From positions 1 to 64,000 of the forward strand of contig JAJPJF010000273.1 of assembly GCA_021324415.1 (NCBI GenBank): 64,000 nt of DNA, written 5' to 3'. Positions 1 through 64,000 of this stretch are shown here, one piece after another. Under the pieces are notes generated by a model. The model saw nothing but the letters and a program-made list of their open reading frames with translations, did no database searches and was not told where the DNA came from. Positions within the stretch are counted from its first letter, which is position 1. Each line of letters opens with the position of its first letter. Made by a program: the position numbers and the translations under genes. The stretch is from Nostocales cyanobacterium Centralia_MAG_434 (lineage in GTDB: Bacteria > Cyanobacteriota > Cyanobacteriia > Cyanobacteriales > Nostocaceae).

Positions 1-13
1 ATCTCTAAATACT

Positions 14-84
14 GGGGTCATACTCTATAGCTGCTGAAATGCTTATCCTATATACATTTTCGCAGTTTTTGACCCCTTTTTTTT
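14..84 (+). terminator. Terminator-like hairpin at the window edge
   Basis: GGGGTCA (14-20) pairs perfectly with TGACCCC (70-76) and is followed at once by eight T. Inside, CTGC and AAATG pair with CATTT and GCAG, so the hairpin is long and layered. It looks like the intrinsic terminator of a gene lying left of the window, or the 3' end of a small RNA. The AT-rich stretch from 85 to 348 shows no gene. Confidence 0.55.
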
Positions 85-348
85 ATCTTTTTGTGAGAAA
101 TCCGGGTCAAGGAATTCTCAATCGAGCAGTTCTACTTATCTCAATTATCAAAAGTAGTGGAAGTTTTACAAATTATTTAGGATTGCTATTTTTGCACAAA
201 AAGAAAACTATTTAAATCTAAACTTCTTCTGCCAAAAGAAATATTATATTATGAAGTGATATTACGATTATTTCAAAAAGATTTAAAATTTCTCTAAAAA
301 CAAAACATGGCTATAACGTAGAACCTAAGGAGATTCTGGAGGCAAATT

Positions 349-663
349 ATGAGCAGTGACATTCAAAAATATCGGTTTGTCTGTACCTTAACTTTTGGAG
401 ATATATACGGTCAAATAATTGTTTGGTTAATTACCATCACTATAAGTTTAGCCTCAGCTTTGGCGCTCATGGGTGCTAGAAGACCAGTTTATGCTTTAGC
501 TGCAGTTGCACTTGTTGTTTTATTATCACTACCTTTCTTGCTTTTTGCCTTTGTGACCACCCTGTTGAATCACATTGAAGTTGCTCCAATAGAACCAGGG
601 ACAAAGCTGGAACCAATACCAGGTAATGTTTCTCAGCAACAACCTGTACAGGCAACGAGTTAA
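349..663 (+). CDS. Small membrane protein, unknown function
   Basis: A 104-residue protein that I do not recognise. A GGAGG ribosome binding site sits 8 bases before the ATG, which supports translation. Two hydrophobic segments, at about residues 22-42 and 47-72, are separated by a short basic turn (ARRP), so it should be an inner or thylakoid membrane hairpin. A polar, proline- and glutamine-rich tail follows. It stands alone, with an intrinsic terminator downstream at 768-795, which suggests a single-gene transcript. No catalytic motif is visible. Confidence 0.7.
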   Translation: MSSDIQKYRFVCTLTFGDIYGQIIVWLITITISLASALALMGARRPVYALAAVALVVLLSLPFLLFAFVTTLLNHIEVAPIEPGTKLEPIPGNVSQQQPVQATS

Positions 664-664
664 A

Positions 665-757
665 AAAGAGTTAGGAATTAGAAGTTAGGAATATATGAGT
701 GAGGAGTTACCCTACACTTCTCTAACTCATCACTCTTAACTCATAACTCCTCACTCT
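665..757. repeat. Intergenic inverted repeat of GAGTTAGGA type
   Basis: Repeated GAGTTAGGA-like words on the left face their complements on the right; AGTGAGGAGTTA (698-709) pairs exactly with TAACTCCTCACT (744-755). Similar words recur at about 24955-24990 (inside ldpA), 45465-45485 and 45960-46000. This is a dispersed intergenic repeat family, not a gene. Confidence 0.6.
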
Positions 758-767
758 AAAATACAAG

Positions 768-795
768 TCCCTGTCTGTTGGCAGGGAATTTTTTT
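768..795 (+). terminator. Intrinsic terminator
   Basis: TCCCTG (768-773) and CAGGGA (782-787) form a 6-bp stem with an 8-base loop, followed by ATTTTTTT. It probably ends the transcript of the small membrane protein at 349-663 and separates it from sdhA. Confidence 0.7.
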
Positions 796-868
796 GTGGA
801 GACACAATCAATTGAGTCTCTACAATAGAACAGCAGAAGAAAGCTTGTTTACAGTTGGGGATTTATAT

Positions 869-2596
869 ATGTTTGAACATGACGTCATCATTGTTGGGGG
901 TGGATTAGCTGGATGCCGCGCTGCATTAGAAATTACCAGAACTAACCCCAACTTAAATGTAGCTGTGGTTGCCAAAACCCACCCAATTCGTTCTCACTCA
1001 GTTGCTGCTCAAGGTGGTATTGCTGCAACCCTAAAAAATGTTGATCCTACTGATAGCTGGGAAGCACATGCTTTTGATACAGTTAAGGGTTCTGACTATC
1101 TAGCAGACCAAGATGCAGTGGAAATTCTCACTCGGGAAGCCCCGGAGGTGATCATCGATTTAGAGCACATGGGCGTTTTATTCTCCCGATTGGCTGATGG
1201 TCATATTGCCCAACGTGCTTTTGGTGGACATTCCCACAATCGTACCTGCTACGCTGCTGATAAAACAGGTCACGCAATTCTACATGAATTGGTCAGCAAT
1301 CTCCGACGAAATGGTGTCCATCTTTATCAAGAATGGTATGTGATGCGTCTGATTCTGGAAGAAGGTCAGGCCAAAGGTATAGTTATGTACAACATCCTCG
1401 ATGGACACATAGAAGTAGTCAGAGCCAAAGCAGTGATGTTTGCTACTGGTGGTTACGGTAGAGTATACAACACAACATCCAATGATTATGCTTCTACAGG
1501 TGATGGTCTAGCAATGACTGCCCTTGCTGGCTTGCCCTTAGAAGACATGGAATTTGTCCAATTTCATCCGACTGGACTTTATCCAGTAGGAGTACTCATT
1601 TCCGAAGCGGTGCGTGGAGAAGGAGCGTATTTGATCAATTCCCAAGGAGAGCGCTTTATGGAAAGATACGCTCCTAGCCGGATGGAATTGGCTCCGCGTG
1701 ATATCACCTCACGAGCGATCGCTTACGAAATTCGTGCAGGTCGTGGTATTCATCCCGATGGTAGCGCGGGAGGTCCGTTTGTTTATCTTGACCTCAGGCA
1801 CATGGGTAAAGAAAAAATCATGAGTCGTGTTCCCTTTTGCTGGGAAGAAGCTCATCGCCTAGTCAGCATTGACGCTGTTATTGAGCCTATTCCAGTACGC
1901 CCTACAATTCACTACTGTATGGGAGGTATTCCAGTTAACACTGATGGTCAAGTCCGTAGTGGTAGTGATGGGTTTGTTGATGGTTTTTTTGCCGCTGGCG
2001 AAACATCTTGTGTCTCTGTACATGGTGCAAATCGCCTTGGCAGTAACTCCTTGCTAGAATGTGTCGTCTATGGACGTAGAACAGGAGCTAAAATAGCACA
2101 ATTTGTCCAAAACCGCAAGCTACCGATTGTAGATGAACAACATTACATTACCGAGGCTCAACAGCAAATTCAAGCATTACTAGCACAGCAAGGGCAATAC
2201 CGTATTAGTCAAGTTCGTCATGCCTTCCAGGATTGTATGACTCAGTACTGTGGCGTTTTCCGCACTGAGCAATTGATGCAAGAAGGAGCGCAAAAATTAC
2301 AAGAAATACAAAACCAATATTCACAAATATATTTAGATGACAAAGGCGATTGCTGGAATACTGAAATTGTAGAAGCTTTAGAATTGCAAAGTTTGATAGT
2401 CGTAGGGCGTCTTATTCTAGCATCAGCAATGAATCGCCAGGAAAGCCGAGGCGCACACTTCCGTGAAGATTTTCCTCAACGAGACGATACGAACTTCCTC
2501 AAACACACAATGGCTTACTACTCACCCGCTGGCATAGATATCCAGTACGCAAAAGTGGCAATTACTATGTTTGAGCCAAAAGAGCGGAAGTATTGA
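869..2596 (+). CDS. sdhA: Succinate dehydrogenase/fumarate reductase flavoprotein subunit
   Basis: 575 residues. Oxidises succinate to fumarate and passes electrons through an iron-sulfur subunit to quinone; in cyanobacteria the complex feeds the thylakoid plastoquinone pool. The N-terminal dinucleotide-binding motif GGGLAG (10-15) is followed by [10 protein letters not shown], whose His (about residue 43) is the usual site of covalent FAD attachment. Further on come the substrate and FAD signatures HPTG, RGEGAYL and the [13 protein letters not shown] block, then a C-terminal helical domain. An upstream TTG at 794 would add 25 residues, but the family begins at [12 protein letters not shown], so I use the ATG at 869 with GGGG ahead of it. 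No sdhB or membrane anchor lies nearby, which is common in cyanobacteria. Confidence 0.93.
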
Positions 2597-2645
2597 GAAT
2601 GGGGAGTGGGGAGTGGGGCATAGGGAATAGGGCATGGGGAATAGT
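2597..2645. repeat. Purine-rich G-run intergenic repeat
   Basis: Reiterated GGGGAGTGGGG and GGGCAT/GGGAATAGGG words directly after sdhA. The same vocabulary recurs at 5046-5224, 45403-45485 and 57601-57670. It is non-coding and has no terminator-like T tract. Confidence 0.5.
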
Positions 2646-2695
2646 ATAGAGTATTCTCCTATTGCTTCCTTGCTTCCCTGCTCCCTTGCTCCCCA

Positions 2696-3502
2696 CTACC
2701 TCGAAGAAGCATTTTTGTTGATTTCGTCTTTATACTGAGATGGTGCTAAAGATGCTGCTTTGTTAAACAGAGGTTTTGCCTCATCAATTTTGCCTTGTTT
2801 TTTGAGCAACATAGCCTTTGCCAGAACAGGACGAAAATCCTGTCCATCATCTTTGATAGCTTGGTCGTAGACAGAAAGTGCTTGATTGTAGCGCTTCTGG
2901 GAGGCATAGACATTACCTAACAGCACTTGTACAGCAATTTTATCTACACTTTCTGCTGGCTGAATTTTATTTGCCTTAGCTGCGGTGAGAGTATCTTGCA
3001 GTAAACCAATCGCTGCTTCTGGACGTTTTTGGTTCACTAGAAGAGTGACCATACCTTCTAAAGCCTTAATGTCCCCTGGTTTTGTTTGGAGAATGGAACG
3101 ATATGCACTAGCAGCCCCTTCTTTGTCACCAATTTCTAATTTTGCCTGAGCAAGCAGTACTGTGTATTGTGTATTTTCCGGATTCAGTTTGGCAAGCTTT
3201 TCTAAAGGTTCAATGACTGCCTGTATGTTAGTCTTGTGTTGCCTCAACAGTAGTAATCGTGCCTCTAATAAGCTTTTGAGTGCTGTTTGATTATCTGGTT
3301 CCCGTTGCAACACTAGTTCTAAACCACGTGCTTCATCTTCTAGCTTTGATGTACTTGCTACTCCGGTTTCGGAAGTTGATTTTTGCTCTGAAGTGGACTT
3401 ATTGAATGCTCCAATTATAGGTAAAAGTGAAACTCCCACAAAAGCAAGAACTGCCAGCACTAATATAATATTAACTATCCAGCGATTGCGAGGTTGAAAC
3501 AC
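2696..3502 (-). CDS. Membrane-anchored tetratricopeptide repeat protein
   Basis: About 268 residues. A single N-terminal membrane anchor (roughly residues 10-30, preceded by basic residues) is followed by a low-complexity Ser/Thr linker and then tandem 34-residue TPR helices over about 60-260, with several A..Y and G/A-Y-A positions visible (for example YASQKRYNQALSVYDQAI). TPR proteins act as scaffolds for complex assembly; this one would face the side opposite its basic N terminus. The longest frame starts with TTG at 3547, but AAGGA sits just before the GTG at 3502, so I prefer that start. Partner and specific role are unknown. Confidence 0.75.
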   Translation of the reverse strand: MFQPRNRWIVNIILVLAVLAFVGVSLLPIIGAFNKSTSEQKSTSETGVASTSKLEDEARGLELVLQREPDNQTALKSLLEARLLLLRQHKTNIQAVIEPLEKLAKLNPENTQYTVLLAQAKLEIGDKEGAASAYRSILQTKPGDIKALEGMVTLLVNQKRPEAAIGLLQDTLTAAKANKIQPAESVDKIAVQVLLGNVYASQKRYNQALSVYDQAIKDDGQDFRPVLAKAMLLKKQGKIDEAKPLFNKAASLAPSQYKDEINKNASSR

Positions 3503-3780
3503 AAAACTTTCCTTAACTCTAACGACATTGTTTTTTGATGAAATCAAGAAAGTTAAATTTTTGAAAAATTTTACGGAATTCCCTGTATTGCTTGTGAATT
3601 TTATAACAAATAGCTATTGTTGTGCTGCACGTCAAGTGATGACTTTAGGAGGAATCTCTGGAATTATTGCTGTGGTATGCTTCCGAAATTACTATAAAGG
3701 CGCTAGATTACACATTAAATTACACATTTAGTATTATGTGTTAAGTGAAGTTGCAAGGTGTTTCGCTGATATTGTTTCCC

Positions 3781-4022
3781 TATACTAGTTTGCAAACGGG
3801 AAAAACCTTCGCAAGCGTCTGATTCGACTTTGAGGAGGACATTTGCGAATGAGCTCACGCTCTAAGAAGGGTTAGCATAACCTGGGTAACTGGCACATGA
3901 ATGCCATTTTACCTCTAGTATCTCACAGGGTGTTATAGAGTGGTTGTCTTGAAAGGAAATATACTGCCAAGCGCCGCGCAAACGCTCTTCCCAGCTGCCT
4001 TCGTTCAATCCCACAATGGGAT
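3781..4022 (+). ncRNA. Candidate structured leader or small RNA
   Basis: This 240-base stretch lacks a credible gene but holds nested complementary arms: TTCGCAA (3808-3814) with TTGCGAA (3843-3849), GGTTA with TAACC near 3870-3885, GGTAA..TGGCA with TGCCA..TTACC near 3885-3915, and ATCCCA with TGGGAT (4008-4022) just before the ribosome binding site of the next gene. GTTTGC near 3788 could pair with GCAAAC near 3978 to close the whole fold. A TATACT hexamer (3781-3786) may be a -10 box. It could be the 5' leader of the gene at 4047 or a free RNA. I considered 6S RNA but cannot support it. Inference only. Confidence 0.35.
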
Positions 4023-4046
4023 ATGTCTCCGCCGCAAGGAGTTTTT

Positions 4047-5045
4047 ATGAATTCCGACCTGATGCCGTCGCCCGAATCTTCCAATACTTATGCCTCACAA
4101 GAGGCTCAAACTGACACAGTTGTTCCTGTAAATGAACAACCAAAAGCAGAAACCGCTCAACCAGAAAATTCGCTCGTTACTTCAACTGAGACCGCTGACG
4201 ATGGTAACCTCGCCAATCGCCAGCAACCGATTCCGCCTCCTAGTGAGCCAATGCAGTACCGAGCTATTGGCTTAGTTAGAGGTCGCTATCTTGCCAGTAG
4301 CGAGCAATTTACTCAAGGTACACTACTGACCACAGAAGGTACGCTGCTCGATGCTGTCCTTCTAGGTCGGATTATGAGTTTAGTTAAAAATCATCTCGAT
4401 CTCGACAAAGAACACCTGTGGGTTGTTTATCCGCGTACCAGACAAGAAAATGATAAATTGCACCTCCAGATTGTAGGGGTTTGGGAGCCAGAAAATCTTG
4501 CTAAACATGCCACAGAAGAGCAAGAAGAAGATTTTGTACTTTTAAACCAGACAAATAATAATGGCGCTTCAGAGAACCTTATACCTTCAACAGAGATTCC
4601 AGATGGTGGTTTTTCTGTTCGTGGTGAGGTCGTTTACCAGTCCTTTGATGCTGAAAACTTGGTGATCAAAATTAAGCAGGCTGCTCGTAAACCATCTGAA
4701 AAACCCAAATACTTTAAGCTGAAACTCAAAGGTCAGCTTCAGACCAAAGCAGTAGGAAAGTTCTGGGACTTTCAAGTGAAGCGAGATGCTGATGCATTGA
4801 TGATAGAACGCGGTGAAGCGATCGCTGAGTTGCCCAAAAAACGGAAACCACCTCAAAGAAAAGGTTTTGGAGGGCGTCGTGCTGGTCCTGGCGGCGGCAA
4901 GAAACCATTCCCCAAACGCACTGGGAGTGGAGAACCCCCACGTCCTATTCGGAAAACAGGCGATGCCTCTCCTGCAGCATCACGACCAGTATCAAAAGGA
5001 CCGGTTCCTAAACCTGTCAAACGTCCGAAGCCACCGCAGGAGTAG
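4047..5045 (+). CDS. Conserved cyanobacterial protein with basic tail
   Basis: 332 residues, function not recognised. AAGGAG lies 5 bases before this ATG, so I prefer it to the frame opening at 4023. The N-terminal 70 residues are Pro/Glu/Thr/Ser-rich and look disordered. A compact middle (about 75-260) begins QYRAIGLVRGRY and contains WVVYPRTR and an RGEVVYQSFD segment with alternating strands. The last 70 residues are an Arg/Lys/Pro/Gly-rich tail (KKRKPPQRKGFGGRRAGPGG) resembling nucleic-acid-binding tails. A role in RNA or ribosome binding is inference from the tail alone. The long structured upstream region hints at post-transcriptional control. Confidence 0.72.
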   Translation: MNSDLMPSPESSNTYASQEAQTDTVVPVNEQPKAETAQPENSLVTSTETADDGNLANRQQPIPPPSEPMQYRAIGLVRGRYLASSEQFTQGTLLTTEGTLLDAVLLGRIMSLVKNHLDLDKEHLWVVYPRTRQENDKLHLQIVGVWEPENLAKHATEEQEEDFVLLNQTNNNGASENLIPSTEIPDGGFSVRGEVVYQSFDAENLVIKIKQAARKPSEKPKYFKLKLKGQLQTKAVGKFWDFQVKRDADALMIERGEAIAELPKKRKPPQRKGFGGRRAGPGGGKKPFPKRTGSGEPPRPIRKTGDASPAASRPVSKGPVPKPVKRPKPPQE

Positions 5046-5224
5046 GGAATAAAGAGTAGGAGCAAAGGAAGAGAGGGAAGGGGACAAGGAGGACAAGGAG
5101 GACCAGGGGAATATCTGAATACTATGCCCCACTCCCCACTCCCCAACGCCACTTGCTACAACGGAGGGAACCTCCGCAACGCAGTGGCTCCTCCCCATTC
5201 CCCATTCCCCATTCCTAACTCCCC
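5046..5224. repeat. Purine-rich tandem repeat plus palindromic element
   Basis: GACAAGGAG words are tandemly reiterated (about 5080-5105). A separate palindromic element follows (about 5139-5195): CCACTTGCTACAACGGAGG faces CCTCCGCAACGCAGTGG across a short loop. The palindrome is related to the one inserted in ldpA at 24858-24995. Nothing here is coding. Confidence 0.55.
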
Positions 5225-6394
5225 CTAAAACTCCGTCCACCGATCTTGAGGAAGAAAAGATCGTTCCATTGAAATGGGAGAGACAGGCTCAGTTAAGGTA
5301 AATTTGCCTGCTTCGATCCACTGTTTAAGTTCTCTGGCAACTTCGCGAGACAGAAAAATACTGGCAAGAGGTGCAGCGCGTACTGTTTTCCCATCAATCG
5401 TAATTCGCCCTGATTTGAGTTGAGCATAACTTACTAATCCAAATGTAGGACGAACACGTCGAGGAATAGAAAAATCGACTATTGGTGCGACTAAGTCTTT
5501 GTCTTGAACAGCTGCTCTTGCTATGACTTCTTCTTCTAAGACAGGTAGTGGTACACCTACTCCCAACATTAGAGATGGACCGTAATTTTTGAAGTAACAG
5601 CCACGTACCCAACGAGCATCCATCTGCTTAGCATCGCCAATCAGAGCTAAAGTAGCAGCAGGACCAATTGGTGTGCGATTGGGCAAACGCTTTTGTAAGG
5701 GAAAGTGCTGAGTCCCTTCCCATGCTACATAACCAATACCCCCACCTAAGAAAATGCGTGTGCCAATACCAATTAATTGCAAATCAGGGTCGTTCAGTAG
5801 CGGAGAAATGGCACCAGGATTTGAATAAACAGCATTACTCAAGCGCGGTTGTAACGGACCCAGATATGTAAAAAGTGGGCGATCGCCCCCATTTACACCA
5901 ACGATAAAGTTCTGGTAAAGATTGCGCGGATTAAATAAATAAAACTGGTTAATGGTCTCACGGGTGATCGTCGTTTCAACGCTTGTCTTGGGGTAACAAT
6001 CTGTAACTTGTCCTTGTACTCTTACGTGCACAGGTTTACCCGCTATCAAATCTTCGATCACATGACCACCACCACGTTCGCGGATTTCTTCTCCGTCTAT
6101 CTCTTCTGCTATACAACTCGCACCTAAGTACAAATCTACAGCCCCAAAGCCAGAGTATGCTAGCACGCCATCTAACCAGCATCGACGAATTTTGATCGGA
6201 GGATCAGTGTGTCCCAAGTTGATAATTGCACCACTAGATTCCATTGGCTCAAAAGTGCCAGTGGTGATCACGTCAACTTCTTTAGCAGTTTTTGTAACGC
6301 CGACTTCTACAACACGTGCTTTTAGTTCTTCACTAGTCATCACCACAGCACGATTGCAGCTAATTTTGTCATTGATTTCCGCAATTGTTCGCAT
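5225..6394 (-). CDS. DUF39 homocysteine biosynthesis-type protein
   Basis: 389 residues covering a complete DUF39 domain. In methanogens and other anaerobes this family is implicated in making homocysteine directly from aspartate semialdehyde and a sulfide source. Family-typical features seen: the opening RTIAEINDKI, the block EPMESSGAIINLGHTDPPIKI, GASCIAEEIDGEEIRERGGGHVIEDL with a conserved Cys, LGGGIGYVAWEGTQH and RGCYFKNYG with a second Cys. The CBS and ferredoxin domains often attached or encoded beside it in archaea are missing, and no such partner adjoins. It stands alone on the minus strand. The family call is firm; the actual substrate in an oxygenic phototroph is unproven. Confidence 0.8.
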   Translation of the reverse strand: MRTIAEINDKISCNRAVVMTSEELKARVVEVGVTKTAKEVDVITTGTFEPMESSGAIINLGHTDPPIKIRRCWLDGVLAYSGFGAVDLYLGASCIAEEIDGEEIRERGGGHVIEDLIAGKPVHVRVQGQVTDCYPKTSVETTITRETINQFYLFNPRNLYQNFIVGVNGGDRPLFTYLGPLQPRLSNAVYSNPGAISPLLNDPDLQLIGIGTRIFLGGGIGYVAWEGTQHFPLQKRLPNRTPIGPAATLALIGDAKQMDARWVRGCYFKNYGPSLMLGVGVPLPVLEEEVIARAAVQDKDLVAPIVDFSIPRRVRPTFGLVSYAQLKSGRITIDGKTVRAAPLASIFLSREVARELKQWIEAGKFTLTEPVSPISMERSFLPQDRWTEF

Positions 6395-6416
6395 ATTTTA
6401 TGTAGGGCATTGATTT

Positions 6417-6794
6417 TCAGGGCGATATATTTGCTAAGTAGTTGGTTAAATCAGTGTAGCTTTTGAGATTTAACAGCATATCACCCAACTCTTCTAATTG
6501 CGTGATGGATAAAGAACAAATCTGCTGTTCAATTTCTAGATCAAGAACACCAAACTTGCGGGTAAGGAGCCGCAAAATCAATGCTTCCTGTCCTTGTTGT
6601 ACCTCTTGTTGAGCAATGTCTTGATTTCTTACATCTTCTTGCATAGTTTCCTAGATGCATTGCTAATCACTTCTTTTTGAACCAAGTCCAGCTAGCACCT
6701 GCATAGAGGCTTAAGTATTTTGCTGCTCGTCAATTTCTTCAATCATATCCGCAATCAACAGCAACTTAGCTAAAATGCCACGAGAAAAACTATT
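6417..6794 (-). pseudogene. Decayed Rpn/DUF4351-family nuclease gene
   Basis: The 75-codon frame at 6417-6644 gives the C-terminal DUF4351 end of an Rpn-family (PD-(D/E)XK transposase-like) protein: ILRLLTRKFG followed by SITQLEELGDMLLN. Reading upstream in the same frame continues the family (LIADMIEEIDEQQ, ASMQVLAGL) but crosses stops at 6711-6713, 6663-6665 and 6651-6653, with another at 6795-6797. The catalytic N-terminal half is absent. The gene is therefore a truncated remnant broken by several in-frame stops, without need of frameshifts. Rpn-family genes are abundant and decay often in cyanobacteria. Confidence 0.75.
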
Positions 6795-6972
6795 TTAAGT
6801 CCACTATGAGGGAGGGGATCTCCTAGTAGCAGTTGTTTGATTGATGATCAAATGGCTATTTAGTGAAAATCCCACCCTTTGATTAGGATGGGCCGAAGTG
6901 AAGGGATTATATTTACTAGTTGAGAAGTATCTGTAAAAAAATGCGTTAGTGTATTTATTTACACTTTAATAT

Positions 6973-7215
6973 CTATCGAATGATAAGCATAGGAGACTTG
7001 CCTGAACCTGGAGAAAAGCGTAAATACCCTTCTATCAAATCTCCTAAGGCGACTGGTTGATTAGTACTACACCAGCAGTAATCATCAATAACACTTTCTT
7101 CATTTCTAACACGCACAACGAAGTAGCTTTTATTCTCATTATCTATTGCCACAACACGATAATTGTCATACTTTAACTGGAGAGTCTCTTGTTTAGTCAC
7201 GCCTTTTGTACCCAC
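6973..7215 (-). CDS. Small hypothetical protein
   Basis: 80 residues opening with GTG, not recognised. The sequence looks like a small beta-rich domain (YRVVAIDNENKSYFVVRVRN) followed by a Cys pair in YCWCS and a C-terminal LGDLIEGYLRF segment. No strong ribosome binding site is visible, and an internal GTG at the sixth codon is an alternative. It lies alone between an Rpn pseudogene and an AT-rich gap. Codon use is ordinary, so I keep it with modest confidence. Confidence 0.45.
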   Translation of the reverse strand: MGTKGVTKQETLQLKYDNYRVVAIDNENKSYFVVRVRNEESVIDDYCWCSTNQPVALGDLIEGYLRFSPGSGKSPMLIIR

Positions 7216-7640
7216 CTAGTGCTTGTAAATGTCAATGATACAAATCACAATAAGAATTATAAAGTATATAAATATAAACACGTATAAAGATTAATACCTT
7301 AAAGTATAAATTTACAAACTCCAACAAATTGATTTCATCAACTTATTATCAATCTATTAAGTGCTTTTTATATGTTTGATAGCTGTATAGTAGTACTGGT
7401 TAAGTGAGTTACATTTTATCTTAAATTTATGAGAGAAAACACAACCCTCATTCTCCAGTCAGTCTGTTATTTTGGCAAGTTAGGCAAATAGATAAAATAT
7501 AATCCGCGACACTACTAATTTCTTAGTCTTGTGCGCGGATAAATAGGTGTTAAGAAGGCAATAAGGTAAGTGGAAAGAAAGGAATCGTTAACCTCTTTAG
7601 AGATCAACCAGAGTTAGTGTTGCAAGCAATTGAGCAATTA
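7216..7640. other. AT-rich gap, no gene supported
   Basis: Very AT-rich sequence. On the plus strand, 7581-7664 reads GIVNLFRDQPELVLQAIEQL and then SNTSHDFG before a stop. That looks protein-like and may be the tail of a lost gene, but it has no start and runs antisense into the methyltransferase gene. I see no terminator or promoter of quality. Confidence 0.3.
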
Positions 7641-8336
7641 TCAAACACTAGTCATGACTTTGGTTAACTCATTAGACAAATCAATACTACATTCTTGTTG
7701 TTTTTTGAAAAAAACACCAGCTAAGAAGTAATATTCACCTGAATAAAATGCAATTTGTTTTTTTCGTAGTTCTTCTATGTGTTTTTTCACTTTAGGCTCA
7801 GAACTATAGTAACCAAACTTTAAAGGTAAAACTAGAAAACTGTTAACAGAGTAACCAATAGATTTTGCGTGTTCAATTGTACTTTTTGGATTAGAGAAGC
7901 TGGATACTAAAATTAGTACATTTTCGTAATTAAGTGACAAGAGATTGTTGGTGACTGTAGCTCCATCGATACCTCCAAATAATAGTGGCATATAAATATC
8001 ATTATCTGGTGCAGGTAGATAGGGAGGGTTAGCTATAAGATATTCAGCTTCTGGTTTAGACGATTCAAGTAAACACGAGTTATAAATTACGTATTTATCA
8101 CTTAGATTGTATTCATCAATAGTTGAATTAGCGACTTTCCAAGCAGAAGTATTTAATTCAAAACCATGTATCACTCCATTGAAAGGATTTCTAAGTAATG
8201 AATTAATAATAGGGCTACCATCTCCTGAACCAAATTCAACTATAGTTTCACATTTTTGGCAGTTTCTTAAAACTAAATTGTCTAAACAAGTTGAGTAAAA
8301 CAGAGATTCTTCTGGGCAAAAAAAGATATCTTTCAT
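7641..8336 (-). CDS. Orphan class I SAM-dependent methyltransferase
   Basis: 231 residues. Motif I reads VEFGSGDGSP (about residues 33-42), the SAM-binding loop of Rossmann methyltransferases. An acidic ligand at the end of strand 2 follows (HGFELN). The catalytic-type motif IV reads NPPYLP (about 103-108); NPPY occurs in N6-adenine DNA methylases and in HemK/PrmC glutamine methylases. The protein is too short and lacks the PrmC N-terminal domain, so the substrate cannot be named. It is AT-rich compared with its neighbours and isolated, which fits recent gain. No restriction partner is adjacent. Confidence 0.65.
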   Translation of the reverse strand: MKDIFFCPEESLFYSTCLDNLVLRNCQKCETIVEFGSGDGSPIINSLLRNPFNGVIHGFELNTSAWKVANSTIDEYNLSDKYVIYNSCLLESSKPEAEYLIANPPYLPAPDNDIYMPLLFGGIDGATVTNNLLSLNYENVLILVSSFSNPKSTIEHAKSIGYSVNSFLVLPLKFGYYSSEPKVKKHIEELRKKQIAFYSGEYYFLAGVFFKKQQECSIDLSNELTKVMTSV

Positions 8337-8596
8337 GTGACTATCAGCATCCTCTAGATTCTAAAAATTTTGATATTTAATGGGCAAGACAAAATTGCTG
8401 CACAAAGGTTTACTTTTTGCAAGCAATTTGTAACTAGGCAGATAAGTGATAAAAAACAAAGTCTAACGGGCGTACATTAGGCTACTTCTGCCATTACGCA
8501 CCATGGATGTATCAGGGGAAGAATTTTTTCTATTCCCTATGCCTACTTTCATACTTGCTGCTCTACACAGTTTATGATTGCTATTTAATTGGTATA

Positions 8597-9703
8597 TTAG
8601 ACAAGTTGTTCGGCCTTATGTATGGAACGTACAACGGCAGTAGCTGCGCGATCGCCCATGAGCTTCTCTTGGTCATATCCTAGTACCAATTCCCAAGCAT
8701 CTTCTGGATACATTTGAGCTAAAGGCAAAGCAACATCATCTAACATCCAGCGACCGTGACGTTCGTCTTCTCTAATATGCAATTCCCAATAACCCATTGC
8801 TGCATCAGATAATCCTAATCGTTGTGCTGCTGCAAGATAGTTTCTATAAGCTGCAGGTCCAGCAACTTCAAAGTATGTCAAGCCGCCACAATAGCGCAGA
8901 AAATAGCGCTTACACTCAGTTAGTAGAAAATTATGGTTGGCACAAGCAAGCACTTGCCAAGGAACCAAATCAAAGTATCCCTCAGGTTCTGTATTCATTC
9001 CAAATTCAGCCAGCATCTTGGCAAAAAATGTTGAATGCTTGCGAGAAAAGCGACCATTGCCATACTCTTCTAGCAAGACCCGCACAAGGGTACACTGTAT
9101 TTCATTAGCAGCACCGCCTAAAATTCGAGAAAGTCGGCTGCCTTCTACTAAACCGTCAAACGATCCAATAGCCAGTAAATGGCGGTAGCCAGTTTCTGTC
9201 ATTTGCTCACGGATGTAACGACTTTCACTAGACAAAGCTGGATCTAAATCGTCATCAGCACGTGCAAGCAACGCCTGACCTACATCCACTTTTTTTAAGG
9301 CTGCGACATCGATTTGTTCCAGTTCCCACTGTTGCCAAGCTGCTTCGATGTGCTCACGCACTTTATATAGGTAAAGCGATCGCTCATTATTGTAGCGTCG
9401 CAGATCGTCATACCAAAATAGGTTTAGTCGATTGATGCGATAAAGAATCCGCTGGAGAAAGCAATGAGCTTGATCATCTCCAGAACCATTTTGATATGCA
9501 GCGTAAATTGCTGCTGAGAGTAAACCTTCAAACTCACTAATGTCTTGGGCTAAAATATTGAGTTTGTTATCTAAGTCTTCTGTTGCTAGTAGCTTGCTAA
9601 ATTGCTGTTCTCCAGACTTATAATCTAGATTTGTTATTTCCTCAGGTTGCTCAGTTTTTCCTTTTGCAAAAGTGAGGGATGACATAGCTAAGTTGTTGTA
9701 CAT
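8597..9703 (-). CDS. Heme-oxygenase-like (HDO) iron-containing protein
   Basis: 368 residues. The C-terminal two thirds have the all-helical signature of heme-oxygenase-like diiron or cofactorless proteins (iron-containing redox enzyme family). Helix-borne ligand candidates are E in NEIQCTLVRVLLEEYG, the RKHS histidine about 16 residues later, and the pair E/H in WELHIREDERHGRWMLDD. Family members oxidise small metabolites or fatty acids; the substrate here is unknown. The N-terminal 130 residues are an extra helical region. It is monocistronic, with about 260 bases free on the 3' side. A second HDO-type gene lies at 58916-59839 in the tyrosine cluster. Confidence 0.7.
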   Translation of the reverse strand: MYNNLAMSSLTFAKGKTEQPEEITNLDYKSGEQQFSKLLATEDLDNKLNILAQDISEFEGLLSAAIYAAYQNGSGDDQAHCFLQRILYRINRLNLFWYDDLRRYNNERSLYLYKVREHIEAAWQQWELEQIDVAALKKVDVGQALLARADDDLDPALSSESRYIREQMTETGYRHLLAIGSFDGLVEGSRLSRILGGAANEIQCTLVRVLLEEYGNGRFSRKHSTFFAKMLAEFGMNTEPEGYFDLVPWQVLACANHNFLLTECKRYFLRYCGGLTYFEVAGPAAYRNYLAAAQRLGLSDAAMGYWELHIREDERHGRWMLDDVALPLAQMYPEDAWELVLGYDQEKLMGDRAATAVVRSIHKAEQLV

Positions 9704-9871
9704 TGAATCCTTCAGTCGTTCTAAAGAGGTGTTAGATAATTTGCACCTCTCATTACCTAATGATTTCTATTTAGGGTGTTGTGTACATCTCTCATCAGTA
9801 TTAAAGAAATATTAAGCAATCAAGGCAAGATTTCAGTCTAGAGGAAGGAGGAGTATATCTCCCTTATCTGA

Positions 9872-11974
9872 TTACGGTATTTGAGTCATAGGTTTACTTG
9901 GGGGAATTTGTTCAATCGTAATTAGTGCTTCCATCACTGACTTAGCAATTGGTGCGGCAACTGTACCACCATAAGCATTGTTTCCCTTCGGCTCATCAAC
10001 CAATGCCAACACAACATACCGGGGTGACTCTGCTGGTAGTATCCCTAAGAAACTAGTAATATAAGCACCATTAATATAACCGCCATGACCTGCTTTTTGA
10101 GCTGTACCAGTTTTGCCTGCAATGCGATAGCCTGCAATTTGTGAAGCTGTACCAGTGCCTTCATCGACAACAGTTTCCATCATTTCTACGACTTTTTGAG
10201 CGATCGCAGGCGAGAAAATTTGGCGGGGTGCTGTATGAGCAGGGGAATAATGTACCTGCCCTTTGCTATCTATAAGTGCTCGAACAACATGAGGTGTAAC
10301 CAATTTGCCACCATTAGCTAAAGATCCAACCATTTGCAAAAGTTGTAATGGTGTTAGAGAAAAGCCTTGACCAAAAGAGGTTGTTGCGGGCTCAATGGGT
10401 GAGGCTAGGAATTGTGCTTGACTTTTTAGCTGACTGCTGACAGCAAACGGCAAATCTGTCTCAATGGTTTGTCCTAGTCCCAATCGTTCTAACCAACCGT
10501 AGTAGATTGAAGGCTTGAGTTTCTCAATGATTTGCACCATGCCAACATTACTGGAGTGCTGGATGATTTGCGCGATGTTTATTCGCCCATAACGTTTGTT
10601 TTCAGCATTTTTGATTGTTCTATCAGCTACTTGAATAAAACCTGGATCATTAAACACATCGTCAGATTTAATCACACCAGCTTCTAGAGCGATCGCCACA
10701 TTTAAAGGCTTAAACGTTGAACCAGGCTCATAAAGATCTGCTAGGGTCCAGTTTTTAAACAGTGAGATATCAGCTTTAGAGTACTCATTAGGATTGTAAG
10801 TAGGCTGAGTGACCATGGCCAACAAGGAACCATCCCACGCATCCATTACAATCACCGCCCCACGTTTCGCATTGAACTTATCCATCTCTTGTTTCAAAGC
10901 AGAACGGGCAGTTCGTTGCAGTCGGCTATCAATTGTTAATTGTAGTTGTAGGTCATCAAAATGTAGAATCCCGTCTGGAGCGTAATTAGGCATGAATGCG
11001 CCATTTCCAGAACGACTAAGCCGTACTGGTTGTACAGAACGCTCTAGCAGCTTTTCTTGACTATATTCCACACCTGCCTGACCACGACGGTCAACATTAA
11101 CATAGCCAACGACTTCAGCAACCAAATTTTGTTGTGGGTACAATCTGGAATATTTTTGAACTAACTCTAAGCCATTTAAACGCAAGGCAGTCACGCGATC
11201 AGCAATTTCTTCTGGCAGCGCTGGGGATAATATTATACCAGTTTTCTGGCTTTGAAACTTTTTCTCTAACTCACTTTGGTCTTGATCTATTACTGGAGCA
11301 AGCTGATGAGCAACCTTTTCATTAGACTGTTCAAATAACTTAGGATGGGCATATAAAGTATAAACGGGACGGTCTATTGCTAATACATCGTTATTGCGAT
11401 CCACGATTGGGCGACGAGGGATAAAAGGTCGCAAATTTACCATTTGCTGGCTTCGCGCCTTCTCCGTTAACATTGGTCCATTAATAATTTGCAAATGATA
11501 CAAATTGAAAGCCAATCCTACTCCACCAGCAATTAAGATACCCCAAACAACTAATAATCGAGATTTAGAACTGGAAAGGATTGGATTCTCTTCAGGCAAC
11601 ACAGTATTAGGAGGGATTGTTGCTGGGGGAGGAGATTTGGCCTTAGTAGTTTTCCCCATAAGAAACTGCCGAAACGGTTTCCTTGATTGAGGAATCAGTT
11701 TGTGAGGCTCCTCCAACAATGCTCGACGTGGTGGGATTGACGTTGGCGAGCCTCTTTTGCTTTTGTTACGGCTAGCACGCGGCTGTCGGTTGAACAAGCG
11801 CTGCAGGAAGTTTCCTTGACCAAGACGATTAGCTTGTGGCTGGTGTTGAGCTGACGTTGTTTGTGTTTGTTCTTGAGTGAGGTCAGTCTGTGTATCCCCC
11901 AATCCCCTACGTGAGATTTTTTGTCGTCGTTTGGAAAAATTTCTAAGTTTTCTTCTGTTCGATGACTTCTGCAT
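9872..11974 (-). CDS. ftsI: Septal peptidoglycan transpeptidase (PBP2/FtsI)
   Basis: 700 residues. Class B penicillin-binding protein that crosslinks septal peptidoglycan in the periplasm. A 130-residue Arg/Lys/Gln-rich cytoplasmic extension precedes one membrane segment (140-160). The PBP dimerisation domain follows, then the transpeptidase with S419-T-F-K422 (acylated serine), S474-S-N476 and K621-T-G. The basic N-terminal extension is much longer than in Escherichia coli FtsI and probably mediates protein contacts at the division site. The gene lies 16 bases downstream of an FtsL-like gene on the same strand, so both are likely co-transcribed. Confidence 0.93.
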   Translation of the reverse strand: MQKSSNRRKLRNFSKRRQKISRRGLGDTQTDLTQEQTQTTSAQHQPQANRLGQGNFLQRLFNRQPRASRNKSKRGSPTSIPPRRALLEEPHKLIPQSRKPFRQFLMGKTTKAKSPPPATIPPNTVLPEENPILSSSKSRLLVVWGILIAGGVGLAFNLYHLQIINGPMLTEKARSQQMVNLRPFIPRRPIVDRNNDVLAIDRPVYTLYAHPKLFEQSNEKVAHQLAPVIDQDQSELEKKFQSQKTGIILSPALPEEIADRVTALRLNGLELVQKYSRLYPQQNLVAEVVGYVNVDRRGQAGVEYSQEKLLERSVQPVRLSRSGNGAFMPNYAPDGILHFDDLQLQLTIDSRLQRTARSALKQEMDKFNAKRGAVIVMDAWDGSLLAMVTQPTYNPNEYSKADISLFKNWTLADLYEPGSTFKPLNVAIALEAGVIKSDDVFNDPGFIQVADRTIKNAENKRYGRINIAQIIQHSSNVGMVQIIEKLKPSIYYGWLERLGLGQTIETDLPFAVSSQLKSQAQFLASPIEPATTSFGQGFSLTPLQLLQMVGSLANGGKLVTPHVVRALIDSKGQVHYSPAHTAPRQIFSPAIAQKVVEMMETVVDEGTGTASQIAGYRIAGKTGTAQKAGHGGYINGAYITSFLGILPAESPRYVVLALVDEPKGNNAYGGTVAAPIAKSVMEALITIEQIPPSKPMTQIP

Positions 11975-11990
11975 AAGGATTGTCCTGTGA

Positions 11991-12770
11991 CTAATAATTA
12001 ATCACTGTGTTAGCTGTTTGCTGTTGGCTTTCAGAATTTAATGTTGTGTTAGGGGATACAGAGTTGGAGCCAACAGAATCAGGATGTAAAAAAATTGACA
12101 TATTAGGAGTTGGTGATACCAGCCCTGCTGAAGGTCGTTGAGCTTCTTGTGCCATTTTTTCTTTCAGCACCTCGTTGATTGTCCTTAGCTGTCGTTCATG
12201 GTGTTGCAAATTTTGCAGATGACGATATGCCTGACTCCAAGTTTGTTGAGAATATACTGTCCAACCATAAACCACCAAAGTCACTGTCACAAACAGAAAT
12301 GTCATGATTGAGGAATGCCGATGGATGGTATGTAGGCGTAGCAACCATAAAGGCATTGCTCCTGAATTAGGCACAACAGGGATATTTGACAAGGTATCCT
12401 GTGAAGAACCCTCTGTTGAAGAGACAAGTCCTGTAGTAGGATTTACGGGGCTTCGCTCTCCAGAAGAAATCTTTCCACGCAATGGGGATGCTTCGACTTT
12501 AGACGTTGACGACTCGTGTACGCGTTTTTTCTCAGAGGGTAGAAGATCGCGACCCAATTGAGTAGAAACTTTCTTGCGACGTACAGTATTTGTTCCCGGT
12601 ACAGGTGCAGATATTGCGGATGTTTTGCTGGGGAGAACAGACTTTGTAAGTAAGGTCTGGAGCATGGACTGTCTGTGTCGGCGACTAAAGCGGCGGTTTC
12701 TACGGCTTTGAATTGCCTTCTGAAACCAACTGCCCATTGCAGAAACATCTGATTTGCGAGCAATAGCCAT
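11991..12770 (-). CDS. FtsL-like bitopic division protein (candidate)
   Basis: 259 residues. A basic, disordered cytoplasmic region of about 150 residues (RRNRRFSRRHRQ, then Ser/Pro-rich) leads into one membrane segment (about 155-173, MTFLFVTVTLVVYGW). A short periplasmic coiled-coil follows (about 178-210, LQNLQHHERQLRTINEVLKEK), then a Ser/Asn/Gln-rich tail. This is the FtsL/DivIC layout, and the gene sits immediately upstream of ftsI, where ftsL sits in many bacteria. Sequence identity to FtsL cannot be judged by eye. The call rests on topology and position. Confidence 0.7.
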   Translation of the reverse strand: MAIARKSDVSAMGSWFQKAIQSRRNRRFSRRHRQSMLQTLLTKSVLPSKTSAISAPVPGTNTVRRKKVSTQLGRDLLPSEKKRVHESSTSKVEASPLRGKISSGERSPVNPTTGLVSSTEGSSQDTLSNIPVVPNSGAMPLWLLRLHTIHRHSSIMTFLFVTVTLVVYGWTVYSQQTWSQAYRHLQNLQHHERQLRTINEVLKEKMAQEAQRPSAGLVSPTPNMSIFLHPDSVGSNSVSPNTTLNSESQQQTANTVINY

Positions 12771-12952
12771 AACTTTGTATTGAATTAAAAATACTGAATT
12801 TTAGATTTTTGCTCAGGTTTAAAATCGTCTTGTGTACGATCGCCACACATAACACCCTACACTCAATAAAACTATTCTCATAGGTAGCTGCACTAATCTT
12901 TAATATCCTGTGGGTATCACTTGTGGGCATTTTTGGGTAATTAAAGAGATCT

Positions 12953-12980
12953 TTGACCATTCAAGCATTGCACTTATAAA
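12953..12980 (+). promoter_or_regulatory. Candidate sigma-70 promoter for the lipoprotein gene
   Basis: TTGACC (12953-12958) and TATAAA (12975-12980) are 16 bases apart on the plus strand. Transcription would start near 12987 and give a leader of about 240 bases before the ATG at 13224. The remaining sequence between 12771 and 13223 shows no gene. Confidence 0.4.
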
Positions 12981-13223
12981 GTATGGCAATGTGTTACCCG
13001 AATGAGCAAGTGTGTGCTAAAAACTTCAGTTTTTGGTATGATTGCCAGCTAAGGGACCCACGCATACAAGCTGATAAATCACAAACCTAACTTGTTGCAT
13101 GATAGTAAACTAAAGTGTTGCATGTGGGTCTGTTCTTGCAAACTATTTAAAAAAAAGCAACAAATAGGGTATCTTAGTCAACAGGCTAAAATTAATCGAG
13201 CCGCAATTGGTGAAAGAGGAGTT

Positions 13224-13562
13224 ATGAAAACAAAAATCCTTGGTCTTGCTCTATTACTAAGTCTGGCAACTATTCTCGGAGCATGTGAGGGTGGTGGCGG
13301 CAGCGACACAACACCTTCATCTACCACCAGTAGCTCTCCAGCTGCTGAACCAACTGATACTGGTGCTGCTTCCCCTGGTGCTACTACGTCTACAACTGCT
13401 CCTAGTGGTACTACGTCTACAACTGCTCCTGAAGGTACTACGTCTACAACTGCTCCTAGTGGTACTACGTCCACAACTGCTCCTAGTGGTACTACGTCTA
13501 CAAGTAGTCCTAAGTCTACTACCTCTCCTAAAGCTACCTCTACTAAGAAACCAAAGCCTTAG
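13224..13562 (+). CDS. Small lipoprotein with Thr/Ser-rich tandem repeats
   Basis: 112 residues. A classic lipoprotein signal peptide (MKTKILGLALLLSLATILGAC) ends in the lipobox LGAC with Cys21, so the mature protein should be lipid-anchored. The remainder is a disordered Thr/Ser/Pro/Ala stretch with nine-residue repeats of the form GTTSTTAPS, ending in a Lys/Pro-rich tail. GAGGAG lies just before the ATG, so I use this start, not the in-frame TTG/ATG further up at 13092. The repeats resemble mucin-like stalks that space a domain from the membrane, but no folded domain follows. Function unknown. Confidence 0.75.
   Translation: MKTKILGLALLLSLATILGACEGGGGSDTTPSSTTSSSPAAEPTDTGAASPGATTSTTAPSGTTSTTAPEGTTSTTAPSGTTSTTAPSGTTSTSSPKSTTSPKATSTKKPKP
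13377..13514 (+). repeat. 27-bp coding minisatellite
   Basis: About five near-identical 27-base units (GGTACTACGTCTACAACTGC as the shared start) encode GTTSTTAPS/E inside the lipoprotein. Unit number is probably variable between strains, since in-frame slippage costs nothing. Confidence 0.8.
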
Positions 13563-13669
13563 ATTGTGAGATTGTCGTCTGACAACTAAGAACAGCAATT
13601 AAAAACACATAGATGACAAATATCATCGTTTGTTGAATTTATCCTCCCAGTTGATATGGAATGGATAAC

Positions 13670-13797
13670 TGGTTTTTGAGAGTGTAAAAAACATTACACT
13701 CACCAGTGAATACTTAATGACTATTTTCCATAGTCTGTGATACACCTATAAAAATGACCTGGTGATGAGAGTTGACCTTTGCCAGGTCTTTATTTTT
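13670..13797 (+). terminator. Structured 3' region with intrinsic terminator
   Basis: GAGTGTAA (13680-13687) pairs exactly with TTACACTC (13694-13701) and the stem is extended by ACTGG/CCAGT outside. Downstream, GACCTGG (13756-13762) pairs with CCAGGTC (13782-13788) and runs into TTTATTTTTT. The second hairpin is a good terminator, but it lies almost 200 bases past the lipoprotein stop, leaving a long structured 3' UTR or a separate small RNA. Confidence 0.6.
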
Positions 13798-13892
13798 TGC
13801 TGATTCATCAAGCAGTCTCACCCTGATGTGATAAGAAAACACTATCAATCTACTGCAAGGAAAAACCAGCACAATAAAATACCTTTAATCTA

Positions 13893-14063
13893 CTAAGGGA
13901 GTTTGGTTGTTGAGGAGTTACCATTTTCCGAACTAGGCAATCTGTCGATCCAGTCTTCAATCAGTTGCGTCACTGTCTTCTCCTTAGACGTGGCATAAGT
14001 CTTCAGCTTGTTAAAGCGTCTTTCAGATATACGAATATGCACTTCTTTGGTCTTCATAAACAT
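13893..14063 (-). CDS. Small ribbon-helix-helix DNA-binding protein
   Basis: A 56-residue protein read directly from the sequence. It begins MFMKTKEVHIRISERRF, continues NKLKTYATSKEKTVTQLIEDW and ends in a short polar tail. The layout is that of CopG/Arc-type repressors: an alternating basic strand (EVHIRIS), helix 1 (ERRFNKLKTYATSK), a turn, and helix 2 (TVTQLIEDWIDRL). Such proteins dimerise and bind operators through the strand. An internal ATG two codons in is an alternative start. No toxin partner is adjacent, so it may regulate itself or be a solitary remnant of an addiction or plasmid system. Confidence 0.7.
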   Translation of the reverse strand: MFMKTKEVHIRISERRFNKLKTYATSKEKTVTQLIEDWIDRLPSSENGNSSTTKLP

Positions 14064-14235
14064 GTCCACAACATAGACATATCTATGCTAATATAAGAAC
14101 ATTCTAAGCTCCTAGTTAAAAGTAAAAACTAGCCGTTGTCAAAACATCCCTCAAGGGAAAGTAGAAAACACTGAATACTGAAATAGGCTTAAAGTTGATA
14201 AAACTAAGCGTATGAATTAATTAATATTCAATTAC

Positions 14236-14610
14236 GTGGTGAACCAACTAATACTGAGATTATGGGAGATGAGAAGACGGAAAGCGCAAAAGAGAATTTT
14301 ATTATTTGTGTTGACCGTTACCACTATTGTGATTAGCATACTGGTTGGACTAAGTTGCAGCTTGGGGGCATCTGTCATGGCATTATCACCACCAGAAGAT
14401 ACACCAGAAGAAATATTACGAACCGAGATTATTACGGAAGCGCGATCGCCAATTGATGGCAAGCCCTTAAGTGCTGCTGAGTACGCAGAATTACAAGCTC
14501 AACTGCGAACACAGCCAGTCCCAAGACTTGATCCCCGAATTCGACAGAATATTTTTCTTCTACGTCTGCGTAAGACCTTGCGTTTGCTTTTTCCCTTTTT
14601 AAGTTTTTGA
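14236..14610 (+). CDS. Small conserved membrane-anchored protein upstream of glgB
   Basis: 124 residues starting at GTG; an ATG at 14269 would remove 11 residues. A basic N terminus (MRRRKAQKR) precedes one hydrophobic segment (about residues 20-45), so the rest should face the periplasm or lumen. The following part holds the motif ARSPIDGKPLSAAEYAELQ and ends in a short basic-hydrophobic helix (LRLRKTLRLLFPFLSF). I recognise the motif as recurring in cyanobacterial hypothetical proteins but know no function. It precedes glgB by 190 bases on the same strand. Confidence 0.6.
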   Translation: MVNQLILRLWEMRRRKAQKRILLFVLTVTTIVISILVGLSCSLGASVMALSPPEDTPEEILRTEIITEARSPIDGKPLSAAEYAELQAQLRTQPVPRLDPRIRQNIFLLRLRKTLRLLFPFLSF

Positions 14611-14801
14611 GACAGCGGTCACTCGTCATCCTTCCTCTGGTTTTGTTGCTGTGCAAGCTTTTGGACTCCTTACTAAGGAAAGAGGAGTTTCTTCATAAAA
14701 GAAGATAACCGGAAGACAAAATTTGCAAATAATTGTAAAGAATATATATAGATCTTAAAAAATCAAATTTACTTACCCCTTTATTCAACGTAGGTAACTT
14801 C

Positions 14802-17093
14802 ATGTCTATGACCACGACCGCTCCTGATCAGGTTAACCGCATCGTTTGGAATCAGCATCACGATCCCTTTGAAATCCTTGGCTCTCATCTGGTAGAACAA
14901 AACGGTAAAAATGTCTGGGCTGTGCGAGCTTATCTACCAAATGCGAGTGCAGTATGGGTGGTCATTCCTGAGGAACGGAAGGAATACCCAATGGAAACAG
15001 TACATCATCCTCATTTTTTTGAATGCACGATTGAAACGAAAGAACTGGCAAATTATCAGTTACGGATTAAAGAAGGAGAGCACGAGAGAGTCATATACGA
15101 TCCTTACGCCTTCCGTTCTGCTCACCTGACTGACTATGATTTACACCTATTTGCCGAAGGTAACCATCACCGGATTTATGAAAAACTAGGAGCGCACCCT
15201 ACGGAGATAAAGGGTGTTAAAGGCGTTTATTTTGCAGTTTGGGCACCTAATGCCCGTAACGTTTCTATTTTGGGGGATTTTAATAATTGGGATGGGCGCA
15301 AACACCAAATGCGTAAAACTAACACTGGTGTTTGGGAATTGTTTATTCCAGGACTAGGTGTAGGAGAGGGCTACAAATACGAGATTAAAAATATTGAAGG
15401 ACATATTTACGAAAAATCTGATCCCTACGGTTTTCAGCAAGAACCTCGTCCCAAAACAGCATCTATTGTCACTGACTTAGATGCCTATACCTGGCATGAC
15501 GAAGACTGGTTAGACAAGCGGCGTCACACCGATCCCCTCACTCAGCCTATCTCAGTTTATGAAGTACATCTAGGCTCTTGGTTACATGCAGCTAGCTCTG
15601 AACCATCCATAGGACCTAATGGTGAACCTGAGCCTGTGGTTCCTGTATCTGAACTGAATCCAGGTGCACGCTTCCTCACTTACAGAGAATTAGCAAAGCG
15701 CCTAATTCCCTACGTCAAAGACTTGGGATATACCCACGTTGAATTACTACCAATTGCCGAACATCCCTTTGATGGTTCATGGGGTTACCAAGTTACTGGG
15801 TATTATGCTCCTACCTCCCGTTATGGTAGTTGCGAAGACTTTATGTATTTTATCGACCAATGCCATCAAAATGGTCTTGGTGTGATCGTGGATTGGGTTC
15901 CTGGTCACTTTCCCAAAGATGGTCATGGTTTAGCTTTCTTTGATGGCACTCACCTTTACGAACATGCTGATCCTCGTAAAGGGGAACACAAAGAGTGGGG
16001 TACTCTTGTATTCAACTACTCACGTAACGAAGTCAGAAATTTTTTGGTAGCAAATGCCCTCTTCTGGTTTGACAAGTACCATATTGATGGCATTCGTGTT
16101 GATGCAGTTGCTTCAATGCTTTATCTCGATTATTGCCGCAAAGACGGAGAATGGCTTCCCAACCAGTATGGCGGTAGAGAAAATCTGGAAGCAGCAGATT
16201 TCCTGCGTCAGACAAATCACCTCATCTTCAGCTATTTTCCAGGTGTTCTCTCAATTGCCGAAGAATCGACCTCTTGGCCTATGGTATCTTGGCCTACCTA
16301 TACGGGTGGACTAGGCTTCAATCTTAAGTGGAACATGGGTTGGATGCACGATATGCTGGACTACTTCAGCATGGACCCCTGGTTCCGCCAGTTTCATCAA
16401 AACAACGTCACTTTTAGCATGTGGTATCACCACAGCGAAAACTTTATGCTTGCCCTGTCTCATGATGAGGTCGTGCATGGCAAAAGCAATATCATAGGTA
16501 AAATGCCAGGAGACAGATGGCAAAAGTTTGCTAATGTACGTTGTTTATTCACTTATATGTTCACTCATCCAGGCAAGAAAACAATGTTCATGAGCATGGA
16601 GTTGGGCCAGTGGAACGAGTGGAATGTCTGGGGAGACTTAGAGTGGGGCTTATTAGAGTATGAACCACACCAACAACTAAAACAATTCTTCAAGGAGCTA
16701 AATCATCTCTACCGCTCTGAAACAGCTTTGTATACTCAGGATTTTGCCCAGGAAGGGTTTGAGTGGATAGATTGTAGTGACAATCGCCACAGTGTGGTGT
16801 CTTTCATTCGTAGAGACAAGGACTCTGATAATTTTATTGTTGTTGTTTGTAACTTCACACCTCAGCCACATTCTCACTATCGCATCGGTGTTCCAGCACC
16901 TGGATTTTATCATGAGTTGTTCAATAGTGATGCTCGTCAGTACGGCGGTAGCAATATGGGGAATTTAGGTGGTAAGTGGACTGATGGTTGGTCAATGCAT
17001 AATTATCCTTACTCCCTAGACTTGTGTTTGCCACCCTTGGGAGTATTAATTCTCAAGCTTGATAAAAATAAGACAGCAGAAGTAATGCAATAA
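14802..17093 (+). CDS. glgB: 1,4-alpha-glucan branching enzyme
   Basis: 763 residues, the usual length. Cuts alpha-1,4 glucan chains and re-joins them as alpha-1,6 branches, forming glycogen, the main carbon store of cyanobacteria. An N-terminal N1 domain is followed by the CBM48 module ([24 protein letters not shown]), the GH13 barrel and a C-terminal beta domain. Catalytic regions seen: [11 protein letters not shown] with the nucleophile Asp, SIAEEST with the acid/base Glu, and [11 protein letters not shown] with the transition-state Asp. The ATG lies downstream of an AT-rich 190-base leader. No other glycogen gene is near. Confidence 0.95.
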
Positions 17094-17148
17094 AAATTTT
17101 GGGTGTTCAACAATCACCCTGTTCAATTGACAACTGAAAATAAGCCAA

Positions 17149-17222
17149 AATAAGGCGGACAAAATGCCCATCCTGCAAGGAATTTAGTTTTCTTGTGAGG
17201 TGCGCATTTAGGCCGCCTTATT
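17149..17222. repeat. 74-base imperfect palindrome
   Basis: AATAAGGCGG (17149-17158) is exactly complementary to CCGCCTTATT (17213-17222). Inside, AAATGC pairs with GCATTT and an imperfect CCTGCAAG/CTTGTGAGG stem continues to a small loop. No T tract follows directly. It could be a miniature inverted-repeat element, a processing hairpin or a bidirectional terminator after glgB. The rest of 17094-17460 has only a weak GGGTG/CACCC hairpin at 17101-17119 and no gene. Confidence 0.5.
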
Positions 17223-17460
17223 CATAATAATTATATCCTCAACTTTTTACGGGATGTGAGGACAAGGAAGCATTCATCTCCTTAATCTCGCTTGACCCTT
17301 GTCTTTCCCATTCATGTTTACCAATGTGCCATAAAGACTCAGTAATTATACCACTAACTCGCCATCTAGACAAAAACAATTTATACTGAATTTTGATACA
17401 TCTTGTTCTTTTGTTCTTCTGGGTTAAACAAAATAAAAAAGTGATTGGAGAATAAGATAA

Positions 17461-19416
17461 ATGCCTTTGATCTTACCCATGATTGCCTTAGTATTTCTAT
17501 ATTATATTTGTCAATCCTTTTATGAGGAATGGCGTATAGCAGTACTTTCTGCAACAGTTATTTGGGGTGTAATAATCGCTATAGTTACTGAAATTCTAAA
17601 TTTTGGCAACTTAGTTCAATTTGAATTTGTCTTAGCAGCTTGGTTAATTATTGATATTGCTATAGCTACTTTTTACTTTAAATTTTTAAATAAAACTATT
17701 ACAGATATAAAACCTAATTTTACTTTTCAAGTTCCTGGAGTTTATCAAAAAATACTATACAGTGTCGTTGCTATTGTTGCTTTAGTTGGGCTAATTGGTT
17801 TTGTTGCACCACCTAATAATTGGGATTCAATGGATTATCATATGGCTCGTGTAGTTCATTGGATACAAAATCATAACATTGCACACTATCCAGCCAGCTA
17901 TACACCACAGCTATATCAAAACCCATGGTCTGAATTTCTAATTATGCATTTTCAGATACTAAGCAGTGGAGATCGCTTTGCTAACTCAGTGCAGTGGTTA
18001 AGTCTAATAGGATGCTTAATTGGTGTATCGTTGATTGCAAAGCAACTGGGAGCAAATTTAATAGGGCAAATCTTTGCAGCAGTAGCAGCAGCAACACTAC
18101 CAATGGCGATATTGCAAGCATCTAGTACTCAAAATGATTTTGCTGAAGCCTTTTGGTTAGTTTGTTTAGCTTGCTACATTCTAATAATTGCTGATAAAGG
18201 CAAAAACACTGCATGGGATATATATTTATTACTAGGCTGTAGTTTAGGGCTATCAATCCTCACCAAAGGAACAGCTTATTTTTACATTTTACCTTTCATA
18301 CTTTGGATAACACTGTCTCAAGTCAAATGCTTACGTTTCCAAGTGTGGAAACCTGCACTATCGGTAGCAATTTTAGCTTGCTTAATTAATATAAATCATT
18401 ATTTGCGTAATTACGTTATATTTGGTTCACCATTTGGTGAGCCTAGCGATTATAAGAATGAAATTCTCGGTCTTAATGTCATGATTTCTAATATCTTGAG
18501 AAATTTAGCTTTACACATCGGTACACCAATTGGGTTAAGCAATGGAATCTCTCACAAGATCATTCAAATCTTACATACTTTTCTAAAAATAGAGATAAAT
18601 GATAAACGTACAACTTTTTATGGAGATTTTTTTGTTCCAGGTGGATGGTCAACTATAGGTTTTTGGGGAGAAGAGAATAGCGCAGGCAATTTATTACACT
18701 TACTATTAATAATAACTTGTATTTTTATTTTTGTATTTCAGAAGAAATTAAAACTAAGATTTCAGAGAGTAGTTCTTGCTTATCTATTATCTGTGTGTGC
18801 GACATTTCTGGTTTTCTGCTATCTACTTAAATGGCAACCTTGGAATGCCCGCCTACATTTGCCTTTCTTCATATTATTTACTCCATTCATCGGTCTGGTG
18901 TTATCAAATTTTTATAATAAGAAAATCATTAAGTATATAGCGATTACTCTTATTCTTGCATCATTGCCATGGTTATTTTTTAATCGTTATCGACCAATAC
19001 TTGATAGTAACAATATTTTTCAAGTTAGCCGTATCGAACAGTACTTTAAAAATAGACCACAACTTCAACAACCATACACCAAAGCTGTTGAGTATCTAGA
19101 CTCACAACATTGCAGAACAGTTGGTCTGATGATGGGACAAGACACGTGGGAATATCCGCTATGGATACTCATGCAACAAAAATTTGGAAATCAATTTCAG
19201 TTAGAGCACATTAATGTTCCCAAAGCTTCTACACTCAAGGAACATGAATTGCCATTTAAAGACTTTAAACCTTGTGGCATTATTTATATGTACACAAAAC
19301 GGAGTCAGCTAAACAAAGTAGAAGAAACAAAGTTGCGAGACAGAACTTTTATCAGAAAATGGGATTTCAATCCGCTTGAGTTGTTAAGCTTAAAGCCTGA
19401 ACTATTAAATGAGTAG
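17461..19416 (+). CDS. Polytopic GT39-type glycosyltransferase-like membrane protein
   Basis: 651 residues with about eleven hydrophobic segments. After the third comes a loop with NWDSMDYHMARVVHWIQ (about 121-137), an acidic-residue motif in the first large loop as in GT-C fold transferases (PMT/ArnT class). A second conserved-looking loop holds YPASYTPQLYQNPWSEF. GT-C enzymes move sugars from polyprenyl-phosphate carriers to lipids or proteins outside the membrane. GGAG lies 10 bases before the ATG. The gene is AT-rich relative to glgB and stands alone, so its acceptor cannot be inferred. Confidence 0.65.
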   Translation: MPLILPMIALVFLYYICQSFYEEWRIAVLSATVIWGVIIAIVTEILNFGNLVQFEFVLAAWLIIDIAIATFYFKFLNKTITDIKPNFTFQVPGVYQKILYSVVAIVALVGLIGFVAPPNNWDSMDYHMARVVHWIQNHNIAHYPASYTPQLYQNPWSEFLIMHFQILSSGDRFANSVQWLSLIGCLIGVSLIAKQLGANLIGQIFAAVAAATLPMAILQASSTQNDFAEAFWLVCLACYILIIADKGKNTAWDIYLLLGCSLGLSILTKGTAYFYILPFILWITLSQVKCLRFQVWKPALSVAILACLININHYLRNYVIFGSPFGEPSDYKNEILGLNVMISNILRNLALHIGTPIGLSNGISHKIIQILHTFLKIEINDKRTTFYGDFFVPGGWSTIGFWGEENSAGNLLHLLLIITCIFIFVFQKKLKLRFQRVVLAYLLSVCATFLVFCYLLKWQPWNARLHLPFFILFTPFIGLVLSNFYNKKIIKYIAITLILASLPWLFFNRYRPILDSNNIFQVSRIEQYFKNRPQLQQPYTKAVEYLDSQHCRTVGLMMGQDTWEYPLWILMQQKFGNQFQLEHINVPKASTLKEHELPFKDFKPCGIIYMYTKRSQLNKVEETKLRDRTFIRKWDFNPLELLSLKPELLNE

Positions 19417-19452
19417 TGAGGGAATCCTTTTTAGTTGGAGATGAGAAACCAA

Positions 19453-20346
19453 TCACTGTGATGACAAATAGCGTTGCAATACACCAATGAACATCTCTGG
19501 CATTTCCAAATGCGGTAGTATGCCTGTATTTGCGATCGCATGAAAATCTCGAATTGCGATTGGATTCAGCTTTGCCAAACGTCGTCCTAAGGTGATACTA
19601 GTAAATTTTGCTTCCTCTCCCCAAAATATAACCGTAGGAATTGTAAGTTGCTGAATATACGAACTTAGGTCAAAGTAGAGATCACCCCGCAAAAATGACA
19701 ATGCAGCAAATTTCGCATTAGGCTGTTGTGCAGAGGCTAAATAAGCTTGCACCATTTCTGAAGAAACTCGTTCTGGTTTTGCAAACAGAAACCTATGCAA
19801 AAAGTTGTGTACTGCTAGTTCATTTTCTGCACCTAGGGCATAAATTAGACTATCTAATAGCGGTGTATTAATCCATTGACGTGGGAGTCTGCGCTCGGCA
19901 GCCTGTTCAAAGTCATTAAACCCCGATGGACACACCAAAAACAGTGCTTGAAATAAAAACGGATGTTGAACAGCAAGGCGAATCGTCAAAGCAGCAGTCA
20001 ATGAAGATGCTACCACTGTCACTGAATGAGAACAAGTATGTCTAATAAACTCTGTAATAATTGTTAAATAATCGTTAATTTGATAATTCCTGACTGGATG
20101 TGCTGATTCACCCCAGCCAATGAGATCTGGAGCTAGGATACGATGAGTATCTGCAAAAGCAGGGTACACTTTAGACCATTCATAAGCAGATGCTCCGCCA
20201 CCAAAGTTATGGAGAAAAACGAGTGGTGGCAAATCAACAGTCTCAGCTATTAACCACGGTGCAGTCACTTGGGTATAGTAAACCATAAACCCCAAGGAGG
20301 TATTGATGACTTTTTGACCAAAACCAGGGGGTTGAAATTGAAGCAT
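19453..20346 (-). CDS. Alpha/beta hydrolase with degenerate nucleophile elbow
   Basis: 297 residues with the alpha/beta hydrolase layout: oxyanion-side motif HNFGGGASAYEW, APDLIGWGES, a nucleophile region reading VVASSLTAA, an acid candidate in FWGEEAKF, and a C-terminal His in GILPHLEMPE. The elbow is normally G-x-S-x-G; here it is A-S-S-L-T, with both glycines replaced by small residues. Related cyanobacterial and plastid hydrolases with altered elbows exist, so activity is possible. Substrate unknown. It is convergent with the GT39-type gene and divergent from the SDR-CIA30 gene. Confidence 0.75.
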   Translation of the reverse strand: MLQFQPPGFGQKVINTSLGFMVYYTQVTAPWLIAETVDLPPLVFLHNFGGGASAYEWSKVYPAFADTHRILAPDLIGWGESAHPVRNYQINDYLTIITEFIRHTCSHSVTVVASSLTAALTIRLAVQHPFLFQALFLVCPSGFNDFEQAAERRLPRQWINTPLLDSLIYALGAENELAVHNFLHRFLFAKPERVSSEMVQAYLASAQQPNAKFAALSFLRGDLYFDLSSYIQQLTIPTVIFWGEEAKFTSITLGRRLAKLNPIAIRDFHAIANTGILPHLEMPEMFIGVLQRYLSSQ

Positions 20347-20613
20347 AGTTTGCTACCGTTGTGAGATTTCTATTTACAGCATCAAAGTCAATTGCGATCG
20401 CGGTAAGTATTTGAAATGGCATCACTAGGCAGACAACTCAAACTTAGTCATTGCTCAATTTGATTTCTACCTTTTGTAGATGCACCTGGATTTTTTTTAT
20501 GTAAAGCTTCTACTGAAACAATTTTACTTTTAGAGCTGGTTAATTTTTGCTCCTGTCATTGGTCATTATTTAGAAACAACCAAGGACAAAGGACAAATCA
20601 CAAAGGATTAAGT

Positions 20614-22101
20614 ATGACTGACAACAATCGCCCTCAGTGGAACTTAGGTAGATTTATTCAAACTTTGACCTATTTTGAGGTTATCCCATTTCTTAACTGG
20701 ATACAAGAATTATTTCAAGGACGTACCAAAGATAATAAAGATAGACCTGATGGAGCAAAGCAAGTGAGTGTAATATTAGTGGCAGGTGCAACAGGTGGCC
20801 TTGGTAAGCGAGTGGTACAGCGACTTGTTGAGCGGGGTTATAGAGTCCGAGCGCTTGTGCGAGACCTCGATAAAGCAAGATCAATTTTAGGTAATGACGT
20901 TGATTTGGTAGTCGCAGATATCACAAAACCGGAAACTTTATCCTCATTAGTTATGGCAAATGTTCAAGCTGTAGTGTGTTGTACAGCAGTTCGTGTACAA
21001 CCTGTGGAAGGAGATACTCCAGAACGATCAAAATACTATCAAGGTATAAAATTTTATCAACCGGAAATTGTTGGTGATACACCAGAAAACGTCGAGTATC
21101 AAGGTGTGAAAAACTTAGTCGCAGCAGCAGCAAAATATCTGCCAAAGGCGGGAGAAAAGCTATTATTTGATTTCACAAACCCGTCAACTGAATTAAAAAA
21201 TACTTGGGGTGCTGTTGACGATGTGGTTATGGGTGGCGTGAGTGAAAGTAAGCTCCAATTAGTTGAAAATGGAGCATTGTTTGTAGGTAATGTCTCAACT
21301 GCGAATTCTGGGGGATTTGCCTCTGTAAGAACGAAAAATTTTGATCCGCCTTTTAACTTATCTGGTTATGAAGGTGTAGAGTTACGTGTTAAAGGTGATG
21401 GTCAACGTTATAAATTTCTCTTACGTACAGAAGCACAATGGGATAGTGTTGCCTACAGCTATTCTTTTGACACTGTTGCCAATACTTGGACAGATATTCA
21501 GATTCCCTTTACAGCGTTGATCCCTGTATTTCGGGCAAAAACTCTCAAGGACAACCCACCGATTGACTCTAGTAAAATTGTTGCATTTCAACTTATGCTG
21601 AGTAAGTTTGAATATGACGGTGGATTAAATCCTCATTTTTCACCAGGTGGTTTTGCTTTGCAAGTAGAATCCATTAAAGCTTATGGAGGGGTTAGTCTAC
21701 CAAAGTTCATCCTAATTAGTTCAGCTGGTGTCACTCGTCCTGGACGTCCTGGAATCAATTTAGATGAAGAACCACCAGCCGTCAGATTAAATGATCAGTT
21801 AGGTGGAATTCTGACTTGGAAATTAAAAGGAGAAGACAGTTTAAGGGAAAGTGGAATCCCTTATACGATTATTAGACCTTGTGCATTAACGGAGGAAGCA
21901 GGCGGCAAAGAATTCATTGTCGAGCAAGGGGATAACATCAGGGGAAAAATTAGCCGGGAAGATGTTGCTACTCTTTGTGTAGAAGCACTAAAACAAACGA
22001 AAGCATCCAACGTCACGTTTGAAGTGAAAGAAGGAGAAAATAGTGCTGGCTCTCTTGATTTGGAAGGTCTGTTTTCTAAACTTGAACCAAGTTCTAAATA
22101 G
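20614..22101 (+). CDS. Atypical SDR with inserted CIA30 domain (HCF173-like)
   Basis: 495 residues in three parts. An NAD(P)-binding Rossmann start (VAGATGGLGKRVVQRL, about 57-72) leads to a break near residue 175. A CIA30/NDUFAF1 domain is then inserted (LFDFTNPSTELKNTWGAVDDVVMGGVSES through VESIKAYGG, about 185-365). The SDR fold resumes with LISSAGVTRPGR and YTIIRPCALTEE. The same SDR-CIA30-SDR order occurs in plant HCF173, needed for psbA translation and photosystem II assembly. The cyanobacterial role is not settled. AAAGGA precedes the ATG. Its 3' end faces a GNAT gene, with a small AGTGTT/AACACT hairpin between. Confidence 0.82.
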   Translation: MTDNNRPQWNLGRFIQTLTYFEVIPFLNWIQELFQGRTKDNKDRPDGAKQVSVILVAGATGGLGKRVVQRLVERGYRVRALVRDLDKARSILGNDVDLVVADITKPETLSSLVMANVQAVVCCTAVRVQPVEGDTPERSKYYQGIKFYQPEIVGDTPENVEYQGVKNLVAAAAKYLPKAGEKLLFDFTNPSTELKNTWGAVDDVVMGGVSESKLQLVENGALFVGNVSTANSGGFASVRTKNFDPPFNLSGYEGVELRVKGDGQRYKFLLRTEAQWDSVAYSYSFDTVANTWTDIQIPFTALIPVFRAKTLKDNPPIDSSKIVAFQLMLSKFEYDGGLNPHFSPGGFALQVESIKAYGGVSLPKFILISSAGVTRPGRPGINLDEEPPAVRLNDQLGGILTWKLKGEDSLRESGIPYTIIRPCALTEEAGGKEFIVEQGDNIRGKISREDVATLCVEALKQTKASNVTFEVKEGENSAGSLDLEGLFSKLEPSSK

Positions 22102-22128
22102 CCAAGTGTTGTCAAAACACTAGGAAGA

Positions 22129-22671
22129 TTACGTTTTTCTTGACACCGATTTCATAGAGTACTGCCACTGATTGCGTTGTAGGATATACAACACCCATTC
22201 AACATCGTGGAGTTGGATATTCGTCTGATAATGCATTCCTATTTTTTCCATCACTCGAATGGATGCAGAATTTTCTGTCTTTGCTAATGCTACCAATCGT
22301 TGAAGTTGCAAGGTTTCAAACCCGTATTTTAACGAAGCAATTGCGGCCTCTGTTGCCAATCCCTGTCCCCAGTAGTTACGAGATAGCAAGTAATTCACTT
22401 CAACTTCGTTGAGACTTGCTATGTACTCTAACCCGCAATGTCCGATCAACTGCTGATTAGCTTTGCAAATCGTTGCCCACCGACCAAATCCATGCTGCTC
22501 CCAGTGTACCAGATAGGATTCTAAAAACTCTTGAGTCTGTTTCCATGATGCAGGCTGTGAAAATAAGCGATATTTCATCACCTCAGGATCACAGTATATC
22601 TGGGCCAAATGATCTAAATCCCCCTTGGTCGGTGGACGCAGTAGCATACGGGGAGTCTCTATCGTAGTCAT
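22129..22671 (-). CDS. GNAT N-acetyltransferase, RimJ/RimL type
   Basis: 180 residues. Opens with METPRMLLRPPTKGD-like sequence (TIETPRMLLRPPTKGDLDHL), the typical start of the Acetyltransf_3 branch. The acetyl-CoA loop reads RNYWGQGLATEAAIASLKYGF (Q/R-x-x-G-x-A type), followed by RLVALAKTENSASIRVMEKIGM. Members acetylate ribosomal protein N termini, antibiotics or small metabolites; the substrate is not predictable. It is isolated and convergent with the SDR-CIA30 gene. Confidence 0.82.
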   Translation of the reverse strand: MTTIETPRMLLRPPTKGDLDHLAQIYCDPEVMKYRLFSQPASWKQTQEFLESYLVHWEQHGFGRWATICKANQQLIGHCGLEYIASLNEVEVNYLLSRNYWGQGLATEAAIASLKYGFETLQLQRLVALAKTENSASIRVMEKIGMHYQTNIQLHDVEWVLYILQRNQWQYSMKSVSRKT

Positions 22672-22819
22672 ACTAATGGAGTAACACAGCTAAATCAATG
22701 CATTAGATTTGTTGTTGATCTGGTGCGCTGAAGCGCTACTAGGAGCAAACATTGCCACTGACACGATTTTAGCTGCGTCACTCCACTACATGAGTAACTC
22801 CCAAAAATTAGGGATGGGG

Positions 22820-24553
22820 TTAAGCTGGGTAAATCCGCAAACGCCGATTTGGTTCTTCCCCAAAACTATGAGATTTGAGACGGTAGTGTTCTACCAACTC
22901 GTGTTGCATTTTACGTACAGAAGCGGAACGGGGTAATAACTCGACTGGCTGTCCTTTGGGAATCACGATTTGCTCTACGGCAAGTCTTGCTTCTTCTAAG
23001 GCGTCAATCTCATCATCGCTACCGTTGTGAAGAAATAACTGCAGTTCGCGATCATCCGTGATATCTGGTTCGTCAATGTTTAGCAATCTCCGTAAGCCAC
23101 GAGTAATCTGCGGAATAGTGCTAGATTTAATCATGTGGATAGGCACTTGACGAGCTTTAGCCATTTGCCGTAACTTGGCATGGTTTTTGACGTGCGATCG
23201 CAGTGCCAAAATTGCATCAGCGCTGTCAATATCCTTTGTGATTTCCACGGGTAAATTCAGCACTTCGACAACCTGCTCCAATTGACTACGGCTGACGCCA
23301 TAAGGATAAACATGCAGTGGTAAATCTTCACCATTGGGTCCTGCTTGTCTAATGTCATTGAAGCTAAAGGTATCAGAGAGATTTAAGGATTCATCTAATA
23401 AGCGGTCAAACTCACTTTGTCCAGAAATCCTTTCTCTTTCTGAGGATAACGGTGGCAGTGGTAGCATTTGTCCAGATGCACGCCAACCATTTGATTGTCG
23501 TGCTGGTACCAAAGATTCCTCACTAGTGGCTGCATGTGCACGACCGTTAACTGCGGTTAGTTGACGAGTGATCGACACCTTACCGTTTTCATCAACAGTT
23601 CTTATTTGCGGGCTAGGTTGACGTCCTCGCAGGAGAGTATCTACTGTATCAGCAACACTTTCGTGCACTACCCAACGCTGTCTTTCCAACATTTCCACAG
23701 CAATTTCAAAAGTAGGAGGAGCCTTGCGTTCCAATACAGTCTTTTGACTACCCCGCCGTCTAGCCTCGTCATCTCCTAGTGTCACAGCTTGGATACCACC
23801 AACCAAATCAGAGAGGGTGGGATTTTTAATGAGGTTTTCAATTTGGTTTCCGTGGGCAGTACCTATCAACTGAACGCCTCGTTCAGCAATAGTACGAGCT
23901 GCCATTGCTTCCAGTTCTGTGCCAATCTCATCAATGACAATCACTTCTGGCATGTGGTTTTCTACAGCTTCAATCATCACCTGATGCTGTAGTTCGGGAT
24001 GAGCCACTTGCATTCTTCGTGCGCGACCTATGGCGGGGTGGGCAACGTCACCATCTCCTGCGATTTCGTTTGATGTATCAATAATTACTACACGCTTCTG
24101 TAGTTCATCTGCCAAAACACGTGCAATTTCCCTTAAGGCTGTGGTTTTGCCTACGCCTGGGCGTCCCAGCATCAGAATTGATTTTCCTGTTTCTACCAAG
24201 TCGCGGATCATGCCAATTGTTCCGAATACCGCTCGACCAACGCGGCAAGTTAAGCCAATAATCTTGCCTGTACGGTTGCGGATCGCACTGATCCTATGCA
24301 AAGTCTGCTCAATTCCTGCCCGATTATCTCCGCCAAATATTCCCACCCGCTGAACACAATCGTCTATTTGTTCCTGAGTCACGGGTATTTCGCTCAGATA
24401 CTCAGCAAGGTGGGGAAAACGAGCCTCTGGGCGACGGCCCAGATCCAAGACCACTTCTACTAAACTATCTCGTTGAGGATGCTTCTCTAGTATCTGCCGC
24501 AGGTCTTGGGGCAAAATGTCTAATAACTTTTGGAGATCGTCTGTAATCGTCAT
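22820..24553 (-). CDS. R3H-domain AAA-type ATPase (Ycf45-like)
   Basis: 577 residues. The N-terminal half is a SpoIIIAA-like ATPase: Walker A GRPGVGKTT (about 129-137), IIDTSNEIAGDG, and Walker B VIVIDEIG, then GTAHGN. A linker follows, then a C-terminal region with repeated short alpha/beta elements and a final R3H single-stranded nucleic-acid-binding module (ALEEARLAVEQI through LVEHYRLKSHSFGEEPNRRLRIYP). The family corresponds to plastid Ycf45 and is universal in cyanobacteria. Its function is not established. It lies 113 bases downstream of ldpA on the same strand, possibly co-transcribed. Confidence 0.88.
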   Translation of the reverse strand: MTITDDLQKLLDILPQDLRQILEKHPQRDSLVEVVLDLGRRPEARFPHLAEYLSEIPVTQEQIDDCVQRVGIFGGDNRAGIEQTLHRISAIRNRTGKIIGLTCRVGRAVFGTIGMIRDLVETGKSILMLGRPGVGKTTALREIARVLADELQKRVVIIDTSNEIAGDGDVAHPAIGRARRMQVAHPELQHQVMIEAVENHMPEVIVIDEIGTELEAMAARTIAERGVQLIGTAHGNQIENLIKNPTLSDLVGGIQAVTLGDDEARRRGSQKTVLERKAPPTFEIAVEMLERQRWVVHESVADTVDTLLRGRQPSPQIRTVDENGKVSITRQLTAVNGRAHAATSEESLVPARQSNGWRASGQMLPLPPLSSERERISGQSEFDRLLDESLNLSDTFSFNDIRQAGPNGEDLPLHVYPYGVSRSQLEQVVEVLNLPVEITKDIDSADAILALRSHVKNHAKLRQMAKARQVPIHMIKSSTIPQITRGLRRLLNIDEPDITDDRELQLFLHNGSDDEIDALEEARLAVEQIVIPKGQPVELLPRSASVRKMQHELVEHYRLKSHSFGEEPNRRLRIYPA

Positions 24554-24666
24554 GCTTTCTATGGTGACGTTTTTAGAGATAGCGATGACACTTTTGTACT
24601 CTTGATATTGAGCCTATGGAAAGTGTCTATAAACGAGCTCATAGAGACACGGCAATTTTATTGTCT

Positions 24667-25878
24667 CTATTGCTGTGACTTGAGCTGGGAAACGAGAGAA
24701 TGGGCAAGCTTGACAGCTTCCCAGAGTAATACATCATCATCTTCTAGGCGGATACTCGCCTTGACATTGGTCTGATTCACCTCCCTGACTTCTAACTGAT
24801 CGAGAATTGGCGACAGTAGTACACGAGCATAGCTACCATAAGCCACTCCAGCGATGAATGGGGAACTCGGGGTCCCTACGGAGGAGCCAGCGCCGTGGGC
24901 GGGTTTCCCGACTTGAGGCGACTGGCGTTGGGGATTAAGGGCATGGGGAGTAGATTTACTCCTAACTCCTAACTCCTCATTCCTAACTCTCCTCACCATT
25001 CCCATTGCCTTGAGTTTGGTAACGGTGTAGCTGTTGGTACCTCCTGCTAGCTGTACATAGCCCGGTAATCCTGCTGCCAAAACTTTTTGCCCTAACTTAA
25101 CGGCGGCTAGAGTGGTACCATCTCCAATATCACCACTCATAGGACGACCATCGGTCTGCCAAATTAAGGCACTTTTCAATGGGGTGATTGCATCATAAAT
25201 AGCGCGAAGATAATCAATCATGCCTTCACCATTGGGGCAACTGATAGCTACTAACTTCAAGTGCTCAACCCAAGGTGAAATTGCTTGCCACAATCGTTTG
25301 AACTCGGCCAATCGACCTACGCTAGTATGAATCTCTATAGCATCTACCCCAGTGGATAGTATCAATGGTGCGATCGCTCCCGGCGTCGATACATATGATT
25401 TTGTATAAATTTTATCATAAGGGCATATCGGTAGACAACGACCGCAACCGTAGCATTTTTGTGATATGACTCCTGAGAAATGGTCTGTTGTGTTGTTGAA
25501 AACAATTGCCTGTGCTGGACAAATCTGTTCGCATGGTCTAGAGCAGGTGGCGGGGCACTCTGTAGGATTAAATTCCGCTTTACGAAAATGAGGATCTTCC
25601 CCATCATTAAGGCTGACCATTAATAGTGGCGACGTTCCTCCATTGCCAAAGCCCCGCTGCTTGGCATCCCTTCTCAAACGAGTGGCTACTTGTAGCGCTT
25701 CTTTTGCTGCGGCAATCACAGATGGATCGGCAGCCACATCTACGCAGTCAGCGCCGGCCAGTGTATAGGCTAGAGTTAAACTTCTGACGGCAGGTAGATG
25801 TTGGAAACTGGCTCCGCAGATGAGCTTGAACCAGTGCCCTTCATTTAGGGATAGTAAAGGGTCTAACAGATCAGTCAC
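24667..25878 (-). CDS. ldpA: Light-dependent period protein LdpA, Fe-S
   Basis: 403 residues. LdpA relays redox state to the KaiABC clock in Synechococcus elongatus. Cys-rich stretches are visible: ECPATCSRPCEQICP (about 108-122) and KCYGCGRCLPICPYDK (about 141-156), the latter a ferredoxin-type 4Fe-4S motif. A TIM-barrel-like region follows, then a C-terminal domain. Between MGMVRRVR and FIAGVAYGSYAR about 45 residues (ELGVRSKSTPHALNPQ and onward) are encoded by a dispersed palindromic repeat that has inserted in frame. The insertion sits before the C-terminal domain and keeps the reading frame, so the protein is probably still made. Confidence 0.88.
   Translation of the reverse strand: MTDLLDPLLSLNEGHWFKLICGASFQHLPAVRSLTLAYTLAGADCVDVAADPSVIAAAKEALQVATRLRRDAKQRGFGNGGTSPLLMVSLNDGEDPHFRKAEFNPTECPATCSRPCEQICPAQAIVFNNTTDHFSGVISQKCYGCGRCLPICPYDKIYTKSYVSTPGAIAPLILSTGVDAIEIHTSVGRLAEFKRLWQAISPWVEHLKLVAISCPNGEGMIDYLRAIYDAITPLKSALIWQTDGRPMSGDIGDGTTLAAVKLGQKVLAAGLPGYVQLAGGTNSYTVTKLKAMGMVRRVRNEELGVRSKSTPHALNPQRQSPQVGKPAHGAGSSVGTPSSPFIAGVAYGSYARVLLSPILDQLEVREVNQTNVKASIRLEDDDVLLWEAVKLAHSLVSQLKSQQ
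24858..24995. repeat. Palindromic repeat inserted in ldpA
   Basis: GGAGGAGCCAGCGCCGTGGG and the following CGGGTTTCCCG to CGACTGGC form an imperfect hairpin (GCCAG..GCC..CGGG with CCCG..GGC..CTGGC). It is flanked on one side by TAACTCCTAACTCC words. The copy at about 5139-5195, read on the other strand, shares GGAGGAGCCA, the TTCCC loop and GGCGTTGGGG. Several stem positions differ in paired fashion between the copies. Confidence 0.65.
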
Positions 25879-26300
25879 ATTTCTATTATGCTATGCGACT
25901 GAAAATAGTAATCAGTAATTAGGAAAAAGTCCTGAGTTCACAAGCTGTTCTCAGAAATTAGTTTCTATTTAAGTATTAATTATTACGTAAAAAGAACGAG
26001 ACGGAACCCTGCTAGGTCTGGAACAAACAGTGCGTTGCTATCGACAGTAGGCAATAAAAGTCAGTACTTCATAGAGCCAGTGATGAGAGCAGGTTTGTCC
26101 CATAAGTAACTGTGAACCTAGTCAGATAGCATACAATACCAATGAGTTTAGTAAATATTGATACTTTTTTACATTTTTTTGTTAGTAAGTAAGCTACAGT
26201 TTTTCCCGATGATTATGCTCTAGGGAAGATAGTGAGGATGATTTTGAACAGCGAAGTTGCGGCAGTGATTTAACCAGAGAGTGAGTCCCAAATAGATTAT
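25879..26300. other. Non-coding gap between ldpA and lepB
   Basis: AT-rich, with no frame of protein-like composition and no clear hairpin with a T tract. It should hold the ldpA promoter on the minus strand, but I see no convincing hexamer pair. Confidence 0.3.
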
Positions 26301-26945
26301 TTATGACGGTGGGTACAGAGGCGTTTTGTCAATCTCACCAATATGATTGAGAGGCCAAAAGCGGAATATTGCACGACCAATTATATTTGAGCGAGGAACA
26401 ACACCCCAACAACGGCTGTCGTAACTACTATTGCGGTTATCTCCTAGAACCAAGTATGAGTTGGGTGGTATAGTCTGAGGATGCGATAAGTAAGCAGGTT
26501 GCGGTCCTGAGGTACAAACATCAATTGATGTACGTTGTCCACTAGCAAGGTATTTTTCTGGAAGGAGTTTGTTGTTTATATAAACTCTGCCTCCTTTTAG
26601 TTCAACCTTTTCTCCCGGTAAACCAATCACACGCTTGATAAATGCATCTTGATATTGTTCCTTTTGTAGCTCTTGTGTCGGTGAAAACACTACAATATCT
26701 CCCCGATGTGGAGCAGAAAAGTTATAGCTTAACTTATCGACAATGATTTTATCAGCCTCCCACTGATTTGGAGTGCCGTGTAGAGTAGGTTCCATCGAAC
26801 CTGAGGGAATCCAACGGGCTTCAGCAACAAAAGTACGAATCCCTAGGGCTAAGACAATGCTCAAGACAATAGTTCTACCCAGTTCTGTAATCCAAGAGTT
26901 ATCGGGTTTTTGGCTAGAGTTGTTATCAGACACTTGATTTTGCAT
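26301..26945 (-). CDS. lepB: Signal peptidase I
   Basis: 214 residues. Cleaves signal peptides from exported pre-proteins at the plasma or thylakoid membrane. One N-terminal membrane segment (about 22-40) is followed by the family boxes: PSGSMEPTL with catalytic Ser50, the general-base Lys104 in FIKRVIGLPGE, and GDNRNSSYDSR. The length and single anchor match the cyanobacterial type. It is divergent from pyrC, with 335 bases of promoter region (26946-27281) that shows no gene. Confidence 0.94.
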   Translation of the reverse strand: MQNQVSDNNSSQKPDNSWITELGRTIVLSIVLALGIRTFVAEARWIPSGSMEPTLHGTPNQWEADKIIVDKLSYNFSAPHRGDIVVFSPTQELQKEQYQDAFIKRVIGLPGEKVELKGGRVYINNKLLPEKYLASGQRTSIDVCTSGPQPAYLSHPQTIPPNSYLVLGDNRNSSYDSRCWGVVPRSNIIGRAIFRFWPLNHIGEIDKTPLYPPS

Positions 26946-27281
26946 GAAATTATTGAAGGAATGACCTTAAAAAGCAGGTAATTAACTCTAAATGAGCGTT
27001 TAAATTGCGTAACTACTAACCGTTGACTATAAACGGTGAACAGTCTACTCCAGTCCATATGCAATTAAAATGCATAATAGCTTACTGTATTTGTTCATCT
27101 TAAGTATACAAATTTAGTTATCGTAGCGATGTTTTCGTCTTCACAGAGTTTTTCATAGATAAAAACTATAAACTTATTTGTAATCAAAGACACAAATTTA
27201 TCTCGGTTGTGTTCAACAGAGTTTATCCTAAGAGAATAGTCGCTCATGACGCCTTGTTCTGGTCTTAACGATCTACACCCC

Positions 27282-28619
27282 ATGTCATTTCCCTGCAGTT
27301 TATTGATCCGCCACGCCCAGATTATTCTACCTAATGGAGAATTAATCATTGGGGATGTCCTGACGCGTGATCGCACAATAGTTGAAGTCGCACCAGAAAT
27401 CACCAATGCAACACCAACTAGAGAAATTGACGCACAAGGATTAACTTTGTTGCCAGGAGTGATTGACCCCCAAGTCCACTTTCGAGAACCAGGACTCGAA
27501 CACAAGGAAGACCTGTTTACTGCTAGTTGTGCTTGTGCTAAAGGGGGGGTAACCTCATTTCTGGAAATGCCCAACACGCGTCCCCCAACGATTACCCAAC
27601 AAGCTCTTAATGACAAGTTGCAACGTGCCTCCCAAAAGTGCCTTGTCAATTATGGCTTCTTTATTGGCGCAACGGCGGATCATTTGCCAGATTTAATTTT
27701 GGCTAAACCCACGCCAGGTATTAAGGTCTTTATGGGTTCCATGCATGGTCAGTTATTGGTTGATCAGGAAGCAGCATTGGAAGCCATCTTTGCTCAAGGC
27801 AAGCGCTTAATTGCCGTTCATGCTGAAGATCAAGACCGGATCAACCAAAGGCGAAAGGAATTTGCTGATATTCATGATCCAGCTATTCACTCCCAAATTC
27901 AAGATAATCAAGCAGCACTGTTGGCAACGCAGCTGGCATTAAAACTTTCTAAAAAATATCAACGCCGTCTACATATTCTACATATGTCAACGGCTCAAGA
28001 AGCAGACTTGCTACGTCAAGATAAACCGAGTTGGGTCACAGCAGAAGTCACACCACAGCATCTATTGTTAAACACAAGTGCCTATGACAAGATTGGCACG
28101 CTGGCACAAATGAATCCACCTTTGCGATCGCCTCATGATAATGAAGTCCTCTGGCAAGCTTTGCGTGATGGAGTGATTGACTTCATTGCCACAGATCATG
28201 CACCCCATACCTTAGAAGAAAAAGCCCAACAGTATCCGAATAGTCCTTCAGGAATGCCTGGGGTAGAAACTTCTCTACCTTTGATGTTAACCGCGGCAAT
28301 GCAAGGTAAGTGTAACGTTGCCCAAGTTGCTCACTGGATGTCCTCGGCTGTGGCTCAAGCTTATGGTATCCCTAACAAAGGGGCGATCGCTCCTGGTTAT
28401 GATGCTGATTTAGTTTTAGTAGATTTGAACACCTACCACCCTGTTCGACGTGAAGAACTATTAACTAAGTGTGGTTGGAGTCCTTTTGAAGGCTGGGAAC
28501 TCACTGGGTGGCCTATGATCACTATTGTTGGTGGACAGATTGTTTACGACAAAGGCAAGTTGAATACTAATGTGCGAGGTCAAGCATTAGAGTTCAAGCA
28601 AGATAAATTGCGAACTTAG
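27282..28619 (+). CDS. pyrC: Dihydroorotase-family amidohydrolase
   Basis: 445 residues. Dihydroorotase closes carbamoyl-aspartate to dihydroorotate in pyrimidine synthesis. Family blocks: GVIDPQVHFREPG (about 59-71), FLEMPNTRPP, IKVFMGSMHG, HILHMST, ATDHAPHT and a C-terminal PGYDADLVLVDL. The usual metal motif H-x-H is Q64-V-H66 here, so one histidine ligand is replaced. An upstream ATG at 27246 would add 12 residues; neither start has a clear ribosome binding site, and I prefer the one fitting the family start. I would call it pyrC, with some chance of a related cyclic amidohydrolase. Confidence 0.82.
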   Translation: MSFPCSLLIRHAQIILPNGELIIGDVLTRDRTIVEVAPEITNATPTREIDAQGLTLLPGVIDPQVHFREPGLEHKEDLFTASCACAKGGVTSFLEMPNTRPPTITQQALNDKLQRASQKCLVNYGFFIGATADHLPDLILAKPTPGIKVFMGSMHGQLLVDQEAALEAIFAQGKRLIAVHAEDQDRINQRRKEFADIHDPAIHSQIQDNQAALLATQLALKLSKKYQRRLHILHMSTAQEADLLRQDKPSWVTAEVTPQHLLLNTSAYDKIGTLAQMNPPLRSPHDNEVLWQALRDGVIDFIATDHAPHTLEEKAQQYPNSPSGMPGVETSLPLMLTAAMQGKCNVAQVAHWMSSAVAQAYGIPNKGAIAPGYDADLVLVDLNTYHPVRREELLTKCGWSPFEGWELTGWPMITIVGGQIVYDKGKLNTNVRGQALEFKQDKLRT

Positions 28620-28714
28620 TTGGGAATAATAAAAGTAAGCATAAGTTATATGACTTATGTAGGCATTTATTTTCATACAACTTTTATTCACACTCATGTT
28701 CAGCTATCAACTCT

Positions 28715-28758
28715 CCGGATTCTTGCTCTTAAGCAAGAAGAGTAAAACAGAAATCCGG
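28715..28758. other. Nested hairpin
   Basis: CCGGATT (28715-28721) pairs with AATCCGG (28752-28758), and within it CTTGCT (28722-28727) pairs with AGCAAG (28732-28737). No T tract follows on either strand. It lies about 95 bases after pyrC and may be an RNA-processing or attenuating element. Confidence 0.4.
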
Positions 28759-29111
28759 TGATAGTGACATGCCAAATTGCTCTTGTTAAAACTAACTCAG
28801 AAATAGCTAGTATGAAATTCTTTCATATTTCTTTAAAATCTGTTTTTTCCTCATTTGATGACTTTTTATGTTTTGTAGTACCTTTCATTTGGTTCTTATT
28901 AGATTCTGCTGCAAATCATCTTAATCAAGTGTTAAATGCTAAAAATACTACCAAACCTTGTCATACACAACTGATTAAAAACATAGATAAAAGTTATCAA
29001 AAGCTTCATATAAAAGATGTAGCTCTAGGGTGGGGTAAAAATAAGTATTCAAACAAGTGGAAATTAAAATTAAGATTTTGTATGATACTTAGGAAAAGTA
29101 TTTTCTGCTAA
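28758..29111 (+). CDS. Doubtful hypothetical protein
   Basis: An open frame of 117 codons, not recognised. One hydrophobic stretch (FLCFVVPFIWFLLDSAA) is followed by a Lys/Asn-rich region. No ribosome binding site is visible before the ATG, and base composition resembles the AT-rich spacer around it. An internal ATG at 28812 (MKFFHISLKS) is a possible start. It may be a chance frame. Confidence 0.25.
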   Translation: MIVTCQIALVKTNSEIASMKFFHISLKSVFSSFDDFLCFVVPFIWFLLDSAANHLNQVLNAKNTTKPCHTQLIKNIDKSYQKLHIKDVALGWGKNKYSNKWKLKLRFCMILRKSIFC

Positions 29112-29715
29112 AAAAAGCATATACAAAATCTTAATACTTCTGTCATATTAATGTTGTTGTATCTGCCCTTTCTATTCTCAGCTTACTCACCTTGTGTCTA
29201 GTGGTCAATGAAATTTTTGACTTTGTTATTGGTAAGCAGATATGCTGATTGAAAGGATGCTATCTTGAAAGCTATAGAGTAGTTTGGTTAGGGAAAACAT
29301 TTTCCAGTACTAGACAGTTGATAGATAAACTCTCGCGCTCAATAAACAACGATTTTACTCTGTCGTAGTTTGTCTGTCTGCGTAAATTTCTGGTCAGAAA
29401 GGTTTGTAGCGGTTCTTAGAAGAGTGCCAATATACTTGCAGTGCAGCTATTAAAGCACTTCAGGACTAGCTGTATCACCTATTTAAGAGAATCACTCTAC
29501 GGAGACACTTATTATTTGATACCAAGCTAGACGATTAATTATGTGATGGTACTTTGCTAATCGCTTATTTTTCTCAAAAATCAGCAGATATCAGTGCTGA
29601 AGAACAGCCTGTTGAACAATTTTGCAAAAAACATCTGGTAACTAAAATGACAATGTTAGTTATAGTCCGTGATGAACGAGGTAGTGGTAGATTTGAGTGC
29701 ATCAGTTAACGCTAA
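29112..29715. other. 600-base gap, possible gene remnant
   Basis: No complete gene. From about 29556 to the stop near 29708 one frame reads LLIAYFSQKSADISAEEQPV, then continues to TMLVIVRDERGSGRFECIS. This looks protein-like but has no start codon except TTG, with a stop just upstream. It may be the tail of a degraded gene. The rest shows nothing. Confidence 0.3.
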
Positions 29716-30216
29716 TCAGTGATCAGTTATTAGTAAAGGATTTGATAACTGATCACTGGTAACTGGTAACTGATAATTGAATGGTATGATTTTGGCTTGA
29801 CGTATACCCTCCTCTTGAGAAGTCAAATGCACTTGAAGATAATTATCAGGTTTGTAAGGCATTCGTTCTGACCACTCGATTGCCACAATTCCTGGGCTAA
29901 CCTCAATACCTTCCCAATAAGTTTCTATATTCAAAGCGGCAACTTCTGTCGGCTCTAAGCGATAGAGATCTAAATGATAAAGGGGAAGACGTCCTTCAGT
30001 GTACTCATTAATAAGAGTGAATGTGGGACTGACAATTGGGAAGGTAATACCTAATCCTTCACCAATGCCCTGCACTAGGGTAGTTTTACCCGCGCCTAAA
30101 TCACCTTCTAATAGAAGAATACTACCAGGAGTTAACAATTGACCGAGGGCAATTCCAAGTGATCGCGTAGCTTCTGCATTTGGAAGAACAATTGTCATTG
30201 TGGAGTCATTGGTCAT
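29716..30216 (-). CDS. tsaE: tRNA threonylcarbamoyladenosine synthesis ATPase TsaE
   Basis: 166 residues. TsaE is the ATPase partner of TsaB-TsaD in making t6A37 on ANN-decoding tRNAs. Walker A is GDLGAGKTT (about 39-47). Also seen are SPTFTLINEY, YHLDLYRL and IAIEWSER-like IVAIEWSE, all family signatures. The last 20 residues (QLPVTSDQLSNPLLITDH) are not family sequence: they are translated from ATCAGTTATCAG-type short tandem repeats that extend the 3' end. It lies 41 bases downstream of yvcK and is probably co-transcribed with it. Confidence 0.92.
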   Translation of the reverse strand: MTNDSTMTIVLPNAEATRSLGIALGQLLTPGSILLLEGDLGAGKTTLVQGIGEGLGITFPIVSPTFTLINEYTEGRLPLYHLDLYRLEPTEVAALNIETYWEGIEVSPGIVAIEWSERMPYKPDNYLQVHLTSQEEGIRQAKIIPFNYQLPVTSDQLSNPLLITDH

Positions 30217-30257
30217 TGGTCATTAGTCATTAATTACAAAAGACAAAAGACATATCC

Positions 30258-31625
30258 TTATTTTCCCTGATGAGCTCCGCCATACCATTTCAATAAAACC
30301 CTTGCTAGCTTCTGAGAATCGTGACGTACACAACCTGTTTCATCCTCATGCATAACATTGGCTAGGACAATGCGCCGTCCTAGTTGGGATACGGCTTCGC
30401 GGTCTAGAAAGACGGGGTGAGAGTTTTGTTGAGCATAGCGGATGAGTGCGCGTTCGCTAGGGGATTTTTTATGTACAAGTACAGCATTAAATAAACGTTG
30501 GCCGCAAGCAAGATCAATTGCTCTAATGTGGTCAGCAACAGTGTACCCTTGAGTTTCTCCTGGTTGAGTCATAATGTTGCAGACATAAATCCGGGGAACA
30601 ACGGATGCGGCGATCGCATCTGCAATTTCTCGCACCAATAAGTTTGGGATAACGCTTGTGTAAAGACTGCCTGGACCCATGATAATGTAGTCTGCTTCTT
30701 TTATTGCCTTGATAGCTGCTGGCAATGCTGGAGGATTAGCAGGAATACAACCAATCTTAACGATATTACCCCCCGCTTCAGTAATTTTCGACTCACCCTC
30801 AATCCGACGACCATCAGCTAAATCTGCCCAGAGGCGAACATCACTAAGAGTTGCTGGTAAAACTTGTCCTCGGATAGCCAGAACTTTGGAACTGGCAGCG
30901 ATCGCGCGTTCTAAATCACCAGTAATATCACTGAGTGCTGTCAAGAATAAATTGCCAAAACTATGACCCGTCAAGCCGTCTCCTGCACGAAAACGGTACT
31001 GAAACAGTTCTGTCAATAACTTTTCTTCGTCTGCTAGGGCTGCCAAACAATTGCGAATATCACCTGGTGGCAAAACACCGATTTCTCGACGTAACCGACC
31101 TGAAGAACCGCCATCATCTGCTACAGTAACAATTGCGGTAGTATTAGCGCTGTAGGTTTTTAACCCTCTGAGTAGTGTAGATAGCCCTGTGCCACCTCCA
31201 ATGACTACAATTTTTGGACCTCGGTACAATCGGCGATGTGCCATAAGAACATCAATAAGTTCCTCATCACCTTCTTGTCTGAACGCTTGAGTAATTGAAC
31301 CTACCGTGCGGGTCTGTCCCCAAAGAAGCAACAGTAAGCCACTCAGCATCACAAGTGGTCCGCTAATGTAATAGGGTAAGATGTCTGTGATTAGTCCCAG
31401 AAAGTCCCTTAACAACTGAATCATCCAAAAAATTGGTGTCAGTTTAATCGAAATAGCTAACCCCAGACTTGCTAGCACGACACCCCCCACACTAATCAAC
31501 AGCCAGCGTTTTACCGACAATCCAGGGGATAACCACTTAAACCACTGGTTGACTCGATAGGACGTGCGACTGCGGGACTGCTTTTGCAGAGTATTTAGGG
31601 CTTGTCTGAGAAAACCAATTGACAT
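30258..31625 (-). CDS. yvcK: YvcK/CofD-like gluconeogenesis factor
   Basis: 455 residues. YvcK proteins bind UDP-GlcNAc and influence carbon partitioning and cell-wall metabolism. The soluble domain starts at [19 protein letters not shown] (about 135-153), then [33 protein letters not shown], and [14 protein letters not shown]. As usual in cyanobacteria, an N-terminal extension of about 110 residues carries two hydrophobic membrane segments (about 41-63 and 85-105). tsaE follows on the same strand. Confidence 0.9.
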
Positions 31626-31791
31626 ACCTTGTTTGGAGCAGTGGTATAAACAACAATGAATAACAGAAAATGTACACTACCTGGCCTAAATGCCAAGTAT
31701 GGAATTATTACAATTTTGATTAAGAAGGCTTAGTCCCAACTGTTTCCCATTCATAGCAAAATCATACCCAGACTTGGTTAAAGAGATATTA

Positions 31792-32283
31792 ATGGAAAAA
31801 CGAATTTTAGGATTAGATCCTGGTTTGGCTATCTTGGGGTTTGGGGCAATTACCTGCAAACAATACGAAACAAAGGCGCAAGATGGTTCTGTCACCTTAC
31901 TAGACTTTGGCGTCATTAGCACACCAGCAAATACAGAAGTCGGACAGAGACTTTGTACTTTATATGATGATTTGCACACCCTGATTGCGGAATTGAAGCC
32001 TGAACTAGTAGCGATAGAAAAATTATTCTTCTATCGTATGTCGAATACTATCTTAGTAGCACAGGCAAGGGGTGTATTGATGTTGGTACTGGGGCAGTGT
32101 CAAATCCCAACTGTCGAATTTACCCCAGCTCAAATTAAACAGGCTTTAACAGGATATGGCAACGCTGAGAAATACGAAGTCCAACAGGCAGTGGCACGAG
32201 AGTTAAATTTGGCCGAAATTCCCAAGCCAGATGATGCAGCAGATGCACTAGCCGTAGCGTTGACAGCTTGGTTTCAGGTGTAG
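31792..32283 (+). CDS. ruvC: Holliday junction resolvase RuvC
   Basis: 163 residues. RuvC cuts Holliday junctions delivered by RuvAB. The catalytic acids are visible: Asp in [10 protein letters not shown], Glu in AIEKLFF, and the paired Asp of [13 protein letters not shown]. The frame opens at 31774, but the family begins [11 protein letters not shown], so I use the ATG at 31792. It is divergent from yvcK. Confidence 0.95.
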
Positions 32284-32362
32284 TTTGTCATAAGTTGCAA
32301 CAAAAGGGTATTGACCCCAATCTTCTGTAAGACTGGTGAGGTATATTTTTATTTCAAAACAA

Positions 32363-32507
32363 CGTAGAGACATTGCATGGCAACGTCCCTACGCACAAGG
32401 AGTGGGAGCATTTCCTGAATGGAATCAGTAGTGCGTTCGCGAAGCGTGTGCTTTGCACTCACGTCTCGCTCGCTTGAGATATTCAGCGAGCAAGATGCTC
32501 GCACTAC
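32363..32507. repeat. Two adjacent palindromic intergenic repeats
   Basis: CGTAGAGAC (32363-32371) faces GTCCCTACG (32385-32393) with an inner TGC/GCA, the common cyanobacterial GTAGAGACG-type inverted repeat. Next to it, GTAGTGCG (32428-32435) is exactly complementary to CGCACTAC (32500-32507), enclosing TTCGCGAA, a GTGTGC/GCACTC stem and GCTCGCT/AGCGAGC. Both are non-coding. They lie between the convergent ruvC and get3d genes. Confidence 0.65.
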
Positions 32508-32560
32508 AAAATAAATCTGCCAAATTGGGATGCTCCTCAAGGCGTGTTCACTAATGGCTC

Positions 32561-33751
32561 TTAACCAACTTTTACATTCTCACTAAAGCGGATTTTGAGA
32601 TAGTCTTCCTCCATTTTGGCTCCGGATGGTTGGAGTGCTGCAAGGGCTTGTGGTAAGACTAAGTTACGGCGGTGGTTGCCAATTGTGATATTTAATTCAT
32701 CACCCGATTTACTAAGTTGAATCTGGTTTTTGGGAATCCCAGGTAAGTAAAGCTCTAAGCTGTATTGATTTTGCTCTTGAATGACTTTGATAGTTGTTTC
32801 TTTGTAATAAACTTGAGTCGGGTCTTCGTTATGGTAGAGCGTTTCTTTTAGACGCTCCAAGGCAGCTAAGCCACACATTTCTTCAGAAAACAATGGCACT
32901 TCCTTAACAGGTAGAGGATGGAAGTTTTCATGGATTTCTTGGCGATACTGCTGCTGATTTGTTTTCCAACGTTGGAAAAAAGGGTCTTGCACTTCGCTAG
33001 GAATGATTCGATTGGCAACAACTAAATCTGTTGCCACATTGTACAAGCTTAAATAAGCATGGGCGCGCAGGGACTCTTTAATGACCATCTTTTCCGGGTT
33101 AGTTACCAAGCGCACTGAGGTTTGACTGTTGTCCGTCAATACCTTTTCCAGCGCTTCAATTTGTTGATAAAACTCGTAAGGCGCATCCATAACTTCTTTA
33201 TCTGGCAAAGAAAAACCAGCGATCGGCTTAAAGATAGGTTCTACAAGTGGTCTGAGTGCTACTGAGATATTTTGAAAGGGTTTATAAAAACGGCGCATAT
33301 ACCAGCCGCTCACTTCTGGTAGACTTAGCAAGCGTAGTGCTGTTCCTGTGGGAGCTGAGTCGATAATCAACACATCAAACTCGCCCTCATCATAATGGCG
33401 TTTCATCCTTACCAAGCCGAAAATCTCATCCATGCCTGGTAAAATTGCTAACTCTTCTGCCTGTACTCCTTCCAAACCTCGTGCTTGTAACACTTGGGTA
33501 ATGTAACGTTTCACCGAACCCCAGTTTGCTTCTAGTTCTTGCAGCGCATCTAGTTCCGCACCCCACAAATTTGGACGGATTTGCCGTGGTGCATGTCCTA
33601 GTTCAAGGTCGAAGCTATCTGCCAGAGAGTGAGCGGGGTCTGTGCTTAAAACTAGTGTACGATAACCTAGTTCTGCACATCTGAGGCCAGTGGCGGCGGC
33701 TACAGAGGTTTTTCCTACACCGCCTTTGCCTGTCATCAAAATTACACGCAT
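32561..33751 (-). CDS. Get3d: ArsA/GET3-type ATPase with alpha-crystallin domain
   Basis: 396 residues. The ATPase part has the deviant Walker [10 protein letters not shown] (8-16), the [12 protein letters not shown] switch I and [15 protein letters not shown]. The tail (about 315-396, [19 protein letters not shown] to [12 protein letters not shown]) is an alpha-crystallin/Hsp20-like sandwich. This fusion defines the Get3d branch of cyanobacteria and plastids, related to tail-anchor targeting GET3. The client is unknown. The zinc CxxC of eukaryotic GET3 is not seen. The frame opens at 33829, but homology starts at the Met at 33751, which also leaves a clean 37-base gap to the upstream gene. 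Confidence 0.88.
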
Positions 33752-33788
33752 GAATGATCTGTCTGAGAAGTTTTTACATTTATTTACA

Positions 33789-34178
33789 TTATCGACTGTT
33801 TCTTGCCAATAGATGCTGCTGCAACACATTTAGACGTGAACAGTTCCAATAATCAATGTGGGAAATTATCAAACCTTCCGAGTTGAGGCGCAATTCACTC
33901 CAGCCAGAGATGTGAATTCGCGGTTTCCAAGGAAGGGGAGAATTCCAACTGAGTGTCCACTCACTTTTGATCGTGTCCCCCAAACGCTGGATTTTATGTA
34001 AGTCCATTTTTGTGTCTATAAACCAAGTCTTGATGAATTTAATCATCTGCTTATACCGCTCAACCCCACTAAATTTGTTAAGCGGGTCTTGAAAATAAAC
34101 ATCTTGAGCGTAGATACTGTAGGTCTGATTAACAGGAAATCTTTGATAGTCTTCTTTAAGAATTTGAATGATATCCAT
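33789..34178 (-). CDS. DUF2358 NTF2-like protein
   Basis: 129 residues. Sequence [26 protein letters not shown], with the later [23 protein letters not shown] and [10 protein letters not shown], matches the cone-shaped NTF2-like fold of DUF2358, common in cyanobacteria and plants. The fold commonly forms a hydrophobic pocket; no catalytic set is obvious. It sits 37 bases upstream of get3d on the same strand, so the two are probably co-transcribed. Confidence 0.8.
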
Positions 34179-34275
34179 GTTATTCTTGGTTGGTTATGAG
34201 TTGAGTGTGGTTAGTTTTTTGACTAGATATCACCCAAGCTTCTACTAACCACCAGTCTAAAATCTTAAATTTGCT

Positions 34276-34845
34276 TCAAACTTCTACTTCATCCCATAGT
34301 CGTTCTAATTGGCGCTGCCAAGCAGCCAAAACCTCTTCTTGCACCTGTGGGGTTTGGTCGAAGTCACCCATTAATCCTTCTGCATAAAAGCGCTCTAGGC
34401 TTTGCATTGTGGCTTGCATAGATTGACCTTGTTGTTTTGCAGCCACGATGATCTGCCGGATACGGGTTTCTGTCAGCCTATTAAAGGCATCATCTAAACC
34501 AACCTCAAACATGGCTAGAAGTTGGGCGATCGCATCTCGAAAATCGTCCACAACTAAACTGCGGCAGTTATGCTGAAAAACTCCCCACACTACGTCTTGA
34601 TGTATAGCGTAACGTACTTCGTGAGTATCATCAAAGTTGGCTTCTAATAACTGTTCTAAAAACGGTAAGGCATCTTGTATGGATGCAATTGGTAGTAAAA
34701 CTCTGATCCAACTTTCATCGTCTGAGAGTATAACCAACAGCCGTAGATCAGAAGTTTCTATTTGCCAAGAACCAGGTGCAACAGCATTAACAGATGCTGC
34801 ACCAAATAACTCTACTAGCGTATCTGCAATTTCTGAAGGTATCAT
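34276..34845 (-). CDS. Conserved cyanobacterial protein, chaperone-like fold
   Basis: 189 residues, function not recognised. The first 115 residues alternate strands and helices (LLVILSDDESWIRVLLPIASI; VVWGVFQHNCRSL) in a pattern like small secretion-chaperone or YbjN folds. The rest is helical and acidic. It precedes the DUF2358 and get3d genes by 97 bases on the same strand, and so may share their transcript. The fold suggestion is inference from the strand pattern only. Confidence 0.65.
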   Translation of the reverse strand: MIPSEIADTLVELFGAASVNAVAPGSWQIETSDLRLLVILSDDESWIRVLLPIASIQDALPFLEQLLEANFDDTHEVRYAIHQDVVWGVFQHNCRSLVVDDFRDAIAQLLAMFEVGLDDAFNRLTETRIRQIIVAAKQQGQSMQATMQSLERFYAEGLMGDFDQTPQVQEEVLAAWQRQLERLWDEVEV

Positions 34846-35044
34846 AGACTTTTTTTATGCTTCAGCCTCTAGCGTATCGCTTTGAGTGTTCTACTGCTCT
34901 AGTGCGATCTCTCCCTTAGGGAGCAAGTTTTGAACAGTCAAGGGTTAAGTAACATTGCATCTGTTAACACACTCAGTACGAACCTAAAAACGGTGTTGTA
35001 AAATAGTAAGAGATGGATTCGAGGAACCATTTTACTGGTCATAA

Positions 35045-36850
35045 ATGCCTATCGAGACTATCTTTGGTAACCTTCAAGGTCTAAAGTCCAGCCAGCTAAA
35101 ACAACTACAGCGGCTGTATCACCACCAGCGTATACCGGGCGATCGCATCACTACGCCCGAGTTTTCCCAGCGACTGGCAGCAATTAGCAGTGAAATCAAC
35201 CAGCCCATATGTGCCTACCTCAACCGTCGTGGACAGGTGATTCGCGTCGGCATAGGCTCACCGCGTCAGACGCAAATTCCACCACTGGAACTGCCCCGAT
35301 ATGGTGCAGAGCGACTGAGCGGTATTCGTTGTATATCTACTCATCTTAAGTCAGAGCCACCTAATGAAGCAGCGCTAACAGCTATGGCACTGCAAAGATT
35401 AGATGCCCTGGTAGTGTTAAACATTACCGGGACGGGATTTCAACGACGGGGTGGTGGCGCGACTGGGTATGTTAAAGAAGCTTATTTAGCTCATTTGATA
35501 CCCCAAGATTCTCGTATTCTGCTAACAGCCAGTCCTGCAATAAAAAAAGTTTCTCCTGATCCATCCTCTGAGAGTGGAGGAGTTGGAAAAGGTCAGGAAA
35601 AATGGAGCAATTTGTCATCTCCAAATTGGAGCGTATCACCGCCCATGAGTCTGGATATGTTGACAAAGCAGGACTTTATCGATCTGGTTGAAGAACTAGA
35701 AGCAGAATTCCGACGAGAATTTGTTGCCCAAGAAGTAGACACTGACCATGATCGTGTCCTCATTGTCGGTGTAATGACCGATGATATGACTGCTCAATAC
35801 TTCCAAAACACCTTGGCAGAATTAGGGCGCTTGGTAGATACAGCAGGAGGAGAAGTCTTACAGATGATGCGGCAAAAGCGATCGCGCATTCATCCTCAGA
35901 CATTAGTTGGTGAAGGTAAAGTCCAAGAAATCGCTCTCACTGCCCAAACTTTGGGAGCCAATCTCGTAGTCTTTGACCACGACCTCTCACCAGCACAAAT
36001 CCGCAACCTAGAGGCTCAAATTGGTGTTCGAGTGGTTGACCGCACTGAAGTGATTTTGGATATCTTTGCCCAACGGGCTCAGTCTCGTGCTGGTAAGTTA
36101 CAAGTTGAGTTAGCACAGTTAGAATACATGCTACCGCGACTGACTGGTAGAGGCCAAGCAATGTCCAGGCTCGGTGGTGGTATTGGTACGCGTGGTCCTG
36201 GTGAAACAAAACTAGAAACCGAACGCCGTGCCATTGGAAGACGTATCGCCAGACTCCAACAGGAAGTTAACCAGCTACAAGCACACCGAGAGCGGTTGCG
36301 ACAGCGGCGACAACATCAGGACGTTCCTTCAGTGGCATTGGTTGGTTATACCAACGCTGGTAAATCCACTCTATTGAATGCCCTCACAAATGCTGAAGTT
36401 TACACTGCTGATCAATTATTCGCCACTCTTGATCCCACTACGCGCCGTCTTGTGATTCCTCATGCAACAAATGGCGAGCCACAAGAAATTCTACTGACAG
36501 ATACAGTGGGTTTTATTCACGAACTACCTGCATCTTTAATGGATGCCTTCCGCGCTACCCTAGAAGAAGTCACAGAAGCAGATGCGTTACTTCATCTGGT
36601 AGATTTGTCCCACCCTGCTTGGTTGAGTCATATTCGATCAGTCAGGGAAATCCTAGCGCAAATGCCGGTGACACCTGGTCCAGCACTCGTCGCTTTTAAC
36701 AAAATAGATCAAGTAAGTAGCGAGACTTTAGCCCTAGCGCAGGAAGAATTTCCTTTAGCAGTATTTATTTCAGCAGACAAGCGCTTAGGATTGGAGACCT
36801 TACGGCAGGGTCTTGGTCATCTGGTTCAGTATGCCGTCTCTTCTCGATAA
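35045..36850 (+). CDS. hflX: Ribosome-associated GTPase HflX
   Basis: 601 residues. HflX binds the 50S subunit and splits stalled ribosomes. The glycine-rich linker SRLGGGIGTRGPGETKLE (about 377-394) is diagnostic. The G domain follows: G1 GYTNAGKST, G3 DTVGFIHELP, G4 FNKID. About 230 residues precede the canonical HflX N domain, beginning IFGNLQGLKSSQLKQLQRLYH. This long N-terminal region with YLNRRGQVIRVGIG is typical for cyanobacteria. A Ser/Gly-rich linker (PSSESGGVGKGQEKW) joins it. A perfect terminator follows. Confidence 0.95.
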   Translation: MPIETIFGNLQGLKSSQLKQLQRLYHHQRIPGDRITTPEFSQRLAAISSEINQPICAYLNRRGQVIRVGIGSPRQTQIPPLELPRYGAERLSGIRCISTHLKSEPPNEAALTAMALQRLDALVVLNITGTGFQRRGGGATGYVKEAYLAHLIPQDSRILLTASPAIKKVSPDPSSESGGVGKGQEKWSNLSSPNWSVSPPMSLDMLTKQDFIDLVEELEAEFRREFVAQEVDTDHDRVLIVGVMTDDMTAQYFQNTLAELGRLVDTAGGEVLQMMRQKRSRIHPQTLVGEGKVQEIALTAQTLGANLVVFDHDLSPAQIRNLEAQIGVRVVDRTEVILDIFAQRAQSRAGKLQVELAQLEYMLPRLTGRGQAMSRLGGGIGTRGPGETKLETERRAIGRRIARLQQEVNQLQAHRERLRQRRQHQDVPSVALVGYTNAGKSTLLNALTNAEVYTADQLFATLDPTTRRLVIPHATNGEPQEILLTDTVGFIHELPASLMDAFRATLEEVTEADALLHLVDLSHPAWLSHIRSVREILAQMPVTPGPALVAFNKIDQVSSETLALAQEEFPLAVFISADKRLGLETLRQGLGHLVQYAVSSR

Positions 36851-36878
36851 GAATTATAGATTTATATAGATCTTCTTG

Positions 36879-36909
36879 AAACAGTTTGTTGCACAACAAA
36901 CTGTTTTTT
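36879..36909 (+). terminator. Intrinsic terminator of hflX
   Basis: AACAGTTTGTTG (36880-36891) and CAACAAACTGTT (36894-36905) are perfect complements, and the right arm runs into TTTTTT. The spacing to the hflX stop is about 30 bases. It separates hflX from corA. Confidence 0.85.
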
Positions 36910-36951
36910 CGTATTATGCTTTGGTTTTGAGGATCAAACAGGGAAATTTAT

Positions 36952-38076
36952 ATGGCAAAAAAACGTCCCCGCCCTTTTTCGGAAGAAAATAAACCCTACA
37001 CAAAAGAGTTTTATCATTATCCTGGAACTTTACCAGGAACAATCATCCTTGATGAAAATGCTCCACAGCCAGTTATTTTCTTGATGGACTATGACCAAAC
37101 TCGTGTTATCCACAAACAATTAAAGACACCTGAAGAATGCATTGCTTACTTAGATCAAGAATCTGTTTCTTGGGTAGATGTGCAAGGTTTAGGCAGTGTA
37201 GACATTTTGCAAAGATTAAGAGATATTTTTGATTTACATCCTCTGGTGTTGGAAGATATGGTCAATGTACCAGAGCGTCCAAAAATCGAGGATTATGAAG
37301 ACCAATTGCTAATCATTGCTCGGATGATCGTACCCAAGGAGAGAACATATGGCTTTCATAGTGAGCAAGTTAGTTTTGTATTATCTAAAAATTATTTACT
37401 GACTGTACAAGAAGAACCAGAGCATGATTGCTTAAACGGTGTCAGAGCACGCATTTCCCATAACAAAGGTATCATCCGCAAACAAGGAGTCGATTATTTA
37501 GTCTATACTCTGCTAGATGCAATTATAGATGGTTTTTTCCCAGTGCTGGAGGGTTACGGTGAACGTTTGGAAGAGTTAGAAGAAGAAGTCATGGTTAACC
37601 CTAACCGACAAACACTACAAAAAATTTATCAAATTAGAAGAGAATTGCTGCAACTACGTCGTGCTATATGGCCCCAAAGAGATGTCATTAACTCCTTGAT
37701 TCGAGATGGCTATGAACATATCAGCGAGGAGGTGAGAATTTATCTCAGAGACTGTTATGATCATGCAGTCCAAGTGATGGATATGGTGGAAACATATCGA
37801 GAGCTAGCTTCAGGTTTAATGGATGTTTATCTTTCAGCAGTTAGCAATAAAATGAATGAAATTATGAAATTACTAACGGTAGTTTCAGCAATTTTTATAC
37901 CACTGACTTTTATTGCTGGTGTGTATGGTATGAATTTTGAACATATGCCAGAACTGAAATCTTATTGGGGTTATCCAATTTGCTTAGCAAGCATGGCAAC
38001 AATTGCTGGTGGGCTAATGTTCTTCTTCTGGCGGCGAGGTTGGCTTGAAAATTACTCAACAATTAAGCACGATTAA
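36952..38076 (+). CDS. corA: CorA-type Mg/Co transporter
   Basis: 374 residues. Pentameric channel for Mg2+ (and Co2+ or Ni2+). A large N-terminal cytoplasmic domain with a long helix (LQKIYQIRRELLQLRRAIWPQRD) leads to two C-terminal membrane segments. The signature YGMNFEHMPEL (about 328-338) follows the first segment. The C terminus ends in a short basic tail. AGGGA lies upstream of the ATG. It is monocistronic. Confidence 0.94.
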   Translation: MAKKRPRPFSEENKPYTKEFYHYPGTLPGTIILDENAPQPVIFLMDYDQTRVIHKQLKTPEECIAYLDQESVSWVDVQGLGSVDILQRLRDIFDLHPLVLEDMVNVPERPKIEDYEDQLLIIARMIVPKERTYGFHSEQVSFVLSKNYLLTVQEEPEHDCLNGVRARISHNKGIIRKQGVDYLVYTLLDAIIDGFFPVLEGYGERLEELEEEVMVNPNRQTLQKIYQIRRELLQLRRAIWPQRDVINSLIRDGYEHISEEVRIYLRDCYDHAVQVMDMVETYRELASGLMDVYLSAVSNKMNEIMKLLTVVSAIFIPLTFIAGVYGMNFEHMPELKSYWGYPICLASMATIAGGLMFFFWRRGWLENYSTIKHD

Positions 38077-38150
38077 AGTATAATTAACTATTCCTAATAG
38101 CTAAAAATCTGAATATTAAAAATTAACATAGGAGGTTCATATTCTAAGTT

Positions 38151-38855
38151 ATGAGAAGCACTGATAGTAATTTAATTATGTTGACTTTTTATGTTATTGG
38201 CATCAGTTATGTCTTTAATCAAATGGTCGAATCAATTGACGACCAAGTAAAGCTGGAATTTAATAAAGCATCTGTTGATGAACAACTCAAAGAAAAAAAT
38301 CTACACGAGAAGATTGCAATTGGATTTTCACTTAAACCTTCCTATTCAATAGAAAATCCACAAGATTTATCAATGAGTGTTGAAAATAAGTCCCAGAATC
38401 TTGCAATATATGTTGACTGGGACAATAGCGCTTTTGAAGAATTTGATGGTACTTCAAAGCGAGTTATTAGAAAATCGCCAGATATAATACGCGATTTGGG
38501 TGTCTCTCAAACTCCTAGTTTGGTTGTTCCTGGTAAAACTCTTAGAGAAACAATAACCTCTGAGAGTGTTTTACAGCGGGACAAAGAGACTGGAACATAC
38601 GTACCAAAAAATGCAGTTGCCAATGTTCTCAAATGGAAAACAAGCCCTGTGAGGGCACAAAGAATACAGTTTAATGAGTTTAATGATCGAAAACGTATTT
38701 TTTCGTTTTCCCTAGACTTAGTGCTACGCTTAGCTGAAACAAATTTAGGTATAGCTTCAGGTGATAGTACACCTCCTATCTGCGTCATTAAGTGTCCCTT
38801 CACTGTCAAAAAACTACCTTGGACATACGCTCTACCTTGGAACAAGAGAAGATAA
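38151..38855 (+). CDS. Hypothetical membrane-anchored protein
   Basis: 234 residues, not recognised. A weak N-terminal hydrophobic segment (LIMLTFYVIGISYVF) is followed by a coiled stretch and a beta-rich domain (SIENPQDLSMSVENKSQNLAIYVDWDN). The latter describes an element with an immunoglobulin-like feel, and a Cys pair (ICVIKC) occurs near the end. The C terminus is basic. A perfect AGGAGG lies 16 bases before the ATG, further than usual. It ends 48 bases before rnpB and could share readthrough. Confidence 0.65.
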   Translation: MRSTDSNLIMLTFYVIGISYVFNQMVESIDDQVKLEFNKASVDEQLKEKNLHEKIAIGFSLKPSYSIENPQDLSMSVENKSQNLAIYVDWDNSAFEEFDGTSKRVIRKSPDIIRDLGVSQTPSLVVPGKTLRETITSESVLQRDKETGTYVPKNAVANVLKWKTSPVRAQRIQFNEFNDRKRIFSFSLDLVLRLAETNLGIASGDSTPPICVIKCPFTVKKLPWTYALPWNKRR

Positions 38856-38863
38856 AAAAGATG

Positions 38864-38894
38864 CTGACACGCTTTGGCCATCCCAGACTACACT
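38864..38894 (+). promoter_or_regulatory. Candidate rnpB promoter
   Basis: CTGACA (38864-38869) and TACACT (38889-38894) lie 19 bases apart, with the -10 box ending 8 bases before the mature RNase P RNA 5' end at 38903. The spacer is slightly long, so this is tentative. Confidence 0.4.
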
Positions 38895-38902
38895 GGAATA
38901 TT

Positions 38903-39323
38903 AGGAGAGAGTAAGCGCAGGCGGTTGCAGATCAGTCTCAATAAAGCTGGTTTGAGGAAAGTCCGGGCTCCCGAAAGACCAAACTTGCTGGGTAACGCCC
39001 AGTGCGAGTGATCGTGAGGATAGTGCCACAGAAACATACCGCCCTTTTTCAGTTATCAGTGAACAGTCAATACCTGATAACTGGTAACTGATAACTGATA
39101 ACTGAAGAGGGTAAGGGTGCAAAGGTGCGGTAAGAGCGCACCAGCAGCGTCGAGAGGCGCTGGCTCGGTAAACCCCGGTTGGGAGCAAGGCGAAAGGAAC
39201 TATGGTTGGTCTTTTACCAGTTCCGTTATCTTAGAGCCGCTAGAGGCGTTTGGTAACAAGCGTCCCAGATAGATAACCACCCTCGCAAGAGAACAGAACC
39301 CGGCTTATGTCTTGCTCTCTCCT
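38903..39323 (+). ncRNA. rnpB: RNase P RNA
   Basis: Catalytic RNA that trims tRNA 5' leaders. The ends AGGAGAGAG (38903-38911) and CTCTCTCCT (39315-39323) form a perfect 9-bp P1. The universally conserved GAGGAAAGTCCGGGCTCCC follows near 38952, and AGAACCCGGCTTA near the 3' end is the partner of P4. The P15/L15 region and GGTAAACCCCGG are recognisable. The P12 arm (39050-39106) is expanded by tandem CAGTTATCAGT/ACTGATAACTG words. The length, about 421 bases, matches cyanobacterial type A RNAs. RNase III (rnc) begins 20 bases after it. Confidence 0.95.
39050..39106 (+). repeat. Short tandem repeats in the P12 arm of rnpB
   Basis: Heptamer-like units (TAACTGA) repeated head to tail form an elongated P12 stem: CAGTTATCAG on the left pairs with CTGATAACTG on the right. 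Such short tandemly repeated repetitive sequences in rnpB are known from heterocystous cyanobacteria. The same words occur at 29716-29780, at the 3' end of tsaE. Confidence 0.85.
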
Positions 39324-39342
39324 TATTTAAGTACAGTGACTC

Positions 39343-40062
39343 ATGACTATTGCCTATCCACGCCGTCAGCGGCAGCTTGAAAGTTTAGTTAGAAAATTGG
39401 GTTTGCCAGAAGTTACTCAAATAAAATGGCAACTTTTGGACTTGGCGTTGACTCATCCAACTGTCTCTGAGTCAGCAAATTATGAACAACTGGAGTTTGT
39501 TGGGGATGCAGTTGTGCGGTTGGTTGCAGCTAATGTGTTGTGGGACAATTATCCAGATTGCTCAGTAGGGGATTTTGCTGCAATTCGTTCGGTTCTGGTG
39601 AGCGATCGCGTGCTTGCTCAATTGGCACAAGAGTATGGCTTGGAGTTATACTTGCTCATCTCTAGTAGTGCTGGTGCTGATAAAGCTGGTCAGGAGTCAC
39701 GACTAGCAGATGCCTTTGAAGCTGTTTTGGGTGCACTGTATCTCAGCACTCACAACTTAGAACTCATTCGACCTTGGTTAGATCCCCACTTTAAACAGCT
39801 AGCGGCAGAAATTCGTCTCGATCCAGCCAGATTAAATTACAAAGCCGCTCTGCAAGAATGGACTCAGGCTCATTTTAAAGTTTTACCTGAGTATCGGGTT
39901 GTGGAAAGTAGTCAAGTTCCCCATAATCAGGAGCGTTTTATTGCTGAGGTTTGGTTACACGATCAAAAGTTAGGTCAAGGCAAGGGACGTTCTATTAAAG
40001 CTGCCGAACAAGCAGCTGCCAAAGTAGCTTTTTTTGCACTAAATTCTCAGGAAAAACCCTAA
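39343..40062 (+). CDS. rnc: Ribonuclease III
   Basis: 239 residues. Cuts double-stranded RNA in rRNA and mRNA maturation. The N-terminal RNase III domain contains the signature YEQLEFVGDAVVRLV with the conserved Glu/Asp; the second acidic set is in ESRLADAFEAVLGALYL. A C-terminal dsRNA-binding domain (about 165-236) ends GRSIKAAEQAAAKVAFFAL. It is immediately downstream of rnpB, joining two RNA-processing genes in one locus. Confidence 0.95.
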   Translation: MTIAYPRRQRQLESLVRKLGLPEVTQIKWQLLDLALTHPTVSESANYEQLEFVGDAVVRLVAANVLWDNYPDCSVGDFAAIRSVLVSDRVLAQLAQEYGLELYLLISSSAGADKAGQESRLADAFEAVLGALYLSTHNLELIRPWLDPHFKQLAAEIRLDPARLNYKAALQEWTQAHFKVLPEYRVVESSQVPHNQERFIAEVWLHDQKLGQGKGRSIKAAEQAAAKVAFFALNSQEKP

Positions 40063-40065
40063 TGA

Positions 40066-40112
40066 GTCCTTTGTCATTTGTTACAAATAACAAAGAATAC
40101 TTGACAAAGGAC
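40066..40112. repeat. Double-armed intergenic hairpin
   Basis: GTCCTTTGTCA (40066-40076) pairs perfectly with TGACAAAGGAC (40102-40112), and inside TTTGTTA (40077-40083) pairs with TAACAAA (40088-40094). Related words (ACAAAGGACAA, GTCATTGGTCATT) recur near 20555-20610 and 30215-30245. It is a member of a dispersed repeat family and would form a strong RNA stem between rnc and the next gene. Confidence 0.6.
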
Positions 40113-40122
40113 AATTGAGGAA

Positions 40123-41151
40123 ATGATTAAAATTGCTGTCATTGGGGTTGGGCGTTGGGGTGTACATTTACTTCGAAATTTCTTAGAACATCCCCAGGCA
40201 AAGATAGAGGCGGTCGTAGATCTGAGTCTAGAACGCTTAGCAGCAGTGAGACAGCAATATCAACTAGATTCCAGTGTACTACTGACAACCAATTGGCAAG
40301 ATATCAAGCAATTAATAGGGTTGCAGGCAGTAGTCATTGCTACTCCTGCGAGCACTCATTACTCATTAATTGTTGATGCTTTACATTGGGGATATCATGT
40401 GTTGGTAGAAAAACCCTTAACTCTGAATCCAACAGAATGCCAGGCAATCTGCCAAATAGCAGAAATACAGCAAAGGCAACTGATGGTTGATCACACCTAT
40501 TTATTTCATCCTGCAGTTGAGAAAGGAAGAACTGTAGTTCAAGCAGGTCAATTAGGCGATCTGCGCTATGGCTATGCCACTCGTACCCATTTAGGACCAG
40601 TCCGTCAAGACGTTGATGCACTTTGGGATTTAGCTATTCACGATATTGCCATATTCAACTTCTGGCTTGGTCAAATGCCCTCAGTTTTGCAGGCGACAGG
40701 TACAACATGGCTGCAAGGCTCACCTTCCGCTTCACCTCTTGCTGACCTTGTCTGGGTGACACTCACATACCCAAGTGGGTTTAGAGCATACATTCACCTG
40801 TGTTGGCTCAATCCTGATAAACAGCGAAGACTGGGAGTTGTAGGCAGTTCAGGGAGTTTAATTTTTGATGAAATGTCGTTGTTATCACCGTTAACCTTAT
40901 TACATGGTGAGTTTGAACGCAGGGGTGATCAATTTATTCCTATTCATCAAAAGCAGCAAGTACTGGAAGTAGAAACGGACGAACCATTAAGACGAGTTTG
41001 CGATCGCTTTATAAGCTGTGTCCTCTCTAATACTTCCTCAGTGGTTTCATCGGGCTGGGTAGGCACACAGTTAGTACAAATTCTCGCTGCTTTGACGGAA
41101 TCTTTGAATCAAAGCGGCAAACCAGTGGTTTTGCAACCAAATGAGTATTAA
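40123..41151 (+). CDS. Gfo/Idh/MocA-family oxidoreductase
   Basis: 342 residues. The N-terminal Rossmann motif GVGRWGVHLLRNF (about 7-19) binds NAD(P). The hallmark catalytic motif EKPLT (here VLVEKPLTLNP, about 92-102) is present, and WDLAIHDIAIFNFW supplies the usual DxxxH region. The family oxidises sugar or inositol-type substrates; which one is unknown. The stop codon overlaps the stop of the convergent histidine kinase in a shared TTAA. Confidence 0.85.
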   Translation: MIKIAVIGVGRWGVHLLRNFLEHPQAKIEAVVDLSLERLAAVRQQYQLDSSVLLTTNWQDIKQLIGLQAVVIATPASTHYSLIVDALHWGYHVLVEKPLTLNPTECQAICQIAEIQQRQLMVDHTYLFHPAVEKGRTVVQAGQLGDLRYGYATRTHLGPVRQDVDALWDLAIHDIAIFNFWLGQMPSVLQATGTTWLQGSPSASPLADLVWVTLTYPSGFRAYIHLCWLNPDKQRRLGVVGSSGSLIFDEMSLLSPLTLLHGEFERRGDQFIPIHQKQQVLEVETDEPLRRVCDRFISCVLSNTSSVVSSGWVGTQLVQILAALTESLNQSGKPVVLQPNEY

Positions 41152-43196
41152 TTCTTGCAATCTTGCTTGATAGATGATACTGGAACGCGCTTCGCTGGCG
41201 GTGGAGGTAAATTTTCCTGTTTTGGTATCTGGGTGTTTCTTTCTGTTTCTTCTACTTTGCTGATCCCTTTTGTTCCCTGATCTATAGACACAGAAGTTAC
41301 TCCAAGATTATCTGAGCTTCCTTGTTCTTCTGGGCTAGTTAGCATTGAGTCATCAATCAAAGGCAAAATAATGGTAACTGTTGTGCCTTCATTGATCCCG
41401 GCACTCTCAAGTGTAATGCTACCTTTCATCAGTTCAATTAAATTACGTGAAATTGCCAATCCCAGTCCTGTACCACCAAACTTGCGTGTGTTTGCCCCCT
41501 CTACCATAACAAAGGGGCGAAATAGTTTTTGTTGATGGGTGGGATCAATTCCTATACCTGTATCCTTGATCTTAATAACGACCTGAGATTTATCATTGAT
41601 AGGTTCAATTTCTAACGTAATAGTAATGCTTCCCTCGTCAGTAAACTTAGTGGCGTTACCAATAATGTTAATAAGCACCTGCTTGAGCTTTGCTGGGTCA
41701 GCATTGACCATCAATGGCTCGTTCATCTGAGGGATATTCAACTGTAAGCCTTTTTGCTGAATATTAACAGATTGTATGTTAATGACATCCTTCAGTATTT
41801 TTTGGAGATCAATCACCTCCAAGGATACAGAAAGCTTTCCCGCTTCAATTTTAGAAATGTCGAGTAGATCATTAATAATACCTAGCAAGTGAATTGCTGT
41901 ATCATCAGCACGCTTGAGGAATTCTAATTCTTCTTCTCGGTCATCACACAAGCCATCTCGAACCAAGCGAACACAATTGATAATAATATTTAGAGGATTT
42001 CTTAACTCATGGGAAGTCGTAGCTAAAAATTGGCTTTTCACCTGGTTCGCTGTTTTTGATTCTTTCCAGGCTATTTCCAGTTCTTCTGCCCAAGCTTTCA
42101 GTCGGTCAAGCATTTGGTCTATTGCTTGCGCCAGTTGATTGAATTCTTTGATTTGAAAGTTGTGAGGAACTGGCTCTGCTGATTGGTTTAGATGAAGATT
42201 GAGAGCATAGTCTCGTAACTCTTCTACAGGACGCGCTAGGTAACGCGCTACATAAAGCGAAGCTAATACACTTGCACCAATCAAGCCAACTGTCAGCACA
42301 ATCAAGATGACTTTGATATCTCTAAGACCATAGAGGGCATTGTCTAAACTCGTAACCGCTAAAATCACCCATTTTTGAGATTTTCCTGTTGTTGTGGGAT
42401 CATCAATAGCAGCATAGCCAGCTAGTAGCTCTTCTCCTTCTTTTTCAAAGAAGAAATGTAGAAAATATTGTTGACCTGCGATCGCATTTTTTACAATTTT
42501 TTTGAGCCTTGAGGCATCTGCATGCTGTTCTATATTAGTTCCAATAATACTAGCAATTGGATGGGCCAAAATTGTTCCATTTTCAGCTATGACAACTGTG
42601 GAACCTGTTAATATACCTGGCTTATTTTTTGGTTTTTCATGTAATAATGCCGCTTGAAAAGTCAAGGCATAACGCAATTCACCTGCACGATCATAGACTG
42701 GAGCTGATAGGCGTAATTCCAGTTGATTTTGTGTATCTTTTCTACCAGTTATACCGATATCTGGCGGTAATATGACTTCTGCTTCTACTCCCTCACTAGA
42801 AAAAGATAATTGTGAGTCGTCAACGGGATCATCATCACAAGTTGTAGCGACTATGTTGCCGCTTTTTAAATTTGTCAGTTGAACACACTCTATTTGCTGT
42901 GGCAGTTGTTGTGCTAGCCGAGTGATAAATTGTTGTAACTGCTCAGGTGAGCCTGATTGAAGAATTCTAGTTTGGCTTGAATTGAGCAAGTTACTTTTTA
43001 GAGCAGCAATCTCATTGGCAATGTTTTCTCCCTTGAGAATAGCGCTTTCTGTTAAGTTTTGACGAGCAGTTTCCAACAAACTAGAGCGTGCCCTCTTAAA
43101 GGCTACAACCTCCCCTATCAATAGAACTGGGATTGACAGTAGCAAAATTCTCGTCACCAATATACGACGAAATGATGATTGACGGGGTTTAGCCAT
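41148..43196 (-). CDS. Membrane sensor histidine kinase with Cache-type sensor
   Basis: 682 residues. Two membrane segments (about 12-30 and 296-318) flank a 260-residue extracytoplasmic region of dCache type (SAPVYDRAGELRYALTFQ). A HAMP linker (RYLARPVEELRDYALN) and short coiled-coil follow. The kinase core has the H-box TSHELRNPL, N-box NIIGNATKFT, G1 DTGIGID and G2 GGTGLGLAISRNL. The tail is Pro/Lys-rich without a receiver domain. No response regulator is next to it, so it is an orphan kinase. The ligand is unknown. Confidence 0.88.
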   Translation of the reverse strand: MAKPRQSSFRRILVTRILLLSIPVLLIGEVVAFKRARSSLLETARQNLTESAILKGENIANEIAALKSNLLNSSQTRILQSGSPEQLQQFITRLAQQLPQQIECVQLTNLKSGNIVATTCDDDPVDDSQLSFSSEGVEAEVILPPDIGITGRKDTQNQLELRLSAPVYDRAGELRYALTFQAALLHEKPKNKPGILTGSTVVIAENGTILAHPIASIIGTNIEQHADASRLKKIVKNAIAGQQYFLHFFFEKEGEELLAGYAAIDDPTTTGKSQKWVILAVTSLDNALYGLRDIKVILIVLTVGLIGASVLASLYVARYLARPVEELRDYALNLHLNQSAEPVPHNFQIKEFNQLAQAIDQMLDRLKAWAEELEIAWKESKTANQVKSQFLATTSHELRNPLNIIINCVRLVRDGLCDDREEELEFLKRADDTAIHLLGIINDLLDISKIEAGKLSVSLEVIDLQKILKDVINIQSVNIQQKGLQLNIPQMNEPLMVNADPAKLKQVLINIIGNATKFTDEGSITITLEIEPINDKSQVVIKIKDTGIGIDPTHQQKLFRPFVMVEGANTRKFGGTGLGLAISRNLIELMKGSITLESAGINEGTTVTIILPLIDDSMLTSPEEQGSSDNLGVTSVSIDQGTKGISKVEETERNTQIPKQENLPPPPAKRVPVSSIKQDCKN

Positions 43197-43481
43197 CGGC
43201 AGTCTCTCTTGGTATGTGCCAACTGGAACAGCAACGATATGTGATTAAACCAGATAAAGTTATTGCAAGAGGAAAAATTATTTTAATCACCACCCTAAAA
43301 ATATAAAATACTTTAATACCAAAAAGAAGTACCACACACAAACAATTTAAGAGATTAGCTACTATAACGACTATTATTGCATTCCACTAATATATTAGAG
43401 AAATTTGGTAATTGAGAGATCCCTTGATAAATATTTTTGAGAATCAACAAGTCCGCTAAAAAAATATAAATAATTATTATA

Positions 43482-44174
43482 ATGGTGCAACATCGTCTTC
43501 ATACCGTAGTTATTTTGGCCATGAGCGCAGACGGAAAAATTGCAGATGTCACAAGAGAACCTGCGCGATTTGGATCAAGAGCAGATCAAGAACACCTGGA
43601 AAGACAAATCGCTACTGCTGATGCCGTTTTATTTGGTGCTGGTACTCTTCGCACCTACGGTACTACATTAACGATATCAAATCCAGCACTACTGCAACAT
43701 AGAATACAGATGGGGAAACCCCCTCAACCAGTTCATATAGTAATTACACATCTTGCAGACCTAAATCCGGAAATTCGTTTCTTTCAGCAGCAAATTGCTC
43801 GTTGGCTGCTAACAACAACAGCAGGATCACTTTTTTGGCAAGGACGTCAAGAATTTGAGCAGATTTTGGTTTTTGAAACTCCAACAGGAGAAATAGACAT
43901 CCCCGTGACCTTACAACATTTAACAAACTTGGGTATGGCACGCTTGGCAATACTGGGTGGTGGCGAATTAGTTGCTTCAATGCTGGAGTTGGATTTAATT
44001 GATGAAATTTGGTTGACTGTGTGTCCTTTGATTTTGGGCGGTTCAAGTGCACCCACACCTGTAGAAGGTAGAGGATTTTTAGCCCAGGTGGCTCCCCGAT
44101 TGCAACTAGTGGAAGTTCATACTATTGAGCAAGAAGTATTTCTTAATTACCGCCTCCAACATCTAGCAGATTAG
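43482..44174 (+). CDS. RibD C-terminal-type reductase
   Basis: 230 residues. Resembles the reductase half of RibD or dihydrofolate reductase-like enzymes: an opening VVILAMSADGKIA, then ADAVLFGAGTLRTYG, and LAILGGGELVASMLELDLIDEIWLTVCPLILGG. The deaminase half of RibD is absent. It may reduce the riboflavin precursor 5-amino-6-ribosylaminouracil phosphate with NADPH, or another pteridine-type substrate. It ends 49 bases before the next gene, possibly in the same transcript. Confidence 0.78.
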   Translation: MVQHRLHTVVILAMSADGKIADVTREPARFGSRADQEHLERQIATADAVLFGAGTLRTYGTTLTISNPALLQHRIQMGKPPQPVHIVITHLADLNPEIRFFQQQIARWLLTTTAGSLFWQGRQEFEQILVFETPTGEIDIPVTLQHLTNLGMARLAILGGGELVASMLELDLIDEIWLTVCPLILGGSSAPTPVEGRGFLAQVAPRLQLVEVHTIEQEVFLNYRLQHLAD

Positions 44175-44223
44175 ATTACGCTATATAAAGCTTTTGCTAA
44201 CTTTTGTATCTCAAAAGCCTCAG

Positions 44224-45405
44224 ATGGTGAAACAACTAAAGCCTCGCTATTCAGTCGTTTGGATTAACAAAATTGCTGAGGTTCCCAAGCTTGCGTGGGA
44301 TTCTCTGGCATTGCCATTAAAAACTCCATTTTTCGAGTGGGAGTGGCTCTCTACTCTTGAAGCTTCCCAAAGCGCTACGGCTAAAACTGGCTGGCTACCA
44401 AATCACTTAACGATATGGCGTGATGGAACACTCATTGCTGCTGCCCCACTTTATCTTAAAGGACACAGCTATGGTGAGTTTGTGTTTGATCATCAGTGGG
44501 CAGACTTAGCACAACGCCTAGGCATAGATTATTACCCAAAAATGCTGGGGATGTCGCCATTTACTCCTGCCGAAGGCTACAGATTTCTAATTGCTCCAGG
44601 AGAAGATGAAGATGAAATTACAGCAATGATGGTTCATGAGATCGATGCCTTCTGCCTGAAGCATCGTATATCTGGTTGTAATTTTCTCTATGTTGATCAA
44701 GATTGGCTTCCCATTTTAGAACGTCACGGCTTCACCAAATGGTTGCACCACAGCTTCATTTGGCAAAATCTTGGGTTTAACAATTTTGATGAATATTTAG
44801 CAGTGTTCAATGCCAACCAACGGCGCAATATTAAGCGCGAACGTAAAGCCGTAGAAAAAGCTGCTTTGCGACTACAACCTCATATGGGGGATCAAATTCC
44901 CAAGTCATTGTTCCCTCTGATGTATCAATTCTATGCCGATACCTGTGATAAATTTGGTTGGTGGGGTAGTAAATACCTAACAAAACAGTTTTTTGAACAG
45001 CTACATACTAATTATCGACATCGAGTTCTGTTTTTTGCTGCATATAGTGAGCAAAATAATCAGCAACCTGTTGGTATGTCTTTTTGTTTATTTAAAGGTG
45101 ATAGATTATACGGACGCTATTGGGGTAGTTTTCAAGAAATTGATTGTTTACACTTTGATGCTTGTTATTACTCACCAATAGAGTGGGCGATCGCTCACGG
45201 TATTCAAATTTTCGATCCTGGAGCCGGTGGACGTCACAAAAAGCGTCGTGGTTTTCCTGCTACCCCCAACTACAGTTTGCACCGTTTTTACAATAATCGC
45301 TTAGCACAGATTTTATGCCACTACATCACTGAGGTTAATGAGCTAGAACAGCAAGAAATTGAGGCAATTAATGAGGAATTGCCGTTTAGTAAGCAGGGAA
45401 GTTAG
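44224..45405 (+). CDS. FemAB/GNAT-like protein (COG3146 type)
   Basis: About 393 residues from this ATG; an in-frame TTG at 44194 would add ten. Sequences such as FFEWEWLSTLEASQSATAKTGWLPNHL, then FNANQRRNIKRERKAV and GRYWGSFQEIDCLHFDACYYSPIEWAI, are characteristic of a family of GNAT-fold aminoacyltransferase-like proteins with double acetyltransferase domains. The reaction is not known. It follows the RibD-like gene. Confidence 0.78.
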   Translation: MVKQLKPRYSVVWINKIAEVPKLAWDSLALPLKTPFFEWEWLSTLEASQSATAKTGWLPNHLTIWRDGTLIAAAPLYLKGHSYGEFVFDHQWADLAQRLGIDYYPKMLGMSPFTPAEGYRFLIAPGEDEDEITAMMVHEIDAFCLKHRISGCNFLYVDQDWLPILERHGFTKWLHHSFIWQNLGFNNFDEYLAVFNANQRRNIKRERKAVEKAALRLQPHMGDQIPKSLFPLMYQFYADTCDKFGWWGSKYLTKQFFEQLHTNYRHRVLFFAAYSEQNNQQPVGMSFCLFKGDRLYGRYWGSFQEIDCLHFDACYYSPIEWAIAHGIQIFDPGAGGRHKKRRGFPATPNYSLHRFYNNRLAQILCHYITEVNELEQQEIEAINEELPFSKQGS

Positions 45406-45485
45406 GGCATGGGGCATAGGAGGACAGGGGAAGGGGGACAAGGAGCTAATTTTACTCCCTACCCCCTATTCCTAACTCCTAACTT
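45403..45485. repeat. Purine-rich and TAACTCC repeats
   Basis: GGGGCATAGG and GGGGGACAAGGAG words are followed by CCTACCCCCTATTCC and TAACTCCTAACTT, which can pair back on them. These are the same repeat vocabularies as at 2597, 5046, 24955 and 57601. Confidence 0.5.
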
Positions 45486-45524
45486 CTCAATACGCTACAC
45501 CAAGTCACAGAGGAGTAATTACAC

Positions 45525-45956
45525 TTGAGAAGGGGTGAAGAACCTCTGATACAAGTTGATTGTTTGGTGATTATGGGTTTAACTATTGAAGATTTGACAG
45601 CAATTGATGAAAAGCTTTCTCAGCGTCATCTTGATCTTGATCCAGTTGGCTATTTTATTATTTACCTAAATCGAGAGGAGGGATTGATCTGTGCCAAGCA
45701 TTTCACAAATGTAATTGATGAGCACGGTTTGGCTGTCGATCCAGAAACGGGAAAGGTGATTCCTGCACGAGGAAAGGTGGAACGAACTCACGCAACGTTG
45801 TTTAGTGGGAGAACAGCGAAGGAATTGTGCGTAAAAATTTTTGAACAACAACAACCCTGTCCAGTATCTTTATTGGACCATGCAGCTTATCTAGGCAGGG
45901 AATTTGTCCGGGCTGAGTATGCTTTGGTCACAGGACAAGAGTATGTTCAAGATTGA
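45525..45956 (+). CDS. DUF4346 protein
   Basis: 143 residues from a TTG start that has GAGGAG about 10 bases upstream; a later ATG at 45573 (MGLTIEDL) lacks a comparable site. The sequence LDPVGYFIIYLNREEGLICAKHF and HATLFSGRTAKELCVKIFE matches DUF4346, related to a tetrahydromethanopterin methyltransferase subunit. No partner subunit is nearby, and in cyanobacteria the function is unknown. Confidence 0.75.
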   Translation: MRRGEEPLIQVDCLVIMGLTIEDLTAIDEKLSQRHLDLDPVGYFIIYLNREEGLICAKHFTNVIDEHGLAVDPETGKVIPARGKVERTHATLFSGRTAKELCVKIFEQQQPCPVSLLDHAAYLGREFVRAEYALVTGQEYVQD

Positions 45957-46009
45957 AAAGCTAGGAGTGAGGAGTTATTAATTCTCAATTCCTCACGCCT
46001 CAATCTTCG

Positions 46010-46738
46010 TTACTGTTCAGAAGAGGGTTGAACGGCTAAGTAAATATAGTAAGTCGCCATCGGGATTATGGTAGCAGCAATTAAAAGTCCTATAACCCAA
46101 GCAGTTGCGTTCCCCTTGTCGGTGTCTTCTGCCTTCGTAAAGGTTCCTTCTACCTGTTCTGTATCAACAATTTGAGGTGGACCAGGGTCAGGTTGACCAG
46201 ATAGAACAGGAACTAGGCGATCGCTTGCATCTAAAAACGCTTGGTTGTATTTGTTGCCGTCCCGCAATGGTGCCAAAACAGTATCCGACGCTATACTGTT
46301 AGCGACTTCGTCAGGCATCAAAGACTTTACTTTTTCACCTGTGACAATGGCGGTTCCGTTTGTCACAGTGTCAATCATTAATATAGTTTGATTTGCCTGT
46401 GCTTGTTTTGTGGGAAACCACTTTTCAAACAGTGCTTTTGTAAAACTCTCTGGAGTTTCACCATAATCTAGTCTGCGTACAGTAACAATTCTAACTTCAT
46501 TGCCCGTTTGCTTTGCTAAGTCCTCAAAAGCACTACTGATTTTACCTTCATTAATACGACTAATGACTTCAGCTTGATCCACAACCCAAGTATGTTCGCC
46601 TGGTGCAATATTGGGGATGTCAGATACACTGGTGGCAAAAACGGGTGCTGTAAAGAGCACAAAAGCCATTGTTGCTGTTATTAACGGCAGGAATAGCCGT
46701 TGGAAGTGTTTTTTCCAATTATTGCGGCTTTCATTCAC
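46010..46738 (-). CDS. psb32: Photosystem II repair protein Psb32 (TPM domain)
   Basis: About 242 residues. TPM-domain protein; Psb32 protects photosystem II from photodamage and speeds its repair in Synechocystis. The N-terminal signal/anchor (KKHFQRLFLPLITATMAFVLFTAPVFA) is followed by the TPM domain (VVDQAEVISRINEGKISSAFEDL, NQTILMIDT), a flexible Pro/Thr stretch and a C-terminal membrane helix (AWVIGLLIAATIIPMATYYIY). The frame opens at 46852, but GGAAGAGG precedes the GTG at 46738, which also places the signal peptide at the N terminus. Confidence 0.82.
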   Translation of the reverse strand: MNESRNNWKKHFQRLFLPLITATMAFVLFTAPVFATSVSDIPNIAPGEHTWVVDQAEVISRINEGKISSAFEDLAKQTGNEVRIVTVRRLDYGETPESFTKALFEKWFPTKQAQANQTILMIDTVTNGTAIVTGEKVKSLMPDEVANSIASDTVLAPLRDGNKYNQAFLDASDRLVPVLSGQPDPGPPQIVDTEQVEGTFTKAEDTDKGNATAWVIGLLIAATIIPMATYYIYLAVQPSSEQ

Positions 46739-46915
46739 AGCCAACCTCTTCCCCTTACATATATGTGGTGTTGTATTGCTGATAGTCGCAGTTGTACTGA
46801 ATAAATCCCTATCGGGGATGGATATGAAGAGCAGTTTCATTGGATTTCCCAAAACACAGATATCACCACCAAAAATTCTACAAAATTATGGGACTTCCAA
46901 ACTGAAATGCATCAA

Positions 46916-47497
46916 CTAAACAGCTTGACCAACTTTTGTTGCTTCAGGAACTTCAATTAATTTCCCAGTCTTAACATCATAAATATATCCATAGATAGGA
47001 ATCTCTGGTGGGACCAAAGGATGTGAGCGAATCCGCTTCACGTCTGTGTAGACACTTTTTGCTTGGTCGTCGATAGTCAACCAGTCAATAAAATCACCTT
47101 CACTTGCTCCTGATCCAGTCCCGATGTCATGCCAACCTGTCTCATCAAGATATGCCGTTTTGAGACTACTAGCTAGCAAATTCCGGATAATGTGATCAGT
47201 GAAGGTTTCCATACCACAATTGCTATGATGAATGACAAACCATTCGCGAGTCCCGAGTAACTTATAAGAGATAACTAATGAGCGAATCGCATCATCACTT
47301 GCACGTCCACCTGCATTGCGGATCACATGGGCATCTCCTTCAGCCAGTCCAGCAAATTTTGCCGGATCAAGTCGAGCATCCATGCAAGTGAGAATTGCAA
47401 ATCGACGACTAGGAGGGATGGAAAGGTTACCTTTGTCACCGAAGCCTTCAACATAAACACGGTTAGCTGAGAGAACTTCTTCTAAAACTTGGCTCAT
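46916..47497 (-). CDS. Beta-carbonic anhydrase
   Basis: 193 residues. Interconverts CO2 and bicarbonate. Zinc ligands are visible as C38 in LTCMDARLD and H91/C94 in HHSNCGM; D40/R42 form the gating dyad. The spacing and short length fit the small clade of beta enzymes, not the carboxysomal CcaA type, so it is probably cytosolic. It is followed by psb32, 177 bases away on the same strand. Confidence 0.9.
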
Positions 47498-47747
47498 GGT
47501 GTGATCTCATGTTTTTCTGAACAACTGAACTGGTTCTCATCAAAGTTACAGGCGGGAGCTTAGGCTGTTCCAACCCATTTTGTTAATGATTGAAGAGACC
47601 ATCAAAACATCGCACTTTCTTTTAAAGTACGGTATTTTGATTGATTTACAATTGTTTATAAAGATACTTTGCCATGTTTCAATCTAAAAAGCAAGCGTAA
47701 AAAAGTGACGCCGAGACGAAGTCATAGTTGCAAGAATTTTGATCTAT

Positions 47748-48659
47748 CTAACAAACAAAAGTTGTTGTCAATTGTGATTGTGAGCTGACCCAATCTTGTG
47801 TGTGACGCAAAAAAGCAATAACAGCAGGTGTAGCGCTTTCCAGAGAAGGAACAGCAAAGGCTAATCGTCTTACCACCTTTGGCTCAAGAGCTAAAACACT
47901 GAGTTCTGTCAAATTATCTGGCAATGCCATTTCTGGCACAATTGTTACTCCCATTCCCTGCGTAACCATAGCAAAGATTGTGCGTAGGTCAATAACCTCA
48001 AACTGTGTTTTGGCAACCACTTTTGCTTTGCGAAACATATTTGTAATGACAGGCTCACATCCAGCTTTCGACATAATGAACGGTTCAGTGGCAAGCTGAC
48101 GAATGTGGATTTGCTTAAGTGCTGCCAATGGGTGAGAAGCAGCAACTACTGCTAAAAATTCGTCAGTGGCAATAGATACAGTATCAACTCCCTCAACAGG
48201 TAGTGTAACCACGCCTACATCAACCGCACGTGAACTAATCCACTCTCGCACCTCATCATCAGTTCCTTCAAACAGAACAACTTCGATACCTGGGTAGCGT
48301 TGTCGAAATTGACGCAACAGTTTAGGCAGAATGCGCGCAGAGACACTAGGGAAGCTACCCAAATGGACTTTACCAGACTCAAGACCAACCATTGACGCCG
48401 TCTCTTGTCGAATTTGTTCAGCTATTCGCAACATTTCTCTTGCTTGTACCAATACCCGATTGCCAATTTCTGTCAGGAAGACACCGTTACGCGATCGCTC
48501 TAAAAGTGAAACTTGTAACTCTTTTTCTAAGCTACTGATGGAGTGGCTTATAGCCGATTGCGTCATTCCTAAAACTTCACTGGCTGTCGTAAAACTACCA
48601 GTCTCTGCAACTTTAACAAAAGCTTGTATTTGTGCCAATGTTATATGAATATTTTTCAT
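47748..48659 (-). CDS. LysR-family transcriptional regulator
   Basis: 303 residues. The winged-helix HTH (FVKVAETGSFTTASEVLGMTQSAISHSISSLEKEL, about 14-48) is typical. A periplasmic-binding-like sensor domain follows (GKVHLGSFPSVSARILPKLLRQF). It is divergent from the amidotransferase-like gene starting at 48781, the classic LysR arrangement, with only about 120 bases between the starts. The inducer is unknown. Confidence 0.9.
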   Translation of the reverse strand: MKNIHITLAQIQAFVKVAETGSFTTASEVLGMTQSAISHSISSLEKELQVSLLERSRNGVFLTEIGNRVLVQAREMLRIAEQIRQETASMVGLESGKVHLGSFPSVSARILPKLLRQFRQRYPGIEVVLFEGTDDEVREWISSRAVDVGVVTLPVEGVDTVSIATDEFLAVVAASHPLAALKQIHIRQLATEPFIMSKAGCEPVITNMFRKAKVVAKTQFEVIDLRTIFAMVTQGMGVTIVPEMALPDNLTELSVLALEPKVVRRLAFAVPSLESATPAVIAFLRHTQDWVSSQSQLTTTFVC

Positions 48660-48780
48660 ATATAAAGGAAATCAAATAAATTTGACTCATTTTAATATAA
48701 CAACTATGCTGGTATGACAATGCTTGATCAACAAACATTATCTAAGTAAGTCAGTGGACAATTTATCTCAACGACCTACT

Positions 48781-49515
48781 ATGAACACTATCAAAATCGG
48801 CATTATTGGTGACTACAATCCAAAGTCCTTAGCACAACTAATGACTGGGAAGTCACTTCATCACGCAGCAGTAGCTGTAGGTATAACGGTCGAAGAACAT
48901 TGGATACCAACTAAATCACTGCTTGAGGTTCACGGTGTGGAGATTCTGCGACAATTTGATGGTATTTGGGGAGGACCAGGTGACGTTAACTCACTCAACG
49001 GTAGTATTGAAGGCATTCGGTTTGCACGGGAGCATAATATTCCCTACATCGGGACTTGTGCAGGTTTTCAATATGCAGTTTTGGAGTTTGCTCGCAACGT
49101 ACTTGGTATTGTAGATGCTACCACTGCGGAGTTCAATCCCAAGCAAGGGTGCTTGGTTATTACCCCACTTGGTTGTAACATTGCAGGTAAAAAGATGGTC
49201 GTAAACATTGCTTCAAACACCTTGGCTCACTGCTTGTATGGATGTGACACAGCCACAGAGGAATACTTTTGCCGCTTTGGAATCAATCCACTATACCAAG
49301 ACGCCATTTTAGAAGCAGGACTGAAAATCACTGGGTATGACTCTGATGGTGAGCCCCGCATCTTTGAGTTATCAAACCATCCCTTTTTCCTAGCAAGCTT
49401 GTTTGTACCACAAACTTCCTCAACACCAGAATGTCCACACCCACTCATCACAGGGTTTGTCGTTGCTTGCCGGAATAACAAAAGTGCCACAACAAAAACC
49501 CATGCCAAGCTATGA
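48781..49515 (+). CDS. CTP synthase C-terminal-related amidotransferase-like protein
   Basis: 244 residues. Resembles the glutaminase part of CTP synthase without its ligase domain: IKIGIIGDYNPKS, IWGGPGDVNS, and the nucleophile elbow GTCAGFQYAV with Cys93. The His is in SNHPFFLASLFVPQ, where canonical enzymes have HPEF; the expected Glu of the triad is replaced by Phe. A related family with this Cys sometimes as selenocysteine is known. The substrate is unknown. A TTG frame start at 48724 is possible, but homology begins here. Divergent LysR gene upstream. Confidence 0.78.
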   Translation: MNTIKIGIIGDYNPKSLAQLMTGKSLHHAAVAVGITVEEHWIPTKSLLEVHGVEILRQFDGIWGGPGDVNSLNGSIEGIRFAREHNIPYIGTCAGFQYAVLEFARNVLGIVDATTAEFNPKQGCLVITPLGCNIAGKKMVVNIASNTLAHCLYGCDTATEEYFCRFGINPLYQDAILEAGLKITGYDSDGEPRIFELSNHPFFLASLFVPQTSSTPECPHPLITGFVVACRNNKSATTKTHAKL

Positions 49516-49529
49516 ATGGACAAAAATGC

Positions 49530-51563
49530 TTATTTGTCAACATCCACAACTACCCCCACACTTTCATTTGCCAACCGATCTACAGCACAGACCACATAGG
49601 TTCCTGGTTCAACTGTCACAACTGTTGTATTTACAGACAAAATTTGCTGTAATGTCCAGGTACCTCCATTTTTTTTGTACAAGGTCCAAGAACGGATTTT
49701 ATTATCAACTGATTGCCAAGTCAGTTTATTGTTGTTAGCTTGCAATGCAATTGGAGGAGATGGTGGTGTTGCATCCTGCCATGACATTGTAGGTACGAGT
49801 GCAGGTTGAGTATAAAGGGAATTTGTGAGGTTATCAGCGATGCCTTGGCGGTTTTCAGTAATAGAACTCATACTGAAAAATATATTCCCGAGTGATAAGT
49901 TACTTGCTAGACTACGGCTGATTTTTACTTGCTTGTTAATTTCCTCATCTTTCCATGCTTTGCCGTCTAGCTGTTCAATATTATTACCCGCGTATATATG
50001 TCGCTGTTTGGAGTTAATTTCTGTCCACCATTTCAGCAAAACAGGATAACTTTGTTGAGTTTGGTCAGTGCGCCAGTATAGTTGTGGTGCTAGATAATCA
50101 ACCCAACCTTGCTCAAGCCATTTCTTGGAGTCGGCATACAAGACATTGTAGGCATCTAAACCTGTGATTCCATCCGGATACCCTGGGCGATAGATCCCAA
50201 AGGGACTAATGCCAAACTTGATATAGGGCTTGGTTGCTTTGATCCCTGTCGATAGGCGAAAGACCATTTGATTAACATTTTCCCGCCGCCAGTCACCTAA
50301 ACTCAGTTCACCGCCTGCTTCCTTATATGCTGTATATGTTTTGTTGTCAGGGAAAGATTTACCTTCAATGGGATAGGGGTAGAAATAGTCATCTAGATGA
50401 ATGCCGTCAATATCATAACGTCGCACTACATCCATAATCACATTGAAAGCTCTGTCTTGAACGACTTTTGCGCCAGGGTCCATCCATAGTTGATTGCCCC
50501 ATTGATAAACCACTTCAGGGTTTGTAATAGCAATGTGAGGGTGGACGTTTTTTCCTTGCCGTGTATCTGTTTTGGCGCGGTAAGGGTTGAACCATGCATG
50601 GAGTTCAATATTGCGCTTATGGCATTCGGCGATCGCAAACTCTAAAGGATCATAAAAAGGATTTGGTGGTTTACCTTGAGTTCCTGTTAGCCAAGCACTC
50701 CAAGGCTCTAACTGTGAAGCATAAACAGCATCTCCTTCCGGTCGCACTTGCAAGATGAGGGCGTTGAATTTCAGCGCATGTAAGCGATCCAGAATTTCTG
50801 TAAATTCAGCTTTTAATTGTTCAACAGCAAGTCCTGCAGTAGATGGCCAATCACTATTCCAAACAGTTGCAACCCACACTCCCCGAAATTCTCGAGGATG
50901 ATTGATGTTGAGACTGACCTGAGTAGATTTAGGTGGCGATGTGGTTCTTGATGGTGGAACAATTAAGTATGCGGATGTAAGCTTTGGTACTTCATCTAAA
51001 TAGAGTAGTGCTTGATAAATAAACACCGCCACATCAGCACGAGTTGCCGCACGTTTGGGATTGAGTAATTTCACATTTGGGAAATTAGCTACTAATCCGG
51101 CACTAGTCGCGATCGCTATACGGTCTTTAGCATAGTCAGCAATCTGAGTTGCATCATGATAAATTTGCGGCAATAGTGTTGCTAAATCTGGTTTTACCTT
51201 AGAAGCGATATTCAATCCAGTTACCAGAGCAACTAAAGCATCTACTCGGGAAATTTTGTTATCTGGATGGAAGCGATGATTTGGGAACCCGCTCACAAAT
51301 CCTGTTTCATAAGCTGTTTCAATAGCAGAGGCTGCCCAATGATGAGCAGGGACATCACTAAAAGGTTTGTATTGCCTGATATGCTGAACTTCTGGAAACG
51401 CTTTAGATAGGAGTGCAGCAAACTCAGCGCGAGAGACTGAGTTATCGGGACGAAATAAACCATTGGGAAATCCTGTGATGACACCACGTTGAGTTAAAGC
51501 GCTAATAAATAAGTGTGCCCAATGATTTTGAGTATCTGGGAAGGAGATTGTGGTAGATTGCAT
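49530..51563 (-). CDS. SLH-domain GHL10-type glycoside hydrolase
   Basis: 677 residues. Three S-layer homology modules open the protein (FPDTQNHWAHLFISALTQRG; FSDVPAHHWAASAIETAYE; a third, weaker near 130-185), then a proline linker. The GHL10/DUF187 barrel follows (REFRGVWVATVWNSDWPS, VRPEGDAVYAS, DGIHLDDYFYPYP, YLAPQLYW). A final beta-sandwich of about 70 residues ends the protein. No signal peptide is seen before the first SLH module, which is odd for a protein meant to bind the cell wall. Possible substrate: peptidoglycan or polysaccharide. Confidence 0.85.
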   Translation of the reverse strand: MQSTTISFPDTQNHWAHLFISALTQRGVITGFPNGLFRPDNSVSRAEFAALLSKAFPEVQHIRQYKPFSDVPAHHWAASAIETAYETGFVSGFPNHRFHPDNKISRVDALVALVTGLNIASKVKPDLATLLPQIYHDATQIADYAKDRIAIATSAGLVANFPNVKLLNPKRAATRADVAVFIYQALLYLDEVPKLTSAYLIVPPSRTTSPPKSTQVSLNINHPREFRGVWVATVWNSDWPSTAGLAVEQLKAEFTEILDRLHALKFNALILQVRPEGDAVYASQLEPWSAWLTGTQGKPPNPFYDPLEFAIAECHKRNIELHAWFNPYRAKTDTRQGKNVHPHIAITNPEVVYQWGNQLWMDPGAKVVQDRAFNVIMDVVRRYDIDGIHLDDYFYPYPIEGKSFPDNKTYTAYKEAGGELSLGDWRRENVNQMVFRLSTGIKATKPYIKFGISPFGIYRPGYPDGITGLDAYNVLYADSKKWLEQGWVDYLAPQLYWRTDQTQQSYPVLLKWWTEINSKQRHIYAGNNIEQLDGKAWKDEEINKQVKISRSLASNLSLGNIFFSMSSITENRQGIADNLTNSLYTQPALVPTMSWQDATPPSPPIALQANNNKLTWQSVDNKIRSWTLYKKNGGTWTLQQILSVNTTVVTVEPGTYVVCAVDRLANESVGVVVDVDK

Positions 51564-52128
51564 TATTGCTTCCGGTTAGCTGACCCTGAAAATCTGTGAT
51601 AGTAGAATCTGACCAGTCTAACCTATCTCATAAATTTAAATTTGCTGAGATTGGTCAGCACCTTAATTGTGTAGATAGCTTACCTACTTAGCTTTGCACG
51701 ATCACGCAGTGCCCAGTTGCAAAGGCGATCGCAGCTGAATCGAGACAATTGGCAGCTGTTTGGGTAGAAGATCAGGTGAAACGACAACAAAAATACTTCA
51801 GCTAAATCCGGAATGCCACAAATTGGTGTTGTAGCTCTATGTAGCTAAGCTAAATTAACTAACTTAAAATCTCTATATCTAACCACAGACCATGCTGTTT
51901 CTAACAGTGTGGTCTTATATTTAGAAATTTTCCAGGACAATTTGTAGGGTTTACCGTACCAGAAGATGGCAAGCTTCCGCAGCCTGAGAACACACTACTT
52001 TTTTGGTCGGTAATCATCATTTAACTTGTGCTAAAAACCGAATTTACAGTCTTTTTGTTAATTAATAATATGAGATTAAAGCAAGTAATTAAATTTTGAA
52101 TTAAGCAAAATAGAAAAAAGGAGAAGTT
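51564..52128. other. 565-base gap, hairpin and possible remnant
   Basis: No complete gene. GACCA..CTGTT and AACAG..TGGTC (about 51887-51913) form a hairpin. Around 51703-51804 one plus-strand frame reads KAIAAESRQLAAVWVEDQ and VKRQQKYFS before a stop, which looks like the end of a lost gene. The remainder to 52128 is AT-rich leader for the heat-shock gene. Confidence 0.3.
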
Positions 52129-52566
52129 ATGTTATCTCGTTACAATCCCTGGCAAGAATTCAACACTCTCCAACGTCAAATCAACCGTTTGTTTGATTCA
52201 GCTTTAGAACCAGAAACAGTAGGAGAAAAAGCTTTTACAAGAGTTCCTGCGGCTGAACTGCATGAAACTGCAGATGCTATTCACCTGAAGCTAGAAGTTC
52301 CAGGCATTGAAGCTAAAGATCTAGATATACAAGTTACAGAAAACGCTGTTTCTATTAGCGGTGAGCGGAAATCTGAAAAGAAATCTGAAGAGAATGGTCG
52401 TACCGTAACTGAATTCCAATATGGTAAATTCCAACGTGTCATTCCTCTCTCTGCACGAATTCAAAATACCAATGTTACAGCAGAATACAAAGATGGTATT
52501 TTGAATTTGACACTGCCTAAGACTCAACAAGAAAAGAACAAAGTCGTCAAGGTTAATTTGAACTAA
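52129..52566 (+). CDS. hspA: Small heat-shock protein (Hsp20)
   Basis: 145 residues. Holds unfolded proteins and, in cyanobacteria, stabilises thylakoid membranes under heat. The alpha-crystallin domain spans about 40-140: IHLKLEVPGIEAKDLDIQVTENAVSISGERK, FQRVIPLSARI and the C-terminal YKDGILNLTLPK. The N terminus MLSRYNPWQEFNTLQRQINRLFD is typical. AAAGGAG precedes the ATG. No CIRCE element is visible upstream. A strong terminator follows. Confidence 0.93.
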   Translation: MLSRYNPWQEFNTLQRQINRLFDSALEPETVGEKAFTRVPAAELHETADAIHLKLEVPGIEAKDLDIQVTENAVSISGERKSEKKSEENGRTVTEFQYGKFQRVIPLSARIQNTNVTAEYKDGILNLTLPKTQQEKNKVVKVNLN

Positions 52567-52629
52567 GCTTCTGCGGCTTGAGTTGTTGGCATGAGTTCTT
52601 AACGGTTGGTATCGGTGAATTAAATCTGA

Positions 52630-52660
52630 GCCTGGTTGCTTTTATGCACCAGGCTTTTTT
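52630..52660 (+). terminator. Intrinsic terminator of the Hsp20 gene
   Basis: GCCTGGT (52630-52636) and ACCAGGC (52648-52654) pair, with a further GC/GC pair inside, followed by six T. The same sequence, with the flanking TAAATCTGAG, recurs at 53271-53311. Confidence 0.85.
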
Positions 52661-52904
52661 GTTGACTTGTGTAAGCACACTATACTATGTAGATGAGTAT
52701 CGGTTAGATTTTTTGCGTTTTTGGCGACGTTACTCAAGCTTTTAAAGTTCCTAACATTGACCATGACTAATGTCACCTTTAACTACCCACTACAGTCATA
52801 AGTAAGTTAGTAGTTTTTTCACTACATAGTAAGAAATTAGACTCTTAAGATAGTGAGTATCAACAACAGAGTAACACACTCTCACGCAAGGAAAGTTAAG
52901 TAGT

Positions 52905-53132
52905 ATGAAAAAGATAATTGCTGGTACAGTTATTGCTATCCCTTTGATGATGACTACTCTAGGAGCAAAAGCTTCAGCATCAGAGATTTTTATACATAGC
53001 GATGGTCACCCAACTGCATCTAGATCAGAATTCATTGCACGAGCTAGACACCGTGTATTAGTTCCAGCACATTGGGAGTACAGAAATCACCGTCGTGTGT
53101 GGGTTAAAGCACACTATGAATGGAGATATTAG
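52905..53132 (+). CDS. Small secreted protein with WxxHW-type tail
   Basis: 75 residues. A clear signal peptide (KKIIAGTVIAIPLMMTTLGAKASA) is followed by a short linker and a basic, aromatic C terminus: VLVPAHWEYRNHRRVWVKAHYEWRY. This is the pattern of Y/W-x-x-G/H-W repeat proteins of the periplasm or cell surface. The function is unknown. AAGGAAAG lies upstream of the ATG. It has its own terminator at 53280-53311. Confidence 0.75.
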   Translation: MKKIIAGTVIAIPLMMTTLGAKASASEIFIHSDGHPTASRSEFIARARHRVLVPAHWEYRNHRRVWVKAHYEWRY

Positions 53133-53279
53133 AATTGATTGATAGAGATCTTTGTTGTTGGCGTCAACATATAAATATCTTTATCAATGAAGCCTTGATT
53201 TAATACGGATCTTTTCCAAACTCACCACACCACAGAAACTCTTCAAAGCTTAGTCATTAAGCGATCTATTTAAATCTGA

Positions 53280-53311
53280 GCCTAGCTGCTTTTATGCACT
53301 GGGCTTTTTTT
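53280..53311 (+). terminator. Intrinsic terminator, duplicated copy
   Basis: GCCTAG (53280-53285) pairs with CTGGGC (53299-53304, one G-U), with TGC/GCA inside, then seven T. It has the same loop and the same TAAATCTGAG flank as the terminator at 52621-52660. The remainder of 53133-53539 shows no gene. Confidence 0.8.
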
Positions 53312-53539
53312 ATGGGTTTTGATGGTTTTAAAGGCAAATTTAAAATCCCTTAGCATGACAAAAAGGTCAAAGAGGAAATCCCCTTTAACCCGTCTAAGCA
53401 CGAGGTTCGTCTTGTGATGTAAATGCAATACCTGATATATTACTCCTTGCATCCGTATTTTAGTACATAAGTACTATTAAAAGCAATAGTATTATCCATC
53501 GTATCGTCTACAAAATAGCAGCTAAAGCAGTTAGAGTGT

Positions 53540-53752
53540 CTATTCAACAGGCTTACCTAACTCATAGGCTGCAGATTCCAGGGTGACGGCGATCGCATAG
53601 TTACCCTGTTCATGAAGAATTTTCGCCCAAATATCCAAAATTTCCCAATCCTTGATACCTTTGGCTTTGAGTCCGATAAGAGCATTTCTCACCTCATCAG
53701 TTTTCGAAAATGGGGCAGTATTGTCGTTGCCATGAACGCCTTTGGTTTCCAT
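53540..53752 (-). CDS. Small hypothetical protein
   Basis: 70 residues from the ATG at 53752 (METKGVHGNDN); the frame opens at 53845, but the upstream part is repeat-like (SKSRGTSRTTSSK). Two or three helices are predicted: KTDEVRNALIGLKAKGIKDWE and ILHEQGNYAIAVTLESAAYEL. The second segment has the alternating small/large pattern of a TPR-like helix pair. The gene lies 93 bases downstream of fumarylacetoacetase, on the same strand. Function unknown. Confidence 0.6.
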   Translation of the reverse strand: METKGVHGNDNTAPFSKTDEVRNALIGLKAKGIKDWEILDIWAKILHEQGNYAIAVTLESAAYELGKPVE

Positions 53753-53845
53753 TGTCAATGTCTCTCTCTTGCTTGATGTTGTACGCGAAGTACCTCGGCT
53801 TTTGCTGCTGCGCCCTGCGCGATCGCCTTGGGGACTGAAACGCAT

Positions 53846-55153
53846 TCAAAGAACCACACCCCGGCACTCTCCGAAACCTATCCTGACATAACCTGCTTTT
53901 TCACAGTAGCCGCGTAAGATAATTTCATCGCCCTCGCATAGGAAAGACCTTATTTCATGAGTTGGCAATTCGACTAACTGAGTACCACGCTGGGTAATTT
54001 CCAGTAGACACCCAAAAGAACCTTGCTCAGCACCGGAGACAGTTCCGCTAGCTAGCAAATCACCAGGACATAGGTTACAACCATTGCTTGTGTGATGGGT
54101 GAGCATCTGTGCTGGTGTCCAATACATCTGCTTGAAAGATCCACGGCTCAAGCACAACGGTTCCATACCTGCTGCACGCATCTGGATTGAACTTAGTAAC
54201 ACTTCAACTACAATATCAAACCCTCCTGCTTCAGTATTTAATGTTGAAGAGAGATGAGGCAAAGGCAAAGGATCGTCTTGGGTGCGCTTAAAACTAGGAC
54301 AACGGAAGGGTGCTAAAGCTTCTAAAGTGACGATCCAAGGTGAAATAGTAGTAGCAAAGCTTTTAGCCAAAAAAGGACCAAGAGGCTGATATTCCCAAGC
54401 TTGGATATCCCGTGCTGACCAATCATTTACCAAGCACAGCCCAAAAATGTGTTCTTCCGCATGATCTATGGGTATGGGATGTCCTAACTCATTGCCAACA
54501 CCAATAAAGAACCCAACTTCTAATTCATAGTCCAGCATCTGTGTCGGTTCAAAAATGGGTGCTGGCACTTCAGGTTTTTTTATCTGACCTTTAGGGCGCT
54601 TGATGGTGGTATCACTGGGCACAATTGAAGAAGCACGTCCATGGTAAGCAATGGGAACGTACTTATAATTGGGGAGCAGAGGATTGTCAGGACGGAATAA
54701 CCTACCCACATTGGTAGCGTGGAAAATTGAGGCATAGAAGTCTGTATAATCACTAATACTGGCAGGTAATAAAAATTCAACGTTGGACATAGGGATCAGT
54801 ATTTCTGGTGCTGCTGGGGGTGATTGCTCATCCCATTGCAGAAGATGACTCAAGTGATGGCGCACCATTGATGCAACTTCATTCCCCATTGCCATCAGTT
54901 GATTTAAGTTAGATTCTGCACAGGCTAATTGCACTTGTTCTGGAAGTTCTTGCAACAGTCCTGCTTTACAGCAAAGATACAAATCTAGGATTTGGTCACC
55001 AATAGCAACTCCAATGTGTGGTGTTTGCGCACTACGCTGAGGACGAAAAACGCCAAACGGCAGATTCTGAATTGGGAAATCAGTATTTGGTTGATTGGCA
55101 GATTCTACCCAACTACGTAAATTGGGGTTGTGGGTGGGATTGGTGAGAATCAT
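53846..55153 (-). CDS. fahA: Fumarylacetoacetase
   Basis: 435 residues from MILTNPTHNPNLRSW. Hydrolyses fumarylacetoacetate to fumarate and acetoacetate, the last step of tyrosine and homogentisate breakdown. Metal and active-site motifs are visible: DYTDFYASIFHATNVGRLFRP, MLDYELEVGFFIG, NDWSARDIQAWEYQPLGPFLAKSF and GSGTVSGAE-like ASGTVSGAEQGS. The frame opens at 55285, but the first 44 residues have no family match. Its start overlaps the end of the next upstream gene by 41 bases, so the two are translationally close. Confidence 0.92.
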   Translation of the reverse strand: MILTNPTHNPNLRSWVESANQPNTDFPIQNLPFGVFRPQRSAQTPHIGVAIGDQILDLYLCCKAGLLQELPEQVQLACAESNLNQLMAMGNEVASMVRHHLSHLLQWDEQSPPAAPEILIPMSNVEFLLPASISDYTDFYASIFHATNVGRLFRPDNPLLPNYKYVPIAYHGRASSIVPSDTTIKRPKGQIKKPEVPAPIFEPTQMLDYELEVGFFIGVGNELGHPIPIDHAEEHIFGLCLVNDWSARDIQAWEYQPLGPFLAKSFATTISPWIVTLEALAPFRCPSFKRTQDDPLPLPHLSSTLNTEAGGFDIVVEVLLSSIQMRAAGMEPLCLSRGSFKQMYWTPAQMLTHHTSNGCNLCPGDLLASGTVSGAEQGSFGCLLEITQRGTQLVELPTHEIRSFLCEGDEIILRGYCEKAGYVRIGFGECRGVVL

Positions 55154-56021
55154 AGGGGAGACAATATTTGAGGTTGTTGACTGGTTCTTGAAATGAGCAG
55201 GAACCGAAAGAGCGAAAAAAGCGTTGTCTAGCCTCTTCAATTTCTGCAATATTGAGACGATAATTCCGCCAGGAAATAGCATCATCTGTGAAGTGGAAAT
55301 TTTTGCTAGCAGACTCTTGCAGGAGTTCTAGAGAAGTTTGTGGTGTTATTTTTTGCCAATAAACTAATGCTGCCAAAACAATAACATTCAAAAAGCCATG
55401 CATTTGAGTTGAAGGGCTATCTGGCTCGTATGTTATGCGATAGTTACCTGGTAATAGATGATGCAAACCTGCGGTTGCTTTAAATGGAATTTGGGCATTA
55501 GCAAACGACAAGATGTACTGACAAAGTTGGTTAGCGCTAGGAAATGTATCGATGGTAATTCCTCCAGTACGGATTTTCGCAGATGTTTGGGTATTTTTGA
55601 GTACTGTTAAATATGGCTGTAAATCAACACTAAAGGGAATTTCAAAAAATACTTCTACTTCATCAACTAAATTAGGGATGATTCTCTGTATTTCGATAGA
55701 TGAAAGCTGAGGAAATTCTAAAGATGTAATACTAAGCTGATTTTTGCTGTAGAGAGAACGCACCATCTCTATTTCTAACTCCCAATTTTTTGAGAAAATT
55801 AGAGTGAGTGGCCACTGTTTTAATTGAAATGTTGGTTGAAGGGCTTCAAATTCTTTCAACTGGGATGTTGGGAGAACAAAACGATTTAGCATCCAGTTGT
55901 AAGATGTTAACTGATGATCAACATAACTTGCCATTGCCTTATGCAAGGGAAGCTTGGCTGGAGGAAATAGTCCAGCGTAGTCCACAATTGATGAAAGAAG
56001 TGTCTTTACTGATGCGAGCAT
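55113..56021 (-). CDS. Unknown protein linked to fumarylacetoacetase
   Basis: 302 residues. Begins VDYAGLFPPAKLPLHKAMASY, a motif I know only from conserved bacterial proteins of unknown function. Other features: NWMLNRFVLPTSQL, DEVEVFFEIPF, AKIRTGGI, and PFKATAGLHHLLPG. The alternation of short strands with helices fits a TIM-barrel-like fold. No cofactor motif is visible. The overlap with fahA and the tyrosine context make an enzyme of that pathway plausible. Maleylacetoacetate isomerase is otherwise missing here, and this protein is one candidate. That is inference. Confidence 0.72.
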   Translation of the reverse strand: MLASVKTLLSSIVDYAGLFPPAKLPLHKAMASYVDHQLTSYNWMLNRFVLPTSQLKEFEALQPTFQLKQWPLTLIFSKNWELEIEMVRSLYSKNQLSITSLEFPQLSSIEIQRIIPNLVDEVEVFFEIPFSVDLQPYLTVLKNTQTSAKIRTGGITIDTFPSANQLCQYILSFANAQIPFKATAGLHHLLPGNYRITYEPDSPSTQMHGFLNVIVLAALVYWQKITPQTSLELLQESASKNFHFTDDAISWRNYRLNIAEIEEARQRFFRSFGSCSFQEPVNNLKYCLPYDSHQSHPQPQFT

Positions 56022-56412
56022 TGAATCTTCCTCCTCAAGTATTCATCAGTTTGTTATCCAACAGTGGTCTTTAGGTTTCCCTAACCGTTGAACTTTATTT
56101 CATCCTACATAAGTTCTTTCCTTTGATAGTTTGATTGTTGAGCAACTTATGTCTCTAGGCGTACTCATTCAGGATGTTTTGTAGATATCATAGTTAATAA
56201 GATGTTAATCCGAGCATGTCAGTTAATAAATGATATAAAGATCTAAATTAGAGCTTAAAAACTTAATATTTCATCTTCTTAAAAGTTTTTATTTAAAACT
56301 TAAGCCTAATTCTTTCTAAGAAAATTAATTATTTTTCTGGATGTCTTGGCAGTTCGCTAAATAAACATTCTACCTAGCAATAACGGTAAGTAGTTCATAG
56401 GGAGAATAGAGC

Positions 56413-56438
56413 CAATTCCTAATTCAACTTAGGAATTG
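56413..56438. promoter_or_regulatory. 26-base palindrome before hppD
   Basis: CAATTCCTAA (56413-56422) and TTAGGAATTG (56429-56438) are perfect complements around a 6-base centre, 15-50 bases before the first possible starts of hppD. It could be an operator for the divergent cluster or a hairpin in the leader. The rest of the 430-base divergent region (56022-56452) contains no gene. Confidence 0.5.
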
Positions 56439-56485
56439 TTGAACGATGTCGGATGATGTCTAGTAAACAAGGAATCGGAATCCAC

Positions 56486-57577
56486 ATGAAAGACTTTTGT
56501 CCCATACAGCGCTTTGACCACCTAGAATTCTATGTTGGTAATGCTAGGCAAGCAGCGTTGTTTTATTCCAAATTTTTCGGATTTACCAATACAGCATACC
56601 GAGGTTTAGAAACTGGTAAACGAGAGGTCACATCCTATGTGCTCCGGCAAGGTAATATATGTTTTGTTCTGAGTACAGCACTAAGTCCAAATCATCCTAT
56701 CTCACAAAGTGTGCTTAAGCACGGCGATGGAGTTGCTGTGATTGCCTTGGAAGTACCAAACGCTTTCAACGCCTATCAGGAGACAACTAAGCGTGGTGCT
56801 GTAGGTGTTATTCCTCCGACGGAAGACGAAGATAAAGATGGAGTGTTTCGCTACGCAGCCATACGTGGCTATGGTGACACATTAATCAAGTTTGTGGAAC
56901 GTAGTGATTACTTTGGGGTATTTGCTCCTGGCTTTGAGCCTTTAGACCATACTGATAAGGGTAACTTTGTAGGACTATACGAGATTGACCATGTTGTAGG
57001 AAACGTCGAACTAGGAGCAATGGAGCAATGGGTAGAGTTTTTTGCCAACACCGTGGGCTTTAATCTTTTAGTGCATTTTGACGAGCAGGCAATCTGCACA
57101 GAATATTCGGCATTGATCTCCAAGGTAATGCAGGATGGTACAGGCAAGATTAAATTGCCAATTAACCAGCCCGCCAAAGGCAAATGCAAATCCCAGATTG
57201 AAGAGTTCTTGGAATATAACCATGGACCAGGAGTACAACACATCGCCTGTGCAACCCATAACATAATCGACACAGTTCTCCAGATGAAGACCGCAGGCGT
57301 CAAGTTTCTGAGCGTACCAAAAGCGTATTATGAAAACTTGGAAGAGCGAGTGGGAAAGATTAATGAGCCTATCGAGCAATTAGCTGAATTAGGCATTTTA
57401 GTAGATAGAGATGAAGATGGATATTTACTCCAGATTTTCACCCAGCCTGTGCAAGACCGACCGACACTTTTCTTTGAAGTGATTGAGCGACATGGTGCAC
57501 AAAGTTTTGGTGAGGGTAACTTCAAATCTTTGTTTGAGGCAATTGAACGAGAACAGTTGCTGCGAGGGAATTTGTGA
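56486..57577 (+). CDS. hppD: 4-hydroxyphenylpyruvate dioxygenase
   Basis: 363 residues from MKDFCPIQRFDHLEF. Converts 4-hydroxyphenylpyruvate to homogentisate using Fe(II) and O2. Two VOC barrels; iron ligands are H169 (EIDHVVGNVE), H252 (GVQHIACATHNI) and E331 (FFEVIERHG). An in-frame ATG pair at 56453 would add 11 residues, but nothing resembling a ribosome binding site precedes it. Homogentisate also feeds tocopherol synthesis in cyanobacteria, but the next gene, hmgA, indicates a catabolic role here. First gene of a four-gene rightward operon. Confidence 0.94.
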   Translation: MKDFCPIQRFDHLEFYVGNARQAALFYSKFFGFTNTAYRGLETGKREVTSYVLRQGNICFVLSTALSPNHPISQSVLKHGDGVAVIALEVPNAFNAYQETTKRGAVGVIPPTEDEDKDGVFRYAAIRGYGDTLIKFVERSDYFGVFAPGFEPLDHTDKGNFVGLYEIDHVVGNVELGAMEQWVEFFANTVGFNLLVHFDEQAICTEYSALISKVMQDGTGKIKLPINQPAKGKCKSQIEEFLEYNHGPGVQHIACATHNIIDTVLQMKTAGVKFLSVPKAYYENLEERVGKINEPIEQLAELGILVDRDEDGYLLQIFTQPVQDRPTLFFEVIERHGAQSFGEGNFKSLFEAIEREQLLRGNL

Positions 57578-57600
57578 GCTTGGTTGGGGAGTGGAGAGTA

Positions 57601-57670
57601 GAGGGGGACAAGGGAAGGGGGACAAGGAGGACAAGGGAAGGGGGACAAGGGGGACAAGGGAAGGGGAGTG
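57601..57670 (+). repeat. Purine-rich tandem repeat between hppD and hmgA
   Basis: GGGGGACAAGG(GAA) units: five GACAAG words with G-run spacers over 70 bases, all purine-plus-C on one strand. It is inside the likely hppD-hmgA operon, in the 141-base spacer. The strand is G-rich enough to form G-quadruplex or triplex structures in RNA or DNA. Confidence 0.7.
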
Positions 57671-57718
57671 AAAGGCTTATCTGAGTAGTATGGACCCAAG
57701 GGCAAGGGAGATGAGCTT

Positions 57719-58876
57719 ATGACGTACTATTACAAACTGGGGAAGATTCCACACAAGCGACACACCCAATTTTATCAACCTGATGGTTCGCTTTATCATG
57801 AGGAATTGATAGGGATACGTGGTTTTTCAGGCATACAATCCTTGCTCTATCATTTGCATCCACCTACCCAAATACACAAAATTTTGCTAGAGGGAACGGT
57901 GGACATTCCTTATGAAGAATTAGGTCCCTTGCGTCAGCGCCATCTACGTACAGCAACTGTGGTTTCTAATGGGGATGCCGTGGCAGGGCGTATCCCACTC
58001 ATGGCAAACGCAGATGTTTGCATTTCAGTTGTTAAGCCTACGTCTCTGATGTCGTACTGGTATCGGTTTGCTCAAGGTGATGAGGTGATTTTCATCCATG
58101 AGGGCAGTGGAGTTCTAGAAAGTCAGTATGGAATCCTCCGCTACCGTCAGGGTGATTATTTGGTGATTCCCACAGGAGTGCTGTGGCGCATTTTACCCGA
58201 TGCAGACATAGAGCAACGAATGCTGGTTATTGAGGCAAACGGACATATAGAACCGCCCACACGCTACCTCAATCGTTATGGACAATTTCTTGAGCATGCT
58301 CCCTACAATGAACGCGATATTCGCCCACCCGATGAGCTGGTCACTCACGATGAAACAGGAGAATTTGAGGTAAGAGTCAAAGCTGGGAACAGAATCACTC
58401 GCTATTTCTATCATTGTCACCCACTGGATGTTGTTGGGTGGGATGGGCACCTCTACCCCTTTGCATTCAACATTGAGGACTTTGAGCCTATCACAGGTCG
58501 AATTCACCAACCCCCTACGGCACATCAAACTTTTGAAGGCCCTGGTTTTGTTGTGTGTTCCTTTGTGCCACGCTTGTTCGATTATCACCCCATTGCGATT
58601 CCATCGCCCTATAACCATTCCAATGTTGATTCGGATGAAGTGATTTACTACGTTGCTGGAAATTTCATGTCCCGTAAGGGAATTGAATCAGCGTCAATTA
58701 CCATTCATCCTGGTGGCATTCCTCATGGTCCACATCCAGGAATGTATGAGGGATCAATTGGGAAGGAACGGACTAATGAACTTGCTGTAATGATTGATAC
58801 CTTTCATCCTCTAAGGCTCACAAAGTATGCTTTGCAGTTGGAAGACAAAGACTACGCTTACAGTTGGATTTCTTAA
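57719..58876 (+). CDS. hmgA: Homogentisate 1,2-dioxygenase
   Basis: 385 residues. Opens the homogentisate ring to maleylacetoacetate with Fe(II) and O2. The iron ligands correspond to H300 (SPYNHSNV), E307 (DSDEVIYY) and H336 (GIPHGPHPG), in the cupin half. The HPLDVVGWDGHLYPFAFNIEDFEPITGRIHQPP block is highly characteristic. It is shorter than the eukaryotic enzyme (about 445 residues), like many bacterial forms. AAGGGAG lies upstream of the ATG. The gene following starts 39 bases later. Confidence 0.9.
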   Translation: MTYYYKLGKIPHKRHTQFYQPDGSLYHEELIGIRGFSGIQSLLYHLHPPTQIHKILLEGTVDIPYEELGPLRQRHLRTATVVSNGDAVAGRIPLMANADVCISVVKPTSLMSYWYRFAQGDEVIFIHEGSGVLESQYGILRYRQGDYLVIPTGVLWRILPDADIEQRMLVIEANGHIEPPTRYLNRYGQFLEHAPYNERDIRPPDELVTHDETGEFEVRVKAGNRITRYFYHCHPLDVVGWDGHLYPFAFNIEDFEPITGRIHQPPTAHQTFEGPGFVVCSFVPRLFDYHPIAIPSPYNHSNVDSDEVIYYVAGNFMSRKGIESASITIHPGGIPHGPHPGMYEGSIGKERTNELAVMIDTFHPLRLTKYALQLEDKDYAYSWIS

Positions 58877-58915
58877 TTATGAAGAGGCAGTCAAGCTGCT
58901 GGGAGATAATTTTCT

Positions 58916-59839
58916 ATGACTCAAGTTCTCACACCAGATCCGGTTGGTCTAACCGTTTCCTCTCGTATCAATAAACGCTTACTTCAAGGCGAACTCACTC
59001 AAAATCAAGTGAATGACTTTCAAGACTTCCTCACTAAAGTTGGCCAGGAATTTTTGCAGCACCGTATTATTACTGATAACGCCTATACTAGCTGGTTTAG
59101 CAAAGGCAGGGCTACGGACGAAGAGCTACGGCACTTCATTCGTCAATTCTCGGTCTTCTCTAACCTATTCCTAGTAGCGGCACTGTTGAAAGTTATTAAC
59201 TCACCTACACTCAAGCAATCACGTGCCAGCCGTGAGATATTACTGAACGAACTAGGTGTGATTTACCGCAGTCCTAGACATAATGTTAACCCTCACATGA
59301 CTCAAACAGAGGATGAAAAAGACCGGGAAGGTGACCCTGAATTAGTTAATACTGAGGGTACGGTAGACGGTGGTATATGTCGTTTCCGCGCAGCACATTT
59401 TGAATGGTTGCTCTCTGTGGCAGAGGGTTTGGGCTTGCACTATGAAGACATTGGTAAACGCAAGCATGGACGACCTACAACTTTGCATTTTTGCGATGAA
59501 CTGCAACGTCTTTACGGTAGCGACGACCCACAAATTGCTCAGGGTGCTAGCTTCGCAGTTGAAAATTGGGCAGCAGCGGGTTTCTGGCAGGAGTTAGAGG
59601 TCGGACTAACACGCATTAAGCAAACACGACATCCACAGCTACACTTAGCGTTCTTCTCTTGGCACAATCGTGTTGAGGCACAGCATGCTGGACATACCTT
59701 AGAGGAACTTGAAGAGGTTTATTTTCAGTCAGACTTTGACCACAACAAGTTCTATCAAGGAGGGAGAGAAATTCTTGAAGCTATTGCTGTTTTCTGGGAT
59801 GGTCTGAACAGCGATCGCCTGAATCACGTCTTCCTATAA
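58916..59839 (+). CDS. Heme-oxygenase-like protein in the tyrosine cluster
   Basis: 307 residues. All-helical with candidate metal ligands: E/H in GICRFRAAHFEWL, E in AVENWAAAGFWQELE and H/E/H in SWHNRVEAQHAGHTLEELEE. The pattern fits the HDO superfamily (CADD, TenA, UndA and related proteins), many of which bind two irons and oxidise small amines or amino acids. In this operon it lies between hmgA (39 bases) and the acyl ligase (6 bases), so it probably acts on a tyrosine- or homogentisate-derived compound. Chlamydial CADD makes p-aminobenzoate from tyrosine, a suggestive parallel. The specific reaction is unknown. Confidence 0.75.
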   Translation: MTQVLTPDPVGLTVSSRINKRLLQGELTQNQVNDFQDFLTKVGQEFLQHRIITDNAYTSWFSKGRATDEELRHFIRQFSVFSNLFLVAALLKVINSPTLKQSRASREILLNELGVIYRSPRHNVNPHMTQTEDEKDREGDPELVNTEGTVDGGICRFRAAHFEWLLSVAEGLGLHYEDIGKRKHGRPTTLHFCDELQRLYGSDDPQIAQGASFAVENWAAAGFWQELEVGLTRIKQTRHPQLHLAFFSWHNRVEAQHAGHTLEELEEVYFQSDFDHNKFYQGGREILEAIAVFWDGLNSDRLNHVFL

Positions 59840-59845
59840 AGACCT

Positions 59846-61921
59846 ATGACCAAGCAACTGTCGCTAGAACAAATTCTTAACACTGGCCTAGAAACTAGTA
59901 CAGCCACTGCAATATTACCGCAGGTCAATCAGTGGCTTGCTTTTCTCGCCCCTAGTGAATGCTGGCAGCACTTGACTGAATATATTCTCAAGCCTAGCCA
60001 CCCGTTTGCATTCCACGAACTCCTCTACAAAACAACCTTCTATGACTGGGACGGTAATCAAGGATCACCTCCCGCTTGGTTTCCCACGGATCAGCAGATA
60101 CAACAGACCAATATTGCAGCTTTCATGCATGAATTGAAGTTGGATTCTTACTCAGAATTCCATGCTTGGTCGGTAAAACATCGTTACGAGTTCTGGGACA
60201 GAATGATCTACCGTTTAGGTATCCGCTTCCAGAAACACTACACTCAAATTGTAGACCTTTCCCATGGCGTGGAATCTCCCCAATGGCTGCTAAATGCCTG
60301 TTTCAACATTGTTGAAAGTTGTTTTCAAGCGGCACCAGATACTCCTGCTATCATCTTTCAGCCAATTGATAGTTCAATTGCGACTTTGACTTACGGAGAA
60401 CTTCACGTCCTGGCTAACCGAGTTGCCAATGGACTTGTGGATGCTGGCTTTTATCCAGGTGATCGCATTGCCATTGCCATGCCCATGACTGTCGAATCTG
60501 TTGCCATTTATCTGGGAATTATCAAATCTGGTTGTGTGGTAGTCTCAATTCCTGATAGTTTTGCGCCTGCAGAAATTGGCACACGGCTACGTCTGTCTCA
60601 TGCTAAAGCAATTTTCACCCAAGATTGCATTTTACGGTGTGGTAAACAATTGCCGCTCTATAGCAAAGTGGTTGACGCCAACGCACCCACAGCAATTGTC
60701 CTTAAATGTAACGCCAGGACACAGGGAAGCGGGAAAACAGAAAATTCTTTAAATCTAACGATTAAACTGCGTTATGGTGATATCACTTGGGAGGAGTTTC
60801 TCAGTTCCAACACGCAATTTGACCCCATCTATTCAGATCCCGCGGCTTATGTCAACATCCTGTTTTCTTCCGGCACTACAGGAGAACCCAAAGCGATTCC
60901 CTGGACACAGACAACCCCAATCAAGTGTGCTGCTGATGGACATCTACACTTAGACATCCATCCAGGTGATGTGGTAGCATGGCCTACTAACCTTGGCTGG
61001 ATGATGGGGCCATGGCTGATTTATGCCACCCTGATTAATCAAGCGACTATTGCTCTTTACTACGGGGCACCCACTGAGCTAGAATTTGGTGAATTTATAC
61101 AGAATGCTAACGTTAATATATTAGGTCTGGTGCCTAGTCTTGTTAGTACCTGGAAAACAACTGCTTGTATGCAAGGGCTAGACTGGAGCGCCATTAAAGC
61201 TTTTAGCTCCACTGGCGAGTGTTCCAATCCTCAGGATATGCTCTACTTGATGTCTCTAGCAGGATACAAACCAGTTATTGAATATTGCGGTGGTACTGAA
61301 ATTGGTGGAAGTTACATCAGCAGTACTTTAGTACAGCCCTCAGCACCCTCGACTTTTACCACACCGACCTTAGGATTAGACATTGCCATTGTTAACACAG
61401 ATGGCCATCTCTCTGACAAAGGCGAGGTGTTTATTATTCCTCCATCAATAGGGCTTTCCACCGAACTGTTAAATAAAGACCATTATCAAGTTTACTTCGC
61501 GAATACTCCCGCCTCTACTCTACGCCGTCACGGTGACCAGATGGAAAGGTTGTCTAACAGCTACTACCGTGCCCAAGGTCGCGTTGACGACACTATGAAC
61601 TTGGGTGGGATCAAAGTCAGTGCAGCTGAAATTGAACAAGTTCTCAACACTGAGGTAGGAATTAGTGAAACGGCGGCGATCGCTGTTTCTTCTCTAGAAG
61701 GGGGACCAAGCCAATTGATCATCTATGCAGTGGTGACATCAGATTTTCAAGAGAGTAAAGTAGCACTCATGGCGTCCTTACAAGCGAAGATTAGACAGCA
61801 TCTCAATCCTTTGTTTAAAATTTATGACGTTGTTATTGTTGATACTCTGCCCCGCACAGCTTCCAACAAAGTTATGCGTCGGGTACTGCGTGATTGGTAC
61901 CAGCTTGAGGCTGTGAAATGA
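59846..61921 (+). CDS. Acetoacetyl-CoA synthetase-like acyl ligase
   Basis: 691 residues, ANL superfamily. An N-terminal extension of about 175 residues matches acetyl-/acetoacetyl-CoA synthetases (FYDWDGNQGSPPAWFPTDQQI, EFWDRMIYRLGI). The P-loop reads LFSSGTTGEPKAIPWTQ, then YCGGTEIGGSY and RAQGRVDDTMNLGGIKVSAAEIE; the catalytic Lys is in TASNKVMRRVLRD. The expected reaction is ATP-dependent formation of a CoA thioester. In this operon the natural substrate would be acetoacetate released by fumarylacetoacetase, closing the pathway to acetyl-CoA. Other acids are possible. It follows the HDO gene by 6 bases. Confidence 0.85.
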   Translation: MTKQLSLEQILNTGLETSTATAILPQVNQWLAFLAPSECWQHLTEYILKPSHPFAFHELLYKTTFYDWDGNQGSPPAWFPTDQQIQQTNIAAFMHELKLDSYSEFHAWSVKHRYEFWDRMIYRLGIRFQKHYTQIVDLSHGVESPQWLLNACFNIVESCFQAAPDTPAIIFQPIDSSIATLTYGELHVLANRVANGLVDAGFYPGDRIAIAMPMTVESVAIYLGIIKSGCVVVSIPDSFAPAEIGTRLRLSHAKAIFTQDCILRCGKQLPLYSKVVDANAPTAIVLKCNARTQGSGKTENSLNLTIKLRYGDITWEEFLSSNTQFDPIYSDPAAYVNILFSSGTTGEPKAIPWTQTTPIKCAADGHLHLDIHPGDVVAWPTNLGWMMGPWLIYATLINQATIALYYGAPTELEFGEFIQNANVNILGLVPSLVSTWKTTACMQGLDWSAIKAFSSTGECSNPQDMLYLMSLAGYKPVIEYCGGTEIGGSYISSTLVQPSAPSTFTTPTLGLDIAIVNTDGHLSDKGEVFIIPPSIGLSTELLNKDHYQVYFANTPASTLRRHGDQMERLSNSYYRAQGRVDDTMNLGGIKVSAAEIEQVLNTEVGISETAAIAVSSLEGGPSQLIIYAVVTSDFQESKVALMASLQAKIRQHLNPLFKIYDVVIVDTLPRTASNKVMRRVLRDWYQLEAVK

Positions 61922-61945
61922 AGAACTGCACGAAGAATGTAATCT

Positions 61946-63343
61946 CTATAAGCCCATAACTTTGCGGTAATGAGCTTCAATTTGTTCAGCCGTTTGTGAT
62001 TTCCGTTTTGGTTGCCACTGACTATGGTGAAATAGTGACTGCTTTAAGTCCTCTATATTAATTGTTGTCACTTTACCATCAGCAACTATCTGTCTACCGT
62101 CTACCCAGACACTCTCTACAGCATGAACCGGACGACCCAGAACTAGTAAACCAATAGGGTCTGTGCGCGGTAACAATGATAAGCTAGTGAGGTCATAAAG
62201 TACCAAATCAGCTTTTTTTCCAACAGTTAGAGAACCAAGTTGATCGCCTAAGTTTAGACCCTTGGCACCTCCTAAAGAGGCCATTTCTACAGCTTGTCGC
62301 GGTGTGATCCAGTATTGATAATCAAAATCAGTTACATTATGTAATATAGAACCAATTTTAATGGCTTCTAGTAAATCTTGGGAATCGTTGCTGGATGCAC
62401 CATCACAGCCAAAAGTGACGTTGATCCCTGCTTGACGATATTTCAAAATGGGCGCAATACCACTACCCAAACGTAAGTTACTTAGAGGGTTGTGAACAAC
62501 AGTGGATTTAGTTTCAGCAAGAATAGCAATGTCAGCGTCAGTTAACCAAACACAGTGTGCCAATGTTGTGCGATCGCTTAAATAACCAATATGCTTGAGG
62601 TGTTCAACCGCAGAACAGCCGTACTTTTCTAGAGCTAATTTTTCTTGTGCTTTGGTTTCTAATAAATGGGAATGACGGCAAAGATTGTAGCGATCGCTTA
62701 ACTCAATACAACCCAAAAACAAGTCATCAGAACAAAGTTGTATTCCTGTAGGTGCAACCAACAGACTCACACCTTCATCTGGACGATGAAACAGTCTGAC
62801 TGCTTCCTCGATAATTTCTAGGGTAGCTGTGGTTGGGCGAAAATAAGGCTCATGAATTTGTGACCCTTCTCCCGAAGGAATACTCGCACTCAGAGATTCA
62901 TCTTGAATTAGAGGGGCGACAAAAGCGCGAATCCCAACCTCTTGGTACGCACGAACTGCCGTGGCAATAGTTTCCAATTCTTTGCCAGGGATAAGCACCA
63001 GATGATCGACTACACTCGTACCACCAGAAAGCAATGTTTCCACAGCTGTGCCCAAAGCGCTGAGGTAAACTTTCTCTAAATCGAGAGGGGCAAAGTCATA
63101 CAGTTCTGCTAGCCATAATTCTAGAGGAAACGCTGACATGATCCCTCGTTGCCACATTTCCGAGGAATGGGTATGCGCGTTGACAAATCCTGGTAATAGT
63201 AGTTTATTTTTACCGTTGATCAAAGTGCCAACAATATCTAAATGAGGTGCAATAGCGGCAATCGTGCCATTTATAACCTGTACATCACAGTTTGCGTAAC
63301 CATCCTCAACAGAGATGAAAACGTTCTGAATAGTAAAGTTCAC
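61946..63343 (-). CDS. TRZ/ATZ-type amidohydrolase (deaminase)
   Basis: 465 residues. Metal-dependent deaminase fold: NAHTHSSE (H57, H59), RHSHLLET with the third His, LAHCVWL with the fourth, and the Asp of FGCDGASSND. Such enzymes deaminate or dechlorinate N-heterocycles such as guanine, 5-methylthioadenosine or triazines. The substrate cannot be named. It is convergent with the acyl ligase and divergent from the isochorismatase-like gene, 182 bases away. Length is normal for the family. Confidence 0.82.
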   Translation of the reverse strand: MNFTIQNVFISVEDGYANCDVQVINGTIAAIAPHLDIVGTLINGKNKLLLPGFVNAHTHSSEMWQRGIMSAFPLELWLAELYDFAPLDLEKVYLSALGTAVETLLSGGTSVVDHLVLIPGKELETIATAVRAYQEVGIRAFVAPLIQDESLSASIPSGEGSQIHEPYFRPTTATLEIIEEAVRLFHRPDEGVSLLVAPTGIQLCSDDLFLGCIELSDRYNLCRHSHLLETKAQEKLALEKYGCSAVEHLKHIGYLSDRTTLAHCVWLTDADIAILAETKSTVVHNPLSNLRLGSGIAPILKYRQAGINVTFGCDGASSNDSQDLLEAIKIGSILHNVTDFDYQYWITPRQAVEMASLGGAKGLNLGDQLGSLTVGKKADLVLYDLTSLSLLPRTDPIGLLVLGRPVHAVESVWVDGRQIVADGKVTTINIEDLKQSLFHHSQWQPKRKSQTAEQIEAHYRKVMGL

Positions 63344-63525
63344 AATTTTAACCTTGATTAACTAATGCAACGTTATGGAAATTTTCAAGTTAAAACATAG
63401 AAAATAGGTAGCTGAGTGTTATTTGTTAATTATTAGTTTCAACTAGTAAAACCATTGTGAGGACATACGGCTAGTGACCGTTACTCAGCAGTTCCTTATT
63501 TCCTATCGACTTTCGGAAGATTCAT

Positions 63526-64000
63526 ATGAGTTTACCGTTGCGGATATTAGGAGTTTCACCAAATGCTTGGGCAGTAAGTCATGCACTTGCAGACATTACG
63601 CGTCCTGCTGAACCTCCACAACCAGTTATTTTACCAACAGAAACGAAAACTCTACGCATCGACCTAGCGAAAGCTGCCATCCTCGTTATCGATATGCAAA
63701 ATGACTTTTGCCATCCAGATGGCTGGTTAGCACATATTGATGTGGACATTACAAATGCACGTACCCCGATTGAACCCCTGCAAACTCTCTTGCCCGCTCT
63801 CCGTGCTGTTGGTGTTCCTGTGGTATGGGTAAATTGGGGCAATCGTCCTGATTTGCTCAATATTAGTGCAGGTTTGCATCACGTTTACAATCCTACAGGG
63901 GAGGGCGTGGGATTGGGAGATGCACTTCCTAGTAATGGTGCTAGAGTACTCATGGCAGGTAGTTGGGCAGCTGCTGTAGTAGATGAACTAGAACAAGCTC
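63526..64000 (+). CDS. Isochorismatase-family cysteine hydrolase, 3' truncated by window
   Basis: 158 codons to the window end with no stop, so it continues. Opens MSLPLRILGVSPNAW; the catalytic Asp is D56 in VIDMQNDF. VPVVWVNWGNRPD follows and the cis-peptide/Lys region should lie past 190 bases downstream; the expected nucleophilic Cys is not reached. Members hydrolyse isochorismate, N-carbamoyl amines or similar compounds. The position divergent to an amidohydrolase suggests a nitrogen-compound pathway shared between the two. Confidence 0.75.
   Translation, partial: MSLPLRILGVSPNAWAVSHALADITRPAEPPQPVILPTETKTLRIDLAKAAILVIDMQNDFCHPDGWLAHIDVDITNARTPIEPLQTLLPALRAVGVPVVWVNWGNRPDLLNISAGLHHVYNPTGEGVGLGDALPSNGARVLMAGSWAAAVVDELEQA

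Follow-up and report, generated by a model that had tools for sequence, protein, structure and literature searches.

The protein encoded between a homogentisate 1,2-dioxygenase (HmgA) gene and an acyl-CoA ligase gene in the window, a stretch of 64,000 nucleotides from a Nostocales cyanobacterium, has a heme-oxygenase-like helical-bundle (HDO) fold and is, in the reading that we favour with moderate confidence, a pterin-independent dinuclear-iron L-phenylalanine 4-hydroxylase that feeds the homogentisate pathway as a non-orthologous displacement of canonical phenylalanine hydroxylase (PAH). Textbooks assign the hydroxylation of phenylalanine to a single family of enzymes that depend on pterin, and the protein, referred to below as the HDO, probably represents an unrecognised second bacterial route from phenylalanine to tyrosine. 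On balance, and with slightly less assurance, it can also be regarded as founding a second class of phenylalanine hydroxylase, one that works without pterin and is present in eight or more bacterial phyla, and as the first aromatic-ring hydroxylase on the HDO diiron scaffold, with an insert of almost 50 residues breaking up core helix 3.

The HDO gene starts with ATG and lies among genes of tyrosine degradation (Table 1), with 39 bp between the end of hmgA (58876) and its own start and 6 bp between its end and the start of the ligase gene (59846). The source genome (8.4 Mb, 99.98% complete) carries a second HPPD copy on contig C81, and its HDO is nearest to the HDOs of heterocystous and other filamentous cyanobacteria, both in the search for relatives and in the tree. 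The true start of fumarylacetoacetase (FAH) is probably near 55113, since the family match begins only at residue 58. A scan for sigma-70 promoters and terminators gave no signals above those of shuffled sequences.

Table 1. Features of the HDO locus (positions in the window) and of locus L092 (last row, positions in that locus).
Feature	Position	Strand	Basis
HDO-fold protein, proposed pterin-independent phenylalanine 4-hydroxylase	58916..59839	+	ORF of 307 aa; fold; invariant ligands; PAH displacement
Short homogentisate 1,2-dioxygenase HmgA, 385 aa	57719..58876	+	TIGR01015 51 bits (cut-off 510); adjoins HPPD
4-Hydroxyphenylpyruvate dioxygenase HPPD, catabolic copy	56453..57577	+	TIGR01263 421 bits, above cut-off
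Acetoacetyl-CoA synthetase-like ligase	59846..61921	+	AMP-binding; highest-scoring NCBIfam subfamily acetoacetate--CoA ligase (241 bits against a cut-off of 639)
Fumarylacetoacetase FAH	53846..55285	-	TIGR01266 531 bits, above cut-off
U302, predicted TIM barrel next to FAH	55113..56021	-	No Pfam/NCBIfam family above cut-off; AF2 pLDDT 91
Locus L092	HPPD 9964-8924, HmgA 8797-7625, PAH 6721-6014		

The AF2 model of the HDO (mean pLDDT 82, pTM 0.80) is an HDO-type helical bundle, the fold that characterizes the superfamily. Its top Foldseek match in the PDB was CtCADD (8vag; probability 1.00, TM-score 0.79 by target), and UndA, BesC and PqqC (each with probability 1.00) and HrmI followed lower in the list, all of them HDO/TenA/PqqC structures. 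The initial annotation had described an HDO-like protein inside a tyrosine operon and had called for a structure prediction; the open reading frame, the short intergenic gaps, the predicted fold and the conservation of the operon described below bear this description out. A PDB search with the single HDO sequence gave zero matches, and a profile search gave marginal matches only, which were used for the alignment of ligands with CADD and BesC. The Pfam family PF14518 matched weakly (15.1 bits, below the cut-off of 28.9); this family marks one HDO branch and is not required for superfamily membership, and the protein is, as judged from its sequence, a distant subfamily relative to PF14518.

Six candidate metal ligands, E112, H161, E216, H250, E254 and H257, were invariant among 44 aligned homologues with 51-84% identity to the window protein. 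Of the 86 homologues taken from all loci, 85-86 kept them, missing sequence being the sole exception, and homologues with the invariant set span about eight phyla. Q77, W164, R182, N217 and W218 are conserved as well. The Glu and His residues that had been noticed in three helices are thus real and invariant. HMMER aligned H250-x3-E254-x2-H257, three of the six ligands, with the H-x3-[DE]-x2-H motif that supplies metal ligands in CADD and BesC, and E112 and H161 were assigned from conservation and order only; the six together make up the 3-His/3-carboxylate ligand set known from diiron HDOs (PMC13108848). E112 and H161, both assigned to helix 3, have 48 residues between them, and the corresponding ligands of MboA are Glu86 and His89 (PMC13185094). 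Helix 3 is the mobile helix in HDOs and is disordered in several metal-free structures (PMC13108848); much of the stretch between the two ligands here (residues 113-159) was of low confidence in the AF2 model. From the sequence we infer that the six ligands would cluster into a two-metal site.

A second HDO-like protein is encoded in the window (8597-9703, minus strand; 368 amino acids; PF14518 at 99 bits), adjoining a penicillin-binding-protein-like ORF. Its ligand set, read from the letters, is E-x9-H, E and H-x3-D-x2-H, and an hhalign comparison of the two proteins yielded no useful alignment.

CtCADD is the best structural match, which would suit a CADD-type self-sacrificing p-aminobenzoate (pABA) synthase, a role that the initial annotation had raised. 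In CADD, Tyr27 is sacrificed and Lys152 donates the amine (PMC11965152). HMMER aligned Tyr27 with Y57 of the window protein; however, this position is Phe in 6 of the 86 homologues, so that the putative sacrificial Tyr is not strictly conserved. Moreover, no conserved Lys occurs about ten residues after E216, where the counterpart of Lys152 would be expected: position 225 is Lys in only 18 of the 86 homologues and in none of the cyanobacterial rows shown, and K235 lies 19 residues past E216, not 10. Furthermore, pabB was found above cut-off in the source genome itself and in 14 of 27 HDO-containing genomes, and pABA synthesis would leave the linkage to HPPD and HmgA unexplained. Such a role is therefore disfavoured and considered highly improbable.

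The linkage extends far beyond the window. The observation is not a matter of chance, because 219 relatives of the HDO were found in GTDB contigs. Among the best 80 loci of these 219 relatives, HmgA lay upstream on the same strand in 44, essentially in cyanobacteria, and HPPD lay downstream of the HDO in 15, in planctomycetes and in two records titled Chloroflexi; the remaining 21 include contig ends and loci in which the HDO stands apart, found in Krumholzibacteriota, Neomarinimicrobiota, Fibrobacterota, Acidobacteriota and Vampirovibrionia. Gene order, the loss of which in related genomes had been named beforehand as grounds for rejecting the proposal, is thus conserved. Most genomes with a stand-apart HDO nevertheless encode HPPD and HmgA at other sites, and no clue to a pathway was found in the genes around the HDO in Krumholzibacteriota and Neomarinimicrobiota. 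Across 44 HDO-containing genomes, several of which are incomplete MAGs, 43 had an HPPD match, which exceeded the curated cut-off in 40 of them, and 39 had the short HmgA, unlinked cases included; all five genomes without HmgA are MAGs. Lrp/AsnC regulators adjoin the HDO in three loci (L064, L075 and L079), and such regulators adjoin phhA in some proteobacteria (PMC1173090), a parallel counted in favour of phenylalanine hydroxylation.

The distribution is patchy: among 116 Cyanobacteriota genomes only 3 have an HDO, and in two of these the copy is only distantly related. Horizontal transfer is suggested by the tree, in which cyanobacterial HDOs nest within planctomycete ones (inner branches weakly to well supported, midpoint root). 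One contig from a 'Chloroflexi' MAG (L052) bears an HDO whose sequence falls within those of Isosphaeraceae in the tree, and its phylum label is probably a binning error. In a distant Cyanobacteriota genome of 2.3 Mb (G090), FAH, HmgA and HDO are clustered (L106, 4908-9763); this HDO is very divergent (35% identity) yet keeps all six ligand residues, and the cluster also holds an ORF that resembles part of HPPD by eye and has no Pfam match.

Among the cyanobacterial relatives, the genes alongside the HDO include a class I aminotransferase and indoleamine 2,3-dioxygenase, together with genes resembling threonine dehydrogenase, KBL and threonine dehydratase, as inferred from Pfam domains; the locus is thus an amino-acid-catabolism island, a setting counted in favour of the phenylalanine reading. 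Indoleamine 2,3-dioxygenase occurs with PLP/epimerase-family genes resembling threonine catabolism at L005 (11342-12568) and L013 (8965-12397). A PLSDB search returned two cyanobacterial plasmid copies of the HDO, one annotated 'hypothetical protein'. On a plasmid of Gloeothece verrucosa PCC 7822 (L110, 5971-8866), a 71% identical HDO is accompanied by a PF10014 2OG-Fe dioxygenase gene and an aminotransferase-V gene, possibly as a small amino-acid-modifying cluster. The absence of HPPD and HmgA beside this plasmid HDO was counted against a phenylalanine hydroxylase. Together with the threonine- and tryptophan-type enzymes of the island, it would fit a catabolic or biosynthetic oxygenase that acts on another amino acid or derivative and merely hitch-hikes in the island. 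However, the coupling to HPPD and HmgA in about eight phyla, including genomes in which the HDO is unlinked, argues against a passenger, and we regard this role as rather unlikely.

The neighbouring enzymes belong to the homogentisate route. The metal-ligand positions H300, E307 and H336 of HmgA are invariant in the family alignment. This short, divergent HmgA is common to cyanobacteria, planctomycetes, Krumholzibacteriota and others, and, given its score (Table 1), it would go unnamed by the NCBI equivalog model for hmgA. From the adjoining acyl-CoA ligase it had been argued that the HDO acts on a tyrosine-derived intermediate. This argument could not be upheld: the ligase resembles acetoacetate-CoA ligase and a thiolase follows it in some relatives (L019, L032, L033 and L047), so that it would serve to dispose of acetoacetate, the end product of the pathway, and would not act on an HDO product. 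The pattern of presence and absence points one step upstream of tyrosine, to phenylalanine as the substrate.

This pattern concerns PAH, scored as PF00351 with a control that matched in Caulobacter. PAH was found in none of the 44 HDO-containing genomes. Among 116 sampled Cyanobacteriota genomes, 13 encode HmgA, of which five have PAH, three have HDO, five have neither and none has both; PAH never occurred outside this HmgA-containing set. The corresponding sample of 148 Planctomycetota genomes contained 11 with a convincing HmgA, eight with PAH, two with HDO, one with neither and none with both. Pooled over these two unbiased samples, PAH occurs in 13 of 19 HmgA-containing genomes without HDO versus 0 of 5 with HDO (Fisher p = 0.011, kinship ignored), in samples that are modest in size and phylogenetically structured; taken separately, the values are modest (p = 0.23 for Cyanobacteriota and 0.055 for Planctomycetota, kinship again ignored). 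Adding 37 further genomes with both HDO and HmgA gives p = 4e-9, a value from genomes that were chosen for having HDO and are not independent. The HDO therefore co-occurs with HPPD and HmgA and excludes PF00351, which was the mark sought for a phenylalanine hydroxylase function. The six HmgA-containing genomes with neither PAH nor HDO, counted against the proposal, may use tyrosine only.

PAH and HDO also share a genomic slot. In three planctomycetes (G199, G239 and G259), PAH follows closely downstream of HmgA and on its strand, and in G199 and G259 HmgA is itself preceded by HPPD; this order matches the HPPD-HmgA-HDO order of cyanobacteria. The positions at one of these planctomycete loci, L092, are given in Table 1. 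In the other two, L093 and L094, HmgA and PAH are separated by a flavin-reductase-like gene (PF01613 confirmed in L094). The HDO protein has no Pfam match to the Biopterin_H domain PF00351 and is not a member of that family but a proposed analogue. Because the two unrelated proteins are mutually exclusive and occupy a common slot, they most likely do the same job, the supply of tyrosine, or 4-hydroxyphenylpyruvate, from phenylalanine. The second of these products would arise if the HDO hydroxylated phenylpyruvate instead of phenylalanine and so entered the pathway at HPPD, which accounts equally for the displacement of PAH and also for the direct adjacency of HDO and HPPD in planctomycetes. 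However, the 2-keto acid would have to come from the biosynthetic pool, and the substrates of characterized HDOs are mostly amino acids or fatty acids (PMC13108848), a point counted in favour of phenylalanine; hydroxylation of phenylpyruvate is accordingly considered improbable.

Since the HDO co-occurs with HmgA, it could be assigned to another step of tyrosine or homogentisate breakdown, either as a replacement for maleylacetoacetate isomerase or as an enzyme acting on tyrosine or homogentisate. A canonical maiA above cut-off was indeed absent from 45 of the 46 genomes checked. However, it was equally absent from all 19 HmgA-containing genomes that lack HDO, and the only one found was in an HDO-containing genome (1 of 27). 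The HDO thus does not track the loss of maiA, and as a replacement for the isomerase it failed this control. Any such step also leaves the exclusion of PAH unexplained, and we consider this assignment unlikely. A better candidate for the missing, glutathione-independent isomerase is U302, which is conserved beside FAH in cyanobacteria as well as in G147 and the HDO-less planctomycete G293. Its invariant residues are a Lys, a Glu, a His-His pair and a Cys, and its predicted TIM barrel gave TrpA-like matches.

For the preferred function, phenylalanine 4-hydroxylation, the following course is proposed. Two irons would be bound by E112, H161, E216, H250, E254 and H257, and the diferrous site would bind O2 to form a peroxo-level oxidant, which would hydroxylate the ring of L-phenylalanine at C4 to give L-tyrosine with the use of two external electrons. 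These electrons would come from a generic donor, a ferredoxin-type donor being a guess; no dedicated reductase was found to be conserved with the HDO, which was counted against the proposal. Tyrosine would then be transaminated and passed through HPPD, HmgA, the isomerase and FAH to fumarate and acetoacetate, and the neighbouring ligase and a thiolase would convert acetoacetate to acetyl-CoA. Also counted against the proposal is the chemistry of the approximately one dozen characterized HDOs, which covers N-oxygenation, C-C cleavage, desaturation, rearrangement and azetidine or alkyne formation and includes no arene hydroxylase (PMC13108848, PMC13185094). Searches confined to an open-access library turned up no paper that connects an HDO with homogentisate or with the hydroxylation of phenylalanine.

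If the proposal is true, it would explain how phenylalanine could be used in organisms that have HPPD and homogentisate dioxygenase but lack PhhA. For the HDO superfamily it would be the first case of arene hydroxylation and would add a function in primary metabolism; a simple enzyme that needs no pterin would also be attractive for producing tyrosine or depleting phenylalanine.

Three known systems invite comparison. With PAH/PhhA (PF00351) the HDO shares the proposed reaction and pathway position, the operon slot downstream of HmgA (in planctomycetes) and, in some lineages, an Lrp/AsnC neighbour. However, the two are unrelated in sequence and fold, and PAH uses a mononuclear iron and tetrahydropterin, whereas the HDO is proposed to use a dinuclear iron and no pterin. 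With the HDO superfamily (UndA, BesC, SznF, AetD, HrmI, PolF, MboA and CADD) it has in common the fold, the 3-His/3-carboxylate set and the H-x3-[DE]-x2-H motif. It differs from them as a highly conserved family of primary metabolism, in the proposed arene hydroxylation and in the spacing of Glu and His in helix 3, with 48 intervening residues here compared with 2 in MboA (E86/H89) and 9 in the second, canonical-looking HDO of the window. The pABA synthases CtCADD and NePabS have identical ligand types, and CtCADD is the nearest structure; in contrast to these enzymes, the HDO lacks a strictly conserved sacrificial Tyr and the donor Lys, stands in another genomic context and occurs alongside pabB.
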